A stretch of DNA of 64,000 bases from Parvibaculum sp. Its GTDB lineage: Bacteria; Pseudomonadota; Alphaproteobacteria; Parvibaculales; Parvibaculaceae. The notes beneath the pieces were generated by a model. It made no database searches, was not told where the DNA came from, and saw only the letters and a program-made list of their open reading frames with translations. Location: contig JAUSMV010000012.1 in the NCBI GenBank assembly GCA_030645235.1, positions 310,001 to 374,000 of the forward strand, given 5' to 3'. The translations under genes and the position numbers were made by a program. Of this stretch, positions 1-64,000 are shown one piece after another. The stretch's first letter is position 1. The number at the start of each line of letters is the position of its first letter.

Positions 1-2
1 GC

Positions 3-548
3 GAAATCGGTCTGTCTGCCGGTGAGCCGCCGACCAGCAAAGGCTATACGCCGACTGTGTTTGCCGAATTGCCGAAATTGCTTGAACGCGCCGGTCCGGG
101 CACCGGTCAGGGCACAATTACAGGGATATTCACGGTTCTCGTCGATGGCGATGATCACAATGAACCCGTGGCCGACGCTGTGCGCTCGATTCTTGACGGT
201 CATATTGTCATGGAACGATCAATTGCTGAACGCGGACGTTATCCCGCAGTCAACATTTTGAAATCTGTTTCGCGCACAATGCCCGGATGTAACAACGAAG
301 AAGAAAACGTGCTGATCCGCAAGGCGCGTGCACTTCTTGCCACTTATGACGATATGGAGGAGCTGATCCGGCTCGGTGCTTACCGTTCCGGTTCAGATCA
401 AATCGTTGACGAAGCAATTTTTTATCAACCTGCTCTTGATAGATTTCTAGCTCAGCGCAAGGACGAGGCCACCGACTTGGCAACAGGATACGCCATGCTC
501 GAAGAAATTCTTGCGCAACCCATGCCGCCTAAAAACTTGGATGCCTAA
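3..548 (+). CDS. fliI: Flagellar export ATPase FliI, C-terminal part (partial)
   Basis: This is the last 181 residues of the ATPase that drives export of flagellar subunits through the type III secretion gate. The gene enters from the left edge of the window. The visible part contains the family blocks [45 protein letters not shown] and the DGHIVMER / GRYPAVNIL segment that precedes the C-terminal helical domain. The Walker A half lies outside the window. The stop is 23 bp before fliJ, and the two genes run away from the large minus-strand flagellar block. The family assignment is secure. Confidence 0.95.
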
Positions 549-571
549 GTTCGGGTCGCTGAAGGAATAGA

Positions 572-985
572 ATGATGCGTAACCGTGAATCACTGATCCG
601 ATTGCACCGTTTTCATGTGGATGAAAAGCGCCGCAAGCTCGCTGAGCTGGAGCTGATGGTGCAGGAATTTCGTGCCCGTGAGCGCGAATTGGAGGCGCAG
701 GTCGAGGCTGAGCAGAAAAAAGCGGGCATATCTGATGTCGCGCATTTCGCTTACCCGATGTATGCCAAATCCGTGATCCGGCGCCGCCAGAATATCCTCA
801 CCTCCATTGCCGATATTGAAGCGCAGCTTGACGGTGCAAAGGAAGAGCTTTCGGATGCGTTCCGCGAACTCAAGAAATATGAAGTGATTGAGAACAATCG
901 CAAAAGCAAGATACGCAAGGAAGTTATGCGCGTTGAGCAGGCGCAGCTCGATGAAGTGGCGCTTGGCATTCACCGCCGCCATTGA
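572..985 (+). CDS. fliJ: Flagellar FliJ-like chaperone/stalk protein
   Basis: A 137-residue, highly charged, almost entirely helical protein directly after fliI. FliJ is the central stalk of the FliI ring and escorts export chaperones. Position, size and the coiled-coil heptad character (KRRKLAELELMVQEFRARER, then a second helix from about residue 75) support the call. Sequence conservation in FliJ is low, so context carries much of the weight. The start may be the ATG at 572 or the adjacent one at 575; an AAGGAAT element lies just upstream. Confidence 0.82.
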   Translation: MMRNRESLIRLHRFHVDEKRRKLAELELMVQEFRARERELEAQVEAEQKKAGISDVAHFAYPMYAKSVIRRRQNILTSIADIEAQLDGAKEELSDAFRELKKYEVIENNRKSKIRKEVMRVEQAQLDEVALGIHRRH

Positions 986-1086
986 GCTCCTTTTGTCCAA
1001 GGGGGGGCGGGGATAAGCCTCCTACACATTCAGATCGCACTCCGCTAGAATAGGCTCAGTCATAATTTACTGAGCGGCGGAGCCTC

Positions 1087-1572
1087 ATGCCTTCTTTCGA
1101 CATCGTTTCCAAAACCAATTTCCCTGAAATCGACAACGCGTTGCAAAACGTGGTGAAGGAAGTCGCACAGCGTTACGACTTTAAGGGGTCGAAATGCACG
1201 ATTGAGCGCAAAGAGCAGGAAATCACCATCAATGCTGACGATGAGTTGAAGCTCAAGCAGATGCATGAGCTTCTGCAAGGCCATCTCGTGCGCCGTCAGG
1301 TGAGTCCCGGCGTGCTTGAATATAAGGATTCAGAGAAAGCGGCGGGCCAGAGCGTGCGCCAAAAGGTTGTGATCAAAAACGGGATCGAGAAAGATCTCGC
1401 CAAACAGATCGTCAAAGACATCAAAGGATCGAGCCTGAAGGTGCAGGTCGCTATTCAGGGTGACGAGCTACGCGTCACAGGCAAGAAACGCGATGACCTT
1501 CAGGCTGCAATCCAGTTTGTCAAAGAGCTGAACATCGAGCAGCCCTTGCAGTACGAGAATTTCCGCGACTAG
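1087..1572 (+). CDS. YajQ family nucleotide-binding protein
   Basis: 161 residues, the usual length for the YajQ/UPF0234 family. The N-terminus MPSFDIVSKTNFPEIDNAL and the RYDFKGSKCTIE block are family signatures, as is the VTGKKRDDLQAAI segment near the C-terminus. Members have two RNP-like folds and bind nucleotides; one from Xanthomonas is reported to bind cyclic di-GMP and act as a transcriptional co-regulator. A GGCGGAG ribosome-binding site precedes the ATG. The stop overlaps the convergent membrane-protein gene by a few bases. Confidence 0.93.
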   Translation: MPSFDIVSKTNFPEIDNALQNVVKEVAQRYDFKGSKCTIERKEQEITINADDELKLKQMHELLQGHLVRRQVSPGVLEYKDSEKAAGQSVRQKVVIKNGIEKDLAKQIVKDIKGSSLKVQVAIQGDELRVTGKKRDDLQAAIQFVKELNIEQPLQYENFRD

Positions 1573-1895
1573 TTGCGGATAAGCACGCGGCGGACGATGT
1601 AGAGCACGCCGATGACGATGAGATATCCCGCAAAACGCACCGCGATTAATTTAAGCACTTCGATATTGGTATAGTCGGGCAGGCTGATCGCGCCGTCATG
1701 ATTTATTGCGAAGCGTACAATGCTGACAATTTCATGGATGATTGTTGCGGCGATGGCTGTGCCGATGAGATGACTCGCCCGGCGCATGATGGCGGCTGCG
1801 ATGACCGCAATGACAATGCCCTGGATTGAATCAATGGTGCTGAAGCCCTGACGGGCCAGATCAACACCTTGGCTTACGAGATCGTTCAATTCCAT
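1569..1895 (-). CDS. Small membrane protein of unknown function
   Basis: 108 residues with hydrophobic segments at about residues 25-45 (QGIVIAVIAAAIM), 45-62 and 85-104 (FAGYLIVIGVLYIV), and a short basic C-terminus (RRVLIRN). I do not recognise the family. It is convergent with yajQ and overlaps it at the stop codons. The amphipathic N-terminus followed by paired hydrophobic stretches suggests an inner-membrane protein with three segments. No catalytic motif is visible. The gene is called because the hydrophobic pattern is coherent and codon use matches its neighbours. Confidence 0.6.
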   Translation of the reverse strand: MELNDLVSQGVDLARQGFSTIDSIQGIVIAVIAAAIMRRASHLIGTAIAATIIHEIVSIVRFAINHDGAISLPDYTNIEVLKLIAVRFAGYLIVIGVLYIVRRVLIRN

Positions 1896-2126
1896 ATTCT
1901 ATCCCCCCTCAAAAACGCAAACACTCCCCATGCCTTGATAAGCGGCATATTGCTCGCTTTCAGGGCAGATGCGCAGGTTAGACCAATTTGGGACAGCGTC
2001 CAGACAAATGCGGCGCACAATTAGTTTGTGTGCGGCGCAATATATTCTGTATCCGCTACAATGCGTGTTTCACTTTTGTGATGATTGCGTGAAAAGACCG
2101 GTATCCGTGCGATTTCAGGGGATGTG

Positions 2127-2996
2127 CTAGCCGAGGATAAGCCGTGCACAAACCATCGGATGCATAGGGCTGAGGCCTTTGGCGAGATAGGGCGTGACGC
2201 TGATCTGGGCGAGTGACAGACGTGCGGCATCGGCAGCCGCGAGTACAGGCCCGATGCGGCGGGCGATATCCACCTGTGTGGCAATGAGGCGGCGGACACC
2301 GAGGCCGACAAACTGCACCGCGACGTCGCTCATCAATCCGGTATCGCCGGTTGCGGCAAGAACGAGGACCGGTTCGGCGTCGGAAACGAGGTGTGCGCCG
2401 CTCACCAGACGCATCAGGCCATCCCATTCCTCGCGGTCAAACGGATTGATGCTTGCTGTGTCGATGAAACAGGGGTGGTCCGATCTGTCCGGCGCACTTC
2501 CCTCAAGTAGCTGCGATAAGGTATCGAGACTGTCGGCGAGTGTAAAATTTTGCCTCAGCAACTCGCCATAGGCTTCGCCCTGCGGTCCGGCACCGGCACG
2601 CGCGGCATCGGTGGACATGAGGTCAACACTCAGACCTTCCATGATGGAACCGGCGGCAAGCTTTGCCATGGTGACGGTTTTGCCGGAACCCGGCAGGCCG
2701 ACCAGCATGACGGGTGCGCGCGGCGTCGTCGAAACGGGTTCAAAACTGAAGCGGGCTTCAAGGGCGCGGGCGAGTGCGGTTGTGGCGTCATCAATACCAA
2801 AGGTTGTGGCGGCGTTGACGAGGGCATCGCGCAACGGCACGGGCACGCCTTGTGCGTCGAGACATTCGGCGATGCGTGTGGCGTCAAACGGCATGGCAGC
2901 GTGGACCGGCGCGCTTTCAGCTTCGGCGACATGTGATGAGGCCCGTAAGCGCTCACGCAACCGTTGCTCAAAGCTTTCTTCGCGCGACGGTTCCAC
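2127..2996 (-). CDS. FlhF-like SRP-type GTPase with divergent G motifs
   Basis: 289 residues, last gene of the flhA-side flagellar run and 18 bp after the flhA stop. Residues about 96-125 carry a Walker A loop (VGLPGSGKTVTMAKLAA) followed by LMSTDAARAGAGPQGEAYGELL, matching the SRP-GTPase pattern of FlhF/FtsY/Ffh. The G3 motif, normally DTAGR, reads FIDTASINPFD, and the G4 TKxD motif reads TQVD, so hydrolysis may be weak or absent. FlhF sets the number and place of polar flagella. Translation starts at a GTG. It could be a family specific to this lineage rather than a functional FlhF. Confidence 0.72.
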   Translation of the reverse strand: MEPSREESFEQRLRERLRASSHVAEAESAPVHAAMPFDATRIAECLDAQGVPVPLRDALVNAATTFGIDDATTALARALEARFSFEPVSTTPRAPVMLVGLPGSGKTVTMAKLAAGSIMEGLSVDLMSTDAARAGAGPQGEAYGELLRQNFTLADSLDTLSQLLEGSAPDRSDHPCFIDTASINPFDREEWDGLMRLVSGAHLVSDAEPVLVLAATGDTGLMSDVAVQFVGLGVRRLIATQVDIARRIGPVLAAADAARLSLAQISVTPYLAKGLSPMHPMVCARLILG

Positions 2997-3014
2997 GTTT
3001 GTCTATCCCTGTTC

Positions 3015-5147
3015 TCAGATCGAGCCGATGGTGCGAAGACGTGCACGGGGGTGAATTTCGCTCTGGGACATAACAAATGTCTGCGGGCGGAAGCGTTCGA
3101 CAATCGAGCGCACGAAAGGACGTACACCGGGGCTTGTCAGCAGCACAGGACTTTCGCCTGCGCGACCGGCTTCTTCGTAGGTGTCACGCATCGACGCGAT
3201 GAACTCCTGCAATTTCGAAGGCTGCATGGCGAGCTGACGATCTTCGCCCTGACCGACGATGGACTCGGCAAAGGACTGTTCCCAGCGCGGCGACAGAGTG
3301 ACGAGCGGCAGTGCGTTGTTCTGATCGACGTGAGAGGCGCAAATCTGGCGGGAAAGACGGGCACGCACGTGCTCGGTGATCATATTGAGGCTCTGCGTGT
3401 GACCAACGGCTTCGGCAATGCCTTCCATAATTGTCGGCAGATCGCGGATCGAGATGCGCTCTGTAAGCAATGTCTGGAGAACACGCTGAATGCCTGTGAT
3501 CGTGATCTGTGTCGGCACGATGTCTTCGACGAGCTTCTTGTGCTCTGTGCCAAGCTCGTTGATGAGCTTTTGCACTTCAGCATAAGAGAGAAGGTCGGCC
3601 ATGTTGTCGCGAATGATCTCGGTGAGATGCGTTGTGAGCACGGTCGGCGGATCGACAACTGTGTAGCCGCGGAAGGAGGCTTCCTCGCGCAGGTTTTCGT
3701 CGATCCATGTGGCGGGTAGACCGAAAGCAGGTTCGGTCGTGTGAAGGCCGGGCAATTCGATCTGGCTGCCTGTCGGGTCCATGACGAGGAGCTGATTGAC
3801 ATAGACTTCGCCACGACCGGCTTCGACTTCCTTGACGCGGATCGCATAGGCGTTGGCTTCGAGCTGCACATTGTCGAGGATGCGCACGGACGGCATGACA
3901 AAACCCATGTCACTTGCCATCTGGCGGCGCAGCGCTTTGATCTGATCGGTGAGCTTCTGATGCTCTTTGCCATTGATGAGCGGGAGCAGCGCATAGCCGA
4001 TTTCGAGGCGCAACTCGTCCATTTTGAGTGCGGTGCTGATCGGTTCTTCGGCAACCGGCACGGCGGCGGCTTCGCTCACTTGTGCAAACTCGGTGGCTTC
4101 AATTTTTTCGCGGGCTGATTTCTTCGAGTAATAGGCAAGGGCACCCGTCGCGATTGACAAAGTCAGGAAGGGGATCATCGGCAGGCCGGGCAGAAACGCC
4201 ATGAGGCCCATGACGACGGATGAAAGACCAAGTGCCTGAGGATAACCCGATAGCTGCGCGAACATGGCTTTGTCCGCCGCGCCTTCGACGCCGACTTTGG
4301 AGACGAGAAGGCCTGCTGCCGTTGAAACGATGAGCGCCGGGATCTGGCTGACGAGACCGTCGCCGACGGAGAGCACGGTATATGTGTGTGTCGCATCGGC
4401 AAAGGACAGGTCGTTTTGTACGACGCCGACAATGATGCCACCGATGATGTTGATGAAAGTGATGAGCAAGCCCGCGACCGCGTCACCGCGCACGAACTTG
4501 GACGCACCGTCCATCGAACCGAAAAAGGAGCTTTCATTTTCAAGATCGCTGCGGCGCTGCTTGGCGACTTTTTCGTCGATGAGACCTGCCGACAAGTCGG
4601 CGTCGATGGCCATTTGCTTGCCGGGCATGGCGTCCAAACTGAAACGCGCACCGACTTCAGCGATACGGCCCGAACCCTTGGTGATAACAACGAAGTTCAC
4701 AATCACGAGGATGGCGAAGACGATGACGCCGATGACGAAGTTGCCCTGCATCACGAAATTGCCGAAGGCCTGAATAACGTGACCGGCGGCGTCTGTGCCT
4801 TCGTGACCATTCGAGAGAATGAGGCGTGTCGTCGCCAGATTGAGCGCGAGACGCAGCATGGTTGCGATGAGCAGGATCGTCGGGAAGGCGCTGAATTCGA
4901 GCGGCTTCTGAATGAAGAGCGCCGTCATCAGGATGAGAACCGAGAATGTGATCGAGATGGCGAGCGAGAAATCGAGCAGGAAGGCCGGCATCGGCAGGAT
5001 CAGCACGACGATGATCGTCAGGATGCCGATAGCGAGGGCCAGGTCACCGCGCTTGGAGAGATTGTTCAGCACACCCAGCGGCGTGAGACCGGGAAAGCCA
5101 AAGGCGCTCAACATGCCGCCGGTCTTACTATTTGTCGCGTCGCTCAT
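3015..5147 (-). CDS. flhA: Flagellar export gate protein FlhA
   Basis: 710 residues, normal for FlhA. The N-terminal half has about eight membrane segments, starting with LALAIGILTIIVVLILPMPA. The cytoplasmic FHIPEP-type signature is clear in GSGRIAEVGARFSLDAMPGKQ and DADLSAGLIDE. The C-terminal cytosolic domain (from about residue 360) docks export chaperones and ends in the acidic/basic linker. FlhA forms the nonameric ring of the flagellar type III gate. The gene lies 46 bp downstream of flbD on the same strand, so it is probably part of the fliF transcription unit. Confidence 0.97.
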   Translation of the reverse strand: MSDATNSKTGGMLSAFGFPGLTPLGVLNNLSKRGDLALAIGILTIIVVLILPMPAFLLDFSLAISITFSVLILMTALFIQKPLEFSAFPTILLIATMLRLALNLATTRLILSNGHEGTDAAGHVIQAFGNFVMQGNFVIGVIVFAILVIVNFVVITKGSGRIAEVGARFSLDAMPGKQMAIDADLSAGLIDEKVAKQRRSDLENESSFFGSMDGASKFVRGDAVAGLLITFINIIGGIIVGVVQNDLSFADATHTYTVLSVGDGLVSQIPALIVSTAAGLLVSKVGVEGAADKAMFAQLSGYPQALGLSSVVMGLMAFLPGLPMIPFLTLSIATGALAYYSKKSAREKIEATEFAQVSEAAAVPVAEEPISTALKMDELRLEIGYALLPLINGKEHQKLTDQIKALRRQMASDMGFVMPSVRILDNVQLEANAYAIRVKEVEAGRGEVYVNQLLVMDPTGSQIELPGLHTTEPAFGLPATWIDENLREEASFRGYTVVDPPTVLTTHLTEIIRDNMADLLSYAEVQKLINELGTEHKKLVEDIVPTQITITGIQRVLQTLLTERISIRDLPTIMEGIAEAVGHTQSLNMITEHVRARLSRQICASHVDQNNALPLVTLSPRWEQSFAESIVGQGEDRQLAMQPSKLQEFIASMRDTYEEAGRAGESPVLLTSPGVRPFVRSIVERFRPQTFVMSQSEIHPRARLRTIGSI

Positions 5148-5193
5148 GCGATGCCGTCCCCGATAGTCGTGTTTCTGATTGTCGAAAGATCAA

Positions 5194-6576
5194 TTAGCCG
5201 AAGGCGACGCGCTGTTCGCCGCCGGGCATCGGCACCGAAACGCCTGCATCGCCATATTCTTTAAGCTTGTTGCGCAGCGTGCGGATCGAGATGCCGAGAA
5301 TGGTGGCCGCATGGGTGCGGTTGCCGAGGCAATGATCGAGTGTCTTGAGGATCAGATCCTGTTCGACTTCGGAAACGGTGCGGCCGACAAAATTACGTGT
5401 GACGCTGTCAGCAACGGAAGCGGCCCTTTGGGCAATGTTGTGGGTCGCCGCTGTTTCGTCATGGCGGCTGCCATCGGGAAGGCGGATGGCTTCAACGTCG
5501 ATTTCCGGACCGGTGGTCAGAAGCACAGCGCGGTGCAATGTATTTTCGAGCTCGCGCACGTTGCCCGTCCAGTTGTGACGCGTGAGGAAGCGACGCGCTT
5601 CAACCGAGATCGGCTTTGAAGCGATGCCGTTGGCCCGGGCATAGCGTTCGGCGAAATGATCGGCGAGCGCGAGAATGTCAGCGGGACGTTCGCGCAACGG
5701 AGGCAGATTGAGATTGACGACGTTGAGACGGTAGTAAAGATCTTCGCGGAAACGACCGGCGCGGGCATCGCTCTGCAGGTCGCGGTTTGACGTTGCGAGA
5801 ATGCGGATGTTGACCTTCACGGGTGCTTTGCCGCCAACGCGATCGATTTCACGTTCCTGAATGGCGCGCAGAAGCTTGGCCTGCAGACGCAAATCCATTT
5901 CCGAAATTTCGTCCAGCAGCAGCGTGCCGCCATCGGCCTCTTCAAACTTGCCGATGCGGCGTGCGACGGCGCCGGTGAAGGCCCCTTTTTCGTGGCCGAA
6001 CAATTCGGATTCGAGCAGGTTTTCAGGGATCGCGGCGCAGTTGACGGAAATGAAGGGCTTGTCGCGGCGCAGCGACTTGCGGTGGAGGTAGCGCGCCATG
6101 ACTTCTTTGCCGGAGCCGCTTTCGCCTGTGATGAGGATCGAAGCGTCGGATGGCGCGACCTGATCGGCAAGACGGATCATTTCGGACATCTTCGGATCTT
6201 TGAAGATGAAGGAGTGACCATCGTCGGCCACAGCGGCGAGCACGGCGGCAATGAGTTCGGCGTCGGGCGGAAGGGGGATATATTCTTTCGCACCGGCACG
6301 GATCGCGTTCACAGCAGCGCGCGCATCTGTTTCGACGCCGCAGGCAACAACCGGTACGCAGATATGTTCGGCAGCGAGAGCAGAGATCATTTCGGCAATG
6401 TCGCAGCGGACGTCAACCATGAGAAGGTCAGCGCCACGACCGGAACGCAATGTTTCAATGGCTTGCGCCACTGTCTCTGTGTGAGTGACCTTGGCGCCTT
6501 TTGCCATCGCCATCTTGGTGGCGGTGGAAAGCTGGCCGTTCAGGGTTCCGACGATCAGAAGGCGCATGTGCGACAC
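5194..6576 (-). CDS. flbD: Sigma-54-dependent flagellar regulator FlbD
   Basis: 460 residues. A receiver-like N-terminal domain (1-120) is followed by an AAA+ sigma-54 activation domain with Walker A GESGSGKE, the GAFTGA loop that contacts sigma-54, and Walker B GTLLLDE, then a Fis-type helix-turn-helix (HAATILGISIRTLRNKLKEY). In Caulobacter, FlbD activates late flagellar promoters and represses fliF by binding ftr palindromes. The receiver has a DVRCD motif at the expected Asp position but lacks the full acidic pocket, as is known for FlbD. The gene sits last in the fliF-fliG-fliH-fliN-flbD order, the Caulobacter arrangement. Confidence 0.94.
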   Translation of the reverse strand: MSHMRLLIVGTLNGQLSTATKMAMAKGAKVTHTETVAQAIETLRSGRGADLLMVDVRCDIAEMISALAAEHICVPVVACGVETDARAAVNAIRAGAKEYIPLPPDAELIAAVLAAVADDGHSFIFKDPKMSEMIRLADQVAPSDASILITGESGSGKEVMARYLHRKSLRRDKPFISVNCAAIPENLLESELFGHEKGAFTGAVARRIGKFEEADGGTLLLDEISEMDLRLQAKLLRAIQEREIDRVGGKAPVKVNIRILATSNRDLQSDARAGRFREDLYYRLNVVNLNLPPLRERPADILALADHFAERYARANGIASKPISVEARRFLTRHNWTGNVRELENTLHRAVLLTTGPEIDVEAIRLPDGSRHDETAATHNIAQRAASVADSVTRNFVGRTVSEVEQDLILKTLDHCLGNRTHAATILGISIRTLRNKLKEYGDAGVSVPMPGGEQRVAFG

Positions 6577-6629
6577 TCCTCTTTCTTTTATTGTGCTCGT
6601 TACAAAAGTCGTTCAGTGCGTTTAGGCAG

Positions 6630-6986
6630 TTAGTTGGTACCGCTCTTGATGATTTCCGTCATCGTGACGCCGAGGCGTTCATCGACGACGACCACTTCGC
6701 CGCGGGCGACGAGGCGGTCATTGACATAGATGTCGATGGCTTCGCCGACTTTTCGGTCAAGTTCGACGATTGTGCCGCGACCGAGTTTCAGCAGGCTCGA
6801 CACTTCCATATGTGTCTTGCCGAGAACGGCTGACACGTTGACGGGTACGTCGAACACGGCTTCGAGATCCTGCGCCATGCGGACGCGCTCGGGATCATTG
6901 TCATCGTCATGCAGCGAGATGTCAGCGCCGAGCGGTTCGGCGGCAGCAAGGTCGGGCAGGGAGATTTCGTCGTCCGGATTTGACAT
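6630..6986 (-). CDS. fliN: Flagellar motor switch protein FliN
   Basis: 118 residues, a typical alphaproteobacterial FliN length. The C-terminal SpoA domain is clear: VFDVPVNVSAVLGKTHMEV, LLKLGRGTIVELDRKVGEAIDIYVNDRLVARGEVVVVDERLGVTMTEI. FliN forms the lower C-ring with FliM and is a docking point for FliH. The acidic N-terminal 35 residues are variable, as usual. The gene lies between fliH and flbD with a 23-bp gap to fliH, consistent with one operon. Confidence 0.96.
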   Translation of the reverse strand: MSNPDDEISLPDLAAAEPLGADISLHDDDNDPERVRMAQDLEAVFDVPVNVSAVLGKTHMEVSSLLKLGRGTIVELDRKVGEAIDIYVNDRLVARGEVVVVDERLGVTMTEIIKSGTN

Positions 6987-7009
6987 GGCTTAGTTCCTGG
7001 TTGGTCTTG

Positions 7010-7684
7010 TTAACGCGCTTCGGGTAATGCGAGGCGGTTGAGGTCGGCTTTCGGAGTGGTAAGCGTTGTGATGTAACGCTCGACAATTTCATTCAGTTCA
7101 TTTTCGATTTCGGCACGTGAGCGGATGACGCCGCCATCGGCCCATTCAACAATACAATCACCTTCGGCGATGTCGTTCTGACCCAGCAGAATGATGCGGC
7201 CTGAAAGGCCACGTTCCATCGCCATGTGATCGACAACTGTTTTGAGCTGTTCGACCATTGCTTCTGAGACGCGCAATACAATGTGTGGTTCGCGGTTCAG
7301 ATGTGTCAGGCAGTCCCGTAAAACGGCTTCGATTTCAGCTTGCGGACGTGTTGCGATGAGAGCCGGTGCGAGCTTGCGGATGGCGACGAGGGCGAGCGTT
7401 GCGGCTTCGCCACGGATGACGGCGCTTTCGGCTTGCAAAGCAGCGAGCAGGCTGCCTGCATTGGCTGCAAAATGCTCCATTGCATGCGCCATTTCGCTTT
7501 CAGATTCAGCGCGGGCTTTGGCTTCACCTTCTATGAAACCGGATGCATGACCCTCGGCGCGCGCGCGCGCGAGGTCCTCTTCCGTGAAGCTCGACGCAGC
7601 CCGCGCAGACGCCTTCAACGCCGACTCTGTGCCGTCGTCGAAACGTGTGTCGAAGGTAAATTTTACGGCCGGCTTCGTTGTCAT
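7010..7684 (-). CDS. fliH: Flagellar assembly protein FliH (FlbE-type)
   Basis: 224 residues with a long helical middle (ARAEGHASGFIEGEAKARAESE) and the FliH/YscL C-terminal region (LVAIRKLAPALIATRPQAEIEAVLRDCL, then RVSEAMVEQLKTVV). FliH is a dimeric stator of the FliI ATPase and links it to FliN. In Caulobacter the homologue in this operon position is called FlbE. The sequence ends with a C-terminal tail rich in small polar residues. Position between fliG and fliN supports the assignment. Confidence 0.88.
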   Translation of the reverse strand: MTTKPAVKFTFDTRFDDGTESALKASARAASSFTEEDLARARAEGHASGFIEGEAKARAESESEMAHAMEHFAANAGSLLAALQAESAVIRGEAATLALVAIRKLAPALIATRPQAEIEAVLRDCLTHLNREPHIVLRVSEAMVEQLKTVVDHMAMERGLSGRIILLGQNDIAEGDCIVEWADGGVIRSRAEIENELNEIVERYITTLTTPKADLNRLALPEAR

Positions 7685-7729
7685 TTAAGTCTGCGATCCA
7701 GAAGTGATTTCAGGTGTTCGGCTTGCTCG

Positions 7730-8758
7730 TTAGTAGATCAGTTCGTCTTCTTCGTTATTGGCGGAGATCATGATCTCGCCCTTCTGCGCCAGGTCTTTGG
7801 CGATGTTGACCATGGTCATCTGGGCTTCATCGACGTCTTTGAGGCGCACAGGTCCCATCATTTCCATGTCTTCACGCAAAATCTTGGCAGCGCGCTCGGA
7901 CATGTTGGCGAAGAAGAGATCGCGCATCGTATCGGACGAACCTTTGAGCGCGATGCCGAGCTTGTTCTTGTCGATGGCGCGCAACAGCGTCTGCACAGAG
8001 CCCGGATCGAGCTTGGCGAGATCTTCGAAGGTGAACATCAGCGCTTTGATCTTTTCGGCGCTGTCGCGTGAGCGCTCTTCAAGTGCCGCAAGGAAGCGAC
8101 CCTCAGTCTGGCGGTCGAAATTGTTGAAAATTTCGGCCATGAGTTCGTGGCTGTCGCGACGATTGGTGCGTGACAGGTTCGACATAAATTCGGCGCGCAG
8201 CGTCTGCTCAACCTTGTCGAGAATTTCTTTTTGCACGGTTTCCATGCGCAGCATGCGGGTGACGACTTCGAGCGCGAAGTCTTCCGGCAGGTGGGGCAAC
8301 ACGCGGGCGGCATGGTCGGGGCGAATTTTGGAAAGCACGACGGCAACCGTTTGGGGATATTCGTTCTTCAGGTAGCTGGCGAGCACCTGTTCGTTCACGT
8401 TGGCGAGTTTTTCCCACATGGTGCGACCGGCGGGGCCGCGGATTTCGTCCATGACCGAGTTCACGCGATCTTCCGAGAGGAATTTCGAGAGCAGGCGTTC
8501 GGTGGATTCATACGAACCGACGAGAGCGCCGGTGCCGGACATTTTGGATGCAAATTCAACGAGCAGCTTTTCGACCGTACCCGCGTGAACGGTGCCGAGC
8601 GTTGACATGATTTGCGACATTTCGCGGATTTCGTCGTCGTCAAGCATGTCCCAGAGCGACGATGCATCGTCAGCGCCGAGCGCGAGCATAAAGACAGCAG
8701 CTTTTTGCGGGCCGGTCAGGCCTTTGGCGTCGTCAATTTTTTTCGGTGCGGTTGCCAC
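7730..8758 (-). CDS. fliG: Flagellar motor switch protein FliG
   Basis: 342 residues, the standard FliG length. The N-terminal domain ([15 protein letters not shown]) binds FliF. The middle ARM repeat includes [27 protein letters not shown]. The C-terminal torque domain includes [30 protein letters not shown] with charged residues facing the stator. FliG converts ion flow at the stators into rotation. It lies 12 bp downstream of fliF and is translated with it. Confidence 0.97.
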
Positions 8759-8770
8759 GGTGTCTATTCC

Positions 8771-10456
8771 TTAAACGGCTTCGTGCAGCCAGCTGCGCAG
8801 AATGGAGATGGATTCGTCAGGATGTACGGTAACGAGTTCGCCGATCTTGCGGACCGAAGAGCCTTTTACTTTGCCGGCGACCTGAGCAATGTCGATCATG
8901 CTGTCGTCGCCGAATGACTGATTGCTGCTCATGAGGGCGGCTGATACGGCGTCGATTTCGCCTCCGCCATCGGGGGAGGGCAGAGCTTGCGTGCCGTCGG
9001 AATAATGCTGCGAACCGCCGTGCGAGGCAGTCATGCCGCGCGATCCGCTGCCGCCAAAGTTGCCGCTGGCGATGCGCGAGAGCAGCGGGCGGAAGACGAA
9101 GAACATGGCGATGAGAGCGAGCACGGCAAGAACGGCAAATTCGCTGATGCGCATGTAGTCGGCTTTGGTTAGGCCGAGAAAGGGTGAGGCCTCAGGTGCA
9201 ATAGCTTCAACAGGTTTGGGGGCGGCGAATTGCAGGTTCACGACCTGAAGCTGGTCGCCGCGTGAATTGTCAAAGCCGATCGCTGATTTTACGAGCGCTT
9301 CGATCTTGGCGATTTCTTCGCTGGAGCGCGGGGCATAGACAGGCGCGCCTTCTGCGTTGGGTGTGTAGAGACCATCAACGAGAACGGCAACCGAGAGACG
9401 CTTCACACGACCGGGTTCGAGAACTTCGGTTTTAGTTGTGCGCGAGATTTCGTAGTTGACGGTTTCTTCGTTGCGGTTCGACTGTTGGCGCGAAGTTGTG
9501 CCGTTTTCACCAGCGGCCCCGCCGGGGTTCGGCAGGTTGTTGGCGACGGATACGCCTTGTGTATCTTTGCCGTCTGCATTGTCTGTCTTGTCCTCAACAG
9601 TCTGTGTCGAGCGAACGACCTGACCATTGGGATCGAAAACATCAGATGTTTGTGTGACCCGGTTATAATCCATCTGCGCCGTTACTTCGACGCGGGCTTT
9701 ATCGATACCGACAACGCGACCGACAATGTCTTCGACATGTTTGCGCAGACGCTGCTCGTAAGCGGCGCGGCGCTCATCGATTGTCGCTGAGATCATGGAC
9801 TGGCCATCATCGCCTGCGCCGCTCGCGAGCAACGTGCCGCGTTCGTCAACAATGGAGACATGGCCGGGGGTCATGCCTTCGACGGCGGAGGCCACGAGCT
9901 GCTGAATGGCTTTAACCTGGGCAGAGGCGAGAACGCCGCTGACTTTCAGGACGATGGAGGCCGTGGGTTCGCGTTTGTCGCGTGAAAAGAGTTCGCGTTC
10001 AGGCATCACGAGATGGACGCGCACGCCTTTGATGCCCTCGATGGAGCCGATGGTGCGCGACAGTTCGCCTTCAAGCGCACGCAGATGATTGATGTTCTGG
10101 AGGAAGTTTGTTGTGCCGAGCGCATCGGCATTGTCGAAAATTTCGTAGCCAACGGTGCCGCCGGCAGGCAGGCCTTTGGCGGCCAGTTCCATGCGGAGCT
10201 TCAGGACGCGGCTTTGCGGGACATAAATGGTGGTGCCGTCCCCCTTCAGTTCGTAGGGAACTTTCATCCCGTCAAGCGCCTGGGTCATCTTCATGGCGTC
10301 GTCGGGTGCCACGTCGGAAAAGAGCAGTGACATCGGTTCTTCCGAGATGCGCATACCCAAATAGCCGAAGAAGCCCAGAAGCATTGCTGCGACCAGAGCG
10401 AGTGTTGCGAGCCTTGTCGGGCCCAGCGCCTTTAGTTGGTTCGAAAAACCGCCCAC
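8771..10456 (-). CDS. fliF: Flagellar MS-ring protein FliF
   Basis: 561 residues. A membrane segment near residues 15-30 (LATLALVAAMLLGFFGYLGM) and a second at about 435-455 (FAVLALIAMFFVFRPLL) bracket the large periplasmic ring-building region, which includes GLPAGGTVGYEIFDNADALGTTNFLQNINHLRALEGELSRTI. The C-terminal tail (IRSWLHEAV type) binds FliG. FliF is the first assembled part of the basal body, and its expression opens the flagellar cascade. The start is a GTG at 10456 preceded by a GAGGTGGGA ribosome-binding site. Candidate promoter elements lie in the gap upstream. Confidence 0.96.
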   Translation of the reverse strand: MGGFSNQLKALGPTRLATLALVAAMLLGFFGYLGMRISEEPMSLLFSDVAPDDAMKMTQALDGMKVPYELKGDGTTIYVPQSRVLKLRMELAAKGLPAGGTVGYEIFDNADALGTTNFLQNINHLRALEGELSRTIGSIEGIKGVRVHLVMPERELFSRDKREPTASIVLKVSGVLASAQVKAIQQLVASAVEGMTPGHVSIVDERGTLLASGAGDDGQSMISATIDERRAAYEQRLRKHVEDIVGRVVGIDKARVEVTAQMDYNRVTQTSDVFDPNGQVVRSTQTVEDKTDNADGKDTQGVSVANNLPNPGGAAGENGTTSRQQSNRNEETVNYEISRTTKTEVLEPGRVKRLSVAVLVDGLYTPNAEGAPVYAPRSSEEIAKIEALVKSAIGFDNSRGDQLQVVNLQFAAPKPVEAIAPEASPFLGLTKADYMRISEFAVLAVLALIAMFFVFRPLLSRIASGNFGGSGSRGMTASHGGSQHYSDGTQALPSPDGGGEIDAVSAALMSSNQSFGDDSMIDIAQVAGKVKGSSVRKIGELVTVHPDESISILRSWLHEAV

Positions 10457-10573
10457 GTTCCCACCTCAAGTGTCACCACGCCGAGCGATCATCCGTTCCT
10501 TGGATAGTCGTCAGTGCAAGACACCAGGGCGCTGACAAATTCTTTGTCCTCGGAGGTTCGCTCATATGCATAA

Positions 10574-10588
10574 GCAAACCCGGTTCCT
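10574..10588 (-). promoter_or_regulatory. Possible sigma-54 (-24/-12) promoter of fliF operon
   Basis: Read on the minus strand, AGGAACCGGGTTTGC has the invariant GG and GC separated by ten bases and keeps the TTGC block. The -24 side departs from TGGCACG at three positions, so this is a weak match. It is about 120 bp upstream of the fliF GTG and has a CGGCA-N5-TGCCG palindrome about 53 bp further upstream, the geometry expected for an enhancer-bound activator such as FlbD. Confidence 0.35.
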
Positions 10589-10619
10589 GTGCCGGTAGGA
10601 AAAAATTACCGTGTTAGCC

Positions 10620-10634
10620 TAAATAGAATCTTAA
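10620..10634 (-). promoter_or_regulatory. Possible CtrA box upstream of fliF
   Basis: On the minus strand the sequence is TTAA-N7-TTTA, one base away from the full CtrA box TTAA-N7-TTAA. It lies about 165 bp upstream of fliF and next to the sciP gene, whose product blocks CtrA-activated transcription in Caulobacter. In Caulobacter the fliF operon is a CtrA target, which makes the site plausible, but a single near-match can occur by chance in this AT-richer gap. Confidence 0.35.
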
Positions 10635-10640
10635 CGCGGT

Positions 10641-10655
10641 CGGCAATAATTGCCG
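10641..10655. promoter_or_regulatory. FlbD-site-like palindrome CGGCA-N5-TGCCG (fliF copy)
   Basis: A perfect inverted repeat CGGCA-ATAAT-TGCCG in the gap upstream of fliF. The same arms and spacer length occur upstream of fliK (13563-13577). FlbD of Caulobacter binds ftr elements that are GC-rich imperfect palindromes of this type; I recall their consensus only loosely, so the link is inference from spacing and recurrence. Confidence 0.45.
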
Positions 10656-10699
10656 GTTTGGGGCGTCATCGGTATATGAATTGAGAACAAAACAAGAAA

Positions 10700-10730
10700 A
10701 ACGCCGGCGAAGGAAATCTTCACCGGCGTT
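10700..10730 (-). terminator. Intrinsic terminator after sciP
   Basis: Arms at 10700-10712 and 10718-10730 form a 13-bp stem (AACGCCGGTGAAG with its complement, one G-U/mismatch position) around a 5-base loop. On the minus strand it is followed by a T-rich run (TTTCTTGTTTTG). It sits 35 bp after the sciP stop and separates sciP from the fliF operon. Confidence 0.8.
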
Positions 10731-10764
10731 GCAGGTCAGTAAGTACGCAGATACAGGATCTATC

Positions 10765-11040
10765 TCACTGCCTGTATTGCTGAACGCGTGTTGCGCGTAA
10801 TCCGGCAAGCCCGTGGCGTTCGATGGAACGCTGCCAGCTCAAAAATTCCTCGACCGTCAGCGTGTAGCGACGGCAGGCGTCGTCAAGACTGATCAGGCCG
10901 CCGCGAACCGCGGCGACAACCTCTGCCTTACGGCGGATGACCCACCGCTTGGTGTTCGGTGGCGGCAAATCAGCCACGGTGAGCGGACTCCCATCGGGTC
11001 CAATCACGTAGTTGATCTTTATGTGATGCTGCTCACTCAT
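10765..11040 (-). CDS. sciP: CtrA inhibitor SciP (DUF1153)
   Basis: 91 residues nearly covering the whole DUF1153 family: YVIGPDGSPLTVADLPPP, RWVIRRKAEVVAAVRGGL, and the helix-turn-helix region YTLTVEEFLSWQRSIERHGLAGLR. In Caulobacter, SciP binds CtrA on DNA and prevents RNA polymerase recruitment, restricting flagellar and other CtrA promoters in G1 cells. It lies between flgD and fliF on the same strand and has its own terminator, so it is probably an independent unit. Its presence implies a CtrA-type cell-cycle circuit in this organism. Confidence 0.95.
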   Translation of the reverse strand: MSEQHHIKINYVIGPDGSPLTVADLPPPNTKRWVIRRKAEVVAAVRGGLISLDDACRRYTLTVEEFLSWQRSIERHGLAGLRATRVQQYRQ

Positions 11041-11143
11041 CGAACAGGTTCTCCGTACTCGTTGCTGAACTGAACCTTACAGCCAGGTCGCTTAAAAAAC
11101 GTATAAGCGGCTCGGTAAAATTTGATCCAATTCAATGACTTAT

Positions 11144-11171
11144 CCGTTCCATCGCGGGACGCGATGAACGG
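11144..11171. terminator. Hairpin after flgD, possible terminator
   Basis: CCGTTC(C)ATCGC and GCGATGAACGG pair around GGGAC with one bulged base. It lies about 15 bp beyond the flgD stop on the minus strand. There is no clear T-run after it, so it may be a weak terminator or an mRNA-stabilising hairpin. Confidence 0.4.
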
Positions 11172-11185
11172 TTCGAATGGCTTTC

Positions 11186-11875
11186 TCAAGACCCGCTGCC
11201 CGGATTCGTCACGCTGGTGACGTCGGAATAAAGGATCTGTGAACCGTTGACGGTGATCACGGGGTTTGATGAGGTGATATCGACGGACGTGACGACGCCT
11301 TTGGTGCGGATATAGGATTTAACGGCCTGTCCGCTGGCATCATTGGCGGCCACCTGCAGGAAGTAGCTGCCATCCGCCATCGTATTGCCCGACGTGTCCT
11401 TGCCATCCCATGTGTAGGCCTGGTCGCCCTTGGTGCCGGTAATTTTCTCAGAGAAAACCGTCGCGCCGTTTTTGTCGAGGACCTGAACCGTGGTGTTTGC
11501 CGCGGCATCATCAAGGCTGATGGTCCATTTGGCTTCGCCGTTCTTGAGGCTTGAGCCGTTGCTGTAGCTCTCGACTTCTTTGCCGATCAGTCCGACAGCC
11601 GTGTTGGCCGCCTGGAAGATATTGGCGCTGAGGAGGCTCTCAAGATTTTTGTTGGTCTGGATCTGCTGTTCAACGCTTGAATATTGCACAAGCTGTTGCG
11701 TGAACTCGGCCGACTTCATCGGGTCGGTCGGGTCCTGATTTTTCAGCTGCGTCGTCAGCAGTGTCAGGAACATCGAATAGTTGCTCGACAGTTTGGACGA
11801 GGCCACATCGGCCGCAGATTTTGCGGCGGAGGCTGTTTGGGCTGCCTGGGCAGCGGCAATGGCGTCAACGCTCAT
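11186..11875 (-). CDS. flgD: Flagellar hook-cap protein FlgD
   Basis: 229 residues, normal for FlgD. The N-terminal signature SNYSMFLTLLTTQLKNQDPTDPMKSAEFTQQLVQYSSVEQQIQTN is unmistakable. The C-terminal half contains the FlgD Ig-like and Tudor-like folds, including DGKDTSGNTMADGSYFLQV. FlgD caps the growing hook and is required for hook subunit polymerisation. It is 17 bp downstream of fliK, the usual fliK-flgD pairing, and should share the sigma-54-like promoter upstream of fliK. Confidence 0.97.
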   Translation of the reverse strand: MSVDAIAAAQAAQTASAAKSAADVASSKLSSNYSMFLTLLTTQLKNQDPTDPMKSAEFTQQLVQYSSVEQQIQTNKNLESLLSANIFQAANTAVGLIGKEVESYSNGSSLKNGEAKWTISLDDAAANTTVQVLDKNGATVFSEKITGTKGDQAYTWDGKDTSGNTMADGSYFLQVAANDASGQAVKSYIRTKGVVTSVDITSSNPVITVNGSQILYSDVTSVTNPGSGS

Positions 11876-11892
11876 AACAAATTTCCTTTCGC

Positions 11893-13398
11893 TCAGACGC
11901 GAATGTCGATGCCGCCATTGGCGGAGAGATTGACGTTGTAGATCGGGCTTGAAACTGTTTCGTCGGACGCGGTGTCAGGCTTTCCGGTGTTGCTGCCGCC
12001 GGGCAGGTTGCCTGCGAAGTCCTGCGCATTGTTGGCATTGTCGTCGCGCAGCGAGAAGTTGAGGCTGTCAGCATCGGCCTGCAGACCGGCATCGTTCAGC
12101 GCCTGCTGAAGCGCCGTTGCGTCGCGCCGCAGCAGGTCCAGTGTTTCAGGGCGCTCGACGGTCAGGTGTGCTTCAACAGTGCCGTTCTTCTTCACTTCCA
12201 TGCGCACGTCGATGCGGCCCATTTCAGCGGGATCAAGACGGATGTCGAAACGGTTGACGCCCTTCTGAAGATTGCGCGCGACCTGCAGCGCAATCGCCAT
12301 GGCGGGCACCTGTGTCGGTGTGTTCTGGCCGGGCAATGTGCCGATGCGCACGGTTGCCGTGCTTGACGACTGGCTCTGCGAGCTGCTGGAGACGTTTTGC
12401 AGATCGCTCAATGAGGCCGGTGCGCCTGCGCTGGTGCTTGTCGACGTCACCGATGTGATCTCGCCGCCTGTCGCCGAGGCGAGCATCTTGGCGAAATTCT
12501 GGGCGGGCGAATTGGTGGCCGCGTTCTGCGGCTGTGTGGCGGGGTTGGGCTGTTGCGCCGCGCTCGCCTTGGTGTCCGACTTGTCGGCCATCTTGGCGGC
12601 GGCTTCATGGCCGAGGCCTTCCTTGCCGGTGATGGTGAGACCGGCATCGGGATCGGTGCTTGTGGCTTCGGCTTTCGGTGCTTCACCGGTCGGGGCATTA
12701 TTGGCAGCGGCAACGAGCGGCGTCAGGCTCGCAGGTACAGGTGTTGTGGCGGGTTTCTGTTCAGCCTTCGGGGCTTTGACGTCGGCTTTGCGGACATCTG
12801 TGTGATGTGTTGTTGCTGCGACATTGAGGGCGGCTGCCTCAGCGGCCTCCGGGTCTGTCTTGGCGGCCGTGTCATCGGCGACACTTGCTTTCGCGTCAAG
12901 GTCCTTGGGTGTGACAGCGCCGAGCTCAACGTCTTTGTCTTTATCGGTATCTGTCTTTGTCGTGAGCTCGATCTGCGCTTCAACAACGGGTGTGGCGTCC
13001 GCCTCGGCTGATGTGTCAGCCGTTTCCGCTGTCAGGTCTTTGCTTGTGTCATCTTCCGCCGTGGCGGCGGTGACGAGCGCGGACATGGCGTCTTCGGTGT
13101 CTGCCGTTGCGGTCTCGGTGTCGGTCTGCGCCACCGTATCGCTCTCAGCCTTTTGGGTTTCGTCGGTGCGGTTGCGGTCTGCGTGATCATCTGTGGTGCG
13201 GTCGCGCTCACGGCGATTGGCGCGGGCCTCCGCGCGGCGATCGGCGGCCTGGGTGTCGCGCGGGCCTTTATCGTCCAAATGGCGCTCAAAGCGTTCCTGA
13301 TCCCGCGCCATATCCGCTTTCTGCGGGGCCGCGGCCAGCATGGCTGTCGCGTTGGGTTGGCTATTGCGGAAGTTCACAGGGGTTGGCAGGCCCATCAC
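11893..13398 (-). CDS. fliK: Flagellar hook-length control protein FliK
   Basis: 501 residues. The first 350 are low-complexity and rich in Ala, Thr, Asp and Lys, as is common in FliK. The C-terminal Flg_hook domain follows: ALQVARNLQKGVNRFDIRL, DPAEMGRIDVRMEVKKNG, AHLTVERPETLDLLRRDA. FliK is the secreted ruler that measures hook length and switches export specificity through FlhB. The start is either the GTG at 13398 or the adjacent ATG at 13395. A strong -24/-12 motif lies about 66 bp upstream. Confidence 0.9.
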   Translation of the reverse strand: MMGLPTPVNFRNSQPNATAMLAAAPQKADMARDQERFERHLDDKGPRDTQAADRRAEARANRRERDRTTDDHADRNRTDETQKAESDTVAQTDTETATADTEDAMSALVTAATAEDDTSKDLTAETADTSAEADATPVVEAQIELTTKTDTDKDKDVELGAVTPKDLDAKASVADDTAAKTDPEAAEAAALNVAATTHHTDVRKADVKAPKAEQKPATTPVPASLTPLVAAANNAPTGEAPKAEATSTDPDAGLTITGKEGLGHEAAAKMADKSDTKASAAQQPNPATQPQNAATNSPAQNFAKMLASATGGEITSVTSTSTSAGAPASLSDLQNVSSSSQSQSSSTATVRIGTLPGQNTPTQVPAMAIALQVARNLQKGVNRFDIRLDPAEMGRIDVRMEVKKNGTVEAHLTVERPETLDLLRRDATALQQALNDAGLQADADSLNFSLRDDNANNAQDFAGNLPGGSNTGKPDTASDETVSSPIYNVNLSANGGIDIRV

Positions 13399-13463
13399 AT
13401 CTCACCTTGTTCAATCAATACCGGCCAGCAGACATGGCTGGCCCTTGGGGTCGGGTAACAGAG

Positions 13464-13480
13464 AGCAAGAGCCGGGCCAG
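13464..13480 (-). promoter_or_regulatory. Sigma-54 (-24/-12) promoter of fliK-flgD
   Basis: On the minus strand the sequence reads CTGGCCCGGCTCTTGCT. It has GG and GC exactly ten bases apart and matches TGGCACG-N4-TTGCW with one difference. It lies about 66 bp upstream of the fliK start and faces that gene. A hook-stage gene under sigma-54 with FlbD is the Caulobacter pattern. Confidence 0.7.
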
Positions 13481-13562
13481 CCGCGCTTTTTGAAATATCT
13501 CGGCAAATTCAAGGGCTTGCCCATTGACGGGCGATGCCCCCGCGACGATATTCCTGCCGTTC

Positions 13563-13577
13563 CGGCATTTTTTGCCG
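13563..13577. promoter_or_regulatory. FlbD-site-like palindrome CGGCA-N5-TGCCG (fliK copy)
   Basis: CGGCA-TTTTT-TGCCG, with arms extended to CCGGCA/TGCCGG, about 83 bp upstream of the -24 element of the fliK promoter. It has the same arms and 5-base spacer as the palindrome upstream of fliF. The T-run is inside the loop, so it is not a terminator. Confidence 0.5.
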
Positions 13578-13660
13578 GGCCAAGATGTGCTCTATTGCGC
13601 AAATTGCGGTGATCCCGCCGGATGCCGCTCCTTCTCTTACGCCGAACCCAAAGCCCCGAT

Positions 13661-14881
13661 ATGCGTGCGCCTTTTGACGAAAAGACCGGCCTGAACAGTC
13701 TCGATCTCCCCGGACGCCCGGAGGAGACGCGGATTGTTGTCGCCATGTCGGGCGGCGTGGACAGTTCGGTGACGGCGGCTTTGCTGAAAGAGCAGGGCTA
13801 TGATGTCGTCGGCGTCACGATGCAGCTTTACGATCACGGTGTCGCTGTTCAGAAGAAGGGCGCCTGCTGCGCCGGTCAGGACATTCAGGACGCGCGCGCG
13901 GTTTCCGCCCGCATCGGCATCCCGCATTATGTGCTCGACTATGAAGAGCGCTTCCGTGCCGCTGTCATGGAAGACTTCGCCTCATCCTATGTTGCGGGCG
14001 AGACGCCGATCCCCTGCGTGCGTTGCAATGAGCGCGTGAAGTTCCGCGATCTGCTCGACATGGCGCGCGACCTTGGCGCGGCGGCGCTCGCAACGGGTCA
14101 CTACATTGCAAGCCGCGCAGGCCCCCATGGTCATCGCCAGCTTTATCGTCCGCGCGATGCAGACCGCGACCAGAGTTATTTCCTCTTCACGACAACGCAG
14201 GCCCAGCTTGACTATCTGCGCTTTCCGCTCGGCGAGCTGACCAAGCAGGAAACGCGCGCGATGGCGACACGTATGGGTCTCATCGTGGCGGACAAGCCCG
14301 ACAGTCAGGACATCTGCTTCGTGCCGACCGGCAAATACACCAACATCATTGATCGCCTGCGCCCCGGTGCGGGCGCCGAAGGCGACATCGTGCATCTCGA
14401 CGGGCGCGTGCTCGGACGCCACAAAGGCATCATCCATTACACAATCGGTCAGCGCAAAGGTCTCGGTCTCGGTGCGAGCGAGCCCGAGGCGCAGCCGCTC
14501 TTTGTGGTGAAGCTTGATGCGGGCACAAAGCGCGTGATCGTCGGGCCGAAATCGGCGCTGATGACGCATCGCCTGACCTTGCGCGATGTGAACTGGCTCG
14601 GTGATGCGCCGCTCGCGTCGCTGACAGACGGGTTTGAATTGCTGGCGCGGATTCGCTCCACCGCCGCGCCGGTCGCCGCGCGATTGATCTGCAATGAGGC
14701 GGGCGAGGCGGAAGTGATCCTCCATGAAGGCGAAGAAGGCGTCGCCCCCGGTCAGGCTTGCGTCTTTTACGATGTGACAGGCGCGCGCGTGCTGGGCGGC
14801 GGCTTCATTGCTAAAGCCCACACTGACGAGACCGCGTCCGCCCCCGACCATGCCGTTGCGGCAGGTGTGGCGGCGCAGTGA
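13661..14881 (+). CDS. mnmA: tRNA-specific 2-thiouridylase MnmA
   Basis: 406 residues from the ATG at 13661 (an upstream ATG at 13622 would add 13 non-conserved residues). The PP-loop is [17 protein letters not shown]. The catalytic cysteines appear in the family blocks [15 protein letters not shown] and [13 protein letters not shown]. MnmA places the 2-thio group on the wobble uridine of tRNA Lys, Glu and Gln, taking sulphur from the IscS/Tus relay. A GATGAxQLYDHG-type alphaproteobacterial segment is present ([21 protein letters not shown]). The gene is divergent from fliK. Confidence 0.96.
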
Positions 14882-15056
14882 TATTGGAATGTTGAATATC
14901 GCTGTTGCTTTTATCCACAGTGATTGACCATATACCCGCTGCTTTGCCTTATTTCGTCCCGGCAACCTATATAGTGTGTCGTTGCGAGATAAAGTGCTTG
15001 CGGGCGGGCTAACCGCACCCCCACATTAGGTGGGTGAATACTGGTGGGAGAATGAG

Positions 15057-15734
15057 TTGACGGGTTTAACGCGCATCGACGAACAATCGGTCCTTAAGGC
15101 CTATGCGCGTTGGGCGCCGGTTTACGACTGGTCCTTTGGCCCCATCTCCGATTTCGGTCGCAAGAAGGCGATTGATGTCATCAACAAGCGCACAGGCACT
15201 TTGCTCGAAGTCGGCGTCGGCACAGGCGTTGCCCTGCCGCGCTATGCGCCGCATCTGAAAATCACAGGCATCGACTTCTCACCGGACATGCTGCGCAAGG
15301 CGCGCGAGCGTATGCGCACCAAGAAGCTCCGCAATGTTGTCGGCCTTTATGAGATGGACGCATCAGAGCTGCGCTTTGAAGACGGATCGTTCGACACGGT
15401 CGTCGCCATGTATGTGATGACGGTTGTGCCCGACGCCAACAAAGTGCTGCGCGAGCTTGAGCGCGTCTGCGCGCCGGGCGGCGAAGTCATCATCATCAAT
15501 CATTTCGCGCAGGATCACGGTCTGCGCGGCAAGATCGAACGCTGGATGGCGCCTGCCGCACGCGCGCTTGGCTGGCATCCTGATTTCCGCATCGAGACCA
15601 TCACAGAGATGACCACGCTCGAACTGATCGAGACGCGCGATCTCCAGCCGTTGAACCTCTTCACCATGCTGCGCTTCCGCAAAGCGGACGCAGATGTGAA
15701 AGCACCGGAAACGGCGACGGAAACCCCTGCTTAA
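15057..15734 (+). CDS. pmtA: PmtA-like phosphatidylethanolamine N-methyltransferase
   Basis: 225 residues from a TTG at 15057, chosen because GTGGGAG lies 6 bases upstream; an ATG at 15053 is out of frame and an in-frame GTG at 15030 has no such site. The N-terminus AYARWAPVYDWSFGPISDFGRKKA and motif I LLEVGVGTGVALPRYAP are those of the Rhodobacter-type PmtA, which methylates phosphatidylethanolamine to phosphatidylcholine with S-adenosylmethionine. FDTVVAMYVMTVVPD and GGEVIIINHF follow. The 20-residue acidic/Thr tail is not conserved. A related class I methyltransferase with another substrate cannot be excluded. Confidence 0.78.
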   Translation: MTGLTRIDEQSVLKAYARWAPVYDWSFGPISDFGRKKAIDVINKRTGTLLEVGVGTGVALPRYAPHLKITGIDFSPDMLRKARERMRTKKLRNVVGLYEMDASELRFEDGSFDTVVAMYVMTVVPDANKVLRELERVCAPGGEVIIINHFAQDHGLRGKIERWMAPAARALGWHPDFRIETITEMTTLELIETRDLQPLNLFTMLRFRKADADVKAPETATETPA

Positions 15735-15917
15735 GCGACAAAGACCTGCTTAAGCGATAAAGACTCCGGCTCAGGCCATAAAAAGCAGTCTTTTTGTCCC
15801 ATACCCTGTCTTGGGGCCGTCCGAACCTTGACAGGCTTTGGACCTGCCCTTTATATCCCCTCTCGCTCACGGCGCTGAAGGCTTTACGCCTCCGGACGCC
15901 TGTGCAGCAGCCCTTGG

Positions 15918-15994
15918 GGCGGAGTAGCTCAGTTGGTTAGAGCAGCGGAATCATAATCCGCGTGTCGGCGGTTCGAATCCGTCCTCCGCTACCA
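15918..15994 (+). tRNA. tRNA-Met (CAT), elongator type
   Basis: A full 77-base cloverleaf including the encoded CCA. The acceptor stem is GGCGGAG/CTCCGCT, the D-arm starts AGCTCAGTTGG, the anticodon loop ATCATAA presents CAT at 15952-15954, and the T-arm contains GTTCGAATC. A CAT anticodon can be Met or lysidine-modified Ile; the overall sequence fits elongator Met. The restriction-modification island begins directly downstream, and tRNA 3' ends are common integration points. Confidence 0.95.
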
Positions 15995-16036
15995 GATTTT
16001 TCAGGTCGGTGGAGATCAAGAACTTGCTGAATACTC

Positions 16037-16056
16037 GTTCGAGTGTTCTCCGCTGC
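16037..16056 (+). repeat. Imperfect copy of the tRNA 3' end
   Basis: About 40 bp after the tRNA, GTTCGA, a 5-base mismatch stretch, then CTCCGCTGCC echo the T-arm and acceptor end of tRNA-Met (GTTCGA...CTCCGCTACC). It could be the remnant of an attachment-site duplication created when the island entered. The match is short. Confidence 0.3.
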
Positions 16057-16129
16057 CTGTGTATCAACGAAGCCTAACAAGTCTATCGATCAAGCGAGGA
16101 GGACATGATTACGTTTATCAGCGAAAATG

Positions 16130-16157
16130 ATACTTATAGTCCGTGGTATCATCGTCA
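16130..16157 (+). promoter_or_regulatory. C-box operator and promoter of the controller/endonuclease genes
   Basis: GATACTTATAGTCCGTGG matches the known C-box core ACTTATAGTCCGTG found ahead of R-M controller genes. A weaker second half-site (TATCATCGTC, 16147-16156) follows, which fits the two-site layout in which one site activates and the second represses. A TATAGT at 16135-16140 can serve as the -10. The controller ATG is at 16180, giving a short leader. Confidence 0.75.
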
Positions 16158-16179
16158 TCTATGAAGTCAACTGCTTGGC

Positions 16180-16413
16180 ATGTCCAAGCATCACGATGAA
16201 TTCTTGAAGTGGTTTGGAAGCCGTGTCCGAGGGCTGCGTCTTCTAAAGAATTTATCCCAAGAAGAGCTCGCAAATATTGCTGATCTTGATCGAACCTACA
16301 TTGGTGGGGTTGAGCGCGGTGAGCGAAATGTCGGCCTTTTGAATATCAAGAGGTTAGCCGATGCATTGGAAATCAATGCAAAGGACTTCTTCGACGATGA
16401 CATCGAACTCTGA
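16180..16413 (+). CDS. Restriction-modification controller (C) protein
   Basis: 77 residues, the normal size of a C protein. It is a single XRE-type helix-turn-helix: FGSRVRGLRLLKNLSQEELANIADLDRTYIGGVERGERNVGLLNIKRLADAL. C proteins bind C-boxes as dimers and delay endonuclease expression until the host is methylated. The gene carries a canonical C-box upstream and its last 17 bases overlap the endonuclease start, so the two are translationally linked. Codon use is more AT-rich than the flanking chromosome. Confidence 0.92.
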   Translation: MSKHHDEFLKWFGSRVRGLRLLKNLSQEELANIADLDRTYIGGVERGERNVGLLNIKRLADALEINAKDFFDDDIEL

Positions 16414-17623
16414 CTATCTAACTCTTCTGCTTGATCGGCTCAGAACTTTCCGAGAGGAAAGGAATATGACGCCTGAAGATGTTGAACGCTCACTGATTTT
16501 AGGGCGTGGTTGGGTAAAAGCCATCGAAACAGGCAAGGTGCAACCGACATTAGACGCTATTGCATCGATGTTGTCAGTTTATGGCAAGACCCTCAGTGAT
16601 CTAGCAAGCGGAATGACAGGTAGTGTCCCACACATCAGCCGTCCAATTTCGGCGGAGGCGGTAGAAGATGGCTTGGAAATAAAATTTGATTACGCCAAGC
16701 ACGATGCTTCCTATCGATTAGGCGGAGCGTCATTGGATCAATTTGCAGATGTGATGCTGACTCTTACGGAGGGGCTAGCTCGTCTTACTGTCCGAGAAAT
16801 AGATGAAGATGAGCCTTTGCTTGAGGCGTTGGAAGATGAGGAAGGCAACCTAGGTGGGGAGATTGAAAAGGCAATCAAGACGGGTAGTGTCGCCAATACT
16901 TTTCTTCGGGCTGTTGAGTTGTGGCCACATGCTAACCCCTCCGACTTGTGGTGGTTCATTGTCTATCGGGCTTACTGTGACAGATATAGTCATCCATCGA
17001 AGTACTCGCGTTTAGATATGGCGCAAAGCTGGAGGCGAACAGGAGGTTGGGCGTTAGAGACGATACTCGAAAAACACTACGGGCCTTTTCTTGCTGAGCA
17101 AGGAGTCAATCTTGTAATTGCCAATTCCGCGCGTAAAGCACGGCTTCTCGCCGGTGTTGATGTCGGGCACCGGCTTGAAGCAGATAAAGTAGATGTGTTT
17201 CTAACTGTCGGTGAGGGCGAAAATGAAAAAATGATTGGCGTTGTTCACGTCAAGGCAAGTTTCGCCGAACGGCGCACTGATGATGTTCCGATGAGCGAAG
17301 CGCTCGTGGCCGCGGGATATATTTCACCTTTATGGACAATGGATTGTAAGAGTATGCCATCTGCTCATCCTGTGAATCGAGGAGAACTTGGAGTTGTTTT
17401 CGATGGTCGCGGTGTAGACGGTCGAAGCGCTAAGCGGAAAGATATCGAAGATGACGGCTTCTTTTCAGCCTGCTTTTCATACAATAGGAATACGCGCCCA
17501 ACACCAGCGTCATTTCGATCAAGAGCTCGTGTCCATGTTTGCGATTTTACCGATCCTAACGACTCGTTTTCGGCATTTATTCTTGCGGAACGAAAGCGGT
17601 TTAAAGAAATGTTTGGGATTTAA
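16397..17623 (+). CDS. Type II restriction endonuclease, BsaWI-like, with N-terminal HTH
   Basis: 408 residues from the ATG at 16397; an in-frame ATG at 16361 lies deeper inside the controller gene. Residues 5-70 form an XRE-like helix-turn-helix (RTFREERNMTPEDVERSL, then GRGWVKAIETGKVQPTLDAIASML). The central and C-terminal part contains VDVFLT and GVVHVKASFAERRTDDVPMS, resembling the K-(A/T)-S-x-x-E-R segment of BsaWI-family enzymes that cut sites with a CCGG core. The family and the cut site are inferred from this motif. It overlaps the convergent methyltransferase by 23 bp. Confidence 0.78.
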   Translation: MTSNSDYLTLLLDRLRTFREERNMTPEDVERSLILGRGWVKAIETGKVQPTLDAIASMLSVYGKTLSDLASGMTGSVPHISRPISAEAVEDGLEIKFDYAKHDASYRLGGASLDQFADVMLTLTEGLARLTVREIDEDEPLLEALEDEEGNLGGEIEKAIKTGSVANTFLRAVELWPHANPSDLWWFIVYRAYCDRYSHPSKYSRLDMAQSWRRTGGWALETILEKHYGPFLAEQGVNLVIANSARKARLLAGVDVGHRLEADKVDVFLTVGEGENEKMIGVVHVKASFAERRTDDVPMSEALVAAGYISPLWTMDCKSMPSAHPVNRGELGVVFDGRGVDGRSAKRKDIEDDGFFSACFSYNRNTRPTPASFRSRARVHVCDFTDPNDSFSAFILAERKRFKEMFGI

Positions 17624-18470
17624 GTTCTTCTCTCGTCACTAGACGTTGATTTGACGCATTGACCTGTTCTGAATCTATTTCAAAACCAATGTACGAGCAC
17701 CCCGATTGTATTGCGGCAACCCCGCTTGTTCCTGATCCTGAGAAGGGGTCAAGGACAATGACATCTTTTCCAGTGAGGCCATATGCATCAATGCACCTCA
17801 AAGGTAGTTCCTCTGGAAATCTTGAGAAGTGCTTTAAACCATCGATTTTTTCATTGGAAAAATCCCAAACGCTTTTTACCGGCGGCGCAACTCGAAAGTT
17901 GTGACGTTCTTCTTTTGTAAGAAGGTAGATTGGTTCGTGGTATCGATGAGGTCGACGGCAGCGCCCTTCGGGCATGGGGTTTTTCTTTCGCCAAATGACC
18001 TCCCCGCGAAATAGATAGCCTTCATCGCAGAGGTTCAAAACTAGCCTATATGGCAGAGCTAGGAGATTTCCATATTGCAACCAAGAAGCGTCCTTATCGA
18101 TAAATGCTTTTCGTTTGGCGCGAGGTTTTGTGTAAGCCGAATTGTGGTCGGCTAGCCCATTCTTGTCAGCGCCTAGCGTACTAAATTGTCGATCGTCTTC
18201 TCTCCAGTTTACTGGCGTGTTGTAGGCATCTCCAATGTTGACCCATACAACGCCACCTGGCTTTAATTTGGGGAGAATGCGTGCGAATACCTCGGTCAGA
18301 AATTTAATGTAGTCGCGCGGGTCTTCTTCGACTCCAGTGCCACTTGAGAGTCTTTGTCCCCAATATGGTGGGCTAGTCACCACAACATCAATTGACTCAT
18401 CGGGGAGTCTGGCGATCAACTCACGGCAATCGCCTTGATGAGCCCTGTTAATCTGAAATGGTCCTAGCAT
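17601..18470 (-). CDS. Site-specific DNA methyltransferase, probably m4C (beta class)
   Basis: 289 residues. The catalytic motif IV TSPPYWGQR comes first (residues 32-40) and the SAM-binding motif VLDPFSGSGTSGVAA near residue 245, so the order is that of beta-class amino-methyltransferases. SPPY favours N4-cytosine methylation, although N6-adenine cannot be excluded. It should protect the sites cut by the adjacent endonuclease. It is convergent with that gene and has its own promoter, with C-box-like repeats over the -10. It is AT-rich compared with the flanks. Confidence 0.9.
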   Translation of the reverse strand: MLGPFQINRAHQGDCRELIARLPDESIDVVVTSPPYWGQRLSSGTGVEEDPRDYIKFLTEVFARILPKLKPGGVVWVNIGDAYNTPVNWREDDRQFSTLGADKNGLADHNSAYTKPRAKRKAFIDKDASWLQYGNLLALPYRLVLNLCDEGYLFRGEVIWRKKNPMPEGRCRRPHRYHEPIYLLTKEERHNFRVAPPVKSVWDFSNEKIDGLKHFSRFPEELPLRCIDAYGLTGKDVIVLDPFSGSGTSGVAAIQSGCSYIGFEIDSEQVNASNQRLVTREELKSQTFL

Positions 18471-18496
18471 GATCCTACAATTTTGAAACAGGTGGA

Positions 18497-18517
18497 GTTT
18501 ATAGTCGTATTATAGTC
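18497..18517 (-). promoter_or_regulatory. C-box-like repeats over the methyltransferase promoter
   Basis: Two TTATAGTC copies 11 bp apart (18499-18506 and 18510-18517). They share the TATAGTC core with the C-box at 16132-16141. On the minus strand TATAAT (18514-18509) provides a perfect -10 for the methyltransferase, whose ATG is 27 bp beyond. Binding of C protein here would repress methyltransferase expression, as shown for the Esp1396I system. Confidence 0.65.
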
Positions 18518-18636
18518 TTCCTGTTTAATGGGCAACTTCCGTTCGTTACCAGCGTCAGTTTTTCAACTACGTTGGGATTGCTTGTCCATTGTGCTGTTTT
18601 TGAATTTCATATTTTTTCGAAAAGAGGAAGTTAAAG

Positions 18637-18861
18637 ATGCAAGCTAATTGGTCTGAACAGTATGAAAATCTTAAAGCTGCTTTGAAGGGAGCTAGGGGAA
18701 CAATTGAAATCCTGCGCCCCGAATTAGAGAGAATTCAACATGCTGAAGCGTTTGGTGTTAAGGGCGACGAGGAAAGTAGAAAGCAATTGAAGAAGAATAT
18801 GGAAGATGCGATCAGAAGAGTGACTAAATTGGAAGCCGCCATAGACGATTTCTTTTCGTAG
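18637..18861 (+). CDS. Small helical protein of unknown function in the R-M island
   Basis: 74 residues, highly charged, predicted all helical (YENLKAALKGARGTIEILRPELERI and KQLKKNMEDAIRRVTKLEAAIDDFF). A GAGGAAG ribosome-binding site lies 9 bases before the ATG. I do not recognise the family. The AT-rich composition groups it with the R-M genes, from which it is separated by the methyltransferase promoter. No catalytic motif is visible; a coiled-coil accessory protein is possible. Confidence 0.6.
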   Translation: MQANWSEQYENLKAALKGARGTIEILRPELERIQHAEAFGVKGDEESRKQLKKNMEDAIRRVTKLEAAIDDFFS

Positions 18862-19172
18862 ATTGCTTTGACATTTCATATGCTTCTTTTAAGTGTGAGA
18901 AAAAATTCGCCGTGAATGAAAATTGTGCCTACATAGTCATCGTAGGAGTTGAATCTTTCTAGGGCTTCCTATTTTTTCCTCTCCGAGCCTCGGGTGAGGT
19001 CTGACAACGTTGTAGTTGAGTTGCCAATTGGCAAACGCGGTTCGGGCCTGAGTCAATGATGCATTTGGCTGGGTTTCTTTCTACCGGCACCCCGGTTGCA
19101 ACCTCCAATTCAAATACAGAATTTGGCGCAAAACCCGCAGCTTTCATCCGCCCCCTTTCGATCTCGCGCTGA
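18862..19172. other. Gene-free stretch at the right edge of the R-M island
   Basis: Composition shifts here from the AT-rich island to normal chromosomal GC. I see no convincing gene. The main structure is the left copy (19109-19132) of a 24-bp direct repeat whose partner lies beyond the SDR gene. A minus-strand reading frame over it is probably not real. Confidence 0.5.
19109..19132 (+). repeat. 24-bp direct repeat flanking the SDR gene (left copy)
   Basis: Identical over 24 bases to 20272-20295, in the same orientation, 1163 bp apart (start TTCAAATACAG, end TTTGGCGCAAA). Partial similarity extends on the left (GGTTGCAA / CGTTGCAA). On the minus strand both copies read GFAPNSVFE. The pair brackets the SDR gene exactly. 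Confidence 0.85.
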
Positions 19173-20150
19173 TCACGCCGCATTCAAAAGTGTTTCGCTG
19201 ACCTCCCAGAGGCGTTCGGCCGCTGCGTCGTCGCAGGCATGGGGATCGACGCCGCGGAAGCGGGCAAAGGGGCTGGCGGGGTCGGTGACGGCGGCGATGT
19301 CGCAATCTTCGCAATAGACGCCGGGCTTGCCGTTGAGCAGGGCCGAGGTTGCCGCCCATGCGGTCGTCGAGGCACCTTGCTCGGGTGACTTGAATCCGGC
19401 CTTTGCGAGTTCCGAAATTTCGCCGTCTTCGCCGAGCCAGCCGAGCGCAATCATTTCTTCTTTCGGCAGGTGGCGTTGCAGCGGTGTGAAGATGCCGCCG
19501 GGATGCACCGCGAAGGCGAGGCCGCCGCTGTCGCGCAGGCGGCGCGAGAGCGCGTTGATGAAGAGCGCATTGGCGGTCTTGGCCTGTCCATAGGCCGCCC
19601 ATTTGTCGTAGGGCGTTTTGTTGAACTGGATGTCGTCCCAGAGAATGCCCGAGCGCTTATGTCCGGTGGAGGAAAGCGAGACAACGCGCATGTCCTTTGA
19701 TGATTGCAACAGTGGCCACAGCGCTTTGGTGAGCGCGAAATGACCCATATGGTTCACACCGAATTGCGCTTCCCAGTTCGGACCGACCCGTGTTTCGGGG
19801 CAGGCCATGATGCCGGCATTGTTGATCAGAAAATCGAGGCGCGGTGTCGAGGCCGTGACCTCTTTAGCAAAACGGCGAACGGAAGCGATATCGGCGAGGT
19901 CCGTTTCATGGGTCACAATATCGCCCGCGACTTTGGCCAGCGTCTCTTTGGCCTTCGCGGGTGATCGCACCGGCACAATGACCTTCACGCCTTTTTTTGC
20001 CAATGATTGCACAAGCTCGAGACCGATGCCGCTATATCCGCCGGTGACGATGGCTGTCTTGCCGTTCAGGTTGATCTCGCTCAGAACCTCATCGGCTGTG
20101 GACTTGGCGCCGAAGCCCGAATTGACGGGGCGTTGATCCGCTATGCTCAT
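19173..20150 (-). CDS. Short-chain dehydrogenase/reductase (SDR)
   Basis: 325 residues of classical-to-extended SDR type, resembling the retinol-dehydrogenase/WW-domain oxidoreductase group. The cofactor loop is TGGYSGIG (residues 37-44), with VPVRSP favouring NADPH after strand 2, then NNAGIM, the SLSSTGH serine region and the catalytic YGQAK. The substrate cannot be told. A 20-residue non-conserved N-terminal extension precedes the fold. It stands alone, bracketed by 24-bp direct repeats. Confidence 0.88.
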   Translation of the reverse strand: MSIADQRPVNSGFGAKSTADEVLSEINLNGKTAIVTGGYSGIGLELVQSLAKKGVKVIVPVRSPAKAKETLAKVAGDIVTHETDLADIASVRRFAKEVTASTPRLDFLINNAGIMACPETRVGPNWEAQFGVNHMGHFALTKALWPLLQSSKDMRVVSLSSTGHKRSGILWDDIQFNKTPYDKWAAYGQAKTANALFINALSRRLRDSGGLAFAVHPGGIFTPLQRHLPKEEMIALGWLGEDGEISELAKAGFKSPEQGASTTAWAATSALLNGKPGVYCEDCDIAAVTDPASPFARFRGVDPHACDDAAAERLWEVSETLLNAA

Positions 20151-20271
20151 CTCGTTCTCCCTTTTTCGCGTTGACGCATCGTAACATGCCGGTGATCTTC
20201 AAATAGTCTTTCGGACATGTCAGGGGTCTGACGATATGAGCCCCCTCTGGCATCACCGTTGCAAAGTTCCC

Positions 20272-20295
20272 TTCAAATACAGAATTTGGCGCAAA
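20272..20295 (+). repeat. 24-bp direct repeat flanking the SDR gene (right copy)
   Basis: Second copy of the repeat at 19109-19132, located just upstream of the secreted Asn/Ser-repeat gene. Both copies are preceded by a GTTGCAA and followed by a C-rich run. Confidence 0.85.
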
Positions 20296-20349
20296 CCCCC
20301 CGTTTTTCTGCGTCAAAATGGAACGATATGTTTTGATGTGGAGCAGATG

Positions 20350-20628
20350 ATGCGTGATTTTGTCAATTCCGGACGGGCCAAAGTCCTTCTTGCTTTGGGT
20401 GGTGCCGGCAGCGCGGCGGCGGCGGGCGTTTTATTGGCGATGCTGACCGCGACACCGGCCTATGCCTGCTCGGTGGGTGACGGCGGCGGCAATTCCAACT
20501 CCAACTGGAATTTCAACAGCAACGAAAATTACAATTCGAATTCCAACAGCAATCAGAATTCGAACTCCAATTCCAACTCGAATTCGAACAGCAACAGCAA
20601 TTCAAACACGGTCGAATTGCGCGGCTAA
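20350..20628 (+). CDS. Small secreted protein with Asn-Ser dipeptide repeats
   Basis: 92 residues from the ATG at 20350, with GGAG 7 bases upstream (an ATG at 20347 is also possible). A basic N-terminus (SGRAKVLLALGG), a hydrophobic Ala/Leu core and TPAYA-C look like a signal peptide cleaved near residue 39. The mature part is Gly-rich, then almost entirely alternating Asn-Ser (about residues 50-86, with interspersed Trp, Phe, Tyr, Gln), ending in TVELRG. I do not recognise the family; repeated Asn/Ser suggests a beta-fibre or surface peptide. The matching DNA repeat is prone to slippage. Confidence 0.65.
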   Translation: MRDFVNSGRAKVLLALGGAGSAAAAGVLLAMLTATPAYACSVGDGGGNSNSNWNFNSNENYNSNSNSNQNSNSNSNSNSNSNSNSNTVELRG

Positions 20629-20669
20629 GACGGTCGTCGGGGTTTTCCGGCGTGTCTCTCTTTTGCCCC

Positions 20670-20955
20670 GTGCATAAGTTTATTTTGCGGCACCCCAGGT
20701 TTTATCCTCTCCTCGAGGATTATTTTTGCCGCATAGCTTGCTGAAAGCCAATTCCGGCGCGAAATATCCCCGCCCGGGGATTATTTTTGCTGCATAAATT
20801 TCCGAACATAAATTCCGGTGCAAAATATCCCCGCCTCGGGGATTATATTTATTTTCGTTGGTCGGCGGGCTCGACGAAGTGACTAACGATCTCTGCATGG
20901 AAACCTCGAATCTCTTGCAAGAAATACAAGAAAGAACGAGGTTTCTGCGTGTGCA
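20670..20955 (+). repeat. Dispersed structured repeat, copy 1 (expanded)
   Basis: It begins GTGCATAAGTTT and runs through GCGGCACCCC, three tandem hairpin units, then GTCGGCGGGCTCGACGAAG and ACGATCTCTGCATGG. It is homologous, in the opposite orientation, to 44690-44856. A 9-bp stem at 20900-20908/20937-20945 is kept in the other copy with paired changes. It fills most of the 386-bp gap 20629-21014 between the Asn/Ser gene and rluA. I see no real protein gene in it. It may be a mobile non-autonomous element or a structured RNA. Confidence 0.65.
20703..20846 (+). repeat. Three tandem ~61-bp hairpin units
   Basis: Units begin at TATCC 20703, 20765 and 20826. Each carries a hairpin (ATCCTC/GAGGAT, ATCCCCG/CGGGGAT, ATCCCCG/CGGGGAT) followed by TTATTTTTG or TTATATTTA. 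The stems differ by paired changes. Copy 2 at 44 kb holds only one such unit, so the other two appear to be a local expansion. Confidence 0.7.
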
Positions 20956-21014
20956 AAATCGTCCCTATCCCCGCTTTTTGGCGTGCGTCAAAACACCGTC
21001 ACGCTGCTTCCGAA

Positions 21015-21686
21015 TCAGAACGGGCAGGGCGCTGTGAAGCTGCAGATTTCGCCGCTGTCGGGATGCGTGAAGGTCAGACTCTCCGCATGCAGATGAAGGC
21101 GCGGCGCGGCCGCAAGGGCTTCGCCTTCGGCGTAAAAAACATCACCCAAAATCGGATGGCCGAGGCTCAGCATGTGCACGCGGAGCTGATGTGAGCGTCC
21201 CGTCGCCGGTGTGAGGCGCACACGTGTGATGCCGTCTTCGCGTGCGATCACGTCCCAATCCGTTTGCGCCGCGCGGCCGGTTTCGTGGTTGATGATCTGC
21301 TTGGGTCTGTTCTCCCAATCGGTGGCGAGGGGGAGATCGACATGGCCTTTTTCGCCGACCATGTTTCCCCAGACGCGCGCGATATAGGTTTTTTTGACCT
21401 GCCGTTTTTCAAATTGCATGCTGAGATTTGCATGCGCCTTGCGCGTCATGCCCATCACAACAATGCCGGATGTATCTCTGTCGAGACGATGCACGGTCAT
21501 CGCGCCGCGATAGAATTTGCGCGCGCGTGTCTCCAGACAATCATCATGCGCTTCGGGTTTTCCCGGCACAGCGAGCAATCCGCTTGGTTTGTCGAGGATG
21601 AGAATATGCGCGTCGCGATGGATCACCGACAGCCACGGACTGGTCGGTGGCTGATAGTCGAATATGCCGAAGGGTGTGTTCTTCAT
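21015..21686 (-). CDS. rluA: Pseudouridine synthase RluA
   Basis: 223 residues from the ATG at 21686; the frame continues upstream but that part overlaps slyX and is not conserved. No S4 domain, matching E. coli RluA, which modifies 23S rRNA U746 and tRNA U32. The N-terminal region (YQPPTSPWLSVIHRDAHILILDKPSGLLAVPG) and the catalytic HRLDRDTSGIVV with its Asp are present, then GRSHQLRVHMLSLGHPILGD and RLHLHAESLTFTHP. It runs in the order GIY-YIG, slyX, rluA. Confidence 0.94.
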   Translation of the reverse strand: MKNTPFGIFDYQPPTSPWLSVIHRDAHILILDKPSGLLAVPGKPEAHDDCLETRARKFYRGAMTVHRLDRDTSGIVVMGMTRKAHANLSMQFEKRQVKKTYIARVWGNMVGEKGHVDLPLATDWENRPKQIINHETGRAAQTDWDVIAREDGITRVRLTPATGRSHQLRVHMLSLGHPILGDVFYAEGEALAAAPRLHLHAESLTFTHPDSGEICSFTAPCPF

Positions 21687-21702
21687 TGGTCCGCGCGCCC
21701 GG

Positions 21703-21924
21703 TCAATAATGCGGCGGCGGTGGTTCGGCGGGCGCTGCCTCGCCCGATTGTTCTTCGACGAGATGCACGCGGTCGCCGAGCTTTGCCAGCAGGCGCGACA
21801 TCGATTCAATCTCGCTCCATTGGCGCGACAGCGCGGCATTGAGATCGTCGATGATCTGATCCTGATGCGCGAGATGAATTTCCAATTCGTCAATGCGGGC
21901 GGTGAGGGCGGCAATGTCGGTCAT
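21703..21924 (-). CDS. slyX: SlyX family protein
   Basis: 73 residues starting at ATG 21924. The family pattern is visible: IDELEIHLAHQDQIIDDLNAALSRQWSEI, then a Pro-rich end (APAEPPPPHY). It is a short coiled coil of unknown function. The ATG overlaps the stop of the GIY-YIG gene by 4 bp (ATGA), and rluA starts 16 bp later, so the three form one unit. Confidence 0.92.
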   Translation of the reverse strand: MTDIAALTARIDELEIHLAHQDQIIDDLNAALSRQWSEIESMSRLLAKLGDRVHLVEEQSGEAAPAEPPPPHY

Positions 21925-22187
21925 GCTTGTTTCCTGTCCTCCGCAATCAGTTGGCGCTTGGCGTCCGGCGTCAGTTTCTTGATCGCGTGTTCGGCTTTGG
22001 AGGCCGCCGAGCGATCCGCATGGACCTGCACCAGAGCGACGCGGGCAGGCGGATAGCTGCGTGTGAATTTCGCGCCGCGTCCGTTCACATGCGCCTTGTA
22101 GCGCGCCTCCACATCGACCGTGATGCCGGTATAGAGGCGGCCGCCTGCGCATTCCAGAATGTAGAGATACCAGGGCTTTTTTTGCAT
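21921..22187 (-). CDS. GIY-YIG family endonuclease-like protein (YhbQ type)
   Basis: 88 residues, a single GIY-YIG domain of the UPF0213 type: WYLYILECAGGRLYTGITVDVEARYKAH with the two Tyr-containing elements and the catalytic Arg, then KFTRSYPPARVALV and a Glu in SKAEHAIKKL. Members act on DNA or RNA, but the target of this subgroup is not settled. Overlaps slyX by 4 bp. Confidence 0.9.
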   Translation of the reverse strand: MQKKPWYLYILECAGGRLYTGITVDVEARYKAHVNGRGAKFTRSYPPARVALVQVHADRSAASKAEHAIKKLTPDAKRQLIAEDRKQA

Positions 22188-22245
22188 GGTCGGAGTCTAG
22201 CGGGACTCTGATATTTGCACAAAGGAAAGGCCTCGTGTTTCAGAC

Positions 22246-23232
22246 TCAGACCGCCTGAAAGCTCACAAGTTTGCGCTGTTCTGTGTCCCAAAGGGCGAGC
22301 GGCGCCGTCTTCAGGCTTTGCCAGATCGTCATGCGGTTGATCGATTTGAGTTCCGGCAGCGCGTCGAGGCATTCCTGCAAACGGTAGTTCGGGATGTGGC
22401 TGCACAGATGATGGATGTGGTGCAGGCCGATATTGCCGGTGAACCATTGCAGCACGCGGGGCAGCGCGTAATAGGAACTGCCGAGCAGAGCGGCGGTCTG
22501 GCGGTCCCAGTTTTCGTTCTTTTCCCAGCGCGTGTTTTCAAACTGGTGCTGCACATAGAAGAGCCAGACACCCATGGCGGCGGCGATGACGAGGATCGGC
22601 AGGACCATGATGGTGAAATGTTCAAGGCCGAGCACGGCGAGGAGCGCGCCGTAGAAAGCGATGATGGCGACATTGTGGACCATCACGCTTGACCACATTT
22701 CCCAGGCGGGACGCTTCAGTGTCGTGGGGAAGCGTTGCAGTAGGAGGAAGTGGACGGGGCCGCCGATGACGAGCAGGAACAGCGGATTGCGATAGATGCG
22801 ATAGGTGACGCGCTTGAGGCGCGGCAGGGCGCGGTATTCGTTCACCGTCAGTGTGTCGATATCGCCAAAGCCGCGACGGTCGAGATTGGAGGATGACGCA
22901 TGATGCAGCGCGTGCAGGCGGCGCCAATAGGCATAGGGCGTGATGGTGAAGAGGCTCGCCACGCGGCCTGTGAGATCATTGGCGCGCTTGGAGGCAAAGA
23001 ATGAGCCGTGGCCGCAATCATGCTGGATGATGAAGAGGCGCAGGGCGCATCCGGCGGCGGGAATCGCGAGGAGCAGCGTCAGCCAGTAGCTGTAGTCGAG
23101 GCTCAGATACATGCCGACCGAGAGCACCACGAAGGGCAGGGCGGTCGTCACGATCTGCATTGTGGCGCGCCATGAATCGGGCGTGCGGTAGTTTGCACAA
23201 TGGGCCGTGAATTCTTTGATCTTGTTTTGCAT
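22246..23232 (-). CDS. Membrane fatty acid desaturase
   Basis: 328 residues with the three histidine boxes that bind the diiron centre: HDCGHGSF (about residue 90), HALHHASSSN (about 125) and HHIHHLC (about 272). Hydrophobic segments lie at 28-70 and 195-225, giving the usual four membrane passes. It inserts a double bond in acyl chains of membrane lipids, using reduced ferredoxin or cytochrome. The subgroup resembles omega-6/delta-12-type desaturases but regiospecificity cannot be read. Single gene. Confidence 0.9.
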   Translation of the reverse strand: MQNKIKEFTAHCANYRTPDSWRATMQIVTTALPFVVLSVGMYLSLDYSYWLTLLLAIPAAGCALRLFIIQHDCGHGSFFASKRANDLTGRVASLFTITPYAYWRRLHALHHASSSNLDRRGFGDIDTLTVNEYRALPRLKRVTYRIYRNPLFLLVIGGPVHFLLLQRFPTTLKRPAWEMWSSVMVHNVAIIAFYGALLAVLGLEHFTIMVLPILVIAAAMGVWLFYVQHQFENTRWEKNENWDRQTAALLGSSYYALPRVLQWFTGNIGLHHIHHLCSHIPNYRLQECLDALPELKSINRMTIWQSLKTAPLALWDTEQRKLVSFQAV

Positions 23233-23386
23233 AAGCGCGCGCCGACTAGCCTTGAGAACTGAAATTTACAATGTGGAGACCGTATTGGCCGCTGCCCGAT
23301 AAGCGGGTGCCCGTGGGGCCTCCCGCTCATGCCAGCCCCATCCATGCTGACGGGCTGATTGTTACTTAATGGGGCTTAACGCCCAG

Positions 23387-24037
23387 TTACATCTGCCAAT
23401 AGGTCGCGTAGGCAACGGCTTCCTGGAAAATGGTGATGTAGCGGGTCACGTTCTGGCCGATGAGATCCATCTTGGCCAATTGTGACAGGCGTTCGCTGGC
23501 ACGCTTCAGTTCGGAAGCGGGTACGATTTGACGGATAATACCGCAGGTTTCCGCCAGTGACATGAGGCAGACGTCGCGCGGATCGGGTAACTCATCGCGC
23601 AGCAGCACTTCGAGGAGGCGCAGCTTCACCTCGCGGATTTCCTTGTCGTCCATCACCGGATAACGGCGGGCCTTCAGGATCCAGAGGATGCGACCTTCTG
23701 TCTGGGACAGAATGTTGCGCTGAACCAGACGGTCGAGAGAGAGGTCGCGGACCTGATTGCCAAAGCCTATGAGCTGGCCGATCAGTTTGGCCGCTTCAAG
23801 TTCGAAACCGGGCGACGAGATTTTTTCGAGCACCAGATCGACGCTGCGTTCGCCTGTCGGGGTTTTGTCGATTACCCAGATACGGTCGAGATCGCTGTCG
23901 ATTCGGTTCTGGAGAGCAAGCTCCATGATGGCTGCGCCGATAAATCCGGCACTCACGGCTTCGCGCGGAATATCAACAAATCCGCCGTCATCGTCTTTGA
24001 CCGTAAGCAGAAGGAACTCTTCCGGAATCGTCAGCAT
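23387..24037 (-). CDS. GPP34/GOLPH3-like protein
   Basis: 216 residues from the ATG at 24037, with GGGGTGG 8 bases upstream; 38 further in-frame codons upstream are not conserved. The N-terminus LTIPEEFLLLTVKDDDGGFVDIP, AGFIGAAIMELALQNRI, DKTPTGERSVDLVLEKI and EGRILWILKARRYPVMDDKE are hallmarks of the GPP34 family. In eukaryotes GOLPH3 binds phosphatidylinositol-4-phosphate at the Golgi; bacterial members have no settled role. It lies divergent from the first kinase-like gene of the partner-switching cluster. Confidence 0.85.
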   Translation of the reverse strand: MLTIPEEFLLLTVKDDDGGFVDIPREAVSAGFIGAAIMELALQNRIDSDLDRIWVIDKTPTGERSVDLVLEKISSPGFELEAAKLIGQLIGFGNQVRDLSLDRLVQRNILSQTEGRILWILKARRYPVMDDKEIREVKLRLLEVLLRDELPDPRDVCLMSLAETCGIIRQIVPASELKRASERLSQLAKMDLIGQNVTRYITIFQEAVAYATYWQM

Positions 24038-24225
24038 AAAAAGCCACCCCAAAACGCGCTGTCGCTGATAAGAAGTCGCGATATTACGAGCCGCTTCCGC
24101 CCTGTCAATGAGGAACTCTGCGTGACATTGTCCTTTGAAATGCATGGACAATTTGGCGCTCTCACTTGGACGGGCGGCGCGAAAATGCTATGAGCTTGAG
24201 CACAAGTGCACCGTGAGGGAAAAGC

Positions 24226-24681
24226 GTGGCAGATGACCTTCAGATGACCCTGGAGCTTGACCTTGCAGAAGTGGGGCGGGTACTCGACGAGATGGAGGCC
24301 TTTGGCGAGGCTCACGACATGCCGATGAAGGCGCTCCTGCGCTTTAATCTGGTGCTTGATGAGCTCATCACCAACATCATCTCCTATGGGTTTGAGGGCG
24401 GGGCCGACGGGCGGATTGAGCTTCGGGTCGGATTGAACGACAATATGCTGATGGCGGATTTGACGGATAATGGCAGGCCGTTTAATCCGGCAGAAGCGGT
24501 CTTGCCAGACTTGGGCGAGACGTTAGAAGATCGGAATATAGGCGGGCTGGGACTGCGTCTCATCCATACTTATCTCGACCGCCTCGACTACCAACGTGAT
24601 GGCGGATTGAATCGATTGCGTATACAGATGAACGTGACGGCTACCGATACGGGGCTGAATGTGGGAAGTGATTTGAAATGA
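24226..24681 (+). CDS. RsbW-like anti-sigma/serine kinase (HATPase)
   Basis: 151 residues from a GTG. The GHKL fold is intact: N-box FNLVLDELITNIISYGF, G1 DLTDNGRPFNP, and G2 GGLGLRLI. Such proteins phosphorylate a STAS antagonist and bind an output partner. The 3' end overlaps the STAS gene at 24678 by ATGA, so it has its cognate antagonist. It opens the plus-strand arm of the partner-switching cluster. Confidence 0.9.
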   Translation: MADDLQMTLELDLAEVGRVLDEMEAFGEAHDMPMKALLRFNLVLDELITNIISYGFEGGADGRIELRVGLNDNMLMADLTDNGRPFNPAEAVLPDLGETLEDRNIGGLGLRLIHTYLDRLDYQRDGGLNRLRIQMNVTATDTGLNVGSDLK

Positions 24682-25019
24682 TCGAAATGTCGCATGAGCA
24701 ACGCAACGGTGCCCTGATTTTGCGCCCGAAAAAGCGTATCGACAGCAGCACGGCAAAGTCGTTTGAAGAGCAGGCAAATGCTCTGGTGGACGCCCATCCC
24801 GGCAATGTTGTCATTGATTTTTCCGAGCTTGATTATATCAGTTCGGCGGGCCTTCGCGTGGTCCTGACCACTGCCAAGCGTGCCAAGGCCGCAGGCGGTG
24901 CACTGACACTCAGCGGCGTGCGTGACAATGTGCGTGAAGTATTCGATGTCAGCGGCTTTGCTGCGATCTTCGGCATGCATGACACAGTCGATGCTGCTAT
25001 CGCCGCTTTGCAAAAATAA
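24678..25019 (+). CDS. STAS-domain anti-sigma factor antagonist
   Basis: 113 residues, a complete STAS fold. The phosphoacceptor region reads VVIDFSELDYISSAGLRVVLTTAK with the expected Ser-Ser. It should be phosphorylated by the kinase encoded just upstream, dephosphorylated by one of the SpoIIE phosphatases nearby, and release the kinase's bound partner when unphosphorylated. No sigma factor gene is visible in the window, so the final target is unknown. Confidence 0.92.
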   Translation: MIEMSHEQRNGALILRPKKRIDSSTAKSFEEQANALVDAHPGNVVIDFSELDYISSAGLRVVLTTAKRAKAAGGALTLSGVRDNVREVFDVSGFAAIFGMHDTVDAAIAALQK

Positions 25020-25250
25020 GACGCAAAGGCCATCGCAGACCGGTAAGCAGGGGGTGATGTGGTGGTTGGGGGCAGTTTAAACTTGCTGACAAACAGGCAC
25101 CGTCAGGTATTAACCCTCTCGGCGGCGGTGTCGCTGTGTTTATCATCATCGCGACGCGCTCAATTGGGAAACCGGGTTTCCGATTTGGCAAATCGTATGC
25201 GTCAACATCTCTGAATTGTGATGGTGCCAGGTCTCGTTGCTGCAGGTGCG

Positions 25251-25276
25251 GGAACGACTTACGCACTTCGCTCGTT
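25251..25276 (+). promoter_or_regulatory. Possible EcfG-type general stress promoter
   Basis: GGAAC (25251-25255), 17 bases, CGTT (25273-25276) matches the alphaproteobacterial sigma-EcfG consensus GGAAC-N16/17-CGTT. It is 40 bp upstream of the Na/Pi-cotransporter ATG and on its strand. About one such match is expected by chance in a window this size, so position is the main support. The rest of the 296-bp gap holds only a GGAAACC-G-GGTTTCC palindrome near 25170. Confidence 0.4.
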
Positions 25277-25315
25277 GAAAGAATCATGATGTTCGGATTG
25301 GTTGCGTAGACAACG

Positions 25316-26935
25316 ATGGAAATTTTCCTCGATATTTTCGCGGGCCTCGGACTTTTCTTTGTCGGCGTTAAACTTATTGGCGCGAATCTCAAGCAACTTA
25401 CCGGCAAATGGTTCCGCGGCCTCATGTCGGCGGCGACGCAGAGCAGTTTGCGCTCGTCCATGCTTGGGCTTCTGTCGGGTGCGCTGACTCAGAGTAGTAA
25501 CGCCATCACCTTTATCTCAATCAGCATGGTTACAGCGGGTCTCGTTGAAGTGGCCGGTGTTGTTCCGATGGTGATCTGGGCGAATGTCGGGACGTCGCTG
25601 CTGGTTCTTGTTGCGGCGGTAGATATCAATCTGGCTGTCCTGTTCCTGCTCGGTGTTACGGGCGTTGCCTATTATTTTGATCTCGATAACAAACCGCACT
25701 TTCGCCATGGCCTTGGTGCGGTGCTTGGATTGTCTCTTCTCTTTATGGGTTTGGAGCTTATTAAACACGGCTCCGTGCCACTTCGCTCTGTTGAAGGTGT
25801 CGCTGATTTTTTGATCTTTACTGCCTCATCCTACTCCCTCGCATTCCTCATTGGCGTTGTTCTGACGATGGTTGCGCAGAGCTCGGCGACGGTGACTATT
25901 ATTGCCGTTACCATGATTAATGTCGGCTTGCTCACATTCGATCAGACGATCGCTATCGTCATCGGTGCGAGCCTTGGGTCAGGTCTCAGCATCGCTGTTC
26001 TCACAACAAATCTGAAGGGCATCGGACGCCAGATCGCCTGGGTGCAAATTGCGGTCAAGGTCGTCGGGGTGGCAATTTTTCTGCCCGTTTTTTTGCTTGA
26101 GACCGCCGTCGGTCTTCCGGGCATCAAAGCGCTGGTTACTGTGTTTACACTGCATCTCGCATCGCAGGTGGCGCTTGTCTATCTCCTCCTGCAAATTACC
26201 TCAGCCGTCATAACGATGTTGCTGTGCAAGCCCGTCATGGCGTTTATCGAGCGCCATTCGCCGCCCACGGATGAGGAGCTTTTATCGCAGCCGCACTATC
26301 TCTATGACGAGGCACTGGAAGATGCTCCGAGCGCATTGAAACTCGTCGAACGCGAGCAAGCGCGCGCCTTTGGTTATTTGCCAAGCCTATTGGATGGTGT
26401 GCGGGCGGATGCGGCCTTGACGATGTCGGCGCAAGCTCTTCATGTCGCGGGGCGATCTCTCATTGAGCAATGCGATACGTTTCTCGCGGAAATTGCCGAT
26501 CAGAACGAAGCAAGGGACATGTTGTCTGAGGTTTTTAATCTTCAGAAACGCAACGAAATTTTATCGGATCTTTTTACGGCTCTTGATGACTATGTCCGAA
26601 CCGTCTCACACATTGGCTCTCGCTCTGAGGACGACAAATTTGTCCGGCTGATCTTTGCGCTTGGCGAAAGTCTTCATGCGATTTTGGATCTTGGTAAAGA
26701 TGCGTTTCAAATGCGGGATGGTGATGATCTGGCCACATTGCTTGATTTTACGACTGATCGCTCCGCGCAGATGGATGGTATCCGTCGCCGCGTCATGTCG
26801 GTGGGTGACATAAGTTCGGGTGATCATGGTGTGCTCTATGCCACGACAACTCTGTTTGAGCGCATTCTGTGGCTTACACGTCGTTATGGCGAGCTCACCG
26901 TCGAAATGACTTCTGCCGAAGCTGCGACGGCTTAG
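25316..26935 (+). CDS. Na/Pi-cotransporter family protein with PhoU-like tail
   Basis: 539 residues. Residues 1-310 hold the two inverted NptA repeats with signatures LTQSSNAITFISISMV (about 60) and MVAQSSATVTIIAVTMI (about 185), within eight or so membrane segments. Residues 340-539 are helical and PhoU-like (YDEALEDAPSALKLVEREQARAF onward). Family members move phosphate with Na+, and the PhoU part may control uptake. Lying inside a partner-switching cluster with a STAS gene 81 bp downstream is unusual. Confidence 0.9.
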   Translation: MEIFLDIFAGLGLFFVGVKLIGANLKQLTGKWFRGLMSAATQSSLRSSMLGLLSGALTQSSNAITFISISMVTAGLVEVAGVVPMVIWANVGTSLLVLVAAVDINLAVLFLLGVTGVAYYFDLDNKPHFRHGLGAVLGLSLLFMGLELIKHGSVPLRSVEGVADFLIFTASSYSLAFLIGVVLTMVAQSSATVTIIAVTMINVGLLTFDQTIAIVIGASLGSGLSIAVLTTNLKGIGRQIAWVQIAVKVVGVAIFLPVFLLETAVGLPGIKALVTVFTLHLASQVALVYLLLQITSAVITMLLCKPVMAFIERHSPPTDEELLSQPHYLYDEALEDAPSALKLVEREQARAFGYLPSLLDGVRADAALTMSAQALHVAGRSLIEQCDTFLAEIADQNEARDMLSEVFNLQKRNEILSDLFTALDDYVRTVSHIGSRSEDDKFVRLIFALGESLHAILDLGKDAFQMRDGDDLATLLDFTTDRSAQMDGIRRRVMSVGDISSGDHGVLYATTTLFERILWLTRRYGELTVEMTSAEAATA

Positions 26936-27016
26936 AATTGTTTCGTGTCATTAATCCGTTATACTTGCAGCATAGTTTGCCGGTATTATTTGACCTTATG
27001 TTATTCGGGCGATTTC

Positions 27017-27349
27017 ATGACTGACGCGGCTCAACTTAAGTCCATCAAACTTGTGGGGCGGCTTGATACGGCACGCGTCGGCGAGATTGAAACCGGTTTC
27101 TACGCCGAGGTAGGGTTCATCAAAGATAAATCGGATATCGCGATCATTGATCTCAGCGATGTGAGTTTTCTTTCTTCGTTGGGTATCCGTTTGTTGGTGA
27201 CGGCGGGAAAAACATTTTCGCAGCGCCAGCTTCGCTTTGGCGTCGTCGCCTCCAAATCACCTGACGTGATGGAGGCCCTCGACATTAGCGGTATTACGGG
27301 CCTCTTCCGCTTTTTTGATAGCGAAGAAGAAGCCCGCGCGGGTTTCTAG
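27017..27349 (+). CDS. STAS-domain antagonist, second copy
   Basis: 110 residues from the ATG at 27017; the frame is open to 26945 but that part is Cys/Tyr-rich and unlike the family. The STAS core reads [25 protein letters not shown] with Ser-Ser at the phosphoacceptor. It follows the Na/Pi transporter on the same strand and converges on the slr1659-like gene with a 4-bp overlap. Its partner kinase could be the 24226 or the 27719 product. Confidence 0.88.
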
Positions 27350-27684
27350 GCAATCGTCAGTTCAACAGCCGGATGCAACTTCTTGAGATTGGGCAGCGAT
27401 TTTGACTGCCACGGAATCCGCGTCGAGCCTTTGACGTCGAGACCGATTGTTGGCTGCTTGCGCACTTCGATCGTAAACTTGGCCAACAGGTTGATGCCGG
27501 AGCTGTTGAGAAATTCCAGACCCGTGAGGTCAAGCGTAATGCGCTCTGGTTTTGCTGTGAGCACGCCGTCCATCAAGGACTGGATTGGTGCATAGGCCTC
27601 AGTGCCGGACAGGCGCATCGTACCTTCATAAAAAATCGTCGCGCCCTCACTCCAGACCCGGTATTCGCTCGTCTTGATTTCCAT
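27346..27684 (-). CDS. slr1659-type STAS-like regulator
   Basis: 112 residues. The STAS-like core is [22 protein letters not shown] with a Ser-Ser-Gly acceptor site, but the N-terminus ([16 protein letters not shown]) and the C-terminus ([17 protein letters not shown]) differ from classical SpoIIAA and match the slr1659 superfamily. Last gene of a five-gene minus-strand operon; it should be the phosphorylatable partner of the kinase-like protein encoded just upstream. Confidence 0.82.
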
Positions 27685-27718
27685 AGTCTCTACCTCTGTC
27701 TCAAATTCAAATTCGGGG

Positions 27719-28267
27719 TCAGGAAAGCGTCAGCGTCGCGACTGACTGAATACGCACATTGGCGTCCGATGTCGCTTGCGAAAAAGTCCAGCCGATGCGT
27801 GCGCCATAATCGTTCATCAGCGTCAGAATACCAAGGCCGGAGCCGGAACTATCGGGATCGAGTGCATTGGCCTCAATCTTTTTAATGAGCAGATCCCCAG
27901 GATCCTGTGAGGTGAGTTCATTGAGCAATGTTTCAAACCGAGCTGCTGTTTCGGGTGCCGCGTCGTTGGTCAGACGGAAGGTAAATTCGTTGCCGTCAAT
28001 CGACGTGCTGAGGCTCACATCACCGCCAGCGCGAAACTTCACGGCATTCTCCATGAGTTCATTCGAGAGATAGGCGATGGAATGACGTGCATCATTGGCA
28101 TCAAGCTTTTGTGCTGATACCAGAGCCGCGTTGAAGTCACCCAAGAATTCCGCCGTGGCACCGCAATGAGCCCAGTTCATTTCGAGCGGGCCATCAAAAA
28201 GCTGCACGCGCAAAAACGTGTCTGTTGTGCTATCGGGCGGGAAAGGCGCACCAAACTGTTTTTTCAT
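27719..28267 (-). CDS. slr1658/SiaB-type HATPase regulator
   Basis: 182 residues. The GHKL-like features are an N-box [18 protein letters not shown] with the Mg-binding Asn, and a G2-like [20 protein letters not shown]. The N-terminal 50 residues ([20 protein letters not shown]) match the slr1658/SiaB group, which phosphorylate small STAS-like proteins. It overlaps the upstream phosphatase gene by ATGA and precedes the slr1659-type gene by 34 bp. Of the two such proteins in the operon this is the intact one. Confidence 0.82.
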
Positions 28268-30651
28268 ATGTGTCTCACCACCACCAGCGTAATGTCGTCA
28301 TGGATTTTCTGTGTGCCGATATGCGCCATCAGATCGCTGATGATGCCGCTTTTGATCTCGCCCGCATTACCGCTGCGATGGCGTAGCGCACTGTCGCGCA
28401 AGCGGTCAATGCCGAAGAGGTCGCCGTCCGGTCCTTCCGCTTCCGTCACGCCGTCGGTGTGCAGGACCATGATGTCGTCGCGATCAAACTGGATTTCTTT
28501 CGAGGCGACAAAAGGCGAGATGTCAAATTCAAGCCCGACAGGGAACCCCAAATCAATTGTGTCAATGCGCTCAACGTCTCCAGTCTTGCGGATGATAAGC
28601 ACTTCTTCGTGCTGCCCTGTCAGCGTCAGCTTGTCATTGGCGTAGTCGATGAAGGAGAGTGACAGATGTTTTCCGGTCTCTGTGCGTTCAATGTTTTTAT
28701 AAATCGCCTGATTGAGCACGTTGAGGAATTGTTTGGGATCGACTTCGCCTTGTTCCAGCAAGCCGCGCGCTACTGACTGTACCATCAGCATCAGCACGCC
28801 GCTTTCAAGGCCGTGACCTGTGACGTCGCCAATGCCAATTTTCACGCGATCTTCCGATTGCAACACGTCGTAGTAATCGCCACCCACTTCGTCAGCAGGT
28901 TCCATGAAGCTTGAAATATCGAGAAGCGGGATTGCTGAAAGCTCGGCAAGTTTGGGCAGCACCATCATCTGCACTTGTCGGGCGATGTCGAGCTCCGCGC
29001 CAAGACGAAGGTTTTCTCCCTTGAGTTGTGCGTTGAGCGACAGGATTTGTTCATTGGCTGCGCCGAGCTCCCGCGTGCGATTGGCGACCAGTTGCTCAAG
29101 GTTCTCTGTGTGGTCACTGATCTCGCGCGCCATACTGTTGAAGGCAAGCCCCACTTCACCTACTTCGTCGCGTGCGTTGACTTTAACGCGGACAGAATAG
29201 TCTTTGTCTCTGAGGCGCCTTGCCGCCCCTGCCAGATCGCTCAGACCTTGTGTGATGCGTTTCGAAATACCAAAGACGGCGGCGAGCACGACCAACATGC
29301 TGAAGGCCAGCGTGACAGCCTGCCACATCATAATGCGTGTTGTAGCTGAAGAAATTTTGTCCTGTGCCGCAAGGAGCGACGCATAGATTTCATGCTCAGG
29401 AACGATGAAGCCGAGCGTCAGCGTTTCCGGAATGATCTTCGGCGTGCCGTCCCAGAGGTTCGCGGGTTTCATGCGGCGCATGGCGACGACGTAAGGTACT
29501 TGCCTGCCGTTTTCGTTGAGCAGGATGTGTTCAATTACAGTCGTATCGTCGGTTGGCAGTTTGAGTGTGGCAACGGCTGCCTGCTTGCTTTTGAGGAGCG
29601 AACGCTCCGTGCCGGTAACGCCGGAACCGGCCGCACCGGAAGCTGTTGTCAGGCCTAGTGTTTGTTCCGCGGCGGGATTGATCGCCAGCACATTGCCGTT
29701 TGACATGGTGAGAAAACCAAAGCCCGTTTCGGCAAGCTTCACGCTTTGTACAATATCGGCGAGCTGTTCCAGTGTGATGTCGGCAGCGACCATGCCCGCC
29801 ACATCTGTGCGGTCCTTCGTCCAGAGCGGATGGAAGAAGCTCACAATGAGTTTACCGGTGATGGCATCAATATAGGGTGCGGTTGTTGTGACGTCGCTCG
29901 CAACGGGGCGCGTGCTTGGATCTTTGATCCAGCTCTGCCAGCCTTCATAGACGCCGGGAAAAAAGAAGTCCCAGAAGTTTGCTGCATTGTGGCCGGGGTA
30001 GAGCTTGTCGAAAGTTTGCGCCTGATCAGAATAAGGTGTGGTGCGCATGATCGGCATGGATTTCGGGCCGACATAATACATCTGTAATTTACTTGCGCCG
30101 TTCGCCATCAGGCTTGCGCCGAATGTGTCGAAGATGGCGCTGTCGTCGATCTCTTGTTGCACAGCAGGCAGCGGTTTCATGTCTGGTCCGAGGAGATAGC
30201 CCCAGACGCTCAAGACCGATGTGGCACCTGGTTTGTTCTGCGACCAGCCGCCTTTGGTGTCGTAGTCGGAGGGTTGTACATAGAAGGGATCATTTGCGAT
30301 GGCCTTGCCAATGGCATCGCGCGCTTCGGGGTGGTCGATGAAAGTCTGCATGGCGCCGGCGAGCGAACTTGTCTGACTATGCACGCGGTCTATGAGAAGG
30401 TCGGCGCGCAGAGCCGTCGTCTCAATATAGTTCTGCAAATATTCCTGACTGGCTTTTGTCAGACCTTGTTCAATTTCGTGCGTGGCGTCGTGCGATAGGC
30501 GGTTCACGTTCCAGAGCGCTATGCTGCCGCTGAGCAACAGATCAAACAGAACAGCAGCACCCACCACTAAGACAAACTTTGCTCGAAACGTTTTCGGCAT
30601 TATTTTTTGAAGTACGGTTTGCGATTTTGAAATCATGGCCTTGTCGTTCAT
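28264..30651 (-). CDS. Sensor SpoIIE/PP2C phosphatase (membrane, HAMP, Cache-like)
   Basis: 795 residues from the ATG at 30651, which overlaps the stop of the STAS-methyltransferase gene (ATGA). Membrane segments at about 25-45 and 425-445 bracket a large extracytoplasmic region with Cache-like character (YYVGPKSMPIMRTTPYSDQ, VAADITLEQLADIV). HAMP follows (KRITQGLSDLAGAARRLRDKDYSVRV), then a coiled coil and the phosphatase with metal-binding GDYYDVL, GIGDVTGHGLESGVLML and HTDGVTEAEGPDG. The layout is that of Pseudomonas SiaA. It should read an external signal and dephosphorylate STAS partners. Confidence 0.92.
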   Translation of the reverse strand: MNDKAMISKSQTVLQKIMPKTFRAKFVLVVGAAVLFDLLLSGSIALWNVNRLSHDATHEIEQGLTKASQEYLQNYIETTALRADLLIDRVHSQTSSLAGAMQTFIDHPEARDAIGKAIANDPFYVQPSDYDTKGGWSQNKPGATSVLSVWGYLLGPDMKPLPAVQQEIDDSAIFDTFGASLMANGASKLQMYYVGPKSMPIMRTTPYSDQAQTFDKLYPGHNAANFWDFFFPGVYEGWQSWIKDPSTRPVASDVTTTAPYIDAITGKLIVSFFHPLWTKDRTDVAGMVAADITLEQLADIVQSVKLAETGFGFLTMSNGNVLAINPAAEQTLGLTTASGAAGSGVTGTERSLLKSKQAAVATLKLPTDDTTVIEHILLNENGRQVPYVVAMRRMKPANLWDGTPKIIPETLTLGFIVPEHEIYASLLAAQDKISSATTRIMMWQAVTLAFSMLVVLAAVFGISKRITQGLSDLAGAARRLRDKDYSVRVKVNARDEVGEVGLAFNSMAREISDHTENLEQLVANRTRELGAANEQILSLNAQLKGENLRLGAELDIARQVQMMVLPKLAELSAIPLLDISSFMEPADEVGGDYYDVLQSEDRVKIGIGDVTGHGLESGVLMLMVQSVARGLLEQGEVDPKQFLNVLNQAIYKNIERTETGKHLSLSFIDYANDKLTLTGQHEEVLIIRKTGDVERIDTIDLGFPVGLEFDISPFVASKEIQFDRDDIMVLHTDGVTEAEGPDGDLFGIDRLRDSALRHRSGNAGEIKSGIISDLMAHIGTQKIHDDITLVVVRHI

Positions 30652-31805
30652 GCTGGTTTGCGCCCCGACGCGACCCAGATCGGCCATCCGGCATAACCTT
30701 TGGGATGGAGCGCAGCAAAGATGTGATCCTGAAAGCCCTGACGGAAACGGGCGATGAATTCGGGGCTGTCGCCGCGCTCAACGGCCATTTGGCCTGCGTA
30801 AACATTTTCCCATGCCTGAATGACGTCAGCGAAATCCTGCGGGTCGCCGTCGAGGTTGGTGACCATGAAACTTTCCATGCGGATGTCATCGAAGCCGGTG
30901 TCTGCCATGTAGCGGCGGCTTTTCGGGCCAAGTTCAATGTCCATCTTGAAATGCGCCCAGACTTTGGCGACTTCGTTGTAGGTCCATTGAATGCTCTCGC
31001 CGCGTGGTTCGCCGAGGCAATGCGAGTTCTTTTCATTGGTGATGTAAACGCGTCCGCCGGGTTTGCAGATGCGGAACAATTCTTTGAGGATGAGTTCTGG
31101 CTTGTCGAATACCTGTAGTGAGTGGCGGCAGGTCACGAAATCAAATTGATTGTCATCGACGAGCAGCGACGAGGCGTCGCCGTAAACATATTCGATGCCT
31201 TTGATGCCGAAGTCAGCGGCAACTTTGCGCGCGTAAGCGAGACTCGGTTTGGCATGATCGATGGCGACGAGGCGTGATGGGGTGAATTCTTTGGCGAGAA
31301 GGGCCGCAAAGTCGCCGATGCCGCAACAAATGTCAGCGACAGCAAGGCCGGGCCTCATACCGTGACGCGGCAGGATTTCGCGTTCGTGCCGCCATGTGAG
31401 TTTGGTTTGTGTGCGCAGGATCGGAATGAAGCCGCCGTCTTCGAGTACGCCCTGACCGGGATAGAAATCCTTGTCATATTGCTCGACGGAAATGTTGGGG
31501 CTGATATGTGCGAGCTTGGCGAATTTGCGGGCGGACCAGCCCACCACGCTGGAAGTGACGACCGAGATTTTGAGATCAGGTTTGTCGTGGCAGGCTTTGG
31601 CAACAAAGCGGGCAAGTTCGTGAAAGGCAATATTGTTGAGGCGTACGAGACGTTTAACATTGAGGTAGAGCGTACCGCTCACCTGCGTCGTTGCCTTTTC
31701 AAACATCGTGCGCAATTCGCCAAGCTCGTCTGCGGCGCGCGGGCTCATGGCCCCCGCCATCACGAGTTCCTGATTGTTGTCGTCATATCGGATAGTGAAG
31801 GACAT
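30648..31805 (-). CDS. STAS-like domain fused to a SAM-dependent methyltransferase
   Basis: 385 residues. Residues 1-110 resemble the slr1659-type protein (LYLNVKRLVRLNNIAFHELARF), but the acceptor NSSG is replaced by NNIA. A linker (QGVLEDGGFIPILRTQTKLTWRHEREILPRHG) leads to a class I methyltransferase: motif I VADICCGIGDFAALLAKEF, VAIDHAKPSLAYARKVA, then DFVTCRHSLQVF and CKPGGRVYITNEK. It sits second in the five-gene operon between a degenerate HATPase and the sensor phosphatase. The substrate is unknown. A methyltransferase output controlled by partner switching is my inference. Confidence 0.85.
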   Translation of the reverse strand: MSFTIRYDDNNQELVMAGAMSPRAADELGELRTMFEKATTQVSGTLYLNVKRLVRLNNIAFHELARFVAKACHDKPDLKISVVTSSVVGWSARKFAKLAHISPNISVEQYDKDFYPGQGVLEDGGFIPILRTQTKLTWRHEREILPRHGMRPGLAVADICCGIGDFAALLAKEFTPSRLVAIDHAKPSLAYARKVAADFGIKGIEYVYGDASSLLVDDNQFDFVTCRHSLQVFDKPELILKELFRICKPGGRVYITNEKNSHCLGEPRGESIQWTYNEVAKVWAHFKMDIELGPKSRRYMADTGFDDIRMESFMVTNLDGDPQDFADVIQAWENVYAGQMAVERGDSPEFIARFRQGFQDHIFAALHPKGYAGWPIWVASGRKPA

Positions 31806-31828
31806 TGGACTTACTTTTCCTGGCGCAA

Positions 31829-32335
31829 TCAGTATGTGTCTTCAAGGGTGAGGTCGGCGACAAGGCGAAGCTTGTCTTGCCCCATCGGTGTCAGTGCGAG
31901 TTTGGCTTTGTAATCGACGGCAAGCTCCAGAAGGCCGATGCGTGGATCAAGTTCGCCTTCGGCAAGGAGAGCTGCAACATAGCGGTCGGCAACATCGGCG
32001 GCACTGAGATCGTTGATGGCGTTGGCGTAGAAGCTCGTGATCTTGTCGTTGCAAGGGATGGTGAGTTCGATGCGGTCAACGGGACCCGAGCGCGAGACGG
32101 TGCAGCTTATTTCACCGCCGCCATTGTGGGCGCGGAAGGCTGTCTCGAGGAGTTCGTTCAGAGCCGACGAAAAGAGGTTGGCGTAGAGCAGTGAATCTGT
32201 GCGGTTGTGGCTCACCATGCGCGCGACATAGGTGGCGATACGGTCGCAATGGTCCCAATTGGCGGCGAAGGTGTCGGTGCCGAGGGCTATTTCCAGCAAT
32301 GGTGCAAACGGGGTGTTGCCGGTTGTGACAGTCAT
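31829..32335 (-). CDS. Degenerate slr1658-type HATPase-like protein
   Basis: 168 residues aligning with the 27719 product: FAANWDHCDRIATYVARM matches [16 protein letters not shown], and NELLETAFRAHNGGGEI matches [16 protein letters not shown]. The key Asn of the N-box is Thr here, and the G2 Gly motif is lost (DPRIGLLELAVDY). It is therefore probably unable to bind or use ATP and may act as a fixed binding partner. It is the first gene of the operon, 23 bp before the STAS-methyltransferase. Confidence 0.75.
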   Translation of the reverse strand: MTVTTGNTPFAPLLEIALGTDTFAANWDHCDRIATYVARMVSHNRTDSLLYANLFSSALNELLETAFRAHNGGGEISCTVSRSGPVDRIELTIPCNDKITSFYANAINDLSAADVADRYVAALLAEGELDPRIGLLELAVDYKAKLALTPMGQDKLRLVADLTLEDTY

Positions 32336-32457
32336 TGAGTTTGTCCTGCAAATTCAGTCGGATATGCCTCGGTCCCGCGAAGGTATCGGCTTTTTGTATC
32401 TTGTCTAGGGCGCTACGCTTGCCTATAGGCGCGGGGTTCCTTATCACAGTCGGCAGC

Positions 32458-33342
32458 ATGGAAAAAAATCTCAAATTAGAACGCGAATTGGCTGAAGCAA
32501 AAGCCGAAATTGCTCGGCTGCAGTCAGAGTTTGACGACCTCAATATGCTTTATGAGGCGACGATTGAGCATGGTGAAGCGGTCGAGGATGAGCTTGCCGA
32601 TAAGAATATTCTGCTGCAACGGACGCAGACACGGCTTGACGAGGAATTGGCGGACGCGACGCGCTATGTAATGTCGATTCTGCCTGATCCGCGTGAGGTG
32701 ACACCCAAGACGGAGTGGTTGCTTATACCGTCCACGGAGCTTGGCGGAGACAGTTTCGGCTATCACGAGATCGATGATGACCACATGGCCTTCTATCTGC
32801 TCGATGTGTGCGGACACGGCGTGGGGGCGGCCCTTTTGTCGGTGACGGCGATCAACGTGCTGCGCTCGTCCGCGCTGCCCAAGACCGATTTCAGGGACCC
32901 TGCGGCGGTGTTGGGCGCGCTCAATGAAGCATTTCCGATGGAAAAGCAGAACAATATGTACTTCACGATTTGGTATGGCGTGTATCAAAAATCGACGGAA
33001 ATCCTTACGTTTTCGAGTGCCGGACATCCGCCGTCGATTCTTCTGCGCGGTAGTGAGGTCATGCAACTTACAGCCAAAGGCGTCGCGCTCGGTACGTTTC
33101 CGGATATTCAGTACCGCTCACTCCCCCAAAAGATCGAGGCAGGGGACCGGCTTTTGCTGCTGAGCGACGGGGCGTTTGAGGTGGAATTGAGCGAAGGCAA
33201 GATGTTGCCTTTTGCGGATTTCGTGGCTTTTCTTGCAAAACCAGGTGGGGATAAGCCTCAAAATGTGCTCGACTGGATACGATCGATCAATGGAGAAGGT
33301 CCGCTGCCAGATGATTTTTCGCTGCTACGGGTGATTTTTTAA
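32458..33342 (+). CDS. Cytosolic SpoIIE/PP2C phosphatase with coiled-coil N-terminus
   Basis: 294 residues from the ATG at 32458; an open frame further upstream overlaps the divergent gene's leader and is not conserved. Residues 1-65 are a coiled coil (LKLERELAEAKAEIARLQSEFDDL). The phosphatase domain has GGDSFGYHEIDDDHMAFYLLDVCGHGVGAALLS, SAGHPPSILL, GTFPD and LLLLSDGAFEVELSEG. No receiver or sensor domain is present, so it may be controlled by a partner. Transcribed divergently from the five-gene operon across a 122-bp gap. Confidence 0.9.
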   Translation: MEKNLKLERELAEAKAEIARLQSEFDDLNMLYEATIEHGEAVEDELADKNILLQRTQTRLDEELADATRYVMSILPDPREVTPKTEWLLIPSTELGGDSFGYHEIDDDHMAFYLLDVCGHGVGAALLSVTAINVLRSSALPKTDFRDPAAVLGALNEAFPMEKQNNMYFTIWYGVYQKSTEILTFSSAGHPPSILLRGSEVMQLTAKGVALGTFPDIQYRSLPQKIEAGDRLLLLSDGAFEVELSEGKMLPFADFVAFLAKPGGDKPQNVLDWIRSINGEGPLPDDFSLLRVIF

Positions 33343-33485
33343 AGGCCTGAAAAGAAAGCGCAACGGCGGCAATCTGCGCTGTTGCGTATCATTCTTAATA
33401 AGTTTATGCCTCCTCACCAGAAGGGCCGTTTTCTGCGACTGTGTAGCGATTGGGGCCTTGTCCGGCGATTGTAAGGAGAACGGAT

Positions 33486-34388
33486 TTGGCGACGTTTGGC
33501 ACCGCGATGGCGCGACAGATTTTCATGGTTTTGGCGCTCACTCTGACCCTCAACGCCCCTGCGGCTTATGCGGAGGATGTCGCGCCTGCTGCCACGGAAA
33601 CCCCGGCAACTGAGCTGGAAACGGGTGGTCTGATTCCTGAGATAGCCTCGGAAGTGACACCTGAAGAGGGCGATAGTCTGACAGCTCTTCTGCCGCGCGA
33701 TCTGTCGCCTTGGGGCATGTTTATGGGGGCCGATATTGTTGTAAAAACGGTGCTGTTAGGCCTCGTTTTTGCCTCGGTGCTGACCTGGACCATTTGGCTT
33801 TCCAAGAGTCTTGAGCTTGCTGCTGCGCGCCGGAAGGTCATTGCGGCTTCCAAAGCTTTGTCTTCAGTGTCCACTCTGAGTGAGGCACTGAGTGCCGTGG
33901 GCAAGGGTGGAAATCCGGTTCAAGCCCTTGTTTTTGCTGCTGATCTGGAAATGCGTATGTCGGCTGACAGTGCTGCCACGGACAAGGACGGCGTTAAAGA
34001 GCGCGTCGGATCGCGGCTTGAGCGCATCGAAGCCGCTACCGGTCGCCGCCTCGGATTGGGTACGGGCCTTCTCGCCACTATCGGTGCGACGGCCCCCTTT
34101 GTCGGTCTTTTCGGCACTGTCTGGGGCATTATGAACAGCTTTATCGGCATTTCGCAGGCTCAGACAACGAACCTTGCCGTCGTCGCGCCCGGCATTGCCG
34201 AAGCACTTTTGGCCACGGCCATCGGCCTTGTTGCCGCTATTCCGGCGGTCGTCATCTACAATATGTTTGCCCGGATGATTGGTGTGCAACGAGCGATGGT
34301 GGCTGACGCGGCTGCCGAAGTGTTGCGTCTTGTGTCGCGTGATCTTGACCGGCATGGCGTTGCGGGCGCGCGTAAGGCAGCGGAGTAG
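33486..34388 (+). CDS. exbB: TonB-system energiser ExbB
   Basis: 300 residues from a TTG at 33486, chosen because AAGGAG lies 8 bases upstream; the next ATG (33507) is 29 bases away from it. A signal peptide ([19 protein letters not shown]) precedes an acidic linker, then three membrane segments with the MotA/TolQ/ExbB core: [26 protein letters not shown] and [20 protein letters not shown]. ExbB with ExbD converts proton motive force into TonB motion for outer-membrane uptake. First gene of exbB-exbD-tonB. Confidence 0.93.
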
Positions 34389-34392
34389 GCAG

Positions 34393-34818
34393 ATGGGTGT
34401 CCGTCTCAATCACGGTATCGGTGACGAGCTTCAGGAAACACACGAGATCAATGTCACGCCTTTTATTGACGTGATGCTGGTGCTGCTCATTATCTTTATG
34501 GTCGCGGCACCACTCGCGACGGTTGATATTCCGGTCGATCTGCCCGCTGCGGCTGCGCGCCAAAGTCCGCGTCCTGACAAGCCGGTCATTGTGACGATCG
34601 AGCAAAACCGATCAATTTCTATCGCGAGTTCGAGCGTTTCCATGTCGAGATTGAGCGAAGAGATTGATCGCGCGGCAGGTGGCAATAAAGACACCCGTGT
34701 ATATCTTCGTGCTGATAAATCAGTGGCTTACGGCGACCTCATGGAAGTGATGAATAAGTTCAGAGATGCCGGATATCTCAAAGTTGCACTGATCGGGCTC
34801 GAAGCACCGGTAAAATGA
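34393..34818 (+). CDS. exbD: TonB-system proton channel subunit ExbD
   Basis: 141 residues from ATG 34393, 4 bp after exbB. One N-terminal membrane segment contains the proton-carrying Asp: EINVTPFIDVMLVLLIIFMVAAPLATV. The periplasmic part ends KFRDAGYLKVALIGLEAP. It assembles inside the ExbB pentamer. Its stop overlaps the tonB start by ATGA. Confidence 0.95.
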   Translation: MGVRLNHGIGDELQETHEINVTPFIDVMLVLLIIFMVAAPLATVDIPVDLPAAAARQSPRPDKPVIVTIEQNRSISIASSSVSMSRLSEEIDRAAGGNKDTRVYLRADKSVAYGDLMEVMNKFRDAGYLKVALIGLEAPVK

Positions 34819-35516
34819 CAACGGCAATTGTCCCCAGTTTTGACGTGCGTGATTATGCTTTGAGTGGCGATGCGGAGACTCGCAAACGCTGGGGGCGTAG
34901 CTTTATTGTTATCCTCGCCCTGCATGCGAGTGTCGGTCTTGCAGCGCTCACGTGGCAGTCAACGATTTTGGAACCGCTTGCACCGTCGCCTGCGATTATT
35001 ATCGACATGACACCGACACCGCCAGCGCCCACGGTGCAACCCAAAGTGGAGCCGGTGAAGCCGAAGGAGCTGCCTGTCATCGAGAAGGCAGAAGTGGTGA
35101 TCAAGAAAGTAAAGCCGAAGCCCGAAAAGCCAAGACCGAAGCCGGAAGAGAAACTTGAAGTTCCCCCGGTTGAAGCAAAGCCCGCCGCGCCAAAATTGTC
35201 AGAAGCTCCGATTGAAGCAAAGCCCGCTGTCTCGCGCAATTATCTCGCTGTTCTTTATGCGCATTTGGCAAAATATAAAAATACACCACGTCGGCTTGGT
35301 TCGCAGACGAGGGAATACCGCGTTAAGGTGACGTCGCGTATTCGACGCGACGGTACGCTCTTGTCAGCGGAGATCAAAACATCATCTGGCTATAAAAAAT
35401 ATGATGAGGCGGCTCTGGCTACGCTCCGTCTTGCCGATCCGATGCCGCCTTTCCCTGATGATATGAAGGAAGATGTCTGGACCATCGACGTGCCGATTGT
35501 GTACGAAATAAATTAA
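34815..35516 (+). CDS. tonB: TonB energy-transducing protein
   Basis: 233 residues: an N-terminal membrane anchor (FIVILALHASVGLAALTW), a Pro/Lys/Glu-rich spacer (about residues 65-140, with repeated KPEKP and VEAKPA units) and the C-terminal TonB fold (YLAVLYAHLAKYKNTPRR, YRVKVTSRIRRDGTLLSAEIKTSSGYKKYDEAAL). It couples ExbBD to TonB-dependent receptors. No receptor gene is in the window. An FTR1 iron permease is convergent downstream. Confidence 0.93.
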   Translation: MTTAIVPSFDVRDYALSGDAETRKRWGRSFIVILALHASVGLAALTWQSTILEPLAPSPAIIIDMTPTPPAPTVQPKVEPVKPKELPVIEKAEVVIKKVKPKPEKPRPKPEEKLEVPPVEAKPAAPKLSEAPIEAKPAVSRNYLAVLYAHLAKYKNTPRRLGSQTREYRVKVTSRIRRDGTLLSAEIKTSSGYKKYDEAALATLRLADPMPPFPDDMKEDVWTIDVPIVYEIN

Positions 35517-35529
35517 TCCGCCGACAGAT

Positions 35530-36369
35530 TTAGTGAGCTGCAAGTGTTTTGGTGACGAGCGCGGCGTTGCTCTTTTTTGTGTAAATCATGAGGCCGACAA
35601 TGACGGTGATTGTGGCGAGATACACGATGAGCTGCGAGCCTGACGGGCGCGCGCTGTAGCCGACCAGAATGTGCAGCAACTGACCGAGGAAGCCGCGATC
35701 GTCGATGAGCCAGCTCGTGTCCCAGAGGCGCTTGGTAAGAAAGCGTAAATAGCCTGCCTGCTGTACGTACTGGATTGATTGTGCGGCAAGGCCTGCGGCG
35801 AGAAGTGTGATGAGGCCGGAGGTGACGGAAAAAAGCTGGCTCGTCGGAATGGCAAGCAGACCAAAATAGAGAAGTGCGCTTACCACGCCGCCTGCGGCGA
35901 TGCCCGCAACGCCGCCGAGCAGCATTTGTGCTGTGCTGCTGTCACCTGCTGCGGCGATGCCGTAGAGGAAAAGCACGACCTCGGCTCCTTCGCGCAAGAC
36001 CGCGATGCCGACAACAATGGCAAGGGCAGTCAAGGTGCGCTCGCCGCTTAAAACCTGTTCGCCGACGGCTTTCAGGTTACGCGCCATTTCGCGGCCATGA
36101 CTTGCCATCCAGACGTTGTGCCAGGTGAGCATGCCGACAGCGAGGGCGAGGACGGACGCGTTGAAAAGCTCCTGACCGGAGCCTGCAAAGAGGCCGGCAA
36201 TAGCACCGGCAAAGAGCGCCACGAGGCAGGCCCCCGCAATGCCGCCGGTCACGCCATAGGTGATCCAGAGGCTACGACGTGCGATCCCCTGGGTTGCGGC
36301 CAGCACAATGCCGATGATGAGCCCGGCTTCGAGCATTTCGCGGAAAACAATAACGAATGTGCCAGACAT
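35530..36369 (-). CDS. FTR1 family iron permease
   Basis: 279 residues from the ATG at 36369; an in-frame TTG further upstream is less likely because FTR1 proteins begin just before the first REGLE motif. Here that motif is VFREMLEAGLIIG and the second copy is VLREGAEVVLFLYG, the two Glu-rich sites that carry iron. About seven membrane segments are predicted. Its convergent position next to exbBD-tonB suggests a joint role in iron acquisition. The usual EfeO and EfeB partners are absent. Confidence 0.88.
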   Translation of the reverse strand: MSGTFVIVFREMLEAGLIIGIVLAATQGIARRSLWITYGVTGGIAGACLVALFAGAIAGLFAGSGQELFNASVLALAVGMLTWHNVWMASHGREMARNLKAVGEQVLSGERTLTALAIVVGIAVLREGAEVVLFLYGIAAAGDSSTAQMLLGGVAGIAAGGVVSALLYFGLLAIPTSQLFSVTSGLITLLAAGLAAQSIQYVQQAGYLRFLTKRLWDTSWLIDDRGFLGQLLHILVGYSARPSGSQLIVYLATITVIVGLMIYTKKSNAALVTKTLAAH

Positions 36370-36441
36370 AGAGGGAGGCCCCGAGACTTTAATAAGGAGC
36401 TGTGACTCTATCTGCAAATAGTTCTCAAAGACAAGACAGAC

Positions 36442-37248
36442 TCAGCCGAAACGGCCGGTCACATAGTCGCGGGTGCGGGTGTTACCGGGGTTGGTGAAGA
36501 TTTTTTCCGATGTGTCGAATTCGACCAACTCACCCAGATACATGAAGGCGGTGTAGTCCGACGTGCGCGCGGCCTGTTGCATGTTGTGGGTGACAATGAC
36601 GATGCAAAATTCTTCGCGCAGTTCTTCGATCAGTTCTTCAAGTTTGGCGGTTGAGATCGGATCGAGGGCGGAAGCCGGTTCGTCCATTAGGAGGATTTGC
36701 GGTTTCACGGCAATGGCGCGCGCGATGCAGAGGCGTTGTTGCTGACCGCCCGAAAGACCCGTACCGACGACGTTGAGCTTGTCTTTGACTTCGTTCCAGA
36801 GCGCGGCGCGCGAGAGCGCCCAGTGAACGCGCTCTTCCAAGTCAGACCGTGACAGTTTTTCGTAGAGGCGGATGCCAAAGGCGACATTTTCGAAAATCGA
36901 CATCGGAAAGGGCGTTGGTTTTTGAAAGACCATGCCGACTTTGGTGCGCAGTTCCGTGAGATCCGCGCCGGGCTTCAATATGTTTTCGCCGTCGATGATG
37001 ATTTCGCCGGTGGCCTGCTGGCCGGGATACATTTCATAGATGCGGTTAAGGCTGCGCAATAAAGTTGATTTGCCACAGCCTGATGGACCGATGAAGGCGG
37101 TGACGCGGCGATCCGGGATTGAGATGTTAATGTCTTTCAACGCGTGAAACTGGCCGTAATAGAAGTTGAGATTTTTCACGCCGATTTTTTCGGACGTGGA
37201 GAGTTTGTCGCCTAGCGAGCTTGTCGGACCTGTTGTAGTCAGGGTCAT
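36442..37248 (-). CDS. pstB: Phosphate ABC transporter ATPase PstB
   Basis: 268 residues from ATG 37248. The family N-terminus [21 protein letters not shown], Walker [17 protein letters not shown], signature [15 protein letters not shown] and Walker [14 protein letters not shown] are intact. It powers high-affinity phosphate import. The start overlaps the pstA stop. The expected phoU and phoB do not follow; FTR1 does. Confidence 0.97.
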
Positions 37249-38135
37249 TATTTTTTTCCTTTGGCGAACAGGCGGGCGACAATGTTGAGTGCGAGGACGG
37301 CTGTGGTGATGAGAAGCGCGCCGCCCCAAGCGAGATTGCGCCAATCTTCATAAGGCGACATGGCGAACTGGAAGATGACGACCGGCAGGTTTGCCATCGG
37401 CGCGTTCAGGTCGCTGCTCCAGAACTGATTGCTCAAAGCTGTAAAGAGAAGTGGTGCCGTCTCGCCGCTGACGCGGGCGATGGCGAGGAGCACGCCGGTA
37501 AGGATGCCTTGAAACGCGGCGCGATAGCTGATGGATGTGATGACTTTCCAGCGCGGGGTGCCAAGCGCCGCACCGGCTTCGCGCAGGCTGTCGGGCACGA
37601 GCGAGAGCATATCTTCGGTGGTACGCACGATGATGGGCGTTGCAATGATCGCGAGTGCGATGATGCCTGCCCATGCTGAGAAGTGGCCGACGCTAACGAC
37701 AACGACACCATAGACAAAGAGGCCGATGATGATCGAAGGCGCGGAGAGCAACACGTCATTGATGAAGCGGACGAAATCAGCGAGACGCGAGTTGCGTGCA
37801 TATTCCGCCAAGAAAGTGCCTGCCATGATGCCGATGGGGGCAGCGATGGCTACCGCAAGACTTGTCATCACAAGGCTGCCGTAAATCGCGTTGGCGAGGC
37901 CGCCTGCGGAGCCGGGTGGCGGCGTGCTTTCCAGAAACAGCGAGGGGCGTATCGCCTGAAGGCCGTTATAGAGCAGCGTCAGCAGTATGGTGCCGAGTGT
38001 GAAGAGCACGAAAGCGGTCATCACCAACGAAACGACGGTCATTGCAGTGTTGAAGCGGTGGCGGCGTTTGATGAGCGCGCGGCGCGTCAGCGTTTTGGCA
38101 TCGGGTGCAAGGGAGGGCATGGGGAGGTCGCTCAT
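37248..38135 (-). CDS. pstA: Phosphate ABC transporter permease PstA
   Basis: 295 residues with six membrane segments. The binding-protein-dependent transport loop is present ([38 protein letters not shown]). It carries a cytoplasmic N-terminus of about 25 residues ([18 protein letters not shown]). Overlaps pstC by 4 bp and pstB by one base, so the three are translated together. Confidence 0.96.
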
Positions 38136-39100
38136 GCGGTGCCTCCTTTGCCAACGTTGCGCAGGAGAAGTTTTTTGCCGACGGCAAGTACGGTGAAGGT
38201 GAGTACGAAGAGAACGAGGCCGAGGGCGATGAGGGATGATGTGTAGATCGCGCCGTCGGCTTCGGTGAACTCATTGGCGAGGGTTGACGAGATTGTGGTG
38301 CCCGGTGCCATGAGCGAGAGGCTCAAGCGATGCGCATTGCCGATGACGAAGGTGACGGCCATTGTTTCGCCGAGCGCGCGTCCAAGGCCGAGCATGATTG
38401 CGCCGACAACACCAACGCGGCTGTAAGGCAGCACGACGCGCCAGACGACTTCCCAGCGCGTTGCACCAAGGCCGTAGGCGCTTTCGCGCAGCACAGCGGG
38501 GACGGCGGCGAAAACTTCGCGCATCACGGAGGTGACGAAAGGCAGGATCATCAAGGCGAGGATCAAGCCTGCGAGCAGCACACCCATGCCGATGGCGGGG
38601 CCCTGAAACAAGAGGCCGATGACAGGGATCTGGCCGATAGTGGCGATGAGGGCCGGTTCGACATAGTGCTGAAAAATGGGGACGAGGACGAAGAGGCCCC
38701 AGATGCCATAGATGATGCTGGGAACGGCGGCGAGAAGCTCAATCGCGATGGCGATGGGTTGGCGTGCCCAATGAGGGCAAAGCTCTGTGAGGAAAAACGC
38801 CATGCCGAAGCTGAACGGGACGCCGATGGTGAGCGCGATCACGGCTGTAACGATGGTGCCGACCAGTGGCACGAGCGCGCCATAGGTGTCGGTGACGGGG
38901 TTCCATGTGGCGGTCCAGACGAAGGCGGGGCCGAACTTCTGCAATGCGGGCAGGCTGTCTATGACGAGGACAGCGACAATGCCGGTGAGGATCGCGAGCA
39001 CGAGCATTGCAAAGAAGAAGGTGAGGCCTTTGAAAAGCGGATCACCGATTTGGGTGCGTGTTTTGGCGCGGGCGGGTGCGGCAGATGTGATGCTGGTCAT
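38132..39100 (-). CDS. pstC: Phosphate ABC transporter permease PstC
   Basis: 322 residues with six membrane segments, starting [23 protein letters not shown]. The EAA loop reads [40 protein letters not shown]. It pairs with PstA. The gene begins 7 bp after the pstS stop. Confidence 0.96.
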
Positions 39101-39107
39101 GTCGAGC

Positions 39108-40193
39108 TTAACCGTTCACATCTTGAGCGGGGGCTTCGGCTTTTGTTTTATGTAGATCGAAGAGCGGTGCGCCTTGTTTGTCGGTGAGCGAATGCATCAG
39201 CGATTTGTTCATGGTGACGACTTTGTCGGGCATGGGGACATAGGCCAAGTCCGTGGCGAACGTGTCACCTTCGTCAAAGGCCCATGTGAAAAAATTCACG
39301 ACGGCTTTGCCGACTTCGCGCTTGTCCTGCTTCTTATGCATCAGGATGAAAGTCGCTGCTGTCATCGGCCAGCTGTCGCGGCCTGGCTGGTTGGCGAGGA
39401 TCAAATAATTGCCTTCGGCATGGGCCCAGTCGGCGTTCGCCGCTGCAGCTTGAATGGTTTCGAGTGTGGGTTCGACTATCTTGCCGTCTTTGTTGATCAT
39501 ACGCGTGTAAGTCATGTGGTTTTGATGTGCGTAAGAATGTTCGACATAGCCGATGGCGCCCGACATGTGACCGACCAGAGAGGCGACGCCTTCATTGCCT
39601 TTGCCGCCGAGGCCTGCGGGCCAGGCGACCGCTTTGCCGACGCCGACTTCCTCGCCCCATGCAGGGTTTGTGGCATTGAGATAGTAGGTGAAATTGAATG
39701 TGGTACCGGAACCGTCGGAGCGGTGAACAACGGCGATGTCGCTGGCGGGCAGCGGGAGATCTTTGTTGAGCGCAACGAGGGCAGGGTCATTCCATTTGGT
39801 GATTTTGCCGAGATAGATGTCGGCAAGGACTGCGCCTGTCAGCACCATTTCGCCGGGCTTGATGCCGTCGAGATTGACGATAGGGACGATGGCGCCCATC
39901 ACGGTCGGAAACTGGATGAGATCGAAGGTCTTGAGATCCGCGGGCTTCATGGGCGCGTCCGTTGCGCCGAAGTCGACGGTCCTGGCTTTGATCTGTTTGA
40001 CGCCACCGCCTGAGCCGATGGACTGATAGTTCATCGTGATGCCGTGTTGATTGTTATAGGCCTCGGCCCATTTGGCATAGACGGGATAGGGGAAGGTCGC
40101 GCCCGCGCCGGAAATATCGGCGGCTTCTGCTGTAAGGGGCAGGAAGGCGAAGGCCAGAGCGAGGCTTAATTCTGCGAATCTTTTCAACGTCAT
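39108..40193 (-). CDS. pstS: Phosphate-binding periplasmic protein PstS
   Basis: 361 residues. A signal peptide (LSLALAFAFLPLTAEA) is followed by the PstS pattern ISGAGATFPYPVYAKWAEAYNNQHGITMNYQSIGSGGGVKQI, with phosphate-contacting residues in GAGATFP, GSGGG and RSDGSGTTFNFTYYL. It delivers phosphate to PstCAB. First gene of pstSCAB and directly behind a Pho box. Confidence 0.97.
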   Translation of the reverse strand: MTLKRFAELSLALAFAFLPLTAEAADISGAGATFPYPVYAKWAEAYNNQHGITMNYQSIGSGGGVKQIKARTVDFGATDAPMKPADLKTFDLIQFPTVMGAIVPIVNLDGIKPGEMVLTGAVLADIYLGKITKWNDPALVALNKDLPLPASDIAVVHRSDGSGTTFNFTYYLNATNPAWGEEVGVGKAVAWPAGLGGKGNEGVASLVGHMSGAIGYVEHSYAHQNHMTYTRMINKDGKIVEPTLETIQAAAANADWAHAEGNYLILANQPGRDSWPMTAATFILMHKKQDKREVGKAVVNFFTWAFDEGDTFATDLAYVPMPDKVVTMNKSLMHSLTDKQGAPLFDLHKTKAEAPAQDVNG

Positions 40194-40248
40194 ACGCCTT
40201 GGACTCTGGAATCGGGTTTAGAAGGGCTTTTGGCTTGCCCCATTGAGT

Positions 40249-40266
40249 ACGACAGTTACATGACAC
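40249..40266 (-). promoter_or_regulatory. Pho box upstream of pstS
   Basis: On the minus strand the sequence is GTGTCAT-GTAA-CTGTCGT. It matches the PhoB-binding unit CTGTCAT-N4-CTGTCAT at 12 of 14 positions and lies 56 bp upstream of the pstS ATG. It predicts induction by phosphate starvation. Confidence 0.8.
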
Positions 40267-40324
40267 TTTTGTGAAATTGTCGGCACAAGAGGCCTCCGGT
40301 TTGTGAAACGACGTCATAAAACGT

Positions 40325-40355
40325 AAAGCGCCCCGAAGGATTTTCGGGGCGCTTT
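40325..40355 (-). terminator. Intrinsic terminator after the GST gene
   Basis: AAAGCGCCCCGAA (40325-40337) pairs perfectly with TTCGGGGCGCTTT (40343-40355) around a 5-base loop, followed on the minus strand by ACGTTTTAT. It separates the GST gene from the pstS promoter. Confidence 0.8.
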
Positions 40356-40384
40356 GGCTAAAAAATATAAGGTTTCTGAGGATT

Positions 40385-41008
40385 TCAGGCGAAAGCGTAG
40401 GGTCCGCCTTTTTCCAGTGCGACCTTATAAGCAGGCCGCGCCTGAAGGCGGGCCAGCAGGTCAAGGAGATTGGGGTAGTTGGCGAGGAAGCCACGAACTT
40501 TGGCGGCTTCGAGGACGAAGGAGTTTTCGATGTCGGCGGCGGAGAATTCTTTGCCCATGATGTAGCCGCCTTTTTCGACAAGGCCGTTCATGTAGGAGAA
40601 ATGATTGTCGAGTTCGGATGTGATGCGCGGCTGGAGGGGTGCCGCGGCCTCGCCCAAGCGGCTGGTATAAAGCGCGAGCATCAAGGGGAGCATGGCCGAG
40701 CCTTCGGCAAAGTGCAGCCATTCGATGTAGCGGTCATGGGCCGGTGTGCCGGAGGCGGGCGAGAGTTTGCCTTTGCCATAGCGCGCGGTGAGGATTTCGA
40801 CCAGTGCACCGGACTCCGCCATGACCTGCGCGCCGTCGGTGATGACGGGCGATTTGCCGAGCGGGTGGATTTTTTTCAGTTCCGGCGGGGCAAGGTTTGT
40901 CACCGCGTCGCGCTGGTATTTGACGATCTCATAGGGCGTGCCCATTTCTTCGAGCAGCCAGAGGATGCGCTGGGAGCGCGAGTTGTTGAGGTGGTGGACT
41001 TTCAGCAT
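40385..41008 (-). CDS. Glutathione S-transferase
   Basis: 207 residues. The N-terminal thioredoxin-like domain begins LKVHHLNNSRSQRILWLLEEMGTPYEIVKYQRD, with a Ser in the catalytic region and the ESGAL motif contacting glutathione. The C-terminal helical domain includes EFSAADIENSFVLEA (N-capping box). It conjugates or reduces electrophiles with glutathione; the substrate cannot be inferred. It lies 35 bp downstream of the esterase gene on the same strand. Confidence 0.92.
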   Translation of the reverse strand: MLKVHHLNNSRSQRILWLLEEMGTPYEIVKYQRDAVTNLAPPELKKIHPLGKSPVITDGAQVMAESGALVEILTARYGKGKLSPASGTPAHDRYIEWLHFAEGSAMLPLMLALYTSRLGEAAAPLQPRITSELDNHFSYMNGLVEKGGYIMGKEFSAADIENSFVLEAAKVRGFLANYPNLLDLLARLQARPAYKVALEKGGPYAFA

Positions 41009-41043
41009 GGTGGCCTCCCGTTTGTTTTGGTTTTTATTTTGAA

Positions 41044-41946
41044 TTATTGGGGCAGATGTTTTTTGACGAAGGTGGTGATGTCGCGGATCGCGGCTTCACC
41101 TTCGGGGAGTTGGTCGGCCATCAATTGCCAGACGTGCCAGACTTTGGGCCAGACCTGCAGATCGGTTGTGACGCCTGCGGCTTTCATTTTTTCGGCAACG
41201 CGGATGCTGTCATCGCGGAGCATTTCGGTGGAGCCGACCTGAAAGAGTGTGGGCGGGAGGCCTGTCATGTCACCAAAGAGGGGCGAGAGATAGGGGTGTT
41301 TCGGATCGCTGCCGGGGAAGTAACGCGCTTCCACCGTCGCCATTGTTTCGGGAATGAAGAATGTGTCGGCCTTGGCATTCGATGTTACCGAACCGCCTGA
41401 ATAGGTCATGTCGGTGGCGGGTGAGAGGCAAACAAGGGCTGCGGGAAGCGCGATGCCTTCGTCTTTGAGGCGGAGCGCAAGTGCGAGCGTGAGATTACCG
41501 CCGGCGCTGTCGCCGCCGACGATGATGGACGACGCAGGCACGCCTGAAGCGATGAGGCCTTTATAGGCCGCGACGCAATCGTCAAGTCCGGCGGGGAAGA
41601 CGTGTTCCGGTGCGAGGCGGTAATCGACGGCGATGACGGGGATGCCGATTTGTTTGCTCAAGCGCCATGTGAGCGGGCGATGCGTCCTGGGTGAGCCTGC
41701 GACCCAGCCGCCGCCATGGATGTAGAAGAAGGCGGCGTTGGTGCGCGCACCCACCGCGGCGACGCGCTCGCAAGGGACGCCGCCGAATTCAGTTTGCGTG
41801 ATGGTGATGTCGGCGGGCGGGGCCTTTTGCAGTTCGATGGTTTCATTCATCAGGGGACGCAGCAGGAAGACGTCCGGTGATTTTTTGAAACGGCGTTTGA
41901 TGCGGAAGCGCAGGATCGGATTGAGCAGGAAGAGCTGGATGCTCAT
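41044..41946 (-). CDS. HSL-family alpha/beta hydrolase (esterase)
   Basis: 300 residues. Oxyanion-hole motif FFYIHGGGWVAGS (residues 73-83), nucleophile GGDSAGGNLTLA (about 147), acid region DPKHPYLSPLFGD and the C-terminal catalytic His in WPKVWHVWQLM are those of the hormone-sensitive lipase family. Likely hydrolyses short acyl esters. The N-terminus (LFLLNPILRFRIKRRFKKS) is hydrophobic/basic and may touch the membrane. It precedes the GST gene. Confidence 0.9.
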   Translation of the reverse strand: MSIQLFLLNPILRFRIKRRFKKSPDVFLLRPLMNETIELQKAPPADITITQTEFGGVPCERVAAVGARTNAAFFYIHGGGWVAGSPRTHRPLTWRLSKQIGIPVIAVDYRLAPEHVFPAGLDDCVAAYKGLIASGVPASSIIVGGDSAGGNLTLALALRLKDEGIALPAALVCLSPATDMTYSGGSVTSNAKADTFFIPETMATVEARYFPGSDPKHPYLSPLFGDMTGLPPTLFQVGSTEMLRDDSIRVAEKMKAAGVTTDLQVWPKVWHVWQLMADQLPEGEAAIRDITTFVKKHLPQ

Positions 41947-42016
41947 GGACGGAACCCCTCGGATGAATTGATTGGCGTTGATGCAATCGGTCGCCGCTCA
42001 CGATGTCAAGTGCGCC

Positions 42017-43246
42017 CTATTTCAAATGAGATTGGCGGATAACACGGGCGAGGAGGAAGATGGCGCCGAGTTCGAAGAGTCCCGCGACGAGGAAAGGTGC
42101 GCCAGCGAAATGGACGGGCGCTGAGGGGCCGGTGAAATAGCCGAAGACCTGCGTCATCAGGATGGGAGCCAAGATCGCCGTGATGCCGCTGACACTGCCG
42201 AGTGCGCCTTGCATCTCGCCCTGAGCGTTGGCGGGCACGGTTGTGGTGATGATGGCGTTGATGGAGGGATAGGCGAGGCCTGCGAGGCTCGCGATGCCCA
42301 GAAAAATATAGAGGGTGAGGCCGTTGGGCGCGAAGGCATAGCCGAAATAACCCATAGCGGCGAAGACAAGGCCGACATAGGCGGCGCGCTCGGAGCCGAT
42401 TTTAGCGATGACCTTGCCGATGAGACCGCCCTGCACAAGCGCCATGAGGAGACCGGCAAAGCCGAGTGAGTAACCGATCTCAGCGGTGGACCAATTAAAT
42501 TTTTCGAGCACGTAGAAGGACCAGACGGCAGGCAAAACAAAGTGTGCCATCTGATGAAAGAAGAGCGTGACGGCGAGCGTGAGAGCGATAGGGACGGAGC
42601 GCAGATGCGCGAATGCGCCAAGCGTGTTGGCGCGCTTCCATGAGAAAGGGCGGCGATTTTCTTTGCTCAATGTTTCGGGGATGACGAGAAAGCCGTAGAG
42701 CGCATTGGCGAGCGCAAGCCCAGCCGCGACATAGAAGGGCATGCGCGGGCCGAAGGAGCCAAGCAAGCCGCCAATGACGGGGCCGATGATGAAGCCGACG
42801 CCGAAGGCTGCGCCCATGAGACCGAAACTTTGAGCACGTTTTTCCGGCGGTGTGATGTCCGCGATATACGCATTGGCGGTGGAATAGCTCGCGCCTGCGA
42901 TGCCGGAAATGATGCGGCCGATGAAAAGCCAGATGACGGTCGGTGCGAGGCCCATCAGAATGTAATCGAGACCGATGGTGACGAGCGACATAAGCAGAAC
43001 AGGGCGACGTCCGAAACGGTCCGACAGATTGCCGAGGATCGGCGCGCAGAGAAATTGCGCGGCTGCATAGACAAACAAAAGCCAGCCGCCATAGACAGCG
43101 GCATTGCTCAACGTGTCGCCGGTGAGTTGCTCGATGAGTTGCGGCAAGACGGGCAGGATGATGCCGAGACCGACGCTATCAATGAGCATCGTGATGAAGA
43201 TGAAGGTGATGGCGTGTTTTGAGATTTTCGGCTGAGTGTCGGTCAC
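42017..43246 (-). CDS. TetA-like MFS drug exporter
   Basis: 409 residues from a GTG, with 12 predicted membrane segments. The MFS motif A reads GNLSDRFGRRPVLLMSL (about residues 74-90) and the antiporter motif GASYSTANAYIADITPPEKRAQSFGLMGAAFGVGFIIGPVIGGLLG is that of the TCR/Tet group. It probably exports a drug or metabolite in exchange for protons. Nothing next to it indicates tetracycline resistance, and there is no divergent TetR. Confidence 0.88.
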   Translation of the reverse strand: MTDTQPKISKHAITFIFITMLIDSVGLGIILPVLPQLIEQLTGDTLSNAAVYGGWLLFVYAAAQFLCAPILGNLSDRFGRRPVLLMSLVTIGLDYILMGLAPTVIWLFIGRIISGIAGASYSTANAYIADITPPEKRAQSFGLMGAAFGVGFIIGPVIGGLLGSFGPRMPFYVAAGLALANALYGFLVIPETLSKENRRPFSWKRANTLGAFAHLRSVPIALTLAVTLFFHQMAHFVLPAVWSFYVLEKFNWSTAEIGYSLGFAGLLMALVQGGLIGKVIAKIGSERAAYVGLVFAAMGYFGYAFAPNGLTLYIFLGIASLAGLAYPSINAIITTTVPANAQGEMQGALGSVSGITAILAPILMTQVFGYFTGPSAPVHFAGAPFLVAGLFELGAIFLLARVIRQSHLK

Positions 43247-43303
43247 GTCCCCGCGCCCTTTTTCTGTTTGAACGTGATAGTCGCAGCGACCGTCCCGTGA
43301 TGT

Positions 43304-43744
43304 CTAGCCATATAGCGCTTTTGCGCGTTTCACCATTTCGTCAGGGGACACATCTTCGATGTGTTGGGATACGGTCCAGCGATAGCCGAAGGGGTCGGTA
43401 AGCTGACCGGAACGTTCGCCGTAGAATTGATCCGTGAGCGGTTGCAATGCTTTGGCACCGGCGGCGATGGCTTGTGCATAGGCTGTATCGGCATTATCGA
43501 CATGGATGGTGAAGGCGACCGGCGTGCCGCCGAGTGTTGCGGGGCTGACGACGCCGATCTCGGGGTGTTCATCGGAAATCATCATGAGGCTTTCGCCGAT
43601 CATAAATTCAGCGTGGCCGATGCGGTTTTGCGGATCGAGAATACGGGCGCCGGTTTCGCGCGCGCCAAAGGCGCGCTTGTAAAACTCAATGGCTTCAGCG
43701 GCTCCTTTGGCGCAGAGATAGATTTCAACTTTACTGGCGGTCAT
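43304..43744 (-). CDS. VOC family protein (PhnB-like glyoxalase fold)
   Basis: 146 residues: VEIYLCAKGAAEAIEFYKRAFGARETGARI, IGHAEFMIGESLMMISDE and FYGERSGQLTDPFGYRWTVSQHIEDV, the pattern of PhnB-like VOC proteins. The metal-binding residues include His in IGHAEF and Glu/His positions near the C-terminus. Substrate unknown. Its start overlaps the SRPBCC gene stop by 4 bp, forming an ArsR-SRPBCC-VOC operon. Confidence 0.9.
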   Translation of the reverse strand: MTASKVEIYLCAKGAAEAIEFYKRAFGARETGARILDPQNRIGHAEFMIGESLMMISDEHPEIGVVSPATLGGTPVAFTIHVDNADTAYAQAIAAGAKALQPLTDQFYGERSGQLTDPFGYRWTVSQHIEDVSPDEMVKRAKALYG

Positions 43745-44241
43745 GTTGCTTCTCCCTCACTGTGTTTTTTGACGGCGACGAGATGATCGGCCCACCAGCC
43801 TGACCGCATCATGCGGAAGGCGTCGCCGGACAGGCGATGGCGGGCGGGGTGGTTGGGGCGCAATGTGTCCCAGCCGCTATGTTCCAGCGTCACAAGTGTT
43901 CCGCTCTCTGTGCGCTCGAAGCGAATATCGACTTGTGTGATTTCATCGGCGGAGAAATTCGGCAGACGCCAATCGAAAGAGAGACGCGCACCCGGTTCCC
44001 AGATTGTGATGCGGCCGACTTCGTAAATGTCGTTTGTGCCTTCGTCGTAAATTTCGATGAGCCGTCCGTTGACGCCGGCTTCAAAGCGCATGATGCCGAC
44101 CCAAGGCGCGCGAAAATGATTGCGCCGGTCACGCGACCACCATTTGTCGATGTCTTGCGTGAAAAACTGAAACGCGCGGAGAGGATCGACTGACAGTTCA
44201 ATCGAGACGCGGACCGTTTCTGATTGGGCTGCACCGCTCAT
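43741..44241 (-). CDS. SRPBCC (AHSA1-like) protein
   Basis: 166 residues of START/Bet v1-like fold: VSIELSVDPLRAFQFFTQDIDKWWSRD, GRITIWEPGARLSFDWRLPNFS, and SGTLVTLEHSGWDTLRPNHPAR. Such proteins hold hydrophobic ligands in a cavity and are often paired with ArsR regulators. Overlaps the regulator gene by 4 bp (ATGA) and the VOC gene by 4 bp. Ligand unknown. Confidence 0.9.
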   Translation of the reverse strand: MSGAAQSETVRVSIELSVDPLRAFQFFTQDIDKWWSRDRRNHFRAPWVGIMRFEAGVNGRLIEIYDEGTNDIYEVGRITIWEPGARLSFDWRLPNFSADEITQVDIRFERTESGTLVTLEHSGWDTLRPNHPARHRLSGDAFRMMRSGWWADHLVAVKKHSEGEAT

Positions 44242-44591
44242 TTGCGACGTGCTTTGGGTTTTGTGGTTTTGTCTTCAACATGGGCTTTGAACGCATCGAG
44301 CTGGCCGGCCCAGAAATTCTGCACCTCATCAAGCCAGGATTGCAGGCTTGCAAATTTTTCGGGGCGCAAACGATAGAGACGCACGCGTGCGTCGCCCGGT
44401 ACTTCGGTCTCTTCGATGAGACCACTGGCGCGCAGGATGCGCAAATGGCGCGACATGGCAGGCGCGCTGATGGTGGAGGCCGCGACAAGTTCGCCCGCAC
44501 GACGAGGACGTTTGCGCAACAGGTCAATGACCTGACGGCGTGTCGGGTCGGCGAGTGCAATCAGGGTGCGGTCGAGTTGCGCGGCGGACAT
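44238..44591 (-). CDS. ArsR family transcriptional regulator
   Basis: 117 residues. Winged helix with LDRTLIALADPTRRQVIDLLRKRPRRAGELVAASTISAPAMSRHLRILRASGLI. The metal-binding ELCVCDL motif of ArsR/SmtB sensors is absent, which fits the non-metal subgroup that travels with SRPBCC proteins. It probably autoregulates the three-gene operon it heads. Confidence 0.92.
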   Translation of the reverse strand: MSAAQLDRTLIALADPTRRQVIDLLRKRPRRAGELVAASTISAPAMSRHLRILRASGLIEETEVPGDARVRLYRLRPEKFASLQSWLDEVQNFWAGQLDAFKAHVEDKTTKPKARRK

Positions 44592-44689
44592 AAGGGGTTC
44601 CGATATGATTAACTCATAAGCTAATTATTAGCGCACAGGTTAAATATATGCAAGTGATAAGAAAGAAGACTTAGGGAGGGGATAAGGTT

Positions 44690-44856
44690 TTCTGAGACAC
44701 GCATAACACTCGAAACATTCAGTATTTCTTGCAAGAGATCGAGTGTTTCCATGCAGAGATCGTAAGTCACTTCGTCGAGCCTGCCGACCAACACAAAAAA
44801 ATCTAATCCTCAGGCGGGGATAAAAACTTAGGGTGCCGCGAAAGAAAGTTATGCAC
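44690..44856 (-). repeat. Dispersed structured repeat, copy 2 (short form)
   Basis: On the minus strand it runs GTGCATAACTTTCTTTCGCG..., one ATCC/GGAT hairpin unit, then GTTGGTCGGCAGGCTCGACG and ACGATCTCTGCATGG, and aligns with 20670-20955 with gaps for the two extra units there. A 9-bp stem at 44705-44713/44739-44747 corresponds to the stem of copy 1, with one extra base pair made by matched insertions on both arms. Confidence 0.65.
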
Positions 44857-45025
44857 GTGGCAAAGATGGATCGCTGCGCCGCGTCGCTCCTCGCCATGAC
44901 GAAAAAAAGAAATATCCTCACTTGACCCTCTTCCGCGTGAGCGTGAACAGAAAGAAGGGGGAGCGACTTTTAGAAAGAAAATGGCCGGACAGCTTTTATG
45001 TCTTGCCCGTCCATTCAAAGAAAAT

Positions 45026-45051
45026 GGCCGGGCGGTGGGGGCCGCCCGGCC
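45026..45051 (-). terminator. Terminator after the cold-shock gene
   Basis: GGCCGGGCGG (45026-45035) and CCGCCCGGCC (45042-45051) form a perfect 10-bp stem with a 6-base loop. On the minus strand it is followed by ATTTTCTTTG. It lies 29 bp after the csp stop. Confidence 0.85.
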
Positions 45052-45079
45052 AGAAATTTCAGATTGGGGGAGGTCAGAT

Positions 45080-45283
45080 TTAGCCCACTGTCAGGTTGGC
45101 GGCAGAGGTCTTGCCCTTTTCCGTGACAAGTTCGTAGTTGATCTTCTGGCCTTCATTGAGCGAGCTCATGCCTGCCCGTTCGACTGCACTGATGTGCACG
45201 AATACGTCGCGACCACCGTCGGACGGCTGGATGAAACCATAGCCCTTTTGCGCGTTGAACCACTTCACAGTACCACTAGCCAT
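45080..45283 (-). CDS. cspA: Cold-shock protein, CspA family
   Basis: 67 residues, single cold-shock domain. RNP1 is KGYGFIQPSDG and RNP2 is DVFVHISAV; the start MASGTVKWFNAQ is typical. It binds single-stranded nucleic acid and melts RNA structure. AAGGAG lies 8 bases before the ATG. The leader upstream contains two hairpins. Confidence 0.96.
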   Translation of the reverse strand: MASGTVKWFNAQKGYGFIQPSDGGRDVFVHISAVERAGMSSLNEGQKINYELVTEKGKTSAANLTVG

Positions 45284-45599
45284 ATTCTCGTCTCCTTAGC
45301 GTACCCGTGTACGGCAAGCCGTACTTGCGCACGGAAATAACCGCGCACCATCGCGCGGCTTAGAACAACCTGATTTTGGAAAGTGTCTTGATGGGCCCGC
45401 AGGAAGGTCTGAAGGGCAGTAAAACAAGGCAGGCCAAAACGTCGATTGCCCGAAAATCTGACAGGATTAACGAATGTGAGTCAATCACTTTTGGACGTTT
45501 TGTCGCAGGCTAAAGCTGCCCGCCGGAGCGGCAAGTACTTGCTTCTGCTGATGAATTTTTTGGAGGCCGGTGGCGCGTGAGTCCCGTGGAGAGACGCGA
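45284..45599 (-). promoter_or_regulatory. Leader/upstream region of the cold-shock gene
   Basis: 316 bp without a gene. Close to the csp ribosome-binding site are two compact hairpins: GTACGGC-AA-GCCGTAC (45309-45324) and CCGCGC-ACCATC-GCGCGG (45341-45358). Cold-shock mRNAs often have structured leaders that change fold with temperature, so these may regulate translation. Promoter elements were not identified. Confidence 0.45.
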
Positions 45600-45839
45600 T
45601 CAGGCCTTGTCGACGCCCTTGCGCACGAAGGTCACGGCGTAGAAAAACTCGCCGTCGAACAGGTCTTTGGGCGCACCCAGGCCTTCGATCATCTGGAACT
45701 TGCGCTGAACGATCTGGCCTTCCATGCGGTAGCCCTTCTCGCTCATGTTGCGACGGTGAAACTCCATGGCCGCAGGCGTGAAGTCTTTGGCGAGCACTGT
45801 GATGCGCTCCGGATCGTTGGATTTCGTGTCGTCAGACAT
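45600..45839 (-). CDS. Conserved-looking small protein of unknown function
   Basis: 79 residues: ITVLAKDFTPAAMEFHRRNMSEKGYRMEGQIVQRKFQMIEG, then DLFDGEFFYAVTFVRK. Alternating hydrophobic pattern suggests a small alpha/beta fold. I do not recognise it. It stands alone between the cold-shock leader and the NicO transporter gene. Codon use and a clean ATG support it as a real gene. Confidence 0.65.
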   Translation of the reverse strand: MSDDTKSNDPERITVLAKDFTPAAMEFHRRNMSEKGYRMEGQIVQRKFQMIEGLGAPKDLFDGEFFYAVTFVRKGVDKA

Positions 45840-45921
45840 GCCGGTATCTGTCCTTGCGAGAGGCGGAAGTGTGGTTCGCGCGCAGTATGGGGCGGGGGGG
45901 TGAGATTGTCGAGTAGGGGGC

Positions 45922-46947
45922 TTAGAGAAGCGGTTGCGGGGGCAGAATAAACGATCCCGCCAGCATGAAGAGGCCCAGCGCCAGAATGAAAAGCCCGCCT
46001 GCGATTTTGAGGCCGCGCTCGATGCGCATGGTCCAGCGATTGTCCGCCGTGCCTGCGACGCGTAACGCTACGTTTTTTGACACGAGCGTCAGGACGGCCA
46101 GTACCGAGACGGTGATGGCGGTGCCGAGTGATATGGCGAAGGACGACAATGCGCCGATGAGAAACGCGTTCTGCGTCAGCGCGAAGAGGAGAACGAGAAT
46201 GGCACCTGTGCAGGGACGCAGGCCGACGGCGAGGACGATGCCTGCCATGTCGCGCCAGTCGTGAATTTTTCTGACTTCTGCCGGTGTCGGCATGTGGGCG
46301 TGACCGTCATGATCGTGATGCGCGTGATCGTGTCCATGACCGTGGTGATCGTCATGTGTGTGAGCGGGGCGTAATGCGCGCCAGAGCAGGACAGCACCGA
46401 CACCGATGACAAAGAGGAAACTCACACGCTCGATGGTTGGCACGGAATCAGCGACCGCGCGATGGGTAAGGCCCAGCACGATGGCGAGCGCGCCGACAAG
46501 GACAATGGCGGTGACGGCCTGGGCGAAGGAGGAGGCAAAGGCGAGACCTATGCCGCGCTTCACGTCGCGCTCGTCGGCGAGTAAATAGGACGAGACGATG
46601 AACTTGCCGTGGCCCGGTCCGACCGCATGGAAAATACCATAGGCAAATGAGATCGAGATAAGCGCAAAAGCGGCGTCAAACGAACGCTCCAGATCAAAGC
46701 TGCGAAAGGCTTTGGCGAGGCCGCGAAAATATTCCTGCTGCATACGCATGGCGCGATAGGCAAGGCCGCTCACATAATCGGTGACGAAGACGTGTTCTGT
46801 TTCAGCTTCGGCTTTTGGCTGTTGAGTTGTCTCGCTCTGTTCACCCGGCATGGCAAAGGGCGCGGCGGAAAAGGCACCGCTGGTGAGAATGATCAGCGCC
46901 AGCAAAAGCGCGGCGAGCGACACGAGATAAGTAAAGGGTGAGCGCAT
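45922..46947 (-). CDS. NicO-family nickel/cobalt transporter with His-rich loop
   Basis: 341 residues from the ATG at 46947, 20 bp after the DUF1007 stop; an in-frame TTG at 46983 would overlap that gene. The family motif FAYGIFHAVGPGHGKFIVSSYLL is clear, as is GLRPCTGAILVLLFAL. A cytoplasmic or periplasmic loop at about residues 197-222 is packed with His and Asp (HTHDDHHGHGHDHAHHDHDG), a metal-binding site. RcnA-like export or uptake of Ni/Co or another divalent ion is likely. Confidence 0.87.
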   Translation of the reverse strand: MRSPFTYLVSLAALLLALIILTSGAFSAAPFAMPGEQSETTQQPKAEAETEHVFVTDYVSGLAYRAMRMQQEYFRGLAKAFRSFDLERSFDAAFALISISFAYGIFHAVGPGHGKFIVSSYLLADERDVKRGIGLAFASSFAQAVTAIVLVGALAIVLGLTHRAVADSVPTIERVSFLFVIGVGAVLLWRALRPAHTHDDHHGHGHDHAHHDHDGHAHMPTPAEVRKIHDWRDMAGIVLAVGLRPCTGAILVLLFALTQNAFLIGALSSFAISLGTAITVSVLAVLTLVSKNVALRVAGTADNRWTMRIERGLKIAGGLFILALGLFMLAGSFILPPQPLL

Positions 46948-46967
46948 GGGGCCGCGTGTTCCTGTGA

Positions 46968-47660
46968 TCAGCCTGGTGAACAAATAAGCGTCAGTGTTGA
47001 AGCGAAGTTGGAGCCGAAACCTGCGCCGACATTGACATCGCCACCGGTAAAAGCGGATTTGGGCAGGGTGGACCAGATTTTTTCAGCATCGGGGACATTG
47101 ATACTTGTTGTGCAGGCGTCGTGTCCCTCGCCTGAAAGAGTGAGCGGATTTTTTTTCACGAATTCGACGGAGATGTAATAGGTCGGGTCGTAGATCTGGA
47201 TGAGAACGGGCGATGCCTTTGTCGGGATGACGGGTGTCGTGAGCGGCAAGGTGAAAGAGATGGTGAGGCGGCCTGTCTTGTTGTCAAAGCTTGCGCCGAC
47301 GGGTTTCGCGTCACCAAAGGTGAGCGCTTTGCCTGATTGGTTGATGTTGGTGAAATAGTGCCACTCGTCGTCTTTCAGATTGTCGAGATTGATCTTGAGA
47401 ATGGCGTCGAGATCGCTTTGCTTATAGTGGCCGGCGGCGTCCTTCTTGAAACCCTCGACAGCGAAAGCAGAGTAAAATTCGTCGAACTCCCATGTGATCG
47501 TCAGGGTGTTGAGTTTATGGTCCGCCGTGAGACCGAGGTCTGCTTTCATGTCGAGAAAGACATGAGGATGAGCGGCGGCGGGAAGCGCGCTGACGCAAAG
47601 CACACAAGCAAAAAGCGCGAGTGGAAAAACCCGCGCCTTTATTTGTCTCGTCCATTTCAT
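46968..47660 (-). CDS. DUF1007 periplasmic protein
   Basis: 230 residues. Signal peptide LALFACVLCVSALPAAA followed by HPHVFLDMKADLGLTADHKLNTLTITWEFDEFYS, the DUF1007 signature. Members are usually encoded next to NicO-type metal transporters, as here, and the conserved HPHVF is a plausible metal ligand. Function is not established. It is transcribed just ahead of the transporter. Confidence 0.88.
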   Translation of the reverse strand: MKWTRQIKARVFPLALFACVLCVSALPAAAHPHVFLDMKADLGLTADHKLNTLTITWEFDEFYSAFAVEGFKKDAAGHYKQSDLDAILKINLDNLKDDEWHYFTNINQSGKALTFGDAKPVGASFDNKTGRLTISFTLPLTTPVIPTKASPVLIQIYDPTYYISVEFVKKNPLTLSGEGHDACTTSINVPDAEKIWSTLPKSAFTGGDVNVGAGFGSNFASTLTLICSPG

Positions 47661-47713
47661 CTGTCGGTCCTGAACGGTCTCACTTTATGCAACACGTGGA
47701 ATGAAGCGCGTGC

Positions 47714-48019
47714 TTACCGTTCGGGACGGAGATAATAGCCTGTGCCCTGCCAGTTCATGTCCTTGGACAATTCCGGCTGCTGCATCGGCTCTACGGCGAA
47801 CTGATTGCTCGCACCATTGTCGAGGCCGTATTTGGATTGGTTGTAGCCCGACTTCGTCGTGACGGTGAGGCCGCCCGGCGCTGCGTCTTCGTTGGGGCTG
47901 CCGTCAAAATTGGCGCCGCCACCGGAATCGATTTCGTAGGTGGACAGAGCCGCGGCAGGTGCAACGGCGAGCATGAGGCCGAAAGTGGCGGCTGAAATGC
48001 CGAGAAGGATATTGCGCAT
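47714..48019 (-). CDS. Small secreted protein of unknown function
   Basis: 101 residues from ATG 48019, preceded by AGGATCAC; the open frame upstream lacks conserved character. Signal peptide ILLGISAATFGLMLAVAPAAA-LS. The mature part is Gly/Asn-rich and polar (DSGGGANFDGSPNEDAAPGG, SGYNQSKYGLDNGASNQF) and ends GTGYYLRPER. No known domain recognised. It lies 53 bp upstream of the DUF1007 gene on the same strand and might belong to that metal unit. Confidence 0.6.
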   Translation of the reverse strand: MRNILLGISAATFGLMLAVAPAAALSTYEIDSGGGANFDGSPNEDAAPGGLTVTTKSGYNQSKYGLDNGASNQFAVEPMQQPELSKDMNWQGTGYYLRPER

Positions 48020-48147
48020 AATGTGATCCTTTTTCTGTCGATCAGAATTGGGCATCAGGAGATACCGGAGGGGGCGGACTGTCAAGGAAGGGAACATTAA
48101 ATCGGGGCGAGAATGGGGCGGGGTAAGGAAGAAAGACCCTCACCCAA

Positions 48148-48198
48148 CCCTCTCCCCCCTTTTTACTTTTCGCGCCTACGCGCGAGGGGCGGGAGAGG
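48148..48198. repeat. CCCTCTCCC...GGGAGAGG inverted repeat
   Basis: Outer arms CCCTCTCCC (48148-48156) and GGGAGAGG (48191-48198) enclose an inner TCGCGC-CTAC-GCGCGA hairpin (48170-48185). Located just beyond the acyl-CoA dehydrogenase stop. A related element with the same outer arms is at 62922-62946. Confidence 0.6.
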
Positions 48199-48214
48199 AC
48201 TAAGTGCGACAGAA

Positions 48215-49354
48215 TCAGAAGCCTTCCAGCGTGGCGTAGCGGTCGCGGTGGAAGTTGGCGTCGCCGAAGGTGGCGGCGGCGACGCGGGCGCGTTTCATGA
48301 AGAGGCCGATATCGAACTGGTCGGTCATGCCCATGCCGCCGCGCATTTGCAGACCTTCATTGGTCATGCGACGTGCGGTGTCGCTTAAGCGCGCTTTGGC
48401 GAGGCTGGCGATGAGCGGCACGTCATTGCGGCGGGCTTCGAGCGCGGAGAGCGCATCAAGCACGACGGAGCGGCAAAGCTCAATCTCGGCAAAGAGATCG
48501 GCGATGCGGTGCTTCAGCGCCTGAAACGAGCCGATCGGCACGCCGAATTGTTTGCGCTCTTTGAGATAGACGACTGTCGTGTCGAAGACTTCCTGAATGG
48601 AGCCGAGCATTTCAGCGGCGAGGCCGATGCGGGCGATGTCGAGCACCTGTTCGATAACGTCGCTGCCGCCATCGACCGAGCCGAGCACGGCATCGGGAGC
48701 GACGGAGACATTGTCAAAGGTGATGTTGGCCGCGTTGCGATTGTCGACCATCAATGTGCGCGTGATCGTGACGCCTTTGGCTTTGGCATCGATGATGAAG
48801 AGTGTGATGCCGGATTTGGCGTTGACGTCGCCTGATGTGCGCGCCGCGACGATGAGCTTGTCGGCGACATGGCCGTCGAGCACGAAGGTTTTGGAGCCTG
48901 TAATGCGGAAGGCGTTGCCTTCGGCCACTGCTTTGGTCGTGATATGGGTCGGGTTGTGATGCGCGCCTTCTTCGAGCGCCAGCGCCATGATGATTTCGCC
49001 TGCGGCAATGGCCGAGAGAATGTCCTGACGCTGTGTGGCGCTGCCTGCGAGCTGCACGGCGGAACCGCAAACGAGCACGGTGGAGACGAGCGGGCTCGCC
49101 GCCAGTGTGCGGCCTGATTGTTCGAGCACGAGGCCGAGACCGACGGGACCAAAATCTGTGCCGCCGTATTTTTCCGATGTCAGAATGCCTGCAAAGCCGA
49201 GGTCTGCCATTTCTTTCCAGACGGCGCGGTCGAAACCGTCGGCGTCTTTTGTGTCGCGGAGTTTACGCAGGTTGGCGATGGGTGCGCGTTCCTGAAAGAA
49301 CTGCGTTGCCGTGTCGCGCAGGAGCTGTTGCTCCTCGGTGAGTACAAGTGCCAT
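48215..49354 (-). CDS. Acyl-CoA dehydrogenase
   Basis: 379 residues. N-terminal helical domain (LTEEQQLLRDTATQFFQERAPIANLRKL), middle beta domain (ITGSKTFVLDGHVADKLIVAARTSG), C-terminal FAD-binding helices (RKQFGVPIGSFQALKHRIADLFAEIELCRS) and LQMRGGMGMTDQFDIGLFMKRARVAAATFGDANFHRDR. The usual catalytic Glu region is divergent, as in the smaller subunit of two-component FadE-type dehydrogenases. It probably pairs with the neighbouring dehydrogenase. Confidence 0.9.
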   Translation of the reverse strand: MALVLTEEQQLLRDTATQFFQERAPIANLRKLRDTKDADGFDRAVWKEMADLGFAGILTSEKYGGTDFGPVGLGLVLEQSGRTLAASPLVSTVLVCGSAVQLAGSATQRQDILSAIAAGEIIMALALEEGAHHNPTHITTKAVAEGNAFRITGSKTFVLDGHVADKLIVAARTSGDVNAKSGITLFIIDAKAKGVTITRTLMVDNRNAANITFDNVSVAPDAVLGSVDGGSDVIEQVLDIARIGLAAEMLGSIQEVFDTTVVYLKERKQFGVPIGSFQALKHRIADLFAEIELCRSVVLDALSALEARRNDVPLIASLAKARLSDTARRMTNEGLQMRGGMGMTDQFDIGLFMKRARVAAATFGDANFHRDRYATLEGF

Positions 49355-49395
49355 GTGAATTTACTCTTTTGATTTTCTGTTTATACGGCGCGCGA

Positions 49396-50586
49396 TTAAT
49401 CGGGGAGGTTGAGGACGCGCTTGGCGACGACATTGAGCTGCACTTCGGATGTGCCGCCTTCAATGGAATTGCCTTTGGAGCGCAGCCACGAGCGCGTGAC
49501 GCCGATCTCCTGATCGGTGAAGCCTTCGCCGGTCCAGCCCAAGCCTTGCGTGCCCATGATTTCGAGCATGAGTTCATAGCGGCGCTTGTTCAGTTCCGTG
49601 CCGTAATATTTGAAAATGGAAGAGGCCGCGCCCATGCCCTGACCGGCTTTGGCTTCTTCCGTCGTGCGCTGGAGTGTGAGCGCGAAGGCTTTGCCGTCCA
49701 TCTTTTGCTGGACGATATGTTCGCGCAGAGCGGCGCTGGCGACTTTGCCGTTGCTCTCGCCGAAATAATCTTTGGCGAGGCTTTCGAGGCTGGCTGACGA
49801 GCCGACGCCGGAGCCGAGGCCCATGCCGGAGATCATGTCGCGTTCGTGCTGGAGGAGACGCTTGGCAATCGTCCAGCCTTTGTTCAACTCGCCGACGAGA
49901 TGGCTCTTGGGCACCTTCACATCGGTGAAGAATGTTTCGCAGAAGGGCGAGGCACCGGAGATCATGCTGATGGGACGCGCTTCGACGCCGGGGCTGTCCA
50001 TGTCGAACAAGAGAAAGCTGATGCCGTCATGCTTTTTCGTGCTGTCGGTGCGCACGAGGCAGAAAATCCAGTCGGCTTTGTCAGCGTAGGACGTCCAGAT
50101 TTTCTGGCCGTTGACGAGATAATGATCGCCCTTGTCTTCGGCTTTGGTTTGCAGTCCGGCGAGGTCGGAGCCTGCGCCCGGCTCTGAATAGCCCTGACAC
50201 CAGCGGATTTCGCCGCGCACGATGGGGGGCAGGAATTTTTGCTTTTGTTCTTCGGACGCGTATTCGAGAAGGGCGGGTCCGAGCATCCAGATGCCGAAGC
50301 TTGAGAGCGGCGAGCGCGCTTTGATGCGGCGCAGTTCGGATTGCAGGATCTGGTTTTCGTCTTTGGTCAGGCCGCCGCCGCCATAGGCTTTGGGCCAGGT
50401 GGGAACAGTCCAGCCGCGCGATGCCATGCGGTCGAGCCAGAGCTTGGCTTCGGGATTTTTATAGGTGGCTTTGCGGCCGCCCCAGACGGTGTCGTCTTCG
50501 CTCGCCATGGGGGTGCGCATGGTGGGCGGGCAATTTGCCTCCAGCCATTCGCGCGTGTCCTGGCGGAACTTTTCGAGCTGTTCCAT
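49396..50586 (-). CDS. Acyl-CoA dehydrogenase
   Basis: 396 residues. Starts EKFRQDTREWLEANCP; flavin contacts GEIRWCQGYSEPGAGSDLAGLQTKAEDKGDHYLVNGQKIWTSYADKADWIFCLVRTD; C-terminal GGTSEVQLNVVAKRVL ends the fold, with WLRSKGNSIEGGTSE as the usual active-site arm. Together with the 48215 product it looks like a heteromeric dehydrogenase pair of the type acting on branched or steroid-like side chains. Operon order: synthetase, this gene, then the second dehydrogenase. Confidence 0.92.
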   Translation of the reverse strand: MEQLEKFRQDTREWLEANCPPTMRTPMASEDDTVWGGRKATYKNPEAKLWLDRMASRGWTVPTWPKAYGGGGLTKDENQILQSELRRIKARSPLSSFGIWMLGPALLEYASEEQKQKFLPPIVRGEIRWCQGYSEPGAGSDLAGLQTKAEDKGDHYLVNGQKIWTSYADKADWIFCLVRTDSTKKHDGISFLLFDMDSPGVEARPISMISGASPFCETFFTDVKVPKSHLVGELNKGWTIAKRLLQHERDMISGMGLGSGVGSSASLESLAKDYFGESNGKVASAALREHIVQQKMDGKAFALTLQRTTEEAKAGQGMGAASSIFKYYGTELNKRRYELMLEIMGTQGLGWTGEGFTDQEIGVTRSWLRSKGNSIEGGTSEVQLNVVAKRVLNLPD

Positions 50587-50689
50587 GTGACGTTTCCTGT
50601 TTCTTGAGAGCGTGGTTCTTGTTGCTGACAGAATATCAGGAGAGGCGTGTGTGGCAAGCGGTGGTGATGGTTAAGGGGTCGCAAAATTA

Positions 50690-50771
50690 CGTCATTGCGA
50701 AGTGCGCAGCGACGAAGCAATCCGGTCTGCCTGTGTGGCGTCTGGATTGCTTCGCTGCGCTCGCAATGACG
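50690..50771. repeat. REP-type palindrome
   Basis: Left arm CGTCATTGCGA...GAAGCAATCC (50690-50723) pairs with right arm GGATTGCTTCGCTGCG...CAATGACG (50744-50771) around a 20-base loop. This motif family (GTCATTGCGAGCGNAGCGAAGCAATCC) is a widespread bacterial intergenic repeat. It lies 9 bp after the acyl-CoA synthetase stop and may stabilise the mRNA end or terminate transcription. Confidence 0.8.
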
Positions 50772-50779
50772 GATAGAGT

Positions 50780-52396
50780 TTACGCGACGCCGAGTGTTTC
50801 TTTGGCGAAGGCGGTTACGGTTTTGTAGTCGGCTTTGCCGTTCGCCGCGCGGAAGGCGACGGCGGCACCCATGAGGATGCGCTTGGGTGTTTTGTAGCCT
50901 GCGAGCTGGCCACGCACGTGAGCGCGGAGTTCTTCTTCGTTGAACTGGGCACCCGGCGCGAGTTTGATGACGCCGGTGACGGACTGGCCCCATTTTTCAT
51001 CGGGCAGGCCGACGACAAGCGCGTCTTCGACGGCGGGATGTGTCTTGAGCGCCTCTTCGATTTCTTCGGGATAGACTTTTTCGCCTGCTGTGTTGATGCA
51101 GGCGGAACCACGACCGAGAAGTGTCAACGTGCCGTCCACTTCAACCGTGCACCAGTCGCCGGGGATCGAGTAGCGTTCGCCGCGCACGGTCTTAAAAGTC
51201 TTGGCAGATTTTTCAGGGTCTTTGTAATAGCCGACCGGAATGGGCGCACCCAAGGCGATGAAGCCCGGTTTGCCGGAACCCGGCACGACGGGTTCGTCGT
51301 TTTCATCAAACACTTTGCAGCGTTCGCCGATCTGGAATTTCGCCGTGGCGATCTCGCCGTCCTTGGTCATCAGGGATGAGCCGAGACCGACCGCTTCCGA
51401 CGCGCCGAAGCTGTCGGTCATAATCGCGTTGGGCATATATTTCAGCAGGCCGCGTTTTACTTCGGTTGACCACATGACGCCCGATGAGATGAGCGTGACG
51501 ATGGAGGAAAGGTCGTAGGTGCCTGCGGGGGCTTCTTCCAATGTGCGCAGCATGGGCTTTGCGAAAGCGTCGCCGACGATGGCGACCTGCGCCACTTTGT
51601 TCGCGTCAACCGCTTTCCAGAGTTCGTCGGGATCGAGCGAGATGCTGTCGAGTGTCACGACGCAACCGCCTGACAGGATATTGCCGTTGGCGGTCAGGAG
51701 ACCCGTGCCATGCATGAGCGGGCAGGCGGGGATCATCGGTGCGGCATTGCCGGTGAGTTTGATCGCTTCGATGAGCGCGGGCAGGGTTTCCGGCACGGGG
51801 CCGAGGCGACGCAGCGCGGAGAGCTGGGTCTCGCGCAGATCATTATGTGTCCACATCACGCCTTTGGGCATGCCTGTGGTGCCGCCTGTGTAGATGAAGA
51901 GCATGTCGTCGGGTGCGCGTTTGATGTCGAGCTGGCCGCCGTTGCCGGATGTGGCGAGGTCCTCATAGCGTTCCGCAAACGGAGCAATATCGCCGCCGTC
52001 ATTCACTTCGAGGAAGGTCTGCACCTTTGTCAGGCGCGGGCGGATTTCGGCGATGATGTCGCGGAACTCGGAGCCGAACACAACAGTCTGTGCGTCCGAA
52101 TTGTCGAAGATGTAGAAAACTTCGTCGGCCTTGTAGCGGTAGTTGACGTTGACATGGGTCAGGCGCGCTTTATAGGCGGCGGCGAGCGTCTCGACATATT
52201 CGGGACGGTTGCGCATGTAGAAGGCGATTTTGTCGCCGGGCTTTGCGCCGCGCTCGATGAGGCCGCGTGCGAGATTGTTGCTGCGTTTGGTAAATTGACC
52301 CCATGTGATCTTGCGCTTGCCATGAACGAGGGCGGGCGCGTCTTGATTCACTACGGGCGAAATGGCGTCGAGAATGTCGCCAAAGTTCCAGGCCAT
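50780..52396 (-). CDS. Acyl-CoA synthetase (AMP-forming)
   Basis: 538 residues from ATG 52396 (GGGGAGACG upstream). AMP-binding motif DMLFIYTGGTTGMPKGVMWTHND, then SFGASEAVGLGSSL, GDWCTVEVDGTLTLLGRGSACINTAGEKVYPEEIEEAL and the C-terminal lysine region (RAANGKADYKTV). It activates a carboxylic acid to its CoA ester. With the two acyl-CoA dehydrogenases downstream it suggests degradation of a fatty, branched or cyclic acid. Confidence 0.92.
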   Translation of the reverse strand: MAWNFGDILDAISPVVNQDAPALVHGKRKITWGQFTKRSNNLARGLIERGAKPGDKIAFYMRNRPEYVETLAAAYKARLTHVNVNYRYKADEVFYIFDNSDAQTVVFGSEFRDIIAEIRPRLTKVQTFLEVNDGGDIAPFAERYEDLATSGNGGQLDIKRAPDDMLFIYTGGTTGMPKGVMWTHNDLRETQLSALRRLGPVPETLPALIEAIKLTGNAAPMIPACPLMHGTGLLTANGNILSGGCVVTLDSISLDPDELWKAVDANKVAQVAIVGDAFAKPMLRTLEEAPAGTYDLSSIVTLISSGVMWSTEVKRGLLKYMPNAIMTDSFGASEAVGLGSSLMTKDGEIATAKFQIGERCKVFDENDEPVVPGSGKPGFIALGAPIPVGYYKDPEKSAKTFKTVRGERYSIPGDWCTVEVDGTLTLLGRGSACINTAGEKVYPEEIEEALKTHPAVEDALVVGLPDEKWGQSVTGVIKLAPGAQFNEEELRAHVRGQLAGYKTPKRILMGAAVAFRAANGKADYKTVTAFAKETLGVA

Positions 52397-52543
52397 GTAA
52401 CGTCTCCCCAAATGTCTTTGATCCCGCTCTTTGTGGCGGCTCAATTTCTGTGGGGGGCATCTTACAGCGAATCCTGCCGCCGTCACGCGTTGGCGACGGG
52501 CACCCTAAACTTGCTTGAATCCCCTGAATCTACTGAAGGAATG

Positions 52544-53428
52544 TCAGCATCGGCGCGATTCGATGGGGGCGGGCATGTGAATGCGGCAGGTGGCGGGGCC
52601 GGGTCCGGTGCGGGCAAAATGCGGGTCGCGGGCGAGGCGGGTTATGGCGTCGAGGAACGCGCCGTCGATGCGCACGGCGGTGTTGGCATTATAGGCGCCG
52701 TCATAGGTCTCGCCTGCGCGGGTGACGAGCGCGTTCAATTCGGTGGCGTTGACGGCGATGACGTAGCGTTTGCCGTCTCTCTCCAGCATGAGCGGGCCGC
52801 CCGACCAGCCCGGCATCATGTCGCAATCATGATTATAGGCGCGTTCATCGAAGCGGTTGATGTCGGCGTTGATTTTGCGCATCGGGCCGCAATCGGTGGA
52901 CACCATCATTGGTCCGCTCTCGCCATTGTGGCCGGCAAGAGAGAAGCGTGCGCCTGACGCACGGGCCTCATTGGCGTCGGTGCCGGAGAGCGTCAGTGTT
53001 TCGAGGGCCTGATAGCGCGCAGGTAAGGGCCGCGCGAGGAGGGCCACGGCCCAATCATCATTCCAGTTGCCGATGGGCTCGCCGGTGCCGAGCAGCGTGA
53101 AGGCAATGGGTGTGGCGTCCTGCGGGCGGCCTTGCGGCCAGAAGGCGCAAGGGGCGAGAGGTTTGTTCTGGCGGGAGAGGAACGCGTGGGCGACGGAGAT
53201 GATGATTTGACTGTCGCCGCTTCCGTTGGTTTTGATGAGGGTTGCGGTCGGGCGGCGCGTGGTGTCGTCGCAGACGATGAGGCCGACGGCGGAGAGGTTG
53301 TCGTCTGTCGCGATGAGACGCCGGTCATCGGGTCCGAAAATATTGGCGGATGCGGAAGGCGTGAGCGCGAGGCAGGCGAGCAAAGCGCCTGTCCGCATAA
53401 AAAGCGTTGCCGTCCGGTCTGACGCCAT
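52544..53428 (-). CDS. Secreted trypsin-like serine protease
   Basis: 294 residues from ATG 53428 (an internal ATG at 53398 is also possible). Signal peptide FMRTGALLACLALTPSASA. The catalytic triad is readable: His in IISVAHAFLSRQ, Asp in NDDWAVALLARPL and Ser in MPGWSGGPLMLERDGKRYVIAV. Cys residues suggest disulphides. It is exported to the periplasm or outside. Substrate unknown. It stands alone between the acyl-CoA synthetase promoter and the reductase-like gene. Confidence 0.82.
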   Translation of the reverse strand: MASDRTATLFMRTGALLACLALTPSASANIFGPDDRRLIATDDNLSAVGLIVCDDTTRRPTATLIKTNGSGDSQIIISVAHAFLSRQNKPLAPCAFWPQGRPQDATPIAFTLLGTGEPIGNWNDDWAVALLARPLPARYQALETLTLSGTDANEARASGARFSLAGHNGESGPMMVSTDCGPMRKINADINRFDERAYNHDCDMMPGWSGGPLMLERDGKRYVIAVNATELNALVTRAGETYDGAYNANTAVRIDGAFLDAITRLARDPHFARTGPGPATCRIHMPAPIESRRC

Positions 53429-53480
53429 GCACCCCCGCAGGAGAGTTCCGTTGCGGGGGTGAGTGTAGCAGAAGGAAGGC

Positions 53481-54110
53481 TTATGCGCGGCGCTTTGACA
53501 GGCGCGTGGCGATGCGGAGGCCGAGCGCCGCAAGGGCGATGGCAAAGAGTGTGATGTAGATGATGCGCGGTTCCTGCGGCTGGTCCTGCGTGAAGCGGCC
53601 AAAATAGGTGAAGGTGAAGACGAACCAGATGTCATAGAGGCCGAGCCAGTGGAGCCAGCCCCAGGCTTTGGGGCCTAATGTGCGGACCGACCAGTCGTTG
53701 GATGTCAGGGCCATCAGCAAGATCATCAGGTAAGCGCCGCCGCCGCCGATGATGGTGACGATATCCGGTGTTTCGCCGATGGTGATGTTGAACATCACAA
53801 GGGCGATGAAATGGACGCCGTGTGCGAGCGCGAAGCTGAGGCCCAGATAGCGGCGTTTGGCGCGCAGCCAGCGGGTTGCGGGCGTGGGCCACCAATAGAC
53901 GAGGCTTGAGGCGAGAAACGGCGCCAGGAAAAGCAGGAAGGCGAGCCGCGCGGTGTAGCGCGAGGCGTGGAGCCAGCCCTGATCGGTGACGCCCCATTGG
54001 CTGAGGCAGACCAGGACAATGCCGGTGCTGGCAACGGCCACGGCGATGAACAGGGGCCACGGGATGCGGCGTGAGGGGCTGGCAGAGAGGCCGGATGCTT
54101 CGAGTGTCAT
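53481..54110 (-). CDS. Ferric-reductase-like membrane protein (MsrQ/YedZ type)
   Basis: 209 residues with six predicted membrane segments. The pattern SRYTARLAFLLFLAPFLASSLVYWW, LGLSFALAHGVHFIALVMFNI with paired His, and GPKAWGWLHWLGLYDIWFVFTFTYF with another His is that of heme-binding ferric-reductase-like domains such as MsrQ. No catalytic partner MsrP is encoded nearby. It is divergent from the TetR gene across three operator-like repeats, so it is probably the regulated target. Confidence 0.8.
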   Translation of the reverse strand: MTLEASGLSASPSRRIPWPLFIAVAVASTGIVLVCLSQWGVTDQGWLHASRYTARLAFLLFLAPFLASSLVYWWPTPATRWLRAKRRYLGLSFALAHGVHFIALVMFNITIGETPDIVTIIGGGGAYLMILLMALTSNDWSVRTLGPKAWGWLHWLGLYDIWFVFTFTYFGRFTQDQPQEPRIIYITLFAIALAALGLRIATRLSKRRA

Positions 54111-54140
54111 TTGGACCTGCTTCGTTACAGGTTGGCTTTC

Positions 54141-54200
54141 ATACAGGGTGTATGAGATACAGATTGTATAAGTGAGATTCGAAAATCATACAAGCTGTAT
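54141..54200. promoter_or_regulatory. Three operator-like repeats ATACA-N3-TGTAT
   Basis: Perfect palindromes at 54141-54153 (spacer GGG), 54157-54169 (GAT) and 54188-54200 (AGC) in the 92-bp gap between the divergent tetR and reductase-like genes. The third abuts the tetR start; the first lies 31 bp upstream of the other ATG. They are strong candidates for binding by the TetR protein to control both genes. Confidence 0.8.
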
Positions 54201-54202
54201 AA

Positions 54203-54805
54203 ATGTCAGAAACGCGTGTCGCTCCGGCCAAGAAACCCTCGAAAAACCGCGAGAAGTTGCTGGCGGCGGGGCGGCGGCTGTTTGCCGAGCGGGGGTTTGC
54301 CGCGACGGGGACCGAAGACATCGTGCGCGAGGCGGGCCTCACGCGCGGTGCGCTCTATTATCAGTTCGGCGATAAGCGCGATCTGTTCCGCGCGGTGCTC
54401 GAACGGATGTTGCCGGAAATCGGGACGCGGCTGTTCAATGAGACGATGGCGACGATCAAAGCTGACCGCGAAGATTTGAAAGTGGGCGCGCAGGTGTTGC
54501 TGCGCATTTATGCGGACCCCGAAGTGCGGTTGTTGTTTCTGATCGAGGGGCCTGCTGTCTTGGGCTTTATGGATTGGAAGGTGTTGCAGGCCCCGCTGTC
54601 GAAGATTTTTCTCGATCACGCGTTACAGCATCTGGTTGATGAGGGAACGCTTGAAGCGGATCGGATGAGTGCGGTCGGTGAATTGCTCGCGGGGGCTTTG
54701 CAGCAGGCGGGGCTTGGCATTGCGGCGGCGGATGATGTCGAGGCCGCGCGGGCGCAATATGGTGCGGGGCTCGATTTGATTATTGACGGGTTGATGGGGC
54801 GGTGA
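54203..54805 (+). CDS. TetR family transcriptional regulator
   Basis: 200 residues. N-terminal HTH: REKLLAAGRRLFAERGFAATGTEDIVREAGLTRGALYYQFGDKRDLFRAV. The C-terminal ligand domain is variable and includes LFLIEGPAVLGFMDWKVLQ. It probably represses itself and the divergent reductase-like gene through the three ATACA-N3-TGTAT sites. The inducer is unknown. Confidence 0.95.
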   Translation: MSETRVAPAKKPSKNREKLLAAGRRLFAERGFAATGTEDIVREAGLTRGALYYQFGDKRDLFRAVLERMLPEIGTRLFNETMATIKADREDLKVGAQVLLRIYADPEVRLLFLIEGPAVLGFMDWKVLQAPLSKIFLDHALQHLVDEGTLEADRMSAVGELLAGALQQAGLGIAAADDVEAARAQYGAGLDLIIDGLMGR

Positions 54806-54813
54806 GGGAAACA

Positions 54814-54842
54814 AAAAGGGCGGCTCAATGAGCCGCCCTTTT
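54814..54842. terminator. Bidirectional terminator
   Basis: AAAAGGGCGGCTCA and TGAGCCGCCCTTTT form a near-perfect 14-bp hairpin with A-run on one side and T-run on the other, so it can stop transcripts from both tetR and the convergent ferritin-like gene. Confidence 0.9.
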
Positions 54843-54859
54843 GCATTCGTCGCGTGCGC

Positions 54860-55993
54860 TTATTCAGCGGCGGACATTTTGTCGAGCGAGTAGGCGCGGT
54901 CGCCCTGACCGTTGAGTTTCAGAAGGTATTTGATGCCTTCTTCGGCAATGTCGTCGCCGACCATGCGGTCGCCTTCGAGGTGCAATTCGCGCATGTCGAT
55001 AAAGGCGGCGTAGTTGCCGGAGGTGCGGCTGGTGATGATGCCCGCTTTCAGGAGGGTTTTAATCAGCACACGGAAAATGTTGGTTGATTCCTGCATCTCC
55101 TGACGGATGTTCGCGTCTGTCAGGGCTTCCATGAAGGCACCCTGCACCCATTGCCATTCGAGGCCGACAGCGGCGTAGATGTGTTTCTTCTGTTCAGGCG
55201 AGCCGAGATTGTAGAGCAGCACTTCAAAAATGTGCCAGGCCCAGTCTTCAATCGCGTCGCGTTCAGCAGGATTGATCTTGGGGATCGTGCGGTCTGCCCA
55301 GATCTTGCCGAATTTGTGATGGAAGGCTTCGTCCGTCATCACGAGCTGCATGAGCTGCACCATCAGCGGGTCGCGGCTGGCTTTGTAGAAGGTCGCGAAA
55401 GCCCCCATGGCGAGACCTTCGACGAGCATCTGCATGCCGACGATTTTTTTCCAGACGAGCGGCGTGTTCACAAGCTCGGTGAGTGTGTCGCCGAGGGCCG
55501 GACCGACAGCGACGGGTTTACCCCAACGCGCCTGAATGTAGCGCGAGAAACCGGCAACGTGGCGGGCCTCTTCGCGCGTCTGGTTGGCCGCATATTCCTG
55601 TGCGCCCGGATCTTTCAGGATGTGGCAGAGCGATGCGGAGAGCGCCAATGCGCCGGCCTCGCCGTGGAGGATCGAGGAGAGACCCCACTGCGTGTCGAGA
55701 TTGACGAGTTTGATTTTCTGCTTTTCGTTGAGCTTGTCGCCGACGGCGGTTTTCAGATCGCCGTTGAGCGCCGGGTCGATCAGATATTCGTTCTCCATGT
55801 CGAAGGGTTTGGAGAAGTCGATATATTTGCTGTCGAGCGGATCCCAGAAATGGTCATGCGTGGCGGAGATGATCTTGTCGAAGGCGGTGGAACGGTTGTT
55901 GTAGCGTTCGACCTGCATCATCGCGGGAAAGTCATCCGGCGCGACGGCTTCGTAAGCTGCATCGGTGGTGATGTTGGTGGTGATATTCGACAT
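54860..55993 (-). CDS. Ferritin-like diiron protein
   Basis: 377 residues from ATG 55993, chosen for the GGGAGGAG site 4 bases upstream rather than the earlier in-frame ATG at 56038. Helical ligand motifs LHGEAGALAL, REEARHVAGF, EGLAMGAFATF and TDEAFHHKFGKIWADR supply the Glu and His residues of a diiron centre in a four-helix bundle. It resembles the ferritin-like oxygenase/AurF-type superfamily, but the exact family and substrate are not clear. It is convergent with tetR. Confidence 0.8.
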   Translation of the reverse strand: MSNITTNITTDAAYEAVAPDDFPAMMQVERYNNRSTAFDKIISATHDHFWDPLDSKYIDFSKPFDMENEYLIDPALNGDLKTAVGDKLNEKQKIKLVNLDTQWGLSSILHGEAGALALSASLCHILKDPGAQEYAANQTREEARHVAGFSRYIQARWGKPVAVGPALGDTLTELVNTPLVWKKIVGMQMLVEGLAMGAFATFYKASRDPLMVQLMQLVMTDEAFHHKFGKIWADRTIPKINPAERDAIEDWAWHIFEVLLYNLGSPEQKKHIYAAVGLEWQWVQGAFMEALTDANIRQEMQESTNIFRVLIKTLLKAGIITSRTSGNYAAFIDMRELHLEGDRMVGDDIAEEGIKYLLKLNGQGDRAYSLDKMSAAE

Positions 55994-56184
55994 GTCTCCT
56001 CCCAGAGCCTGTTCGAGTGCCTCTTCGGAATTGGACATAGGAAAGAGCCTGAGCCAATCCAATGCCAAAACCTTAAGCCCGGCATGGGAAAGGCGCAAAG
56101 CAAAAATGACGCTCGTGTCATTTTTGTTAGGGTGCGTTGCGGTGCGAAAATGCTAGGCTTGGTTCCAAAACAGGGGGGATTTCA

Positions 56185-57003
56185 ATGATAAAGACCGGCT
56201 TCAGCGACACACCGCACGGACGATTGGCCTGGGTTGATTCAGGTGGTGAGGGACCCGTGGTGTTGCTGATCCACGGCAATTCGTCGTGCAAGGAAATTTT
56301 CGGTCGTCAGCTGGTGAGCGAGTTGGGACTCAACTATCGCATGATCGCGTTTGATCTGCCGGGGCATGGCGCGAGTTCCAATGCGCCTGAGCCGCAGCTC
56401 ACCTATTCAATCCATGGTTTCGCGGATGCGGCGATTGCGCTGCTTGATGATTTGAAAATCAGTGAAGCCGTGATTGTCGGCTGGTCGCTTGGCGGGCACG
56501 CTGCACTCGAAATGCTGGGTCGCTGGCCGGGCACGGTGGCGGCATGGATCACGGGTACGCCGCCTGCGGGACCTGCTGATATGGGTGATGCGTTTTTACC
56601 GTCCGAACATATGGGCCTCACGTTTAAAGACACGTTCACGGAGGATGAAGCGCGCATCTATGCTCAGGAGACCGTGGGCGAAGGCGTTGAGTTGTTGGCA
56701 TGGATGACGGCCGCAGCGTTGCGTGCCGACGGACGCTTCCGCCCGCTGATGCTGCAATCGGTGGCCGAAGGGCACGACATGGACGGACGCGCGATTGCGG
56801 GCAGTGCCAAAAAACCGTTGGCTGTTGTGTCAGGCGCGCACGAGCCTTTTGTGAATAATGATTTTTTGAAGGCTGTCACTTACGCCAATCTTTGGGATGG
56901 CAAAGTGCATATTCTCGAAGGTCTTGCGCATATGCCTTTTTGGGAAGACCCCGCGCGGATCAATCCCATGCTCGGTCGCTTTTTGGATGACGTGACGGGC
57001 TAG
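56185..57003 (+). CDS. Alpha/beta hydrolase
   Basis: 272 residues from ATG 56185, with a GGGGGG run 6 bases upstream. Oxyanion strand VLLIHGNSSCKEIFGRQL, nucleophile elbow VGWSLGGHAALEM and C-terminal His in EGLAHMPFWEDP make the standard triad (Asp/Glu around GAHEPFVN). Likely an esterase or C-C/C-Cl hydrolase; substrate unknown. It runs towards the receiver gene and overlaps its end by 4 bp. Confidence 0.9.
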   Translation: MIKTGFSDTPHGRLAWVDSGGEGPVVLLIHGNSSCKEIFGRQLVSELGLNYRMIAFDLPGHGASSNAPEPQLTYSIHGFADAAIALLDDLKISEAVIVGWSLGGHAALEMLGRWPGTVAAWITGTPPAGPADMGDAFLPSEHMGLTFKDTFTEDEARIYAQETVGEGVELLAWMTAAALRADGRFRPLMLQSVAEGHDMDGRAIAGSAKKPLAVVSGAHEPFVNNDFLKAVTYANLWDGKVHILEGLAHMPFWEDPARINPMLGRFLDDVTG

Positions 57004-57545
57004 TGCGGCTTGCCTGTTTGAAGAAATTGGGGAGTCTCAACAATTTCCGTTTGGATGACCGCTTGATGTGGTACGAGGCGGCGGCGCGGCGAGGGGCCGC
57101 GATAAGTCGCTGTCTCGACGAGATGCAGCGGCGTTGAGATCGCTGCCAGCACGCGCTCATAGAGCAGTTGCGGTGTTACGGGTTTGACGATGTAGTCGTT
57201 GACGCCTTCGTCGCGTGCCCATTCGACAATGTCGGCGTCGCCATGGCCAGATAGCATGACAACCGGGACGTCAGAGCCGTTATGCTCGCGCATAGAGCGG
57301 ATGGCGCGTGTCATCGCATAGCCTGTCATGGGCTGCATCATGCCGTCGGTGATGATGAGATCAGGCGCGCGGGATGCAAAGAGGGCAACGCCTTCATCGC
57401 CATTGGTGGCACAGATGATTTCGCCGATGCCCATAGCGGTGAGCAAGGTGGTCAGGAGATTGCGCATGGTGGCGCTGTCCTCGACGACGAGGATTTTCAG
57501 GTTTGCCAACAGGGCTAAGTTGACTGTCCCTGAGTTTGTCTCCAT
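57000..57545 (-). CDS. CheY-like response regulator with C-terminal tail
   Basis: 181 residues. Receiver at 15-140: KILVVEDSATMRNLL (acidic pair ED), phospho-Asp in DLIITDGMM, Ser in VVMLSGHGD, Lys in DYIVKPVTP. A 40-residue tail (RGPSPRRRLVPHQAVIQTEIVET) has no known domain. Third gene of a receiver-Hpt-receiver operon; its start overlaps the Hpt stop by one base. No kinase gene nearby. Confidence 0.92.
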   Translation of the reverse strand: METNSGTVNLALLANLKILVVEDSATMRNLLTTLLTAMGIGEIICATNGDEGVALFASRAPDLIITDGMMQPMTGYAMTRAIRSMREHNGSDVPVVMLSGHGDADIVEWARDEGVNDYIVKPVTPQLLYERVLAAISTPLHLVETATYRGPSPRRRLVPHQAVIQTEIVETPQFLQTGKPH

Positions 57546-58078
57546 CAGGCTTGCTTCTTGAGGCCTGTGAGGCCGGAGGCGGCAGCTTTGTCGATCAGTT
57601 GTTCAAGCGAATAGAGCGTCGCGTCGGCGAGGCGGTCGTCGGGCTTGTTCTGTTCCAGTGCGTCGCGCATGGCTTCGACATGGAAGCGGATAATGGTTTG
57701 GTCCAGGAAATCATATTTTTCCATGTAGCTGCAGAGCGATTTGGCAAATTTGCCGACGATGGGGTGGCCGAATGTACCGGCAAGGCCACGCATGTCATGA
57801 ATGAGTTCGTAGAATTTTCCGCGTGCCACGGGCCCGCCGTTGCAGGCGTCCTGAATCATGGGTAGCAGTTCATGGATCTGGCGACCAAGCGTATCGACAT
57901 ATTGGCGGCTCAGAACTTTGATTGTTTCCTGCATCTGATCGAGCACGCGCGGATCGAGCCGCACGGGCGCGCTGTAGGAGGAGCCAAGCTTGCGTTCTGC
58001 GATTGAGGGCAGACGGACGAAGCGGGCGGAAACGTCTTGCTGATCCTGTGTGTCCATGCCTGGGGGGTTCATGATCAT
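57545..58078 (-). CDS. Hpt-domain-like phosphotransfer protein
   Basis: 177 residues, helical. The candidate phospho-His lies in FYELIHDMRGLAGTFGHPIVGKFAKSLCSYME, which fits the Hpt pattern H-x-x-(K/R)-G-x4-G. The N-terminal 60 residues are variable. It sits between two receiver genes (3 bp and -1 bp gaps), suggesting it passes phosphate between them. Alternative ATGs at 58072 and 58057 are possible. Confidence 0.78.
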   Translation of the reverse strand: MIMNPPGMDTQDQQDVSARFVRLPSIAERKLGSSYSAPVRLDPRVLDQMQETIKVLSRQYVDTLGRQIHELLPMIQDACNGGPVARGKFYELIHDMRGLAGTFGHPIVGKFAKSLCSYMEKYDFLDQTIIRFHVEAMRDALEQNKPDDRLADATLYSLEQLIDKAAASGLTGLKKQA

Positions 58079-58081
58079 ACC

Positions 58082-58531
58082 TCAGAGAAAGGTGACGGCG
58101 GAAGTCGGCGCGCTCGCGACGATGGCGGCTTCCTGTCGGCGGTTTACGACGGCGATGAGGCGCTCATACAGCGTGCGGGGCACCAGCGGTTTTCTCACAA
58201 ATTCGGTGATGCCGACTTCGCGGGCACGTTCGATCGCTGAGACTTCAGTGTGCGCCGAGATCATGATGATGGGGACGCGGCCAAAGGAGGCGGGATCGTT
58301 CTCGCGCAGACGCTTGGCGAGCGCGAAACCATCGGTCGGTGCCATGGCCGCATCTGTGATGACGACATCAGGACTGTGCAAAATGTATTTTGCCCATGCG
58401 TCCTCGCCGTCATTGGCGAGCACGACCTCGCCGACACCAAGTGCACGCAGCAATCCGAGCATGAGATGGCGCATGTGGCTGCTGTCATCGACAACGAGCA
58501 CTGTCAGCGTTTCAAATACATTACGAGCCAT
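58082..58531 (-). CDS. CheY-like response regulator
   Basis: 149 residues from ATG 58531 (GGGGGGATT upstream). TVLVVDDSSHMRHLML, phospho-Asp in DVVITDAAM, IIMISAHTE and FVRKPLVPRTLYERL make a complete receiver. A short hydrophobic tail follows. It shares a C-terminal RTLYERLIA/QLLYERVLA segment with the 57000 product, so the two are probably duplicates. First gene of the operon. Confidence 0.92.
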   Translation of the reverse strand: MARNVFETLTVLVVDDSSHMRHLMLGLLRALGVGEVVLANDGEDAWAKYILHSPDVVITDAAMAPTDGFALAKRLRENDPASFGRVPIIMISAHTEVSAIERAREVGITEFVRKPLVPRTLYERLIAVVNRRQEAAIVASAPTSAVTFL

Positions 58532-58708
58532 GGAATCCCCCCATGTTCTCTCTTTCGAAAGATCACCCTGATGTTGCACAGGGTGAGAGAGTGACCCAAC
58601 CGCCCCACGCGATTGAATGGCTCTCATTAAGGGAACGATAGGCGAGAGGTCTTAACAGGGCGTGGAGAAGACTGTGGCCGGATGATTTCTTGTGATGTTT
58701 TTTCAGGT

Positions 58709-59557
58709 TTATGCGGTCGCCTGCACAATCCATGTGGCACCTGCGAGCGAGACGCCCTGCGGAGTTAAGAATTTTGCAAGCTCTGCGGCCACGACATCGG
58801 AGACGCGTTTTTTTGTGGCGTCATCATGTTCAGCGAGAAGGCGCGCGAGCGGACCAATCTGCATGGCCTGATCCAATGCTTCTTCGACGCTGCGGCCAAG
58901 GATGACGGGGGTGTCGTAAGGTGTGAATGAAACATTGTTGAAGCCGGCATCGGATAAGATGCCGGTGACGCGGTTCTGGTCGGCGAAGGCGAAGGGGCCG
59001 GGTGCGAAAGGGTCGCCTTTCGGTTGTGGCGGCAGAAGAGGAAGGGCGGCGCGTGTCGGTGCGGCGAGCCATGAATTTTCCGGCATGCTGCGCCAGCAAA
59101 CGAATGTCAGACGACCTGTCGGCTTCAAGGCGCGGCGCAGATTTTTGAAGGCACCCACCGGATCGTCAAAGAACATGACGCCAAAGCGTGAGATGAGATG
59201 ATCGAAAGGGTCGGCGCTGTAATCACGGGCGGAGGCATCGGCGACATCGAATGTGGCATGTGAGCCGAGAGCGGTGGCTCGCTCGCGTGCGCGGCCTGTC
59301 ATGGGAGCGGACAGGTCGATGCCATGGGCGCGACCTTGAGTGCCGACGAGTTTTGCGGCTTCGAGCGTGGTGATGCCACAGCCGCAACCTATGTCGAGGG
59401 TCTTGTCGCTATGTGAAAGATTGGCAGCGCTGAACAGGGCGACGGCAAACGGCGCGAGCATGGTGTCGAGCCGGTCCTGATAGCGAACCCATTTGACGCC
59501 TGTTGCGCCGTTCCATGCTTCGGATTGTTCGGCATTGGCAGTTTTTTGCTCGCTCAT
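58709..59557 (-). CDS. Class I SAM-dependent methyltransferase
   Basis: 282 residues. Motif I KTLDIGCGCGITTLEAAKLVG, AHGIDLSAPMTGRARERA, then DPFDHLISRFGVMFFDDPVGAFKNLRRALKPTGRLTFVCWR. Resembles the UbiE-like group with a C-terminal 100 residues that may contact substrate (VTGILSDAGFNNVSFTPYDTP). Substrate unknown. It lies 40 bp downstream of the flagellin-like gene. Confidence 0.88.
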   Translation of the reverse strand: MSEQKTANAEQSEAWNGATGVKWVRYQDRLDTMLAPFAVALFSAANLSHSDKTLDIGCGCGITTLEAAKLVGTQGRAHGIDLSAPMTGRARERATALGSHATFDVADASARDYSADPFDHLISRFGVMFFDDPVGAFKNLRRALKPTGRLTFVCWRSMPENSWLAAPTRAALPLLPPQPKGDPFAPGPFAFADQNRVTGILSDAGFNNVSFTPYDTPVILGRSVEEALDQAMQIGPLARLLAEHDDATKKRVSDVVAAELAKFLTPQGVSLAGATWIVQATA

Positions 59558-59597
59558 TTGGCTCTCCCCCGTTTGTCAGGAGAAGATGGGCGTTTGT

Positions 59598-60395
59598 TCA
59601 GACTTTGCCAAGCCCGCTATTGTCAAATTCGGGAGGCGGGACGTCGGCGATGACTTCTTCATCTTGCAGATTAAGCGGTTGATGCGTGTCTTCTTCGGCA
59701 GGCTCCTGTGTGTCGGCACCTGTCGGGAGCCAGGATTCAATGAGGGAATTGCCTGCAAGCTCTTGCAGGCGCGTCAGGCGGTCGGCGATGAGCGCGGCGT
59801 GATCGGCAAAGCGCATGGAGAGATTGACGATGCGGGTTTGGGCCTGATCAATCTCGTTGAGGATCATGGTGATTTCGGCGTCTTCGGAGAAGCCCGTGCG
59901 CGGCGGCGAGAGCGCGAGACCGCGTGCGCCGGTTGTGAGGTTCACCACGCTGACGGCGATGTCAGCGCGGCCTTCGCCGTCAAGCGCAATGATGAAGGCC
60001 GGGCTCTGGCCGCCGATGAGCAAGCCGTTGATAAGATTGATGCGGTTATGCGAGGCGGCACCGACGGCGGCGTCGATTTCGCTGCGCACATCATCATAGC
60101 GACCGGCGAGCAACTCGCGGCGCGGGAGATTTTGGGTTTTACCTGCTTCGGCGACAAGATTGTGGGCTTCGCGCAAGCGGTCATTCACAACGTCGATGGC
60201 GAGCACTGCTGTTTCGATGGTCGAGAGCGCGGTGGCGATGCGTTCGCCCAGTATGGCGGCGGAACGGTAATTGGAGGCGGCCGCCGAATGGCGCAGCGCA
60301 CGTTTGATCGCGCCACGACCCGCGCGCGGTTCTTCCTCAGGCGGTGTCGGCCGCTTTACTTTTTGGCGTCGTTTGAGAAGGGAAGAGAGACGCAT
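59598..60395 (-). CDS. Flagellin-like protein with basic N-terminal extension
   Basis: 265 residues. Residues 1-36 are basic (LKRRQKVKRP, IKRALRHSAAAS). The region from about 42 to 120 resembles the flagellin N-terminal core: ALSTIETAVLAIDVVNDRLREAHNLVAEAG, LLAGRYDDVRSEIDAAVGAASHNRINLINGLL. Residues about 170-220 resemble the C-terminal D0/D1 helix (NEIDQAQTRIVNLSMRFADHAALIADRLTRLQE). The extreme N-terminal filament-forming segment of true flagellins is absent and an acidic Pro-rich tail is added. It may be a cytoplasmic or regulatory flagellin relative rather than filament subunit. Confidence 0.62.
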   Translation of the reverse strand: MRLSSLLKRRQKVKRPTPPEEEPRAGRGAIKRALRHSAAASNYRSAAILGERIATALSTIETAVLAIDVVNDRLREAHNLVAEAGKTQNLPRRELLAGRYDDVRSEIDAAVGAASHNRINLINGLLIGGQSPAFIIALDGEGRADIAVSVVNLTTGARGLALSPPRTGFSEDAEITMILNEIDQAQTRIVNLSMRFADHAALIADRLTRLQELAGNSLIESWLPTGADTQEPAEEDTHQPLNLQDEEVIADVPPPEFDNSGLGKV

Positions 60396-60528
60396 AAATA
60401 CAGGTGCCCGAATTTGTCATAAACGAAATGTTAGGTTTCAGATTAGGGTCCAAGTGTTGACAGGTCTTAAACATTGGCCTGCGGCGGGCGCACCCTTTTG
60501 TTGATGCTTCTGTTAGAGTTGCCAAATT

Positions 60529-61020
60529 ATGCAGCAAATCATTCAAATTTTCGGACGATGTTTTTGGTTCATCCTCAAGCCATTGGTGCGCCTCTATTGG
60601 CGGTTCCGGCGACCACTGACGGTGGGCGTGCGGGCGCTGGTGCGCGACGGCGAGGGGCGCGTGTTGCTGGTGCGGCATTCTTATATTCCGGGCTGGTATA
60701 TGCCAGGCGGCGGCGTCGAACGCGGCGAGACGGCACGTCATGCGCTCAGGCGCGAGCTGGACGAGGAAGCGGGCATCATGCTGAATGACGAAAGTCCGCG
60801 CCTCATCGGACTTTATGCCAATTTTCGCGAATTCAAATCAGATCACGTGGCGTTGTATCTCGTCGAGGCGCATCAATATCAGCGCGTCGCGCGAACGAGC
60901 TTTGAGATTTCCGAGCATGGTTTCTTCGCGCTTGATGCATTGCCCGACGAAATTTCACCGGCGACGCGGGCACGCCTCACGGAAATCGCGCAAGGTCTGC
61001 CCGCGCCGGATATGTGGTGA
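60529..61020 (+). CDS. Nudix hydrolase
   Basis: 163 residues. The Nudix box is GGGVERGETARHALRRELDEEAGI (G-x5-E-x7-RE-x2-EE-x-G). The N-terminus RCFWFILKPLVRLYWRFRRPLTVGVRAL is hydrophobic/basic. Substrate is probably a nucleoside diphosphate derivative. It is convergent with the amidase gene and divergent from the flagellin-like gene. Confidence 0.93.
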   Translation: MQQIIQIFGRCFWFILKPLVRLYWRFRRPLTVGVRALVRDGEGRVLLVRHSYIPGWYMPGGGVERGETARHALRRELDEEAGIMLNDESPRLIGLYANFREFKSDHVALYLVEAHQYQRVARTSFEISEHGFFALDALPDEISPATRARLTEIAQGLPAPDMW

Positions 61021-61023
61021 GGC

Positions 61024-62448
61024 CTAGAGCCTCGGGCGCTTGTCTTTCCACGGTTGCGCTTGCTCAAGCTGGCCGGCGAGACGGAAGAGCGTCGCTTCAT
61101 CGCCAAAGCGGCCCGTGAACATCATGCCGAGTGGCAGACCGTCTGCTGACCAGGCGAGCGGCATGGACATCGAAGGCTGGCCCGTCATGTTGTAAACGCC
61201 GATGTTCGGTACATATTCTGAACTGTTTTTCAGGTAAGTCGCAATGTCGCTGGTCATTGTGTCGAGATGGCCCAATGGGATCGGCGGCATTGCCAATGTG
61301 GCTGAGAGATAGACATCGAAACGCTGATGGAAGCGCGCCATGTGGCGGCCCATCTGATGCATGTAGAGCGTGGAAGCAGCAAAGTCTGCGCCGGAGCGGT
61401 GTTTCGCGCTTTCGGCAACCAGCAGTGTGAAGGCTTCGACATCATTGCCGGTCAGCTCGCGACCCAATGCGGCGGCGCGCTGGCGCAGTGTGAGCGCGAC
61501 GGAGGAACCGATGATGGTGGCCTGATGCTGGCCGAGTTCCTGCGGATCAAATTCAGGCGCGGCTTCTTCGACATTGTGACCGAGGCTTGTAAGAAGTTTT
61601 GCGGTCGCCTCAATCGCTGCGACGACTTCCTTGTCGCATGACGTGCCGTCAGGACGCTTTGTGTTGAACGCAATGCGGAGTTTGCCGGGCGGCGTTGTCA
61701 CTTCCTGCAGGAAGGGGCGTTCGACATGAGGTGCTGAATAAGGATCGCCGAGCTCTGCACCATGCGTTGCGTCGAGCATGGCGGCGCTGTCGCGCACCGA
61801 ACGCGAGACGACATGGGCAATCGACATGCTGCCCCAGCCTTCGCCGCGATCAGGGCCCATGGGCGTGCGGGCGCGGGTCGGTTTCAGGCCGAAGAGGCCG
61901 CAGGCGGCAGCGGGAATGCGGATCGAGCCGCCGCCGTCGCTCGCGTTTGCAAGCGGTATGATACCAGCGGCAACGGCGGCTGCCGCACCGCCTGATGAGC
62001 CGCCGGGCGAGCGCGTCAGATCCCACGGGTTATGTGTGGCACCGTAGAGGCGTGGTTCGGTTGTGGGCGCGAGGCCGAATTCGGGCGAATTGGTTTTGCC
62101 GAAAATGACGACGCCTGCTTTGAGATAGCGGTCGGTCAGCGTTGAATTGTGATCGGCCCTGTTGCCCTGAAAAGAGGCCGAGCCGAATGTTGTCACGGTG
62201 CCGGTGAGCAGCAGGTGTAAATCTTTCAGCAGGAACGGCACGCCTTTGAACGGACCTTCCGGCAGGCCTTTAGCGATCTGCGCGCGCGCTTCTTCATAGT
62301 GCTTGAAGGTAACGGCGTTGATTTTGGGATTTACTTTTTCGGTGCGCGCTATGGCTTCATCAAGCAACTCAGTGGCTGAGACTTTTTTTGTGGCAACGAG
62401 TTCGGCAAGGCCAAGCCCGTCATATTGGTCATAGTCACTGATGGTCAT
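61024..62448 (-). CDS. Amidase (amidase-signature family)
   Basis: 474 residues. The signature runs [15 protein letters not shown] with the catalytic Lys, then [46 protein letters not shown] holding the Ser-cisSer-Lys triad. This is not GatA of the amidotransferase (no gatC or gatB beside it); it is closer to stand-alone amidases such as 6-aminohexanoate-cyclic-dimer hydrolase. A GGGAGCGACG site precedes the ATG. Confidence 0.92.
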
Positions 62449-62562
62449 CGTCGCTCCCCAAAATTTTGCGTCACATTTTTGACCATCTTAAGGGGAGAAT
62501 GGCGCAGCGTGCGAAATAGTTTGTCGAAACTTTGCCGATCACGCCCCCATAAGTGAGGACAA

Positions 62563-62919
62563 ATGAAAATGAATTTTCGAATTCTATGTGGTGCCGCTGT
62601 GATGGCGGTGACCATACTTAATGGCGGACATGGTTTTGCGGCGGAACAGTTTGATCCTGCGCTGATGCCGCATGACAAGGCGGCGCTCGTGGCGGTGAGC
62701 GATACGCAGATGGGATTGCTGCGGCGCGCGGTGCGCTTTTGCAATGATCTCGGCCGCTCGCGGCACAATAATAATCTCTGCGTGGTGACGGATCTGGACC
62801 GCGTTGTGCGCACGTCCGGTGATGAAGTGCTTAAGGCGTTTCACTGGACGCTGGCGCCGATCGATCGTTATGACGATAAGCGGTCGATGGTGGGATTGAC
62901 GAAATATTTGAAGAAGTAG
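62563..62919 (+). CDS. Small secreted protein of unknown function
   Basis: 118 residues. Signal peptide FRILCGAAVMAVTILNGGHGFAA. Mature part: DKAALVAVSDTQMGLLRRAVRFCNDLGRSRHNNNLCVVTDLDRVVRTSGDEVLKAFHWTL with two Cys that could pair. No known domain recognised. Divergent from the amidase and convergent with wrbA across a hairpin. Confidence 0.65.
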   Translation: MKMNFRILCGAAVMAVTILNGGHGFAAEQFDPALMPHDKAALVAVSDTQMGLLRRAVRFCNDLGRSRHNNNLCVVTDLDRVVRTSGDEVLKAFHWTLAPIDRYDDKRSMVGLTKYLKK

Positions 62920-62921
62920 GA

Positions 62922-62946
62922 CCCTCTCCCGGATAAAGGGAGAGGG
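62922..62946. terminator. CCCTCTCCC/GGGAGAGGG hairpin between convergent genes
   Basis: A perfect 9-bp stem (62922-62930 with 62938-62946) and a 7-base loop. No T-run follows directly. It shares its arms with the inverted repeat at 48148-48198, so it may be a dispersed element used as a bidirectional stop. Confidence 0.6.
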
Positions 62947-62959
62947 CTAAGTAAGAGTT

Positions 62960-63565
62960 TTACGCTTTCAGCTTCGCGGCAATCTTTGCGACATGCGCGC
63001 CCTGATATTTCGCCATGCCGAGTTCTTTTTCGCTGGGCTGACGTGAACCGTCCGAGCCGGCAATCGTGCCGGCACCATAGAACGAGCCGCCATGCACTTC
63101 GGAAATGTCGCCGATGCCCGGTGCACCGAAGGGGACGCCGACAATGACCATGCCGTGATGGAGGAGTGTCACATGCGTGGTGAGGATCGTGCTTTCATTG
63201 CCGATGCCTGTGCCGGTTGACGTGAAGACGCTGCCGACTTTGCCGATGAGTTTACCACCGGCCCAAAGCGCGCCGGTCTGGTCGAGGAACGAACGCATCT
63301 GGCCTGACATGTTGCCGAAGCGGGTCGGCACGCCAAGGATCACCGCGTCATAGTCGGCAAGCTCGTTCGGGGATGCGACGGGGGCTTTCTGATCCGTCTT
63401 CATGTGAGCGGCTTTCATTGCCTCTTCCGGCATGGTTTCGGGGACGCGCTTGATGTCGACGGTCGCGCCTGCCTCGCGCACACCGGCGGCGACGGCTTCG
63501 GCCATCTTCTCGATATGGCCCCATGAGGAATGATAGAGGACGAGAACTTTTGCGGAATTGGTCAT
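62960..63565 (-). CDS. wrbA: NAD(P)H:quinone oxidoreductase WrbA
   Basis: 201 residues, flavodoxin-like. Start [29 protein letters not shown] binds the FMN phosphate; [29 protein letters not shown] and [33 protein letters not shown] are the WrbA signatures. Two-electron quinone reduction protects against redox stress. It is divergent from a LysR gene that probably regulates it. Confidence 0.96.
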
Positions 63566-63673
63566 GTGAGGCTCCTGCCGGTTTGTGAGTGGCGTCGTTG
63601 GATCAAACCTATTTGCTCTTGATCGCGAAACAATCCATCATTTCAGGAACACTTTGTTTCATGAGGACACCTA

Positions 63674-64000
63674 ATGGCGCTTGATCTCAATGCTTTGGCG
63701 GTCTTTGCCAAAGTGGTGGAACTTGAAAGTTTCACCGCGGCGGCGGATGCGTTGAAGCTGTCGAAGTCGATGGTGAGCCGTCAGATTTCGGATCTCGAAG
63801 ATGAGATGAAGGTTCGGCTTCTGAACCGGACGACGCGCAAGCTGTCGGTGACGGAGGCGGGCGCGGTGGTCTATGCGCGGGCGGCACGGATCGTCATGGA
63901 GGCCCATGAGGCCGAGCGCGATGCCAATTGCATTGAGGGCGCGGTGCGCGGGAAGCTGCGGATCAATGCGCCGATGAGTTTCGGAATTTCGGAACTCGGA
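63674..64000 (+). CDS. LysR family transcriptional regulator, N-terminal part (partial)
   Basis: The first 109 residues are inside the window; the gene runs off the right edge. The winged HTH reads LDLNALAVFAKVVELESFTAAADALKLSKSMVSRQISDLEDEMKVRLLNRTTRKLSVTEAG, the common LysR form. The effector domain begins RGKLRINAPMSFG, typical of the DsdC/CrgA-like subgroup. Divergent from wrbA across 108 bp, which suggests control of that gene. Confidence 0.95.
   Translation, partial: MALDLNALAVFAKVVELESFTAAADALKLSKSMVSRQISDLEDEMKVRLLNRTTRKLSVTEAGAVVYARAARIVMEAHEAERDANCIEGAVRGKLRINAPMSFGISELG

Follow-up and report, generated by a model that had tools for sequence, protein, structure and literature searches.

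Can a partner switch end on a methyltransferase? The logic of the RsbU-RsbV-RsbW and SpoIIE-SpoIIAA-SpoIIAB systems combines a PP2C phosphatase, a GHKL kinase and a STAS antagonist, and to our knowledge the outputs of the known partner switches are sigma factors, secretion or a diguanylate cyclase. The question is raised by a locus in a 64,000-nucleotide stretch of a Parvibaculum sp. contig (hereafter, the window), where a first-pass annotation had recognised partner-switching genes around a STAS-methyltransferase fusion. If true, a methyltransferase-ended switch would represent a new class of partner-switching output, and its pair of a dead kinase and a dead substrate would show a route by which switches acquire new enzymes.

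All six open reading frames of that annotation lie where it had placed them, and family searches agree with the domain labels it gave to all six genes. Five are closely spaced on the minus strand, overlapping or almost touching, and the sixth, a second SpoIIE gene, diverges from them on the plus strand. The five encode, in operon order, 1) a kinase-dead slr1658-like HATPase, or pseudokinase (31829..32335, 168 residues), 2) a fusion of a STAS domain with a class I SAM methyltransferase (30648..31805, 385 residues; STAS 1-112, methyltransferase about 130-385), 3) a membrane sensor phosphatase with dCache-like sensor, HAMP and SpoIIE domains (28264..30687), 4) an slr1658-superfamily kinase-like protein (27719..28267), whose gene overlaps that of the phosphatase by 4 bases, and 5) an slr1659-superfamily STAS protein (27346..27684). 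The most likely start of the sensor phosphatase is 30651, because there it forms an ATGA overlap with the stop of the fusion gene (30651-30648); in Pfam it matches SpoIIE (9e-35) and HAMP (3e-11), together with a dCache_1 match (5e-7, 30.1 bits) that falls under the cut-off of 45 for that family. The divergent SpoIIE phosphatase (ORF 32335..33342, plus strand, likely starting at the ATG at 32458; Pfam SpoIIE, 8e-40) has no membrane sensor domain in Pfam, and a homologue of it is found near the module in 21 of the 36 loci described below. The genes by which partner switching is recognised, for a PP2C phosphatase, a GHKL kinase and a STAS protein, are thus encoded together. Elsewhere in the window, a second kinase, an RsbW-like HATPase (24226..24681, plus strand; HATPase_c_2, 1e-20), is paired with an RsbV-like STAS protein (24678..25019, plus strand; STAS, 4e-22); such a pair occurs in the examined flanking DNA of 10 of the 36 modules and is possibly an accessory input pair.

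The N-terminal domain of the fusion is STAS-like, as initially proposed, with profile comparison and predicted topology (b-b-a-b-a-b-a-b) in agreement. Residues 3-106 match the slr1659 superfamily (NF047705) with 37.6 bits (E 2e-9), under the curated cut-off of 100 bits that applies to this profile and to that of the slr1658 superfamily (NF047703) alike, while hhalign, comparing 16 fused with 13 free STAS sequences, returned 97.1% (E 7e-11, 102 columns) for the fused domain and the slr1659 set vs 0.1% for a HATPase control. Judged by these scores, the fused domain is a remote, below-cut-off relative of slr1659 and not a scored member. A search of solved STAS structures for sequence relatives of it gave no credible match; the free slr1659 sequence set does reach anti-sigma antagonists. 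In a fold search with the whole fusion, methyltransferases fill the lists and no STAS structure is among the matches listed. Asn58 occupies the phosphoacceptor position, where alignments of the 36 loci have Asn in 31; Ser (3 loci), Thr (1) and Ala (1) make up the rest, so that loss of the phosphosite is not universal.

The remainder of the fusion is an intact class I domain with SAM-binding motifs (Methyltransf_11 at residues 158-255, E 6e-19), whose SAM-site residues D158, G162, G164, D183 and D210 are identical in 36/36 loci, indicating that a SAM enzyme has been retained. In sequence and fold it resembles many small-molecule enzymes, of the 3mgg, phosphoethanolamine and UbiE/UbiG types. The 3mgg chain, a methyltransferase of Methanosarcina mazei, differs in being a methyltransferase alone, and since its title names no substrate it offers no substrate clue for the fusion enzyme. 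Identity with UbiE/MenG was rejected, both equivalog scores being under cut-off (61.7 vs 235 and 61.4 vs 216 bits), as was a defence system, for which PADLOC gave only a 139-residue overlap of the methyltransferase with mad2 (E 4e-20) and no match for the other four module proteins. The likeness to small-molecule enzymes also bears on the idea that the methyltransferase has its substrate within the module, for example the sensor phosphatase, in an adaptation resembling chemoreceptor methylation: the fusion gene overlaps that of the sensor-HAMP protein, and the genes that consistently flank it in the 36 loci belong to the module itself, but the small-molecule resemblance speaks against the idea, no candidate site of protein methylation emerged, and we consider it improbable.

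One of the two HATPases of the operon appears to be a live kinase: it passes the NF047703 cut-off (164.7 bits), with an N-box Asn in 35/35 proteins (NELMEN in the window) and an SGLG box (GSGLG). The free STAS protein likewise passes the NF047705 cut-off (141.3 bits), and its presumed phosphoacceptor, Ser61 in the motif LNSSG, is present in all 36 aligned proteins, which derive from 35 loci (two from L038, none from L039). This motif aligns with the peptide LLYLNTSSIK, in which, according to the available extract of PMC7647112, SiaC is phosphorylated at T68. The HATPase of the first gene scores 56.5 bits to NF047703, short of the cut-off, with homologues at 27.8 (L041), 23.3 (L038) and 45.3 bits (L039), and its N-box Asn is replaced in 36/36 loci. 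Among the 50 structure matches listed for its AF2 model (pLDDT 89.7), the top query-normalised TM is to SiaB of 6kko (0.61-0.64), and the lowest E-value is to SpoIIAB. By family score, it is an slr1658-superfamily relative, of the remote kind only. In the two related annotated records examined its gene carries a UbiE methyltransferase annotation, which hides the pseudokinase from view.

The same arrangement recurs elsewhere. With the fusion as sole query, we recruited 36 loci in which its homologues invariably have the dead HATPase on one side and the sensor phosphatase on the other; 35 of these loci have the full five-gene order, and in the last, L039, the contig ends within the third gene. 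Methyltransferase homologues therefore do adjoin these regulators outside the window. Some of the 36 are near-duplicates (e.g., L026/L028 and L035/L036); L015, L016 and L018, which duplicate L019, L031 and L034, were excluded from the counts. The gene set and its order are far beyond chance, and recurrence in 36 loci rules out a chance or gene-finding artefact. Hosts include Sinorhizobium meliloti 1021, where all five genes are on pSymB, Roseibium, and one acidobacterial and one desulfobacterial MAG. S. meliloti 1021 is a genetic model and a plant symbiont, which makes control of the enzyme by the switch testable. Within a set of 240 Alphaproteobacteria, an above-cut-off slr1659 protein was found in two, the window's genome and G110, and both have the module, which amounts to a single independent case of the association. 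This breadth weighs on a further explanation, ordinary co-inheritance, by which a metabolic methyltransferase and an inert STAS-like domain would simply share an operon with a SiaABC-like switch. The fused STAS domain has diverged more quickly than the enzyme, and related methyltransferases without STAS exist away from these regulators, two of them inside the window, both of which such co-inheritance would accommodate; however, an order preserved across Alphaproteobacteria and the two MAGs, and the presence of two slr1659-type STAS domains and two slr1658-type HATPases as paralogous pairs, leave it very little probability.

A switch kit together with a methyltransferase fused to a copy of a switch protein suggests that the switch controls the enzyme. 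Our preferred reading, to which we assign a probability of roughly 55%, is that the operon holds two paralogous kinase/STAS pairs that work as a partner-switching module, with the methyltransferase as its output enzyme under competition. In the active pair, by analogy with SiaA/SiaB/SiaC, the slr1658-type kinase would phosphorylate Ser61 of the slr1659-type STAS protein; the membrane sensor-HAMP-SpoIIE phosphatase, once its periplasmic sensor is triggered, would strip the phosphate again. In the inactive pair, the kinase-dead HATPase would bind the methyltransferase-carrying STAS domain, non-phosphorylatable in most loci; unphosphorylated slr1659 protein may then compete for the dead HATPase or, in the reverse option, displace the STAS-methyltransferase from the live kinase, and would in this way change the state of the methyltransferase. 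The sign of control over the methyltransferase is a part of the model that we infer.

Conservation adds to this picture. In 23 of the 36 loci, thinned by hand (L019, L023, L027, L028, L030, L032-L035, L039, L078, L082 and L083 were omitted, three of them with an unusual fused-STAS phosphosite), the methyltransferase domain has the highest mean pairwise identity of all stretches measured (0.747), followed by PP2C (0.669), slr1659 (0.631), sensor (0.567), live kinase (0.471), fused STAS (0.466) and dead HATPase (0.387). This conservation strengthens the initial view of the methyltransferase as probable output; that switching drives the enzyme is still something we infer. In the same 23 loci, the partial distance correlations of the dead HATPase are 0.38 with the fused STAS domain (0.30 after removal of three loci), 0.36 with slr1659 and 0.38 with the live kinase, vs 0.05 between the two STAS partners; the live kinase correlates with slr1659, its expected partner, at 0.27 and with the fused STAS at 0.23. 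These correlations are weak and retain part of the shared ancestry, and their pattern fits a HATPase that meets both STAS partners while these do not meet each other. A more elaborate form of the model, which we hold tentatively and at slightly less than even odds, is that the kinase-dead HATPase and the STAS-methyltransferase, non-phosphorylatable in most loci, constitute a 'pseudo-pair' that mimics the live pair and competes with it, whereby the periplasmic sensor phosphatase would set SAM-dependent methylation, with c-di-GMP turnover or type VI secretion wired on in some rhizobial and Roseibium lineages.

The surroundings of the module allow for other outputs. A GGDEF-EAL gene lies upstream in 12/36 loci, which may mean an output besides the methyltransferase, and type VI secretion genes are near the module in 8/36; apart from the module itself, only the latter and ABC-transporter ATPases recur across lineages (plasmid loci were not in this clustering). 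These neighbours would suit a reading in which the fusion serves for input or feedback, its methyltransferase domain sensing SAM or a metabolite, or binding without turnover, and its STAS domain biasing the kinases, while the output lies elsewhere (for instance the RsbW-like kinase, c-di-GMP or secretion). The invariant SAM residues and top conservation of the methyltransferase domain fit an active enzyme with a single, constant substrate instead, and no TssC match was found in the window's genome, so that type VI secretion, near only a minority of modules, was rejected as a general output; we regard the input reading as unlikely, though the least so among the alternatives. In the type VI secretion system of Rhizobium etli Mim1, the methyltransferase-like Re87 is described as related to a chromosomal methyltransferase, and the available part of PMC10215855 makes no link between Re87 and the module. 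The window's module has an Na/Pi cotransporter and other transport genes nearby. Phosphate uptake was rejected as an output, the Na/Pi cotransporter profile being unmatched in the other loci searched, including L015 of the nearest relative.

How does the module compare with known systems? We found no description of it among the titles and abstract openings listed in searches of an open-access library. The closest parallel is SiaABCD of Pseudomonas aeruginosa, where, in the extracts available, binding of SiaC activates the diguanylate cyclase SiaD (PMC8457831, PMC7647112). As far as these extracts go, the two share a co-encoded HAMP-SpoIIE phosphatase, HATPase-fold kinase and STAS protein, a phosphosite motif LN[T/S]S and an enzyme as output (here proposed). 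None of the window's five operon genes is a GGDEF gene such as that of SiaD, and the first-pass annotation had seen in them a SiaABC system with SiaD replaced. This description is not supported: the live kinase fails the SiaB family (NF038262, 12.2 bits, E 0.098, cut-off 85; 23.7 bits for the acidobacterial homologue), the sensor phosphatase fails the SiaA equivalog (NF038263, 120.4 bits over the HAMP-PP2C part only, cut-off 700), and 12 of the 13 plasmid loci examined have a GGDEF-EAL gene alongside the methyltransferase. Unlike SiaABCD, the module has an additional HATPase that is kinase-dead and an additional STAS domain in the fusion, and its enzyme is a methyltransferase covalently joined to the latter. 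The slr1658/slr1659 superfamily, in which disruption of Synechocystis slr1658 weakens recovery from iron limitation (cited in the available part of PMC7555055), covers the live kinase and the free STAS protein, both above its cut-offs, whereas the dead HATPase and the fused STAS domain are remote relatives below them, and the same part of that source mentions no methyltransferase fusion. With the RsbU-RsbV-RsbW and SpoIIE-SpoIIAA-SpoIIAB systems, the window shares an RsbW/RsbV-like pair and two SpoIIE genes, but the output proposed here is an enzyme.

All six open reading frames of the first-pass annotation were recovered in place, and the gene labels it had assigned are each supported by Pfam and NCBIfam matches. 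In the direction of transcription, on the minus strand, the operon begins with a remote slr1658-type HATPase (31829-32335, the dead HATPase below), followed by the fusion of an slr1659-like STAS domain to a class I methyltransferase (30648-31805, by Pfam and NCBIfam), a phosphatase in which a sensor region (dCache match below threshold) precedes HAMP and SpoIIE domains (28264-30687), a kinase-like protein of the slr1658 superfamily (27719-28267; 164.7 bits, cut-off 100; the live kinase) and a free STAS protein of the slr1659 superfamily (27346-27684; 141.3 bits, cut-off 100). The genes are separated by gaps of 23 and 34 bases and otherwise overlap by 4 bases, and a second SpoIIE gene is divergent from them. 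In the window's genome, these two SpoIIE genes are the only SpoIIE matches at E 0.001 and the operon's two HATPases the only slr1658-family matches. On the far side of the slr1659 gene, before a Na/Pi cotransporter gene, a further STAS gene (26945-27349) converges on the operon, with a 4-base overlap with the slr1659 gene.

With the fusion as query, two of 61 genomes were positive (the window's own and one of 26 congeners), as were four of 385 Alphaproteobacteria when up to five candidates were scored per genome (the window's genome plus three genomes from a single other genus). A two-pattern scan of genome contigs, which passes over many loci (that of S. meliloti, for one), yielded at least 22 with the fusion, and plasmid records contained the fusion in 120 of 72,556 cases, from Sinorhizobium, Rhizobium, Ensifer, Aminobacter and Phyllobacterium. 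By these counts, few Alphaproteobacteria have the module, and in some rhizobia it is common. We annotated 36 loci with profiles (the window, 22 contig loci and 13 of the 120 plasmid loci); on the Rhizobium jaguaris plasmid NZ_CP032695.1, tblastn gives two fusion sites, one of which was analysed. The gene order, which the first-pass annotation had suggested looking for elsewhere, recurs throughout: the fusion lies between dead HATPase and phosphatase in 36/36 loci, and all five genes are present in 35, locus L039 being interrupted by the contig end. The same order is found beyond this set in a further alphaproteobacterial genome, G110 (locus L017). Among 240 Alphaproteobacteria scanned for slr1659, 32 had some match, mostly weak; the cut-off was exceeded in just two, the window's genome and G110, both of which have the module. 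Hosts named in the contig records are mainly Alphaproteobacteria; the other labels belong to MAGs (gammaproteobacterial L020, acidobacterial L038 and Desulfobacteraceae L039).

The STAS-like nature of the fusion's N-terminal domain, as first proposed, is borne out by profile comparison and predicted topology. Against the slr1659 model the window's domain scores E 2e-9, under the curated cut-off, and a profile of 16 fused domains matched one of 13 free slr1659 proteins at 97.1% (E 7e-11, 102 columns), with a HATPase profile as control at 0.1%. In the predicted structure (23 sequences; pLDDT 85.4, pTM 0.71), residues 1-110 run strand-strand-helix-strand-helix-strand-helix-strand, the element order of the STAS fold. 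The fold is without an independent match, since no solved STAS structure was matched by sequence or appeared among the fold matches listed, which the methyltransferase domain fills.

The two HATPases differ in their motifs. The N-box Asn is present in 35/35 live kinases and in 0/36 dead HATPases, where it is replaced by Thr (22), Val (8), Met (3), Ile (2) or Leu (1) whereas the N-box Glu is kept in 36/36; none of these 36 was found to have the live kinase's SGLG box, though L026-L028 retain GLG. Judged by these motifs, the first-gene HATPase is kinase-dead. Its model (pLDDT 89.7) gave the best query-normalised TM among the 50 matches listed to SiaB in the SiaB-SiaC complex 6kko (0.61-0.64) and the lowest E-values to SpoIIAB, with only three matches passing E 0.001. 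In two loci (L042:11450-11965, L078:11459-11977) public records annotate it as 'ubiquinone biosynthesis methyltransferase UbiE', probably carried over from the neighbouring gene.

Averaged over pairs from 23 chosen loci, identity is highest in the methyltransferase domain (0.747), followed by PP2C (0.669), slr1659 (0.631), sensor (0.567), live kinase (0.471), fused STAS (0.466) and dead HATPase (0.387); a strictly conserved enzyme amid a faster-evolving regulator is the pattern that an enzyme output would give. After removal of enzyme, sensor and PP2C distances, the dead HATPase's residual distances are correlated with those of fused STAS (0.38; 0.30 to 0.39 with loci dropped), slr1659 (0.36) and live kinase (0.38), those of the live kinase with slr1659 (0.27) and fused STAS (0.23), and those of the two STAS partners hardly at all (0.05; -0.08 to 0.05), which is weak evidence because the sequences are related and hence not independent.

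SiaC is phosphorylated on T68, according to a passage of PMC7647112 giving the peptide LLYLNTSSIK. At the matching position all 36 aligned free slr1659 proteins (from 35 loci; two from L038, none from L039) carry Ser61, within LNSSG. The fused STAS has Asn there in 31 of 36 loci, Ser in three (L039, L080, L083), Thr in L038 and Ala in L082, so that the acceptor is lost in most loci, not everywhere. The acidobacterial L038 encodes two slr1659 proteins (7038-7379 and 12316-12741; 115.4 bits and, under the cut-off, 80.2 bits), the first immediately preceding the dead HATPase gene, as though there were one free STAS protein for each pair.

Given the parts, motifs, gene order and conservation observed, the most likely reading, which we put slightly above even (about 0.55), is that the phosphorylation state of slr1659, via competition for a HATPase, sets the STAS-methyltransferase. 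By analogy with SiaA/SiaB/SiaC, the live kinase would phosphorylate slr1659 and the sensor phosphatase would reverse this, with a small-molecule ligand of the sensor region as the presumed signal. Unphosphorylated slr1659 would compete with the fusion for a HATPase, where binding, competition and sign are purely what we infer, and the extent of competition would set the methyltransferase.

Neighbours, counted over the 36 loci with unequal flank lengths, point to possible inputs or joint outputs, with no common substrate. The second SpoIIE gene lies within ~3 kb in 21 loci; L038 and L039 have it in the module's direction, and in the other 19 it is divergent. In 12, all on plasmids, a GGDEF-EAL gene stands in its place, directly upstream and in the module's direction (e.g., L041:9689-11383, L042:9742-11301), its domains Pfam-confirmed in five (L041, L042, L079, L080, L083) and otherwise called by similarity; 11 are single ORFs with AGDEF and EAL motifs and that of L074 is split over two frames. 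Loci L026-L028 have neither gene; near the module of L026, from a Labrenzia strain, TfuA and YcaO genes (15049-17000) form a possible peptide-modification cluster. An RsbV/RsbW-like pair is nearby in 10 loci, including the window. A GPP34-family gene (23387-24151 in the window, 5902-6567 in L040) and the RsbW-like gene point away from each other at these two loci, with no GPP34 match in the flanking DNA covered at the other 34. Type VI secretion genes are near the module in eight loci (L021-L025, L029, L030, L043), with TssA, TssC, gp25-like, TssF, TssG, FHA and Hcp Pfam-confirmed in selected loci and the remainder called by similarity. In Rhizobium, Mesorhizobium and Roseibium records the module sits inside or near such clusters (e.g., L043:1-25149); TssC had no match in the window's genome.

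Our searches of open-access literature showed no description of the module among the papers listed, and the term 'methyltransferase' occurs nowhere in the main text of the STAS review PMC8256260. Both members of the live pair fall within the slr1658/slr1659 superfamily. On Slr1658 itself, a passage of PMC7555055 reports that disruption in Synechocystis lowered recovery from iron limitation. As for the SiaABC-like layout of the first-pass annotation, the switch logic is alike, although the tests made did not place the module within SiaABCD, in which SiaC binds and activates the diguanylate cyclase SiaD (PMC8457831). The module would work like a SiaABCD or an Rsb switch.
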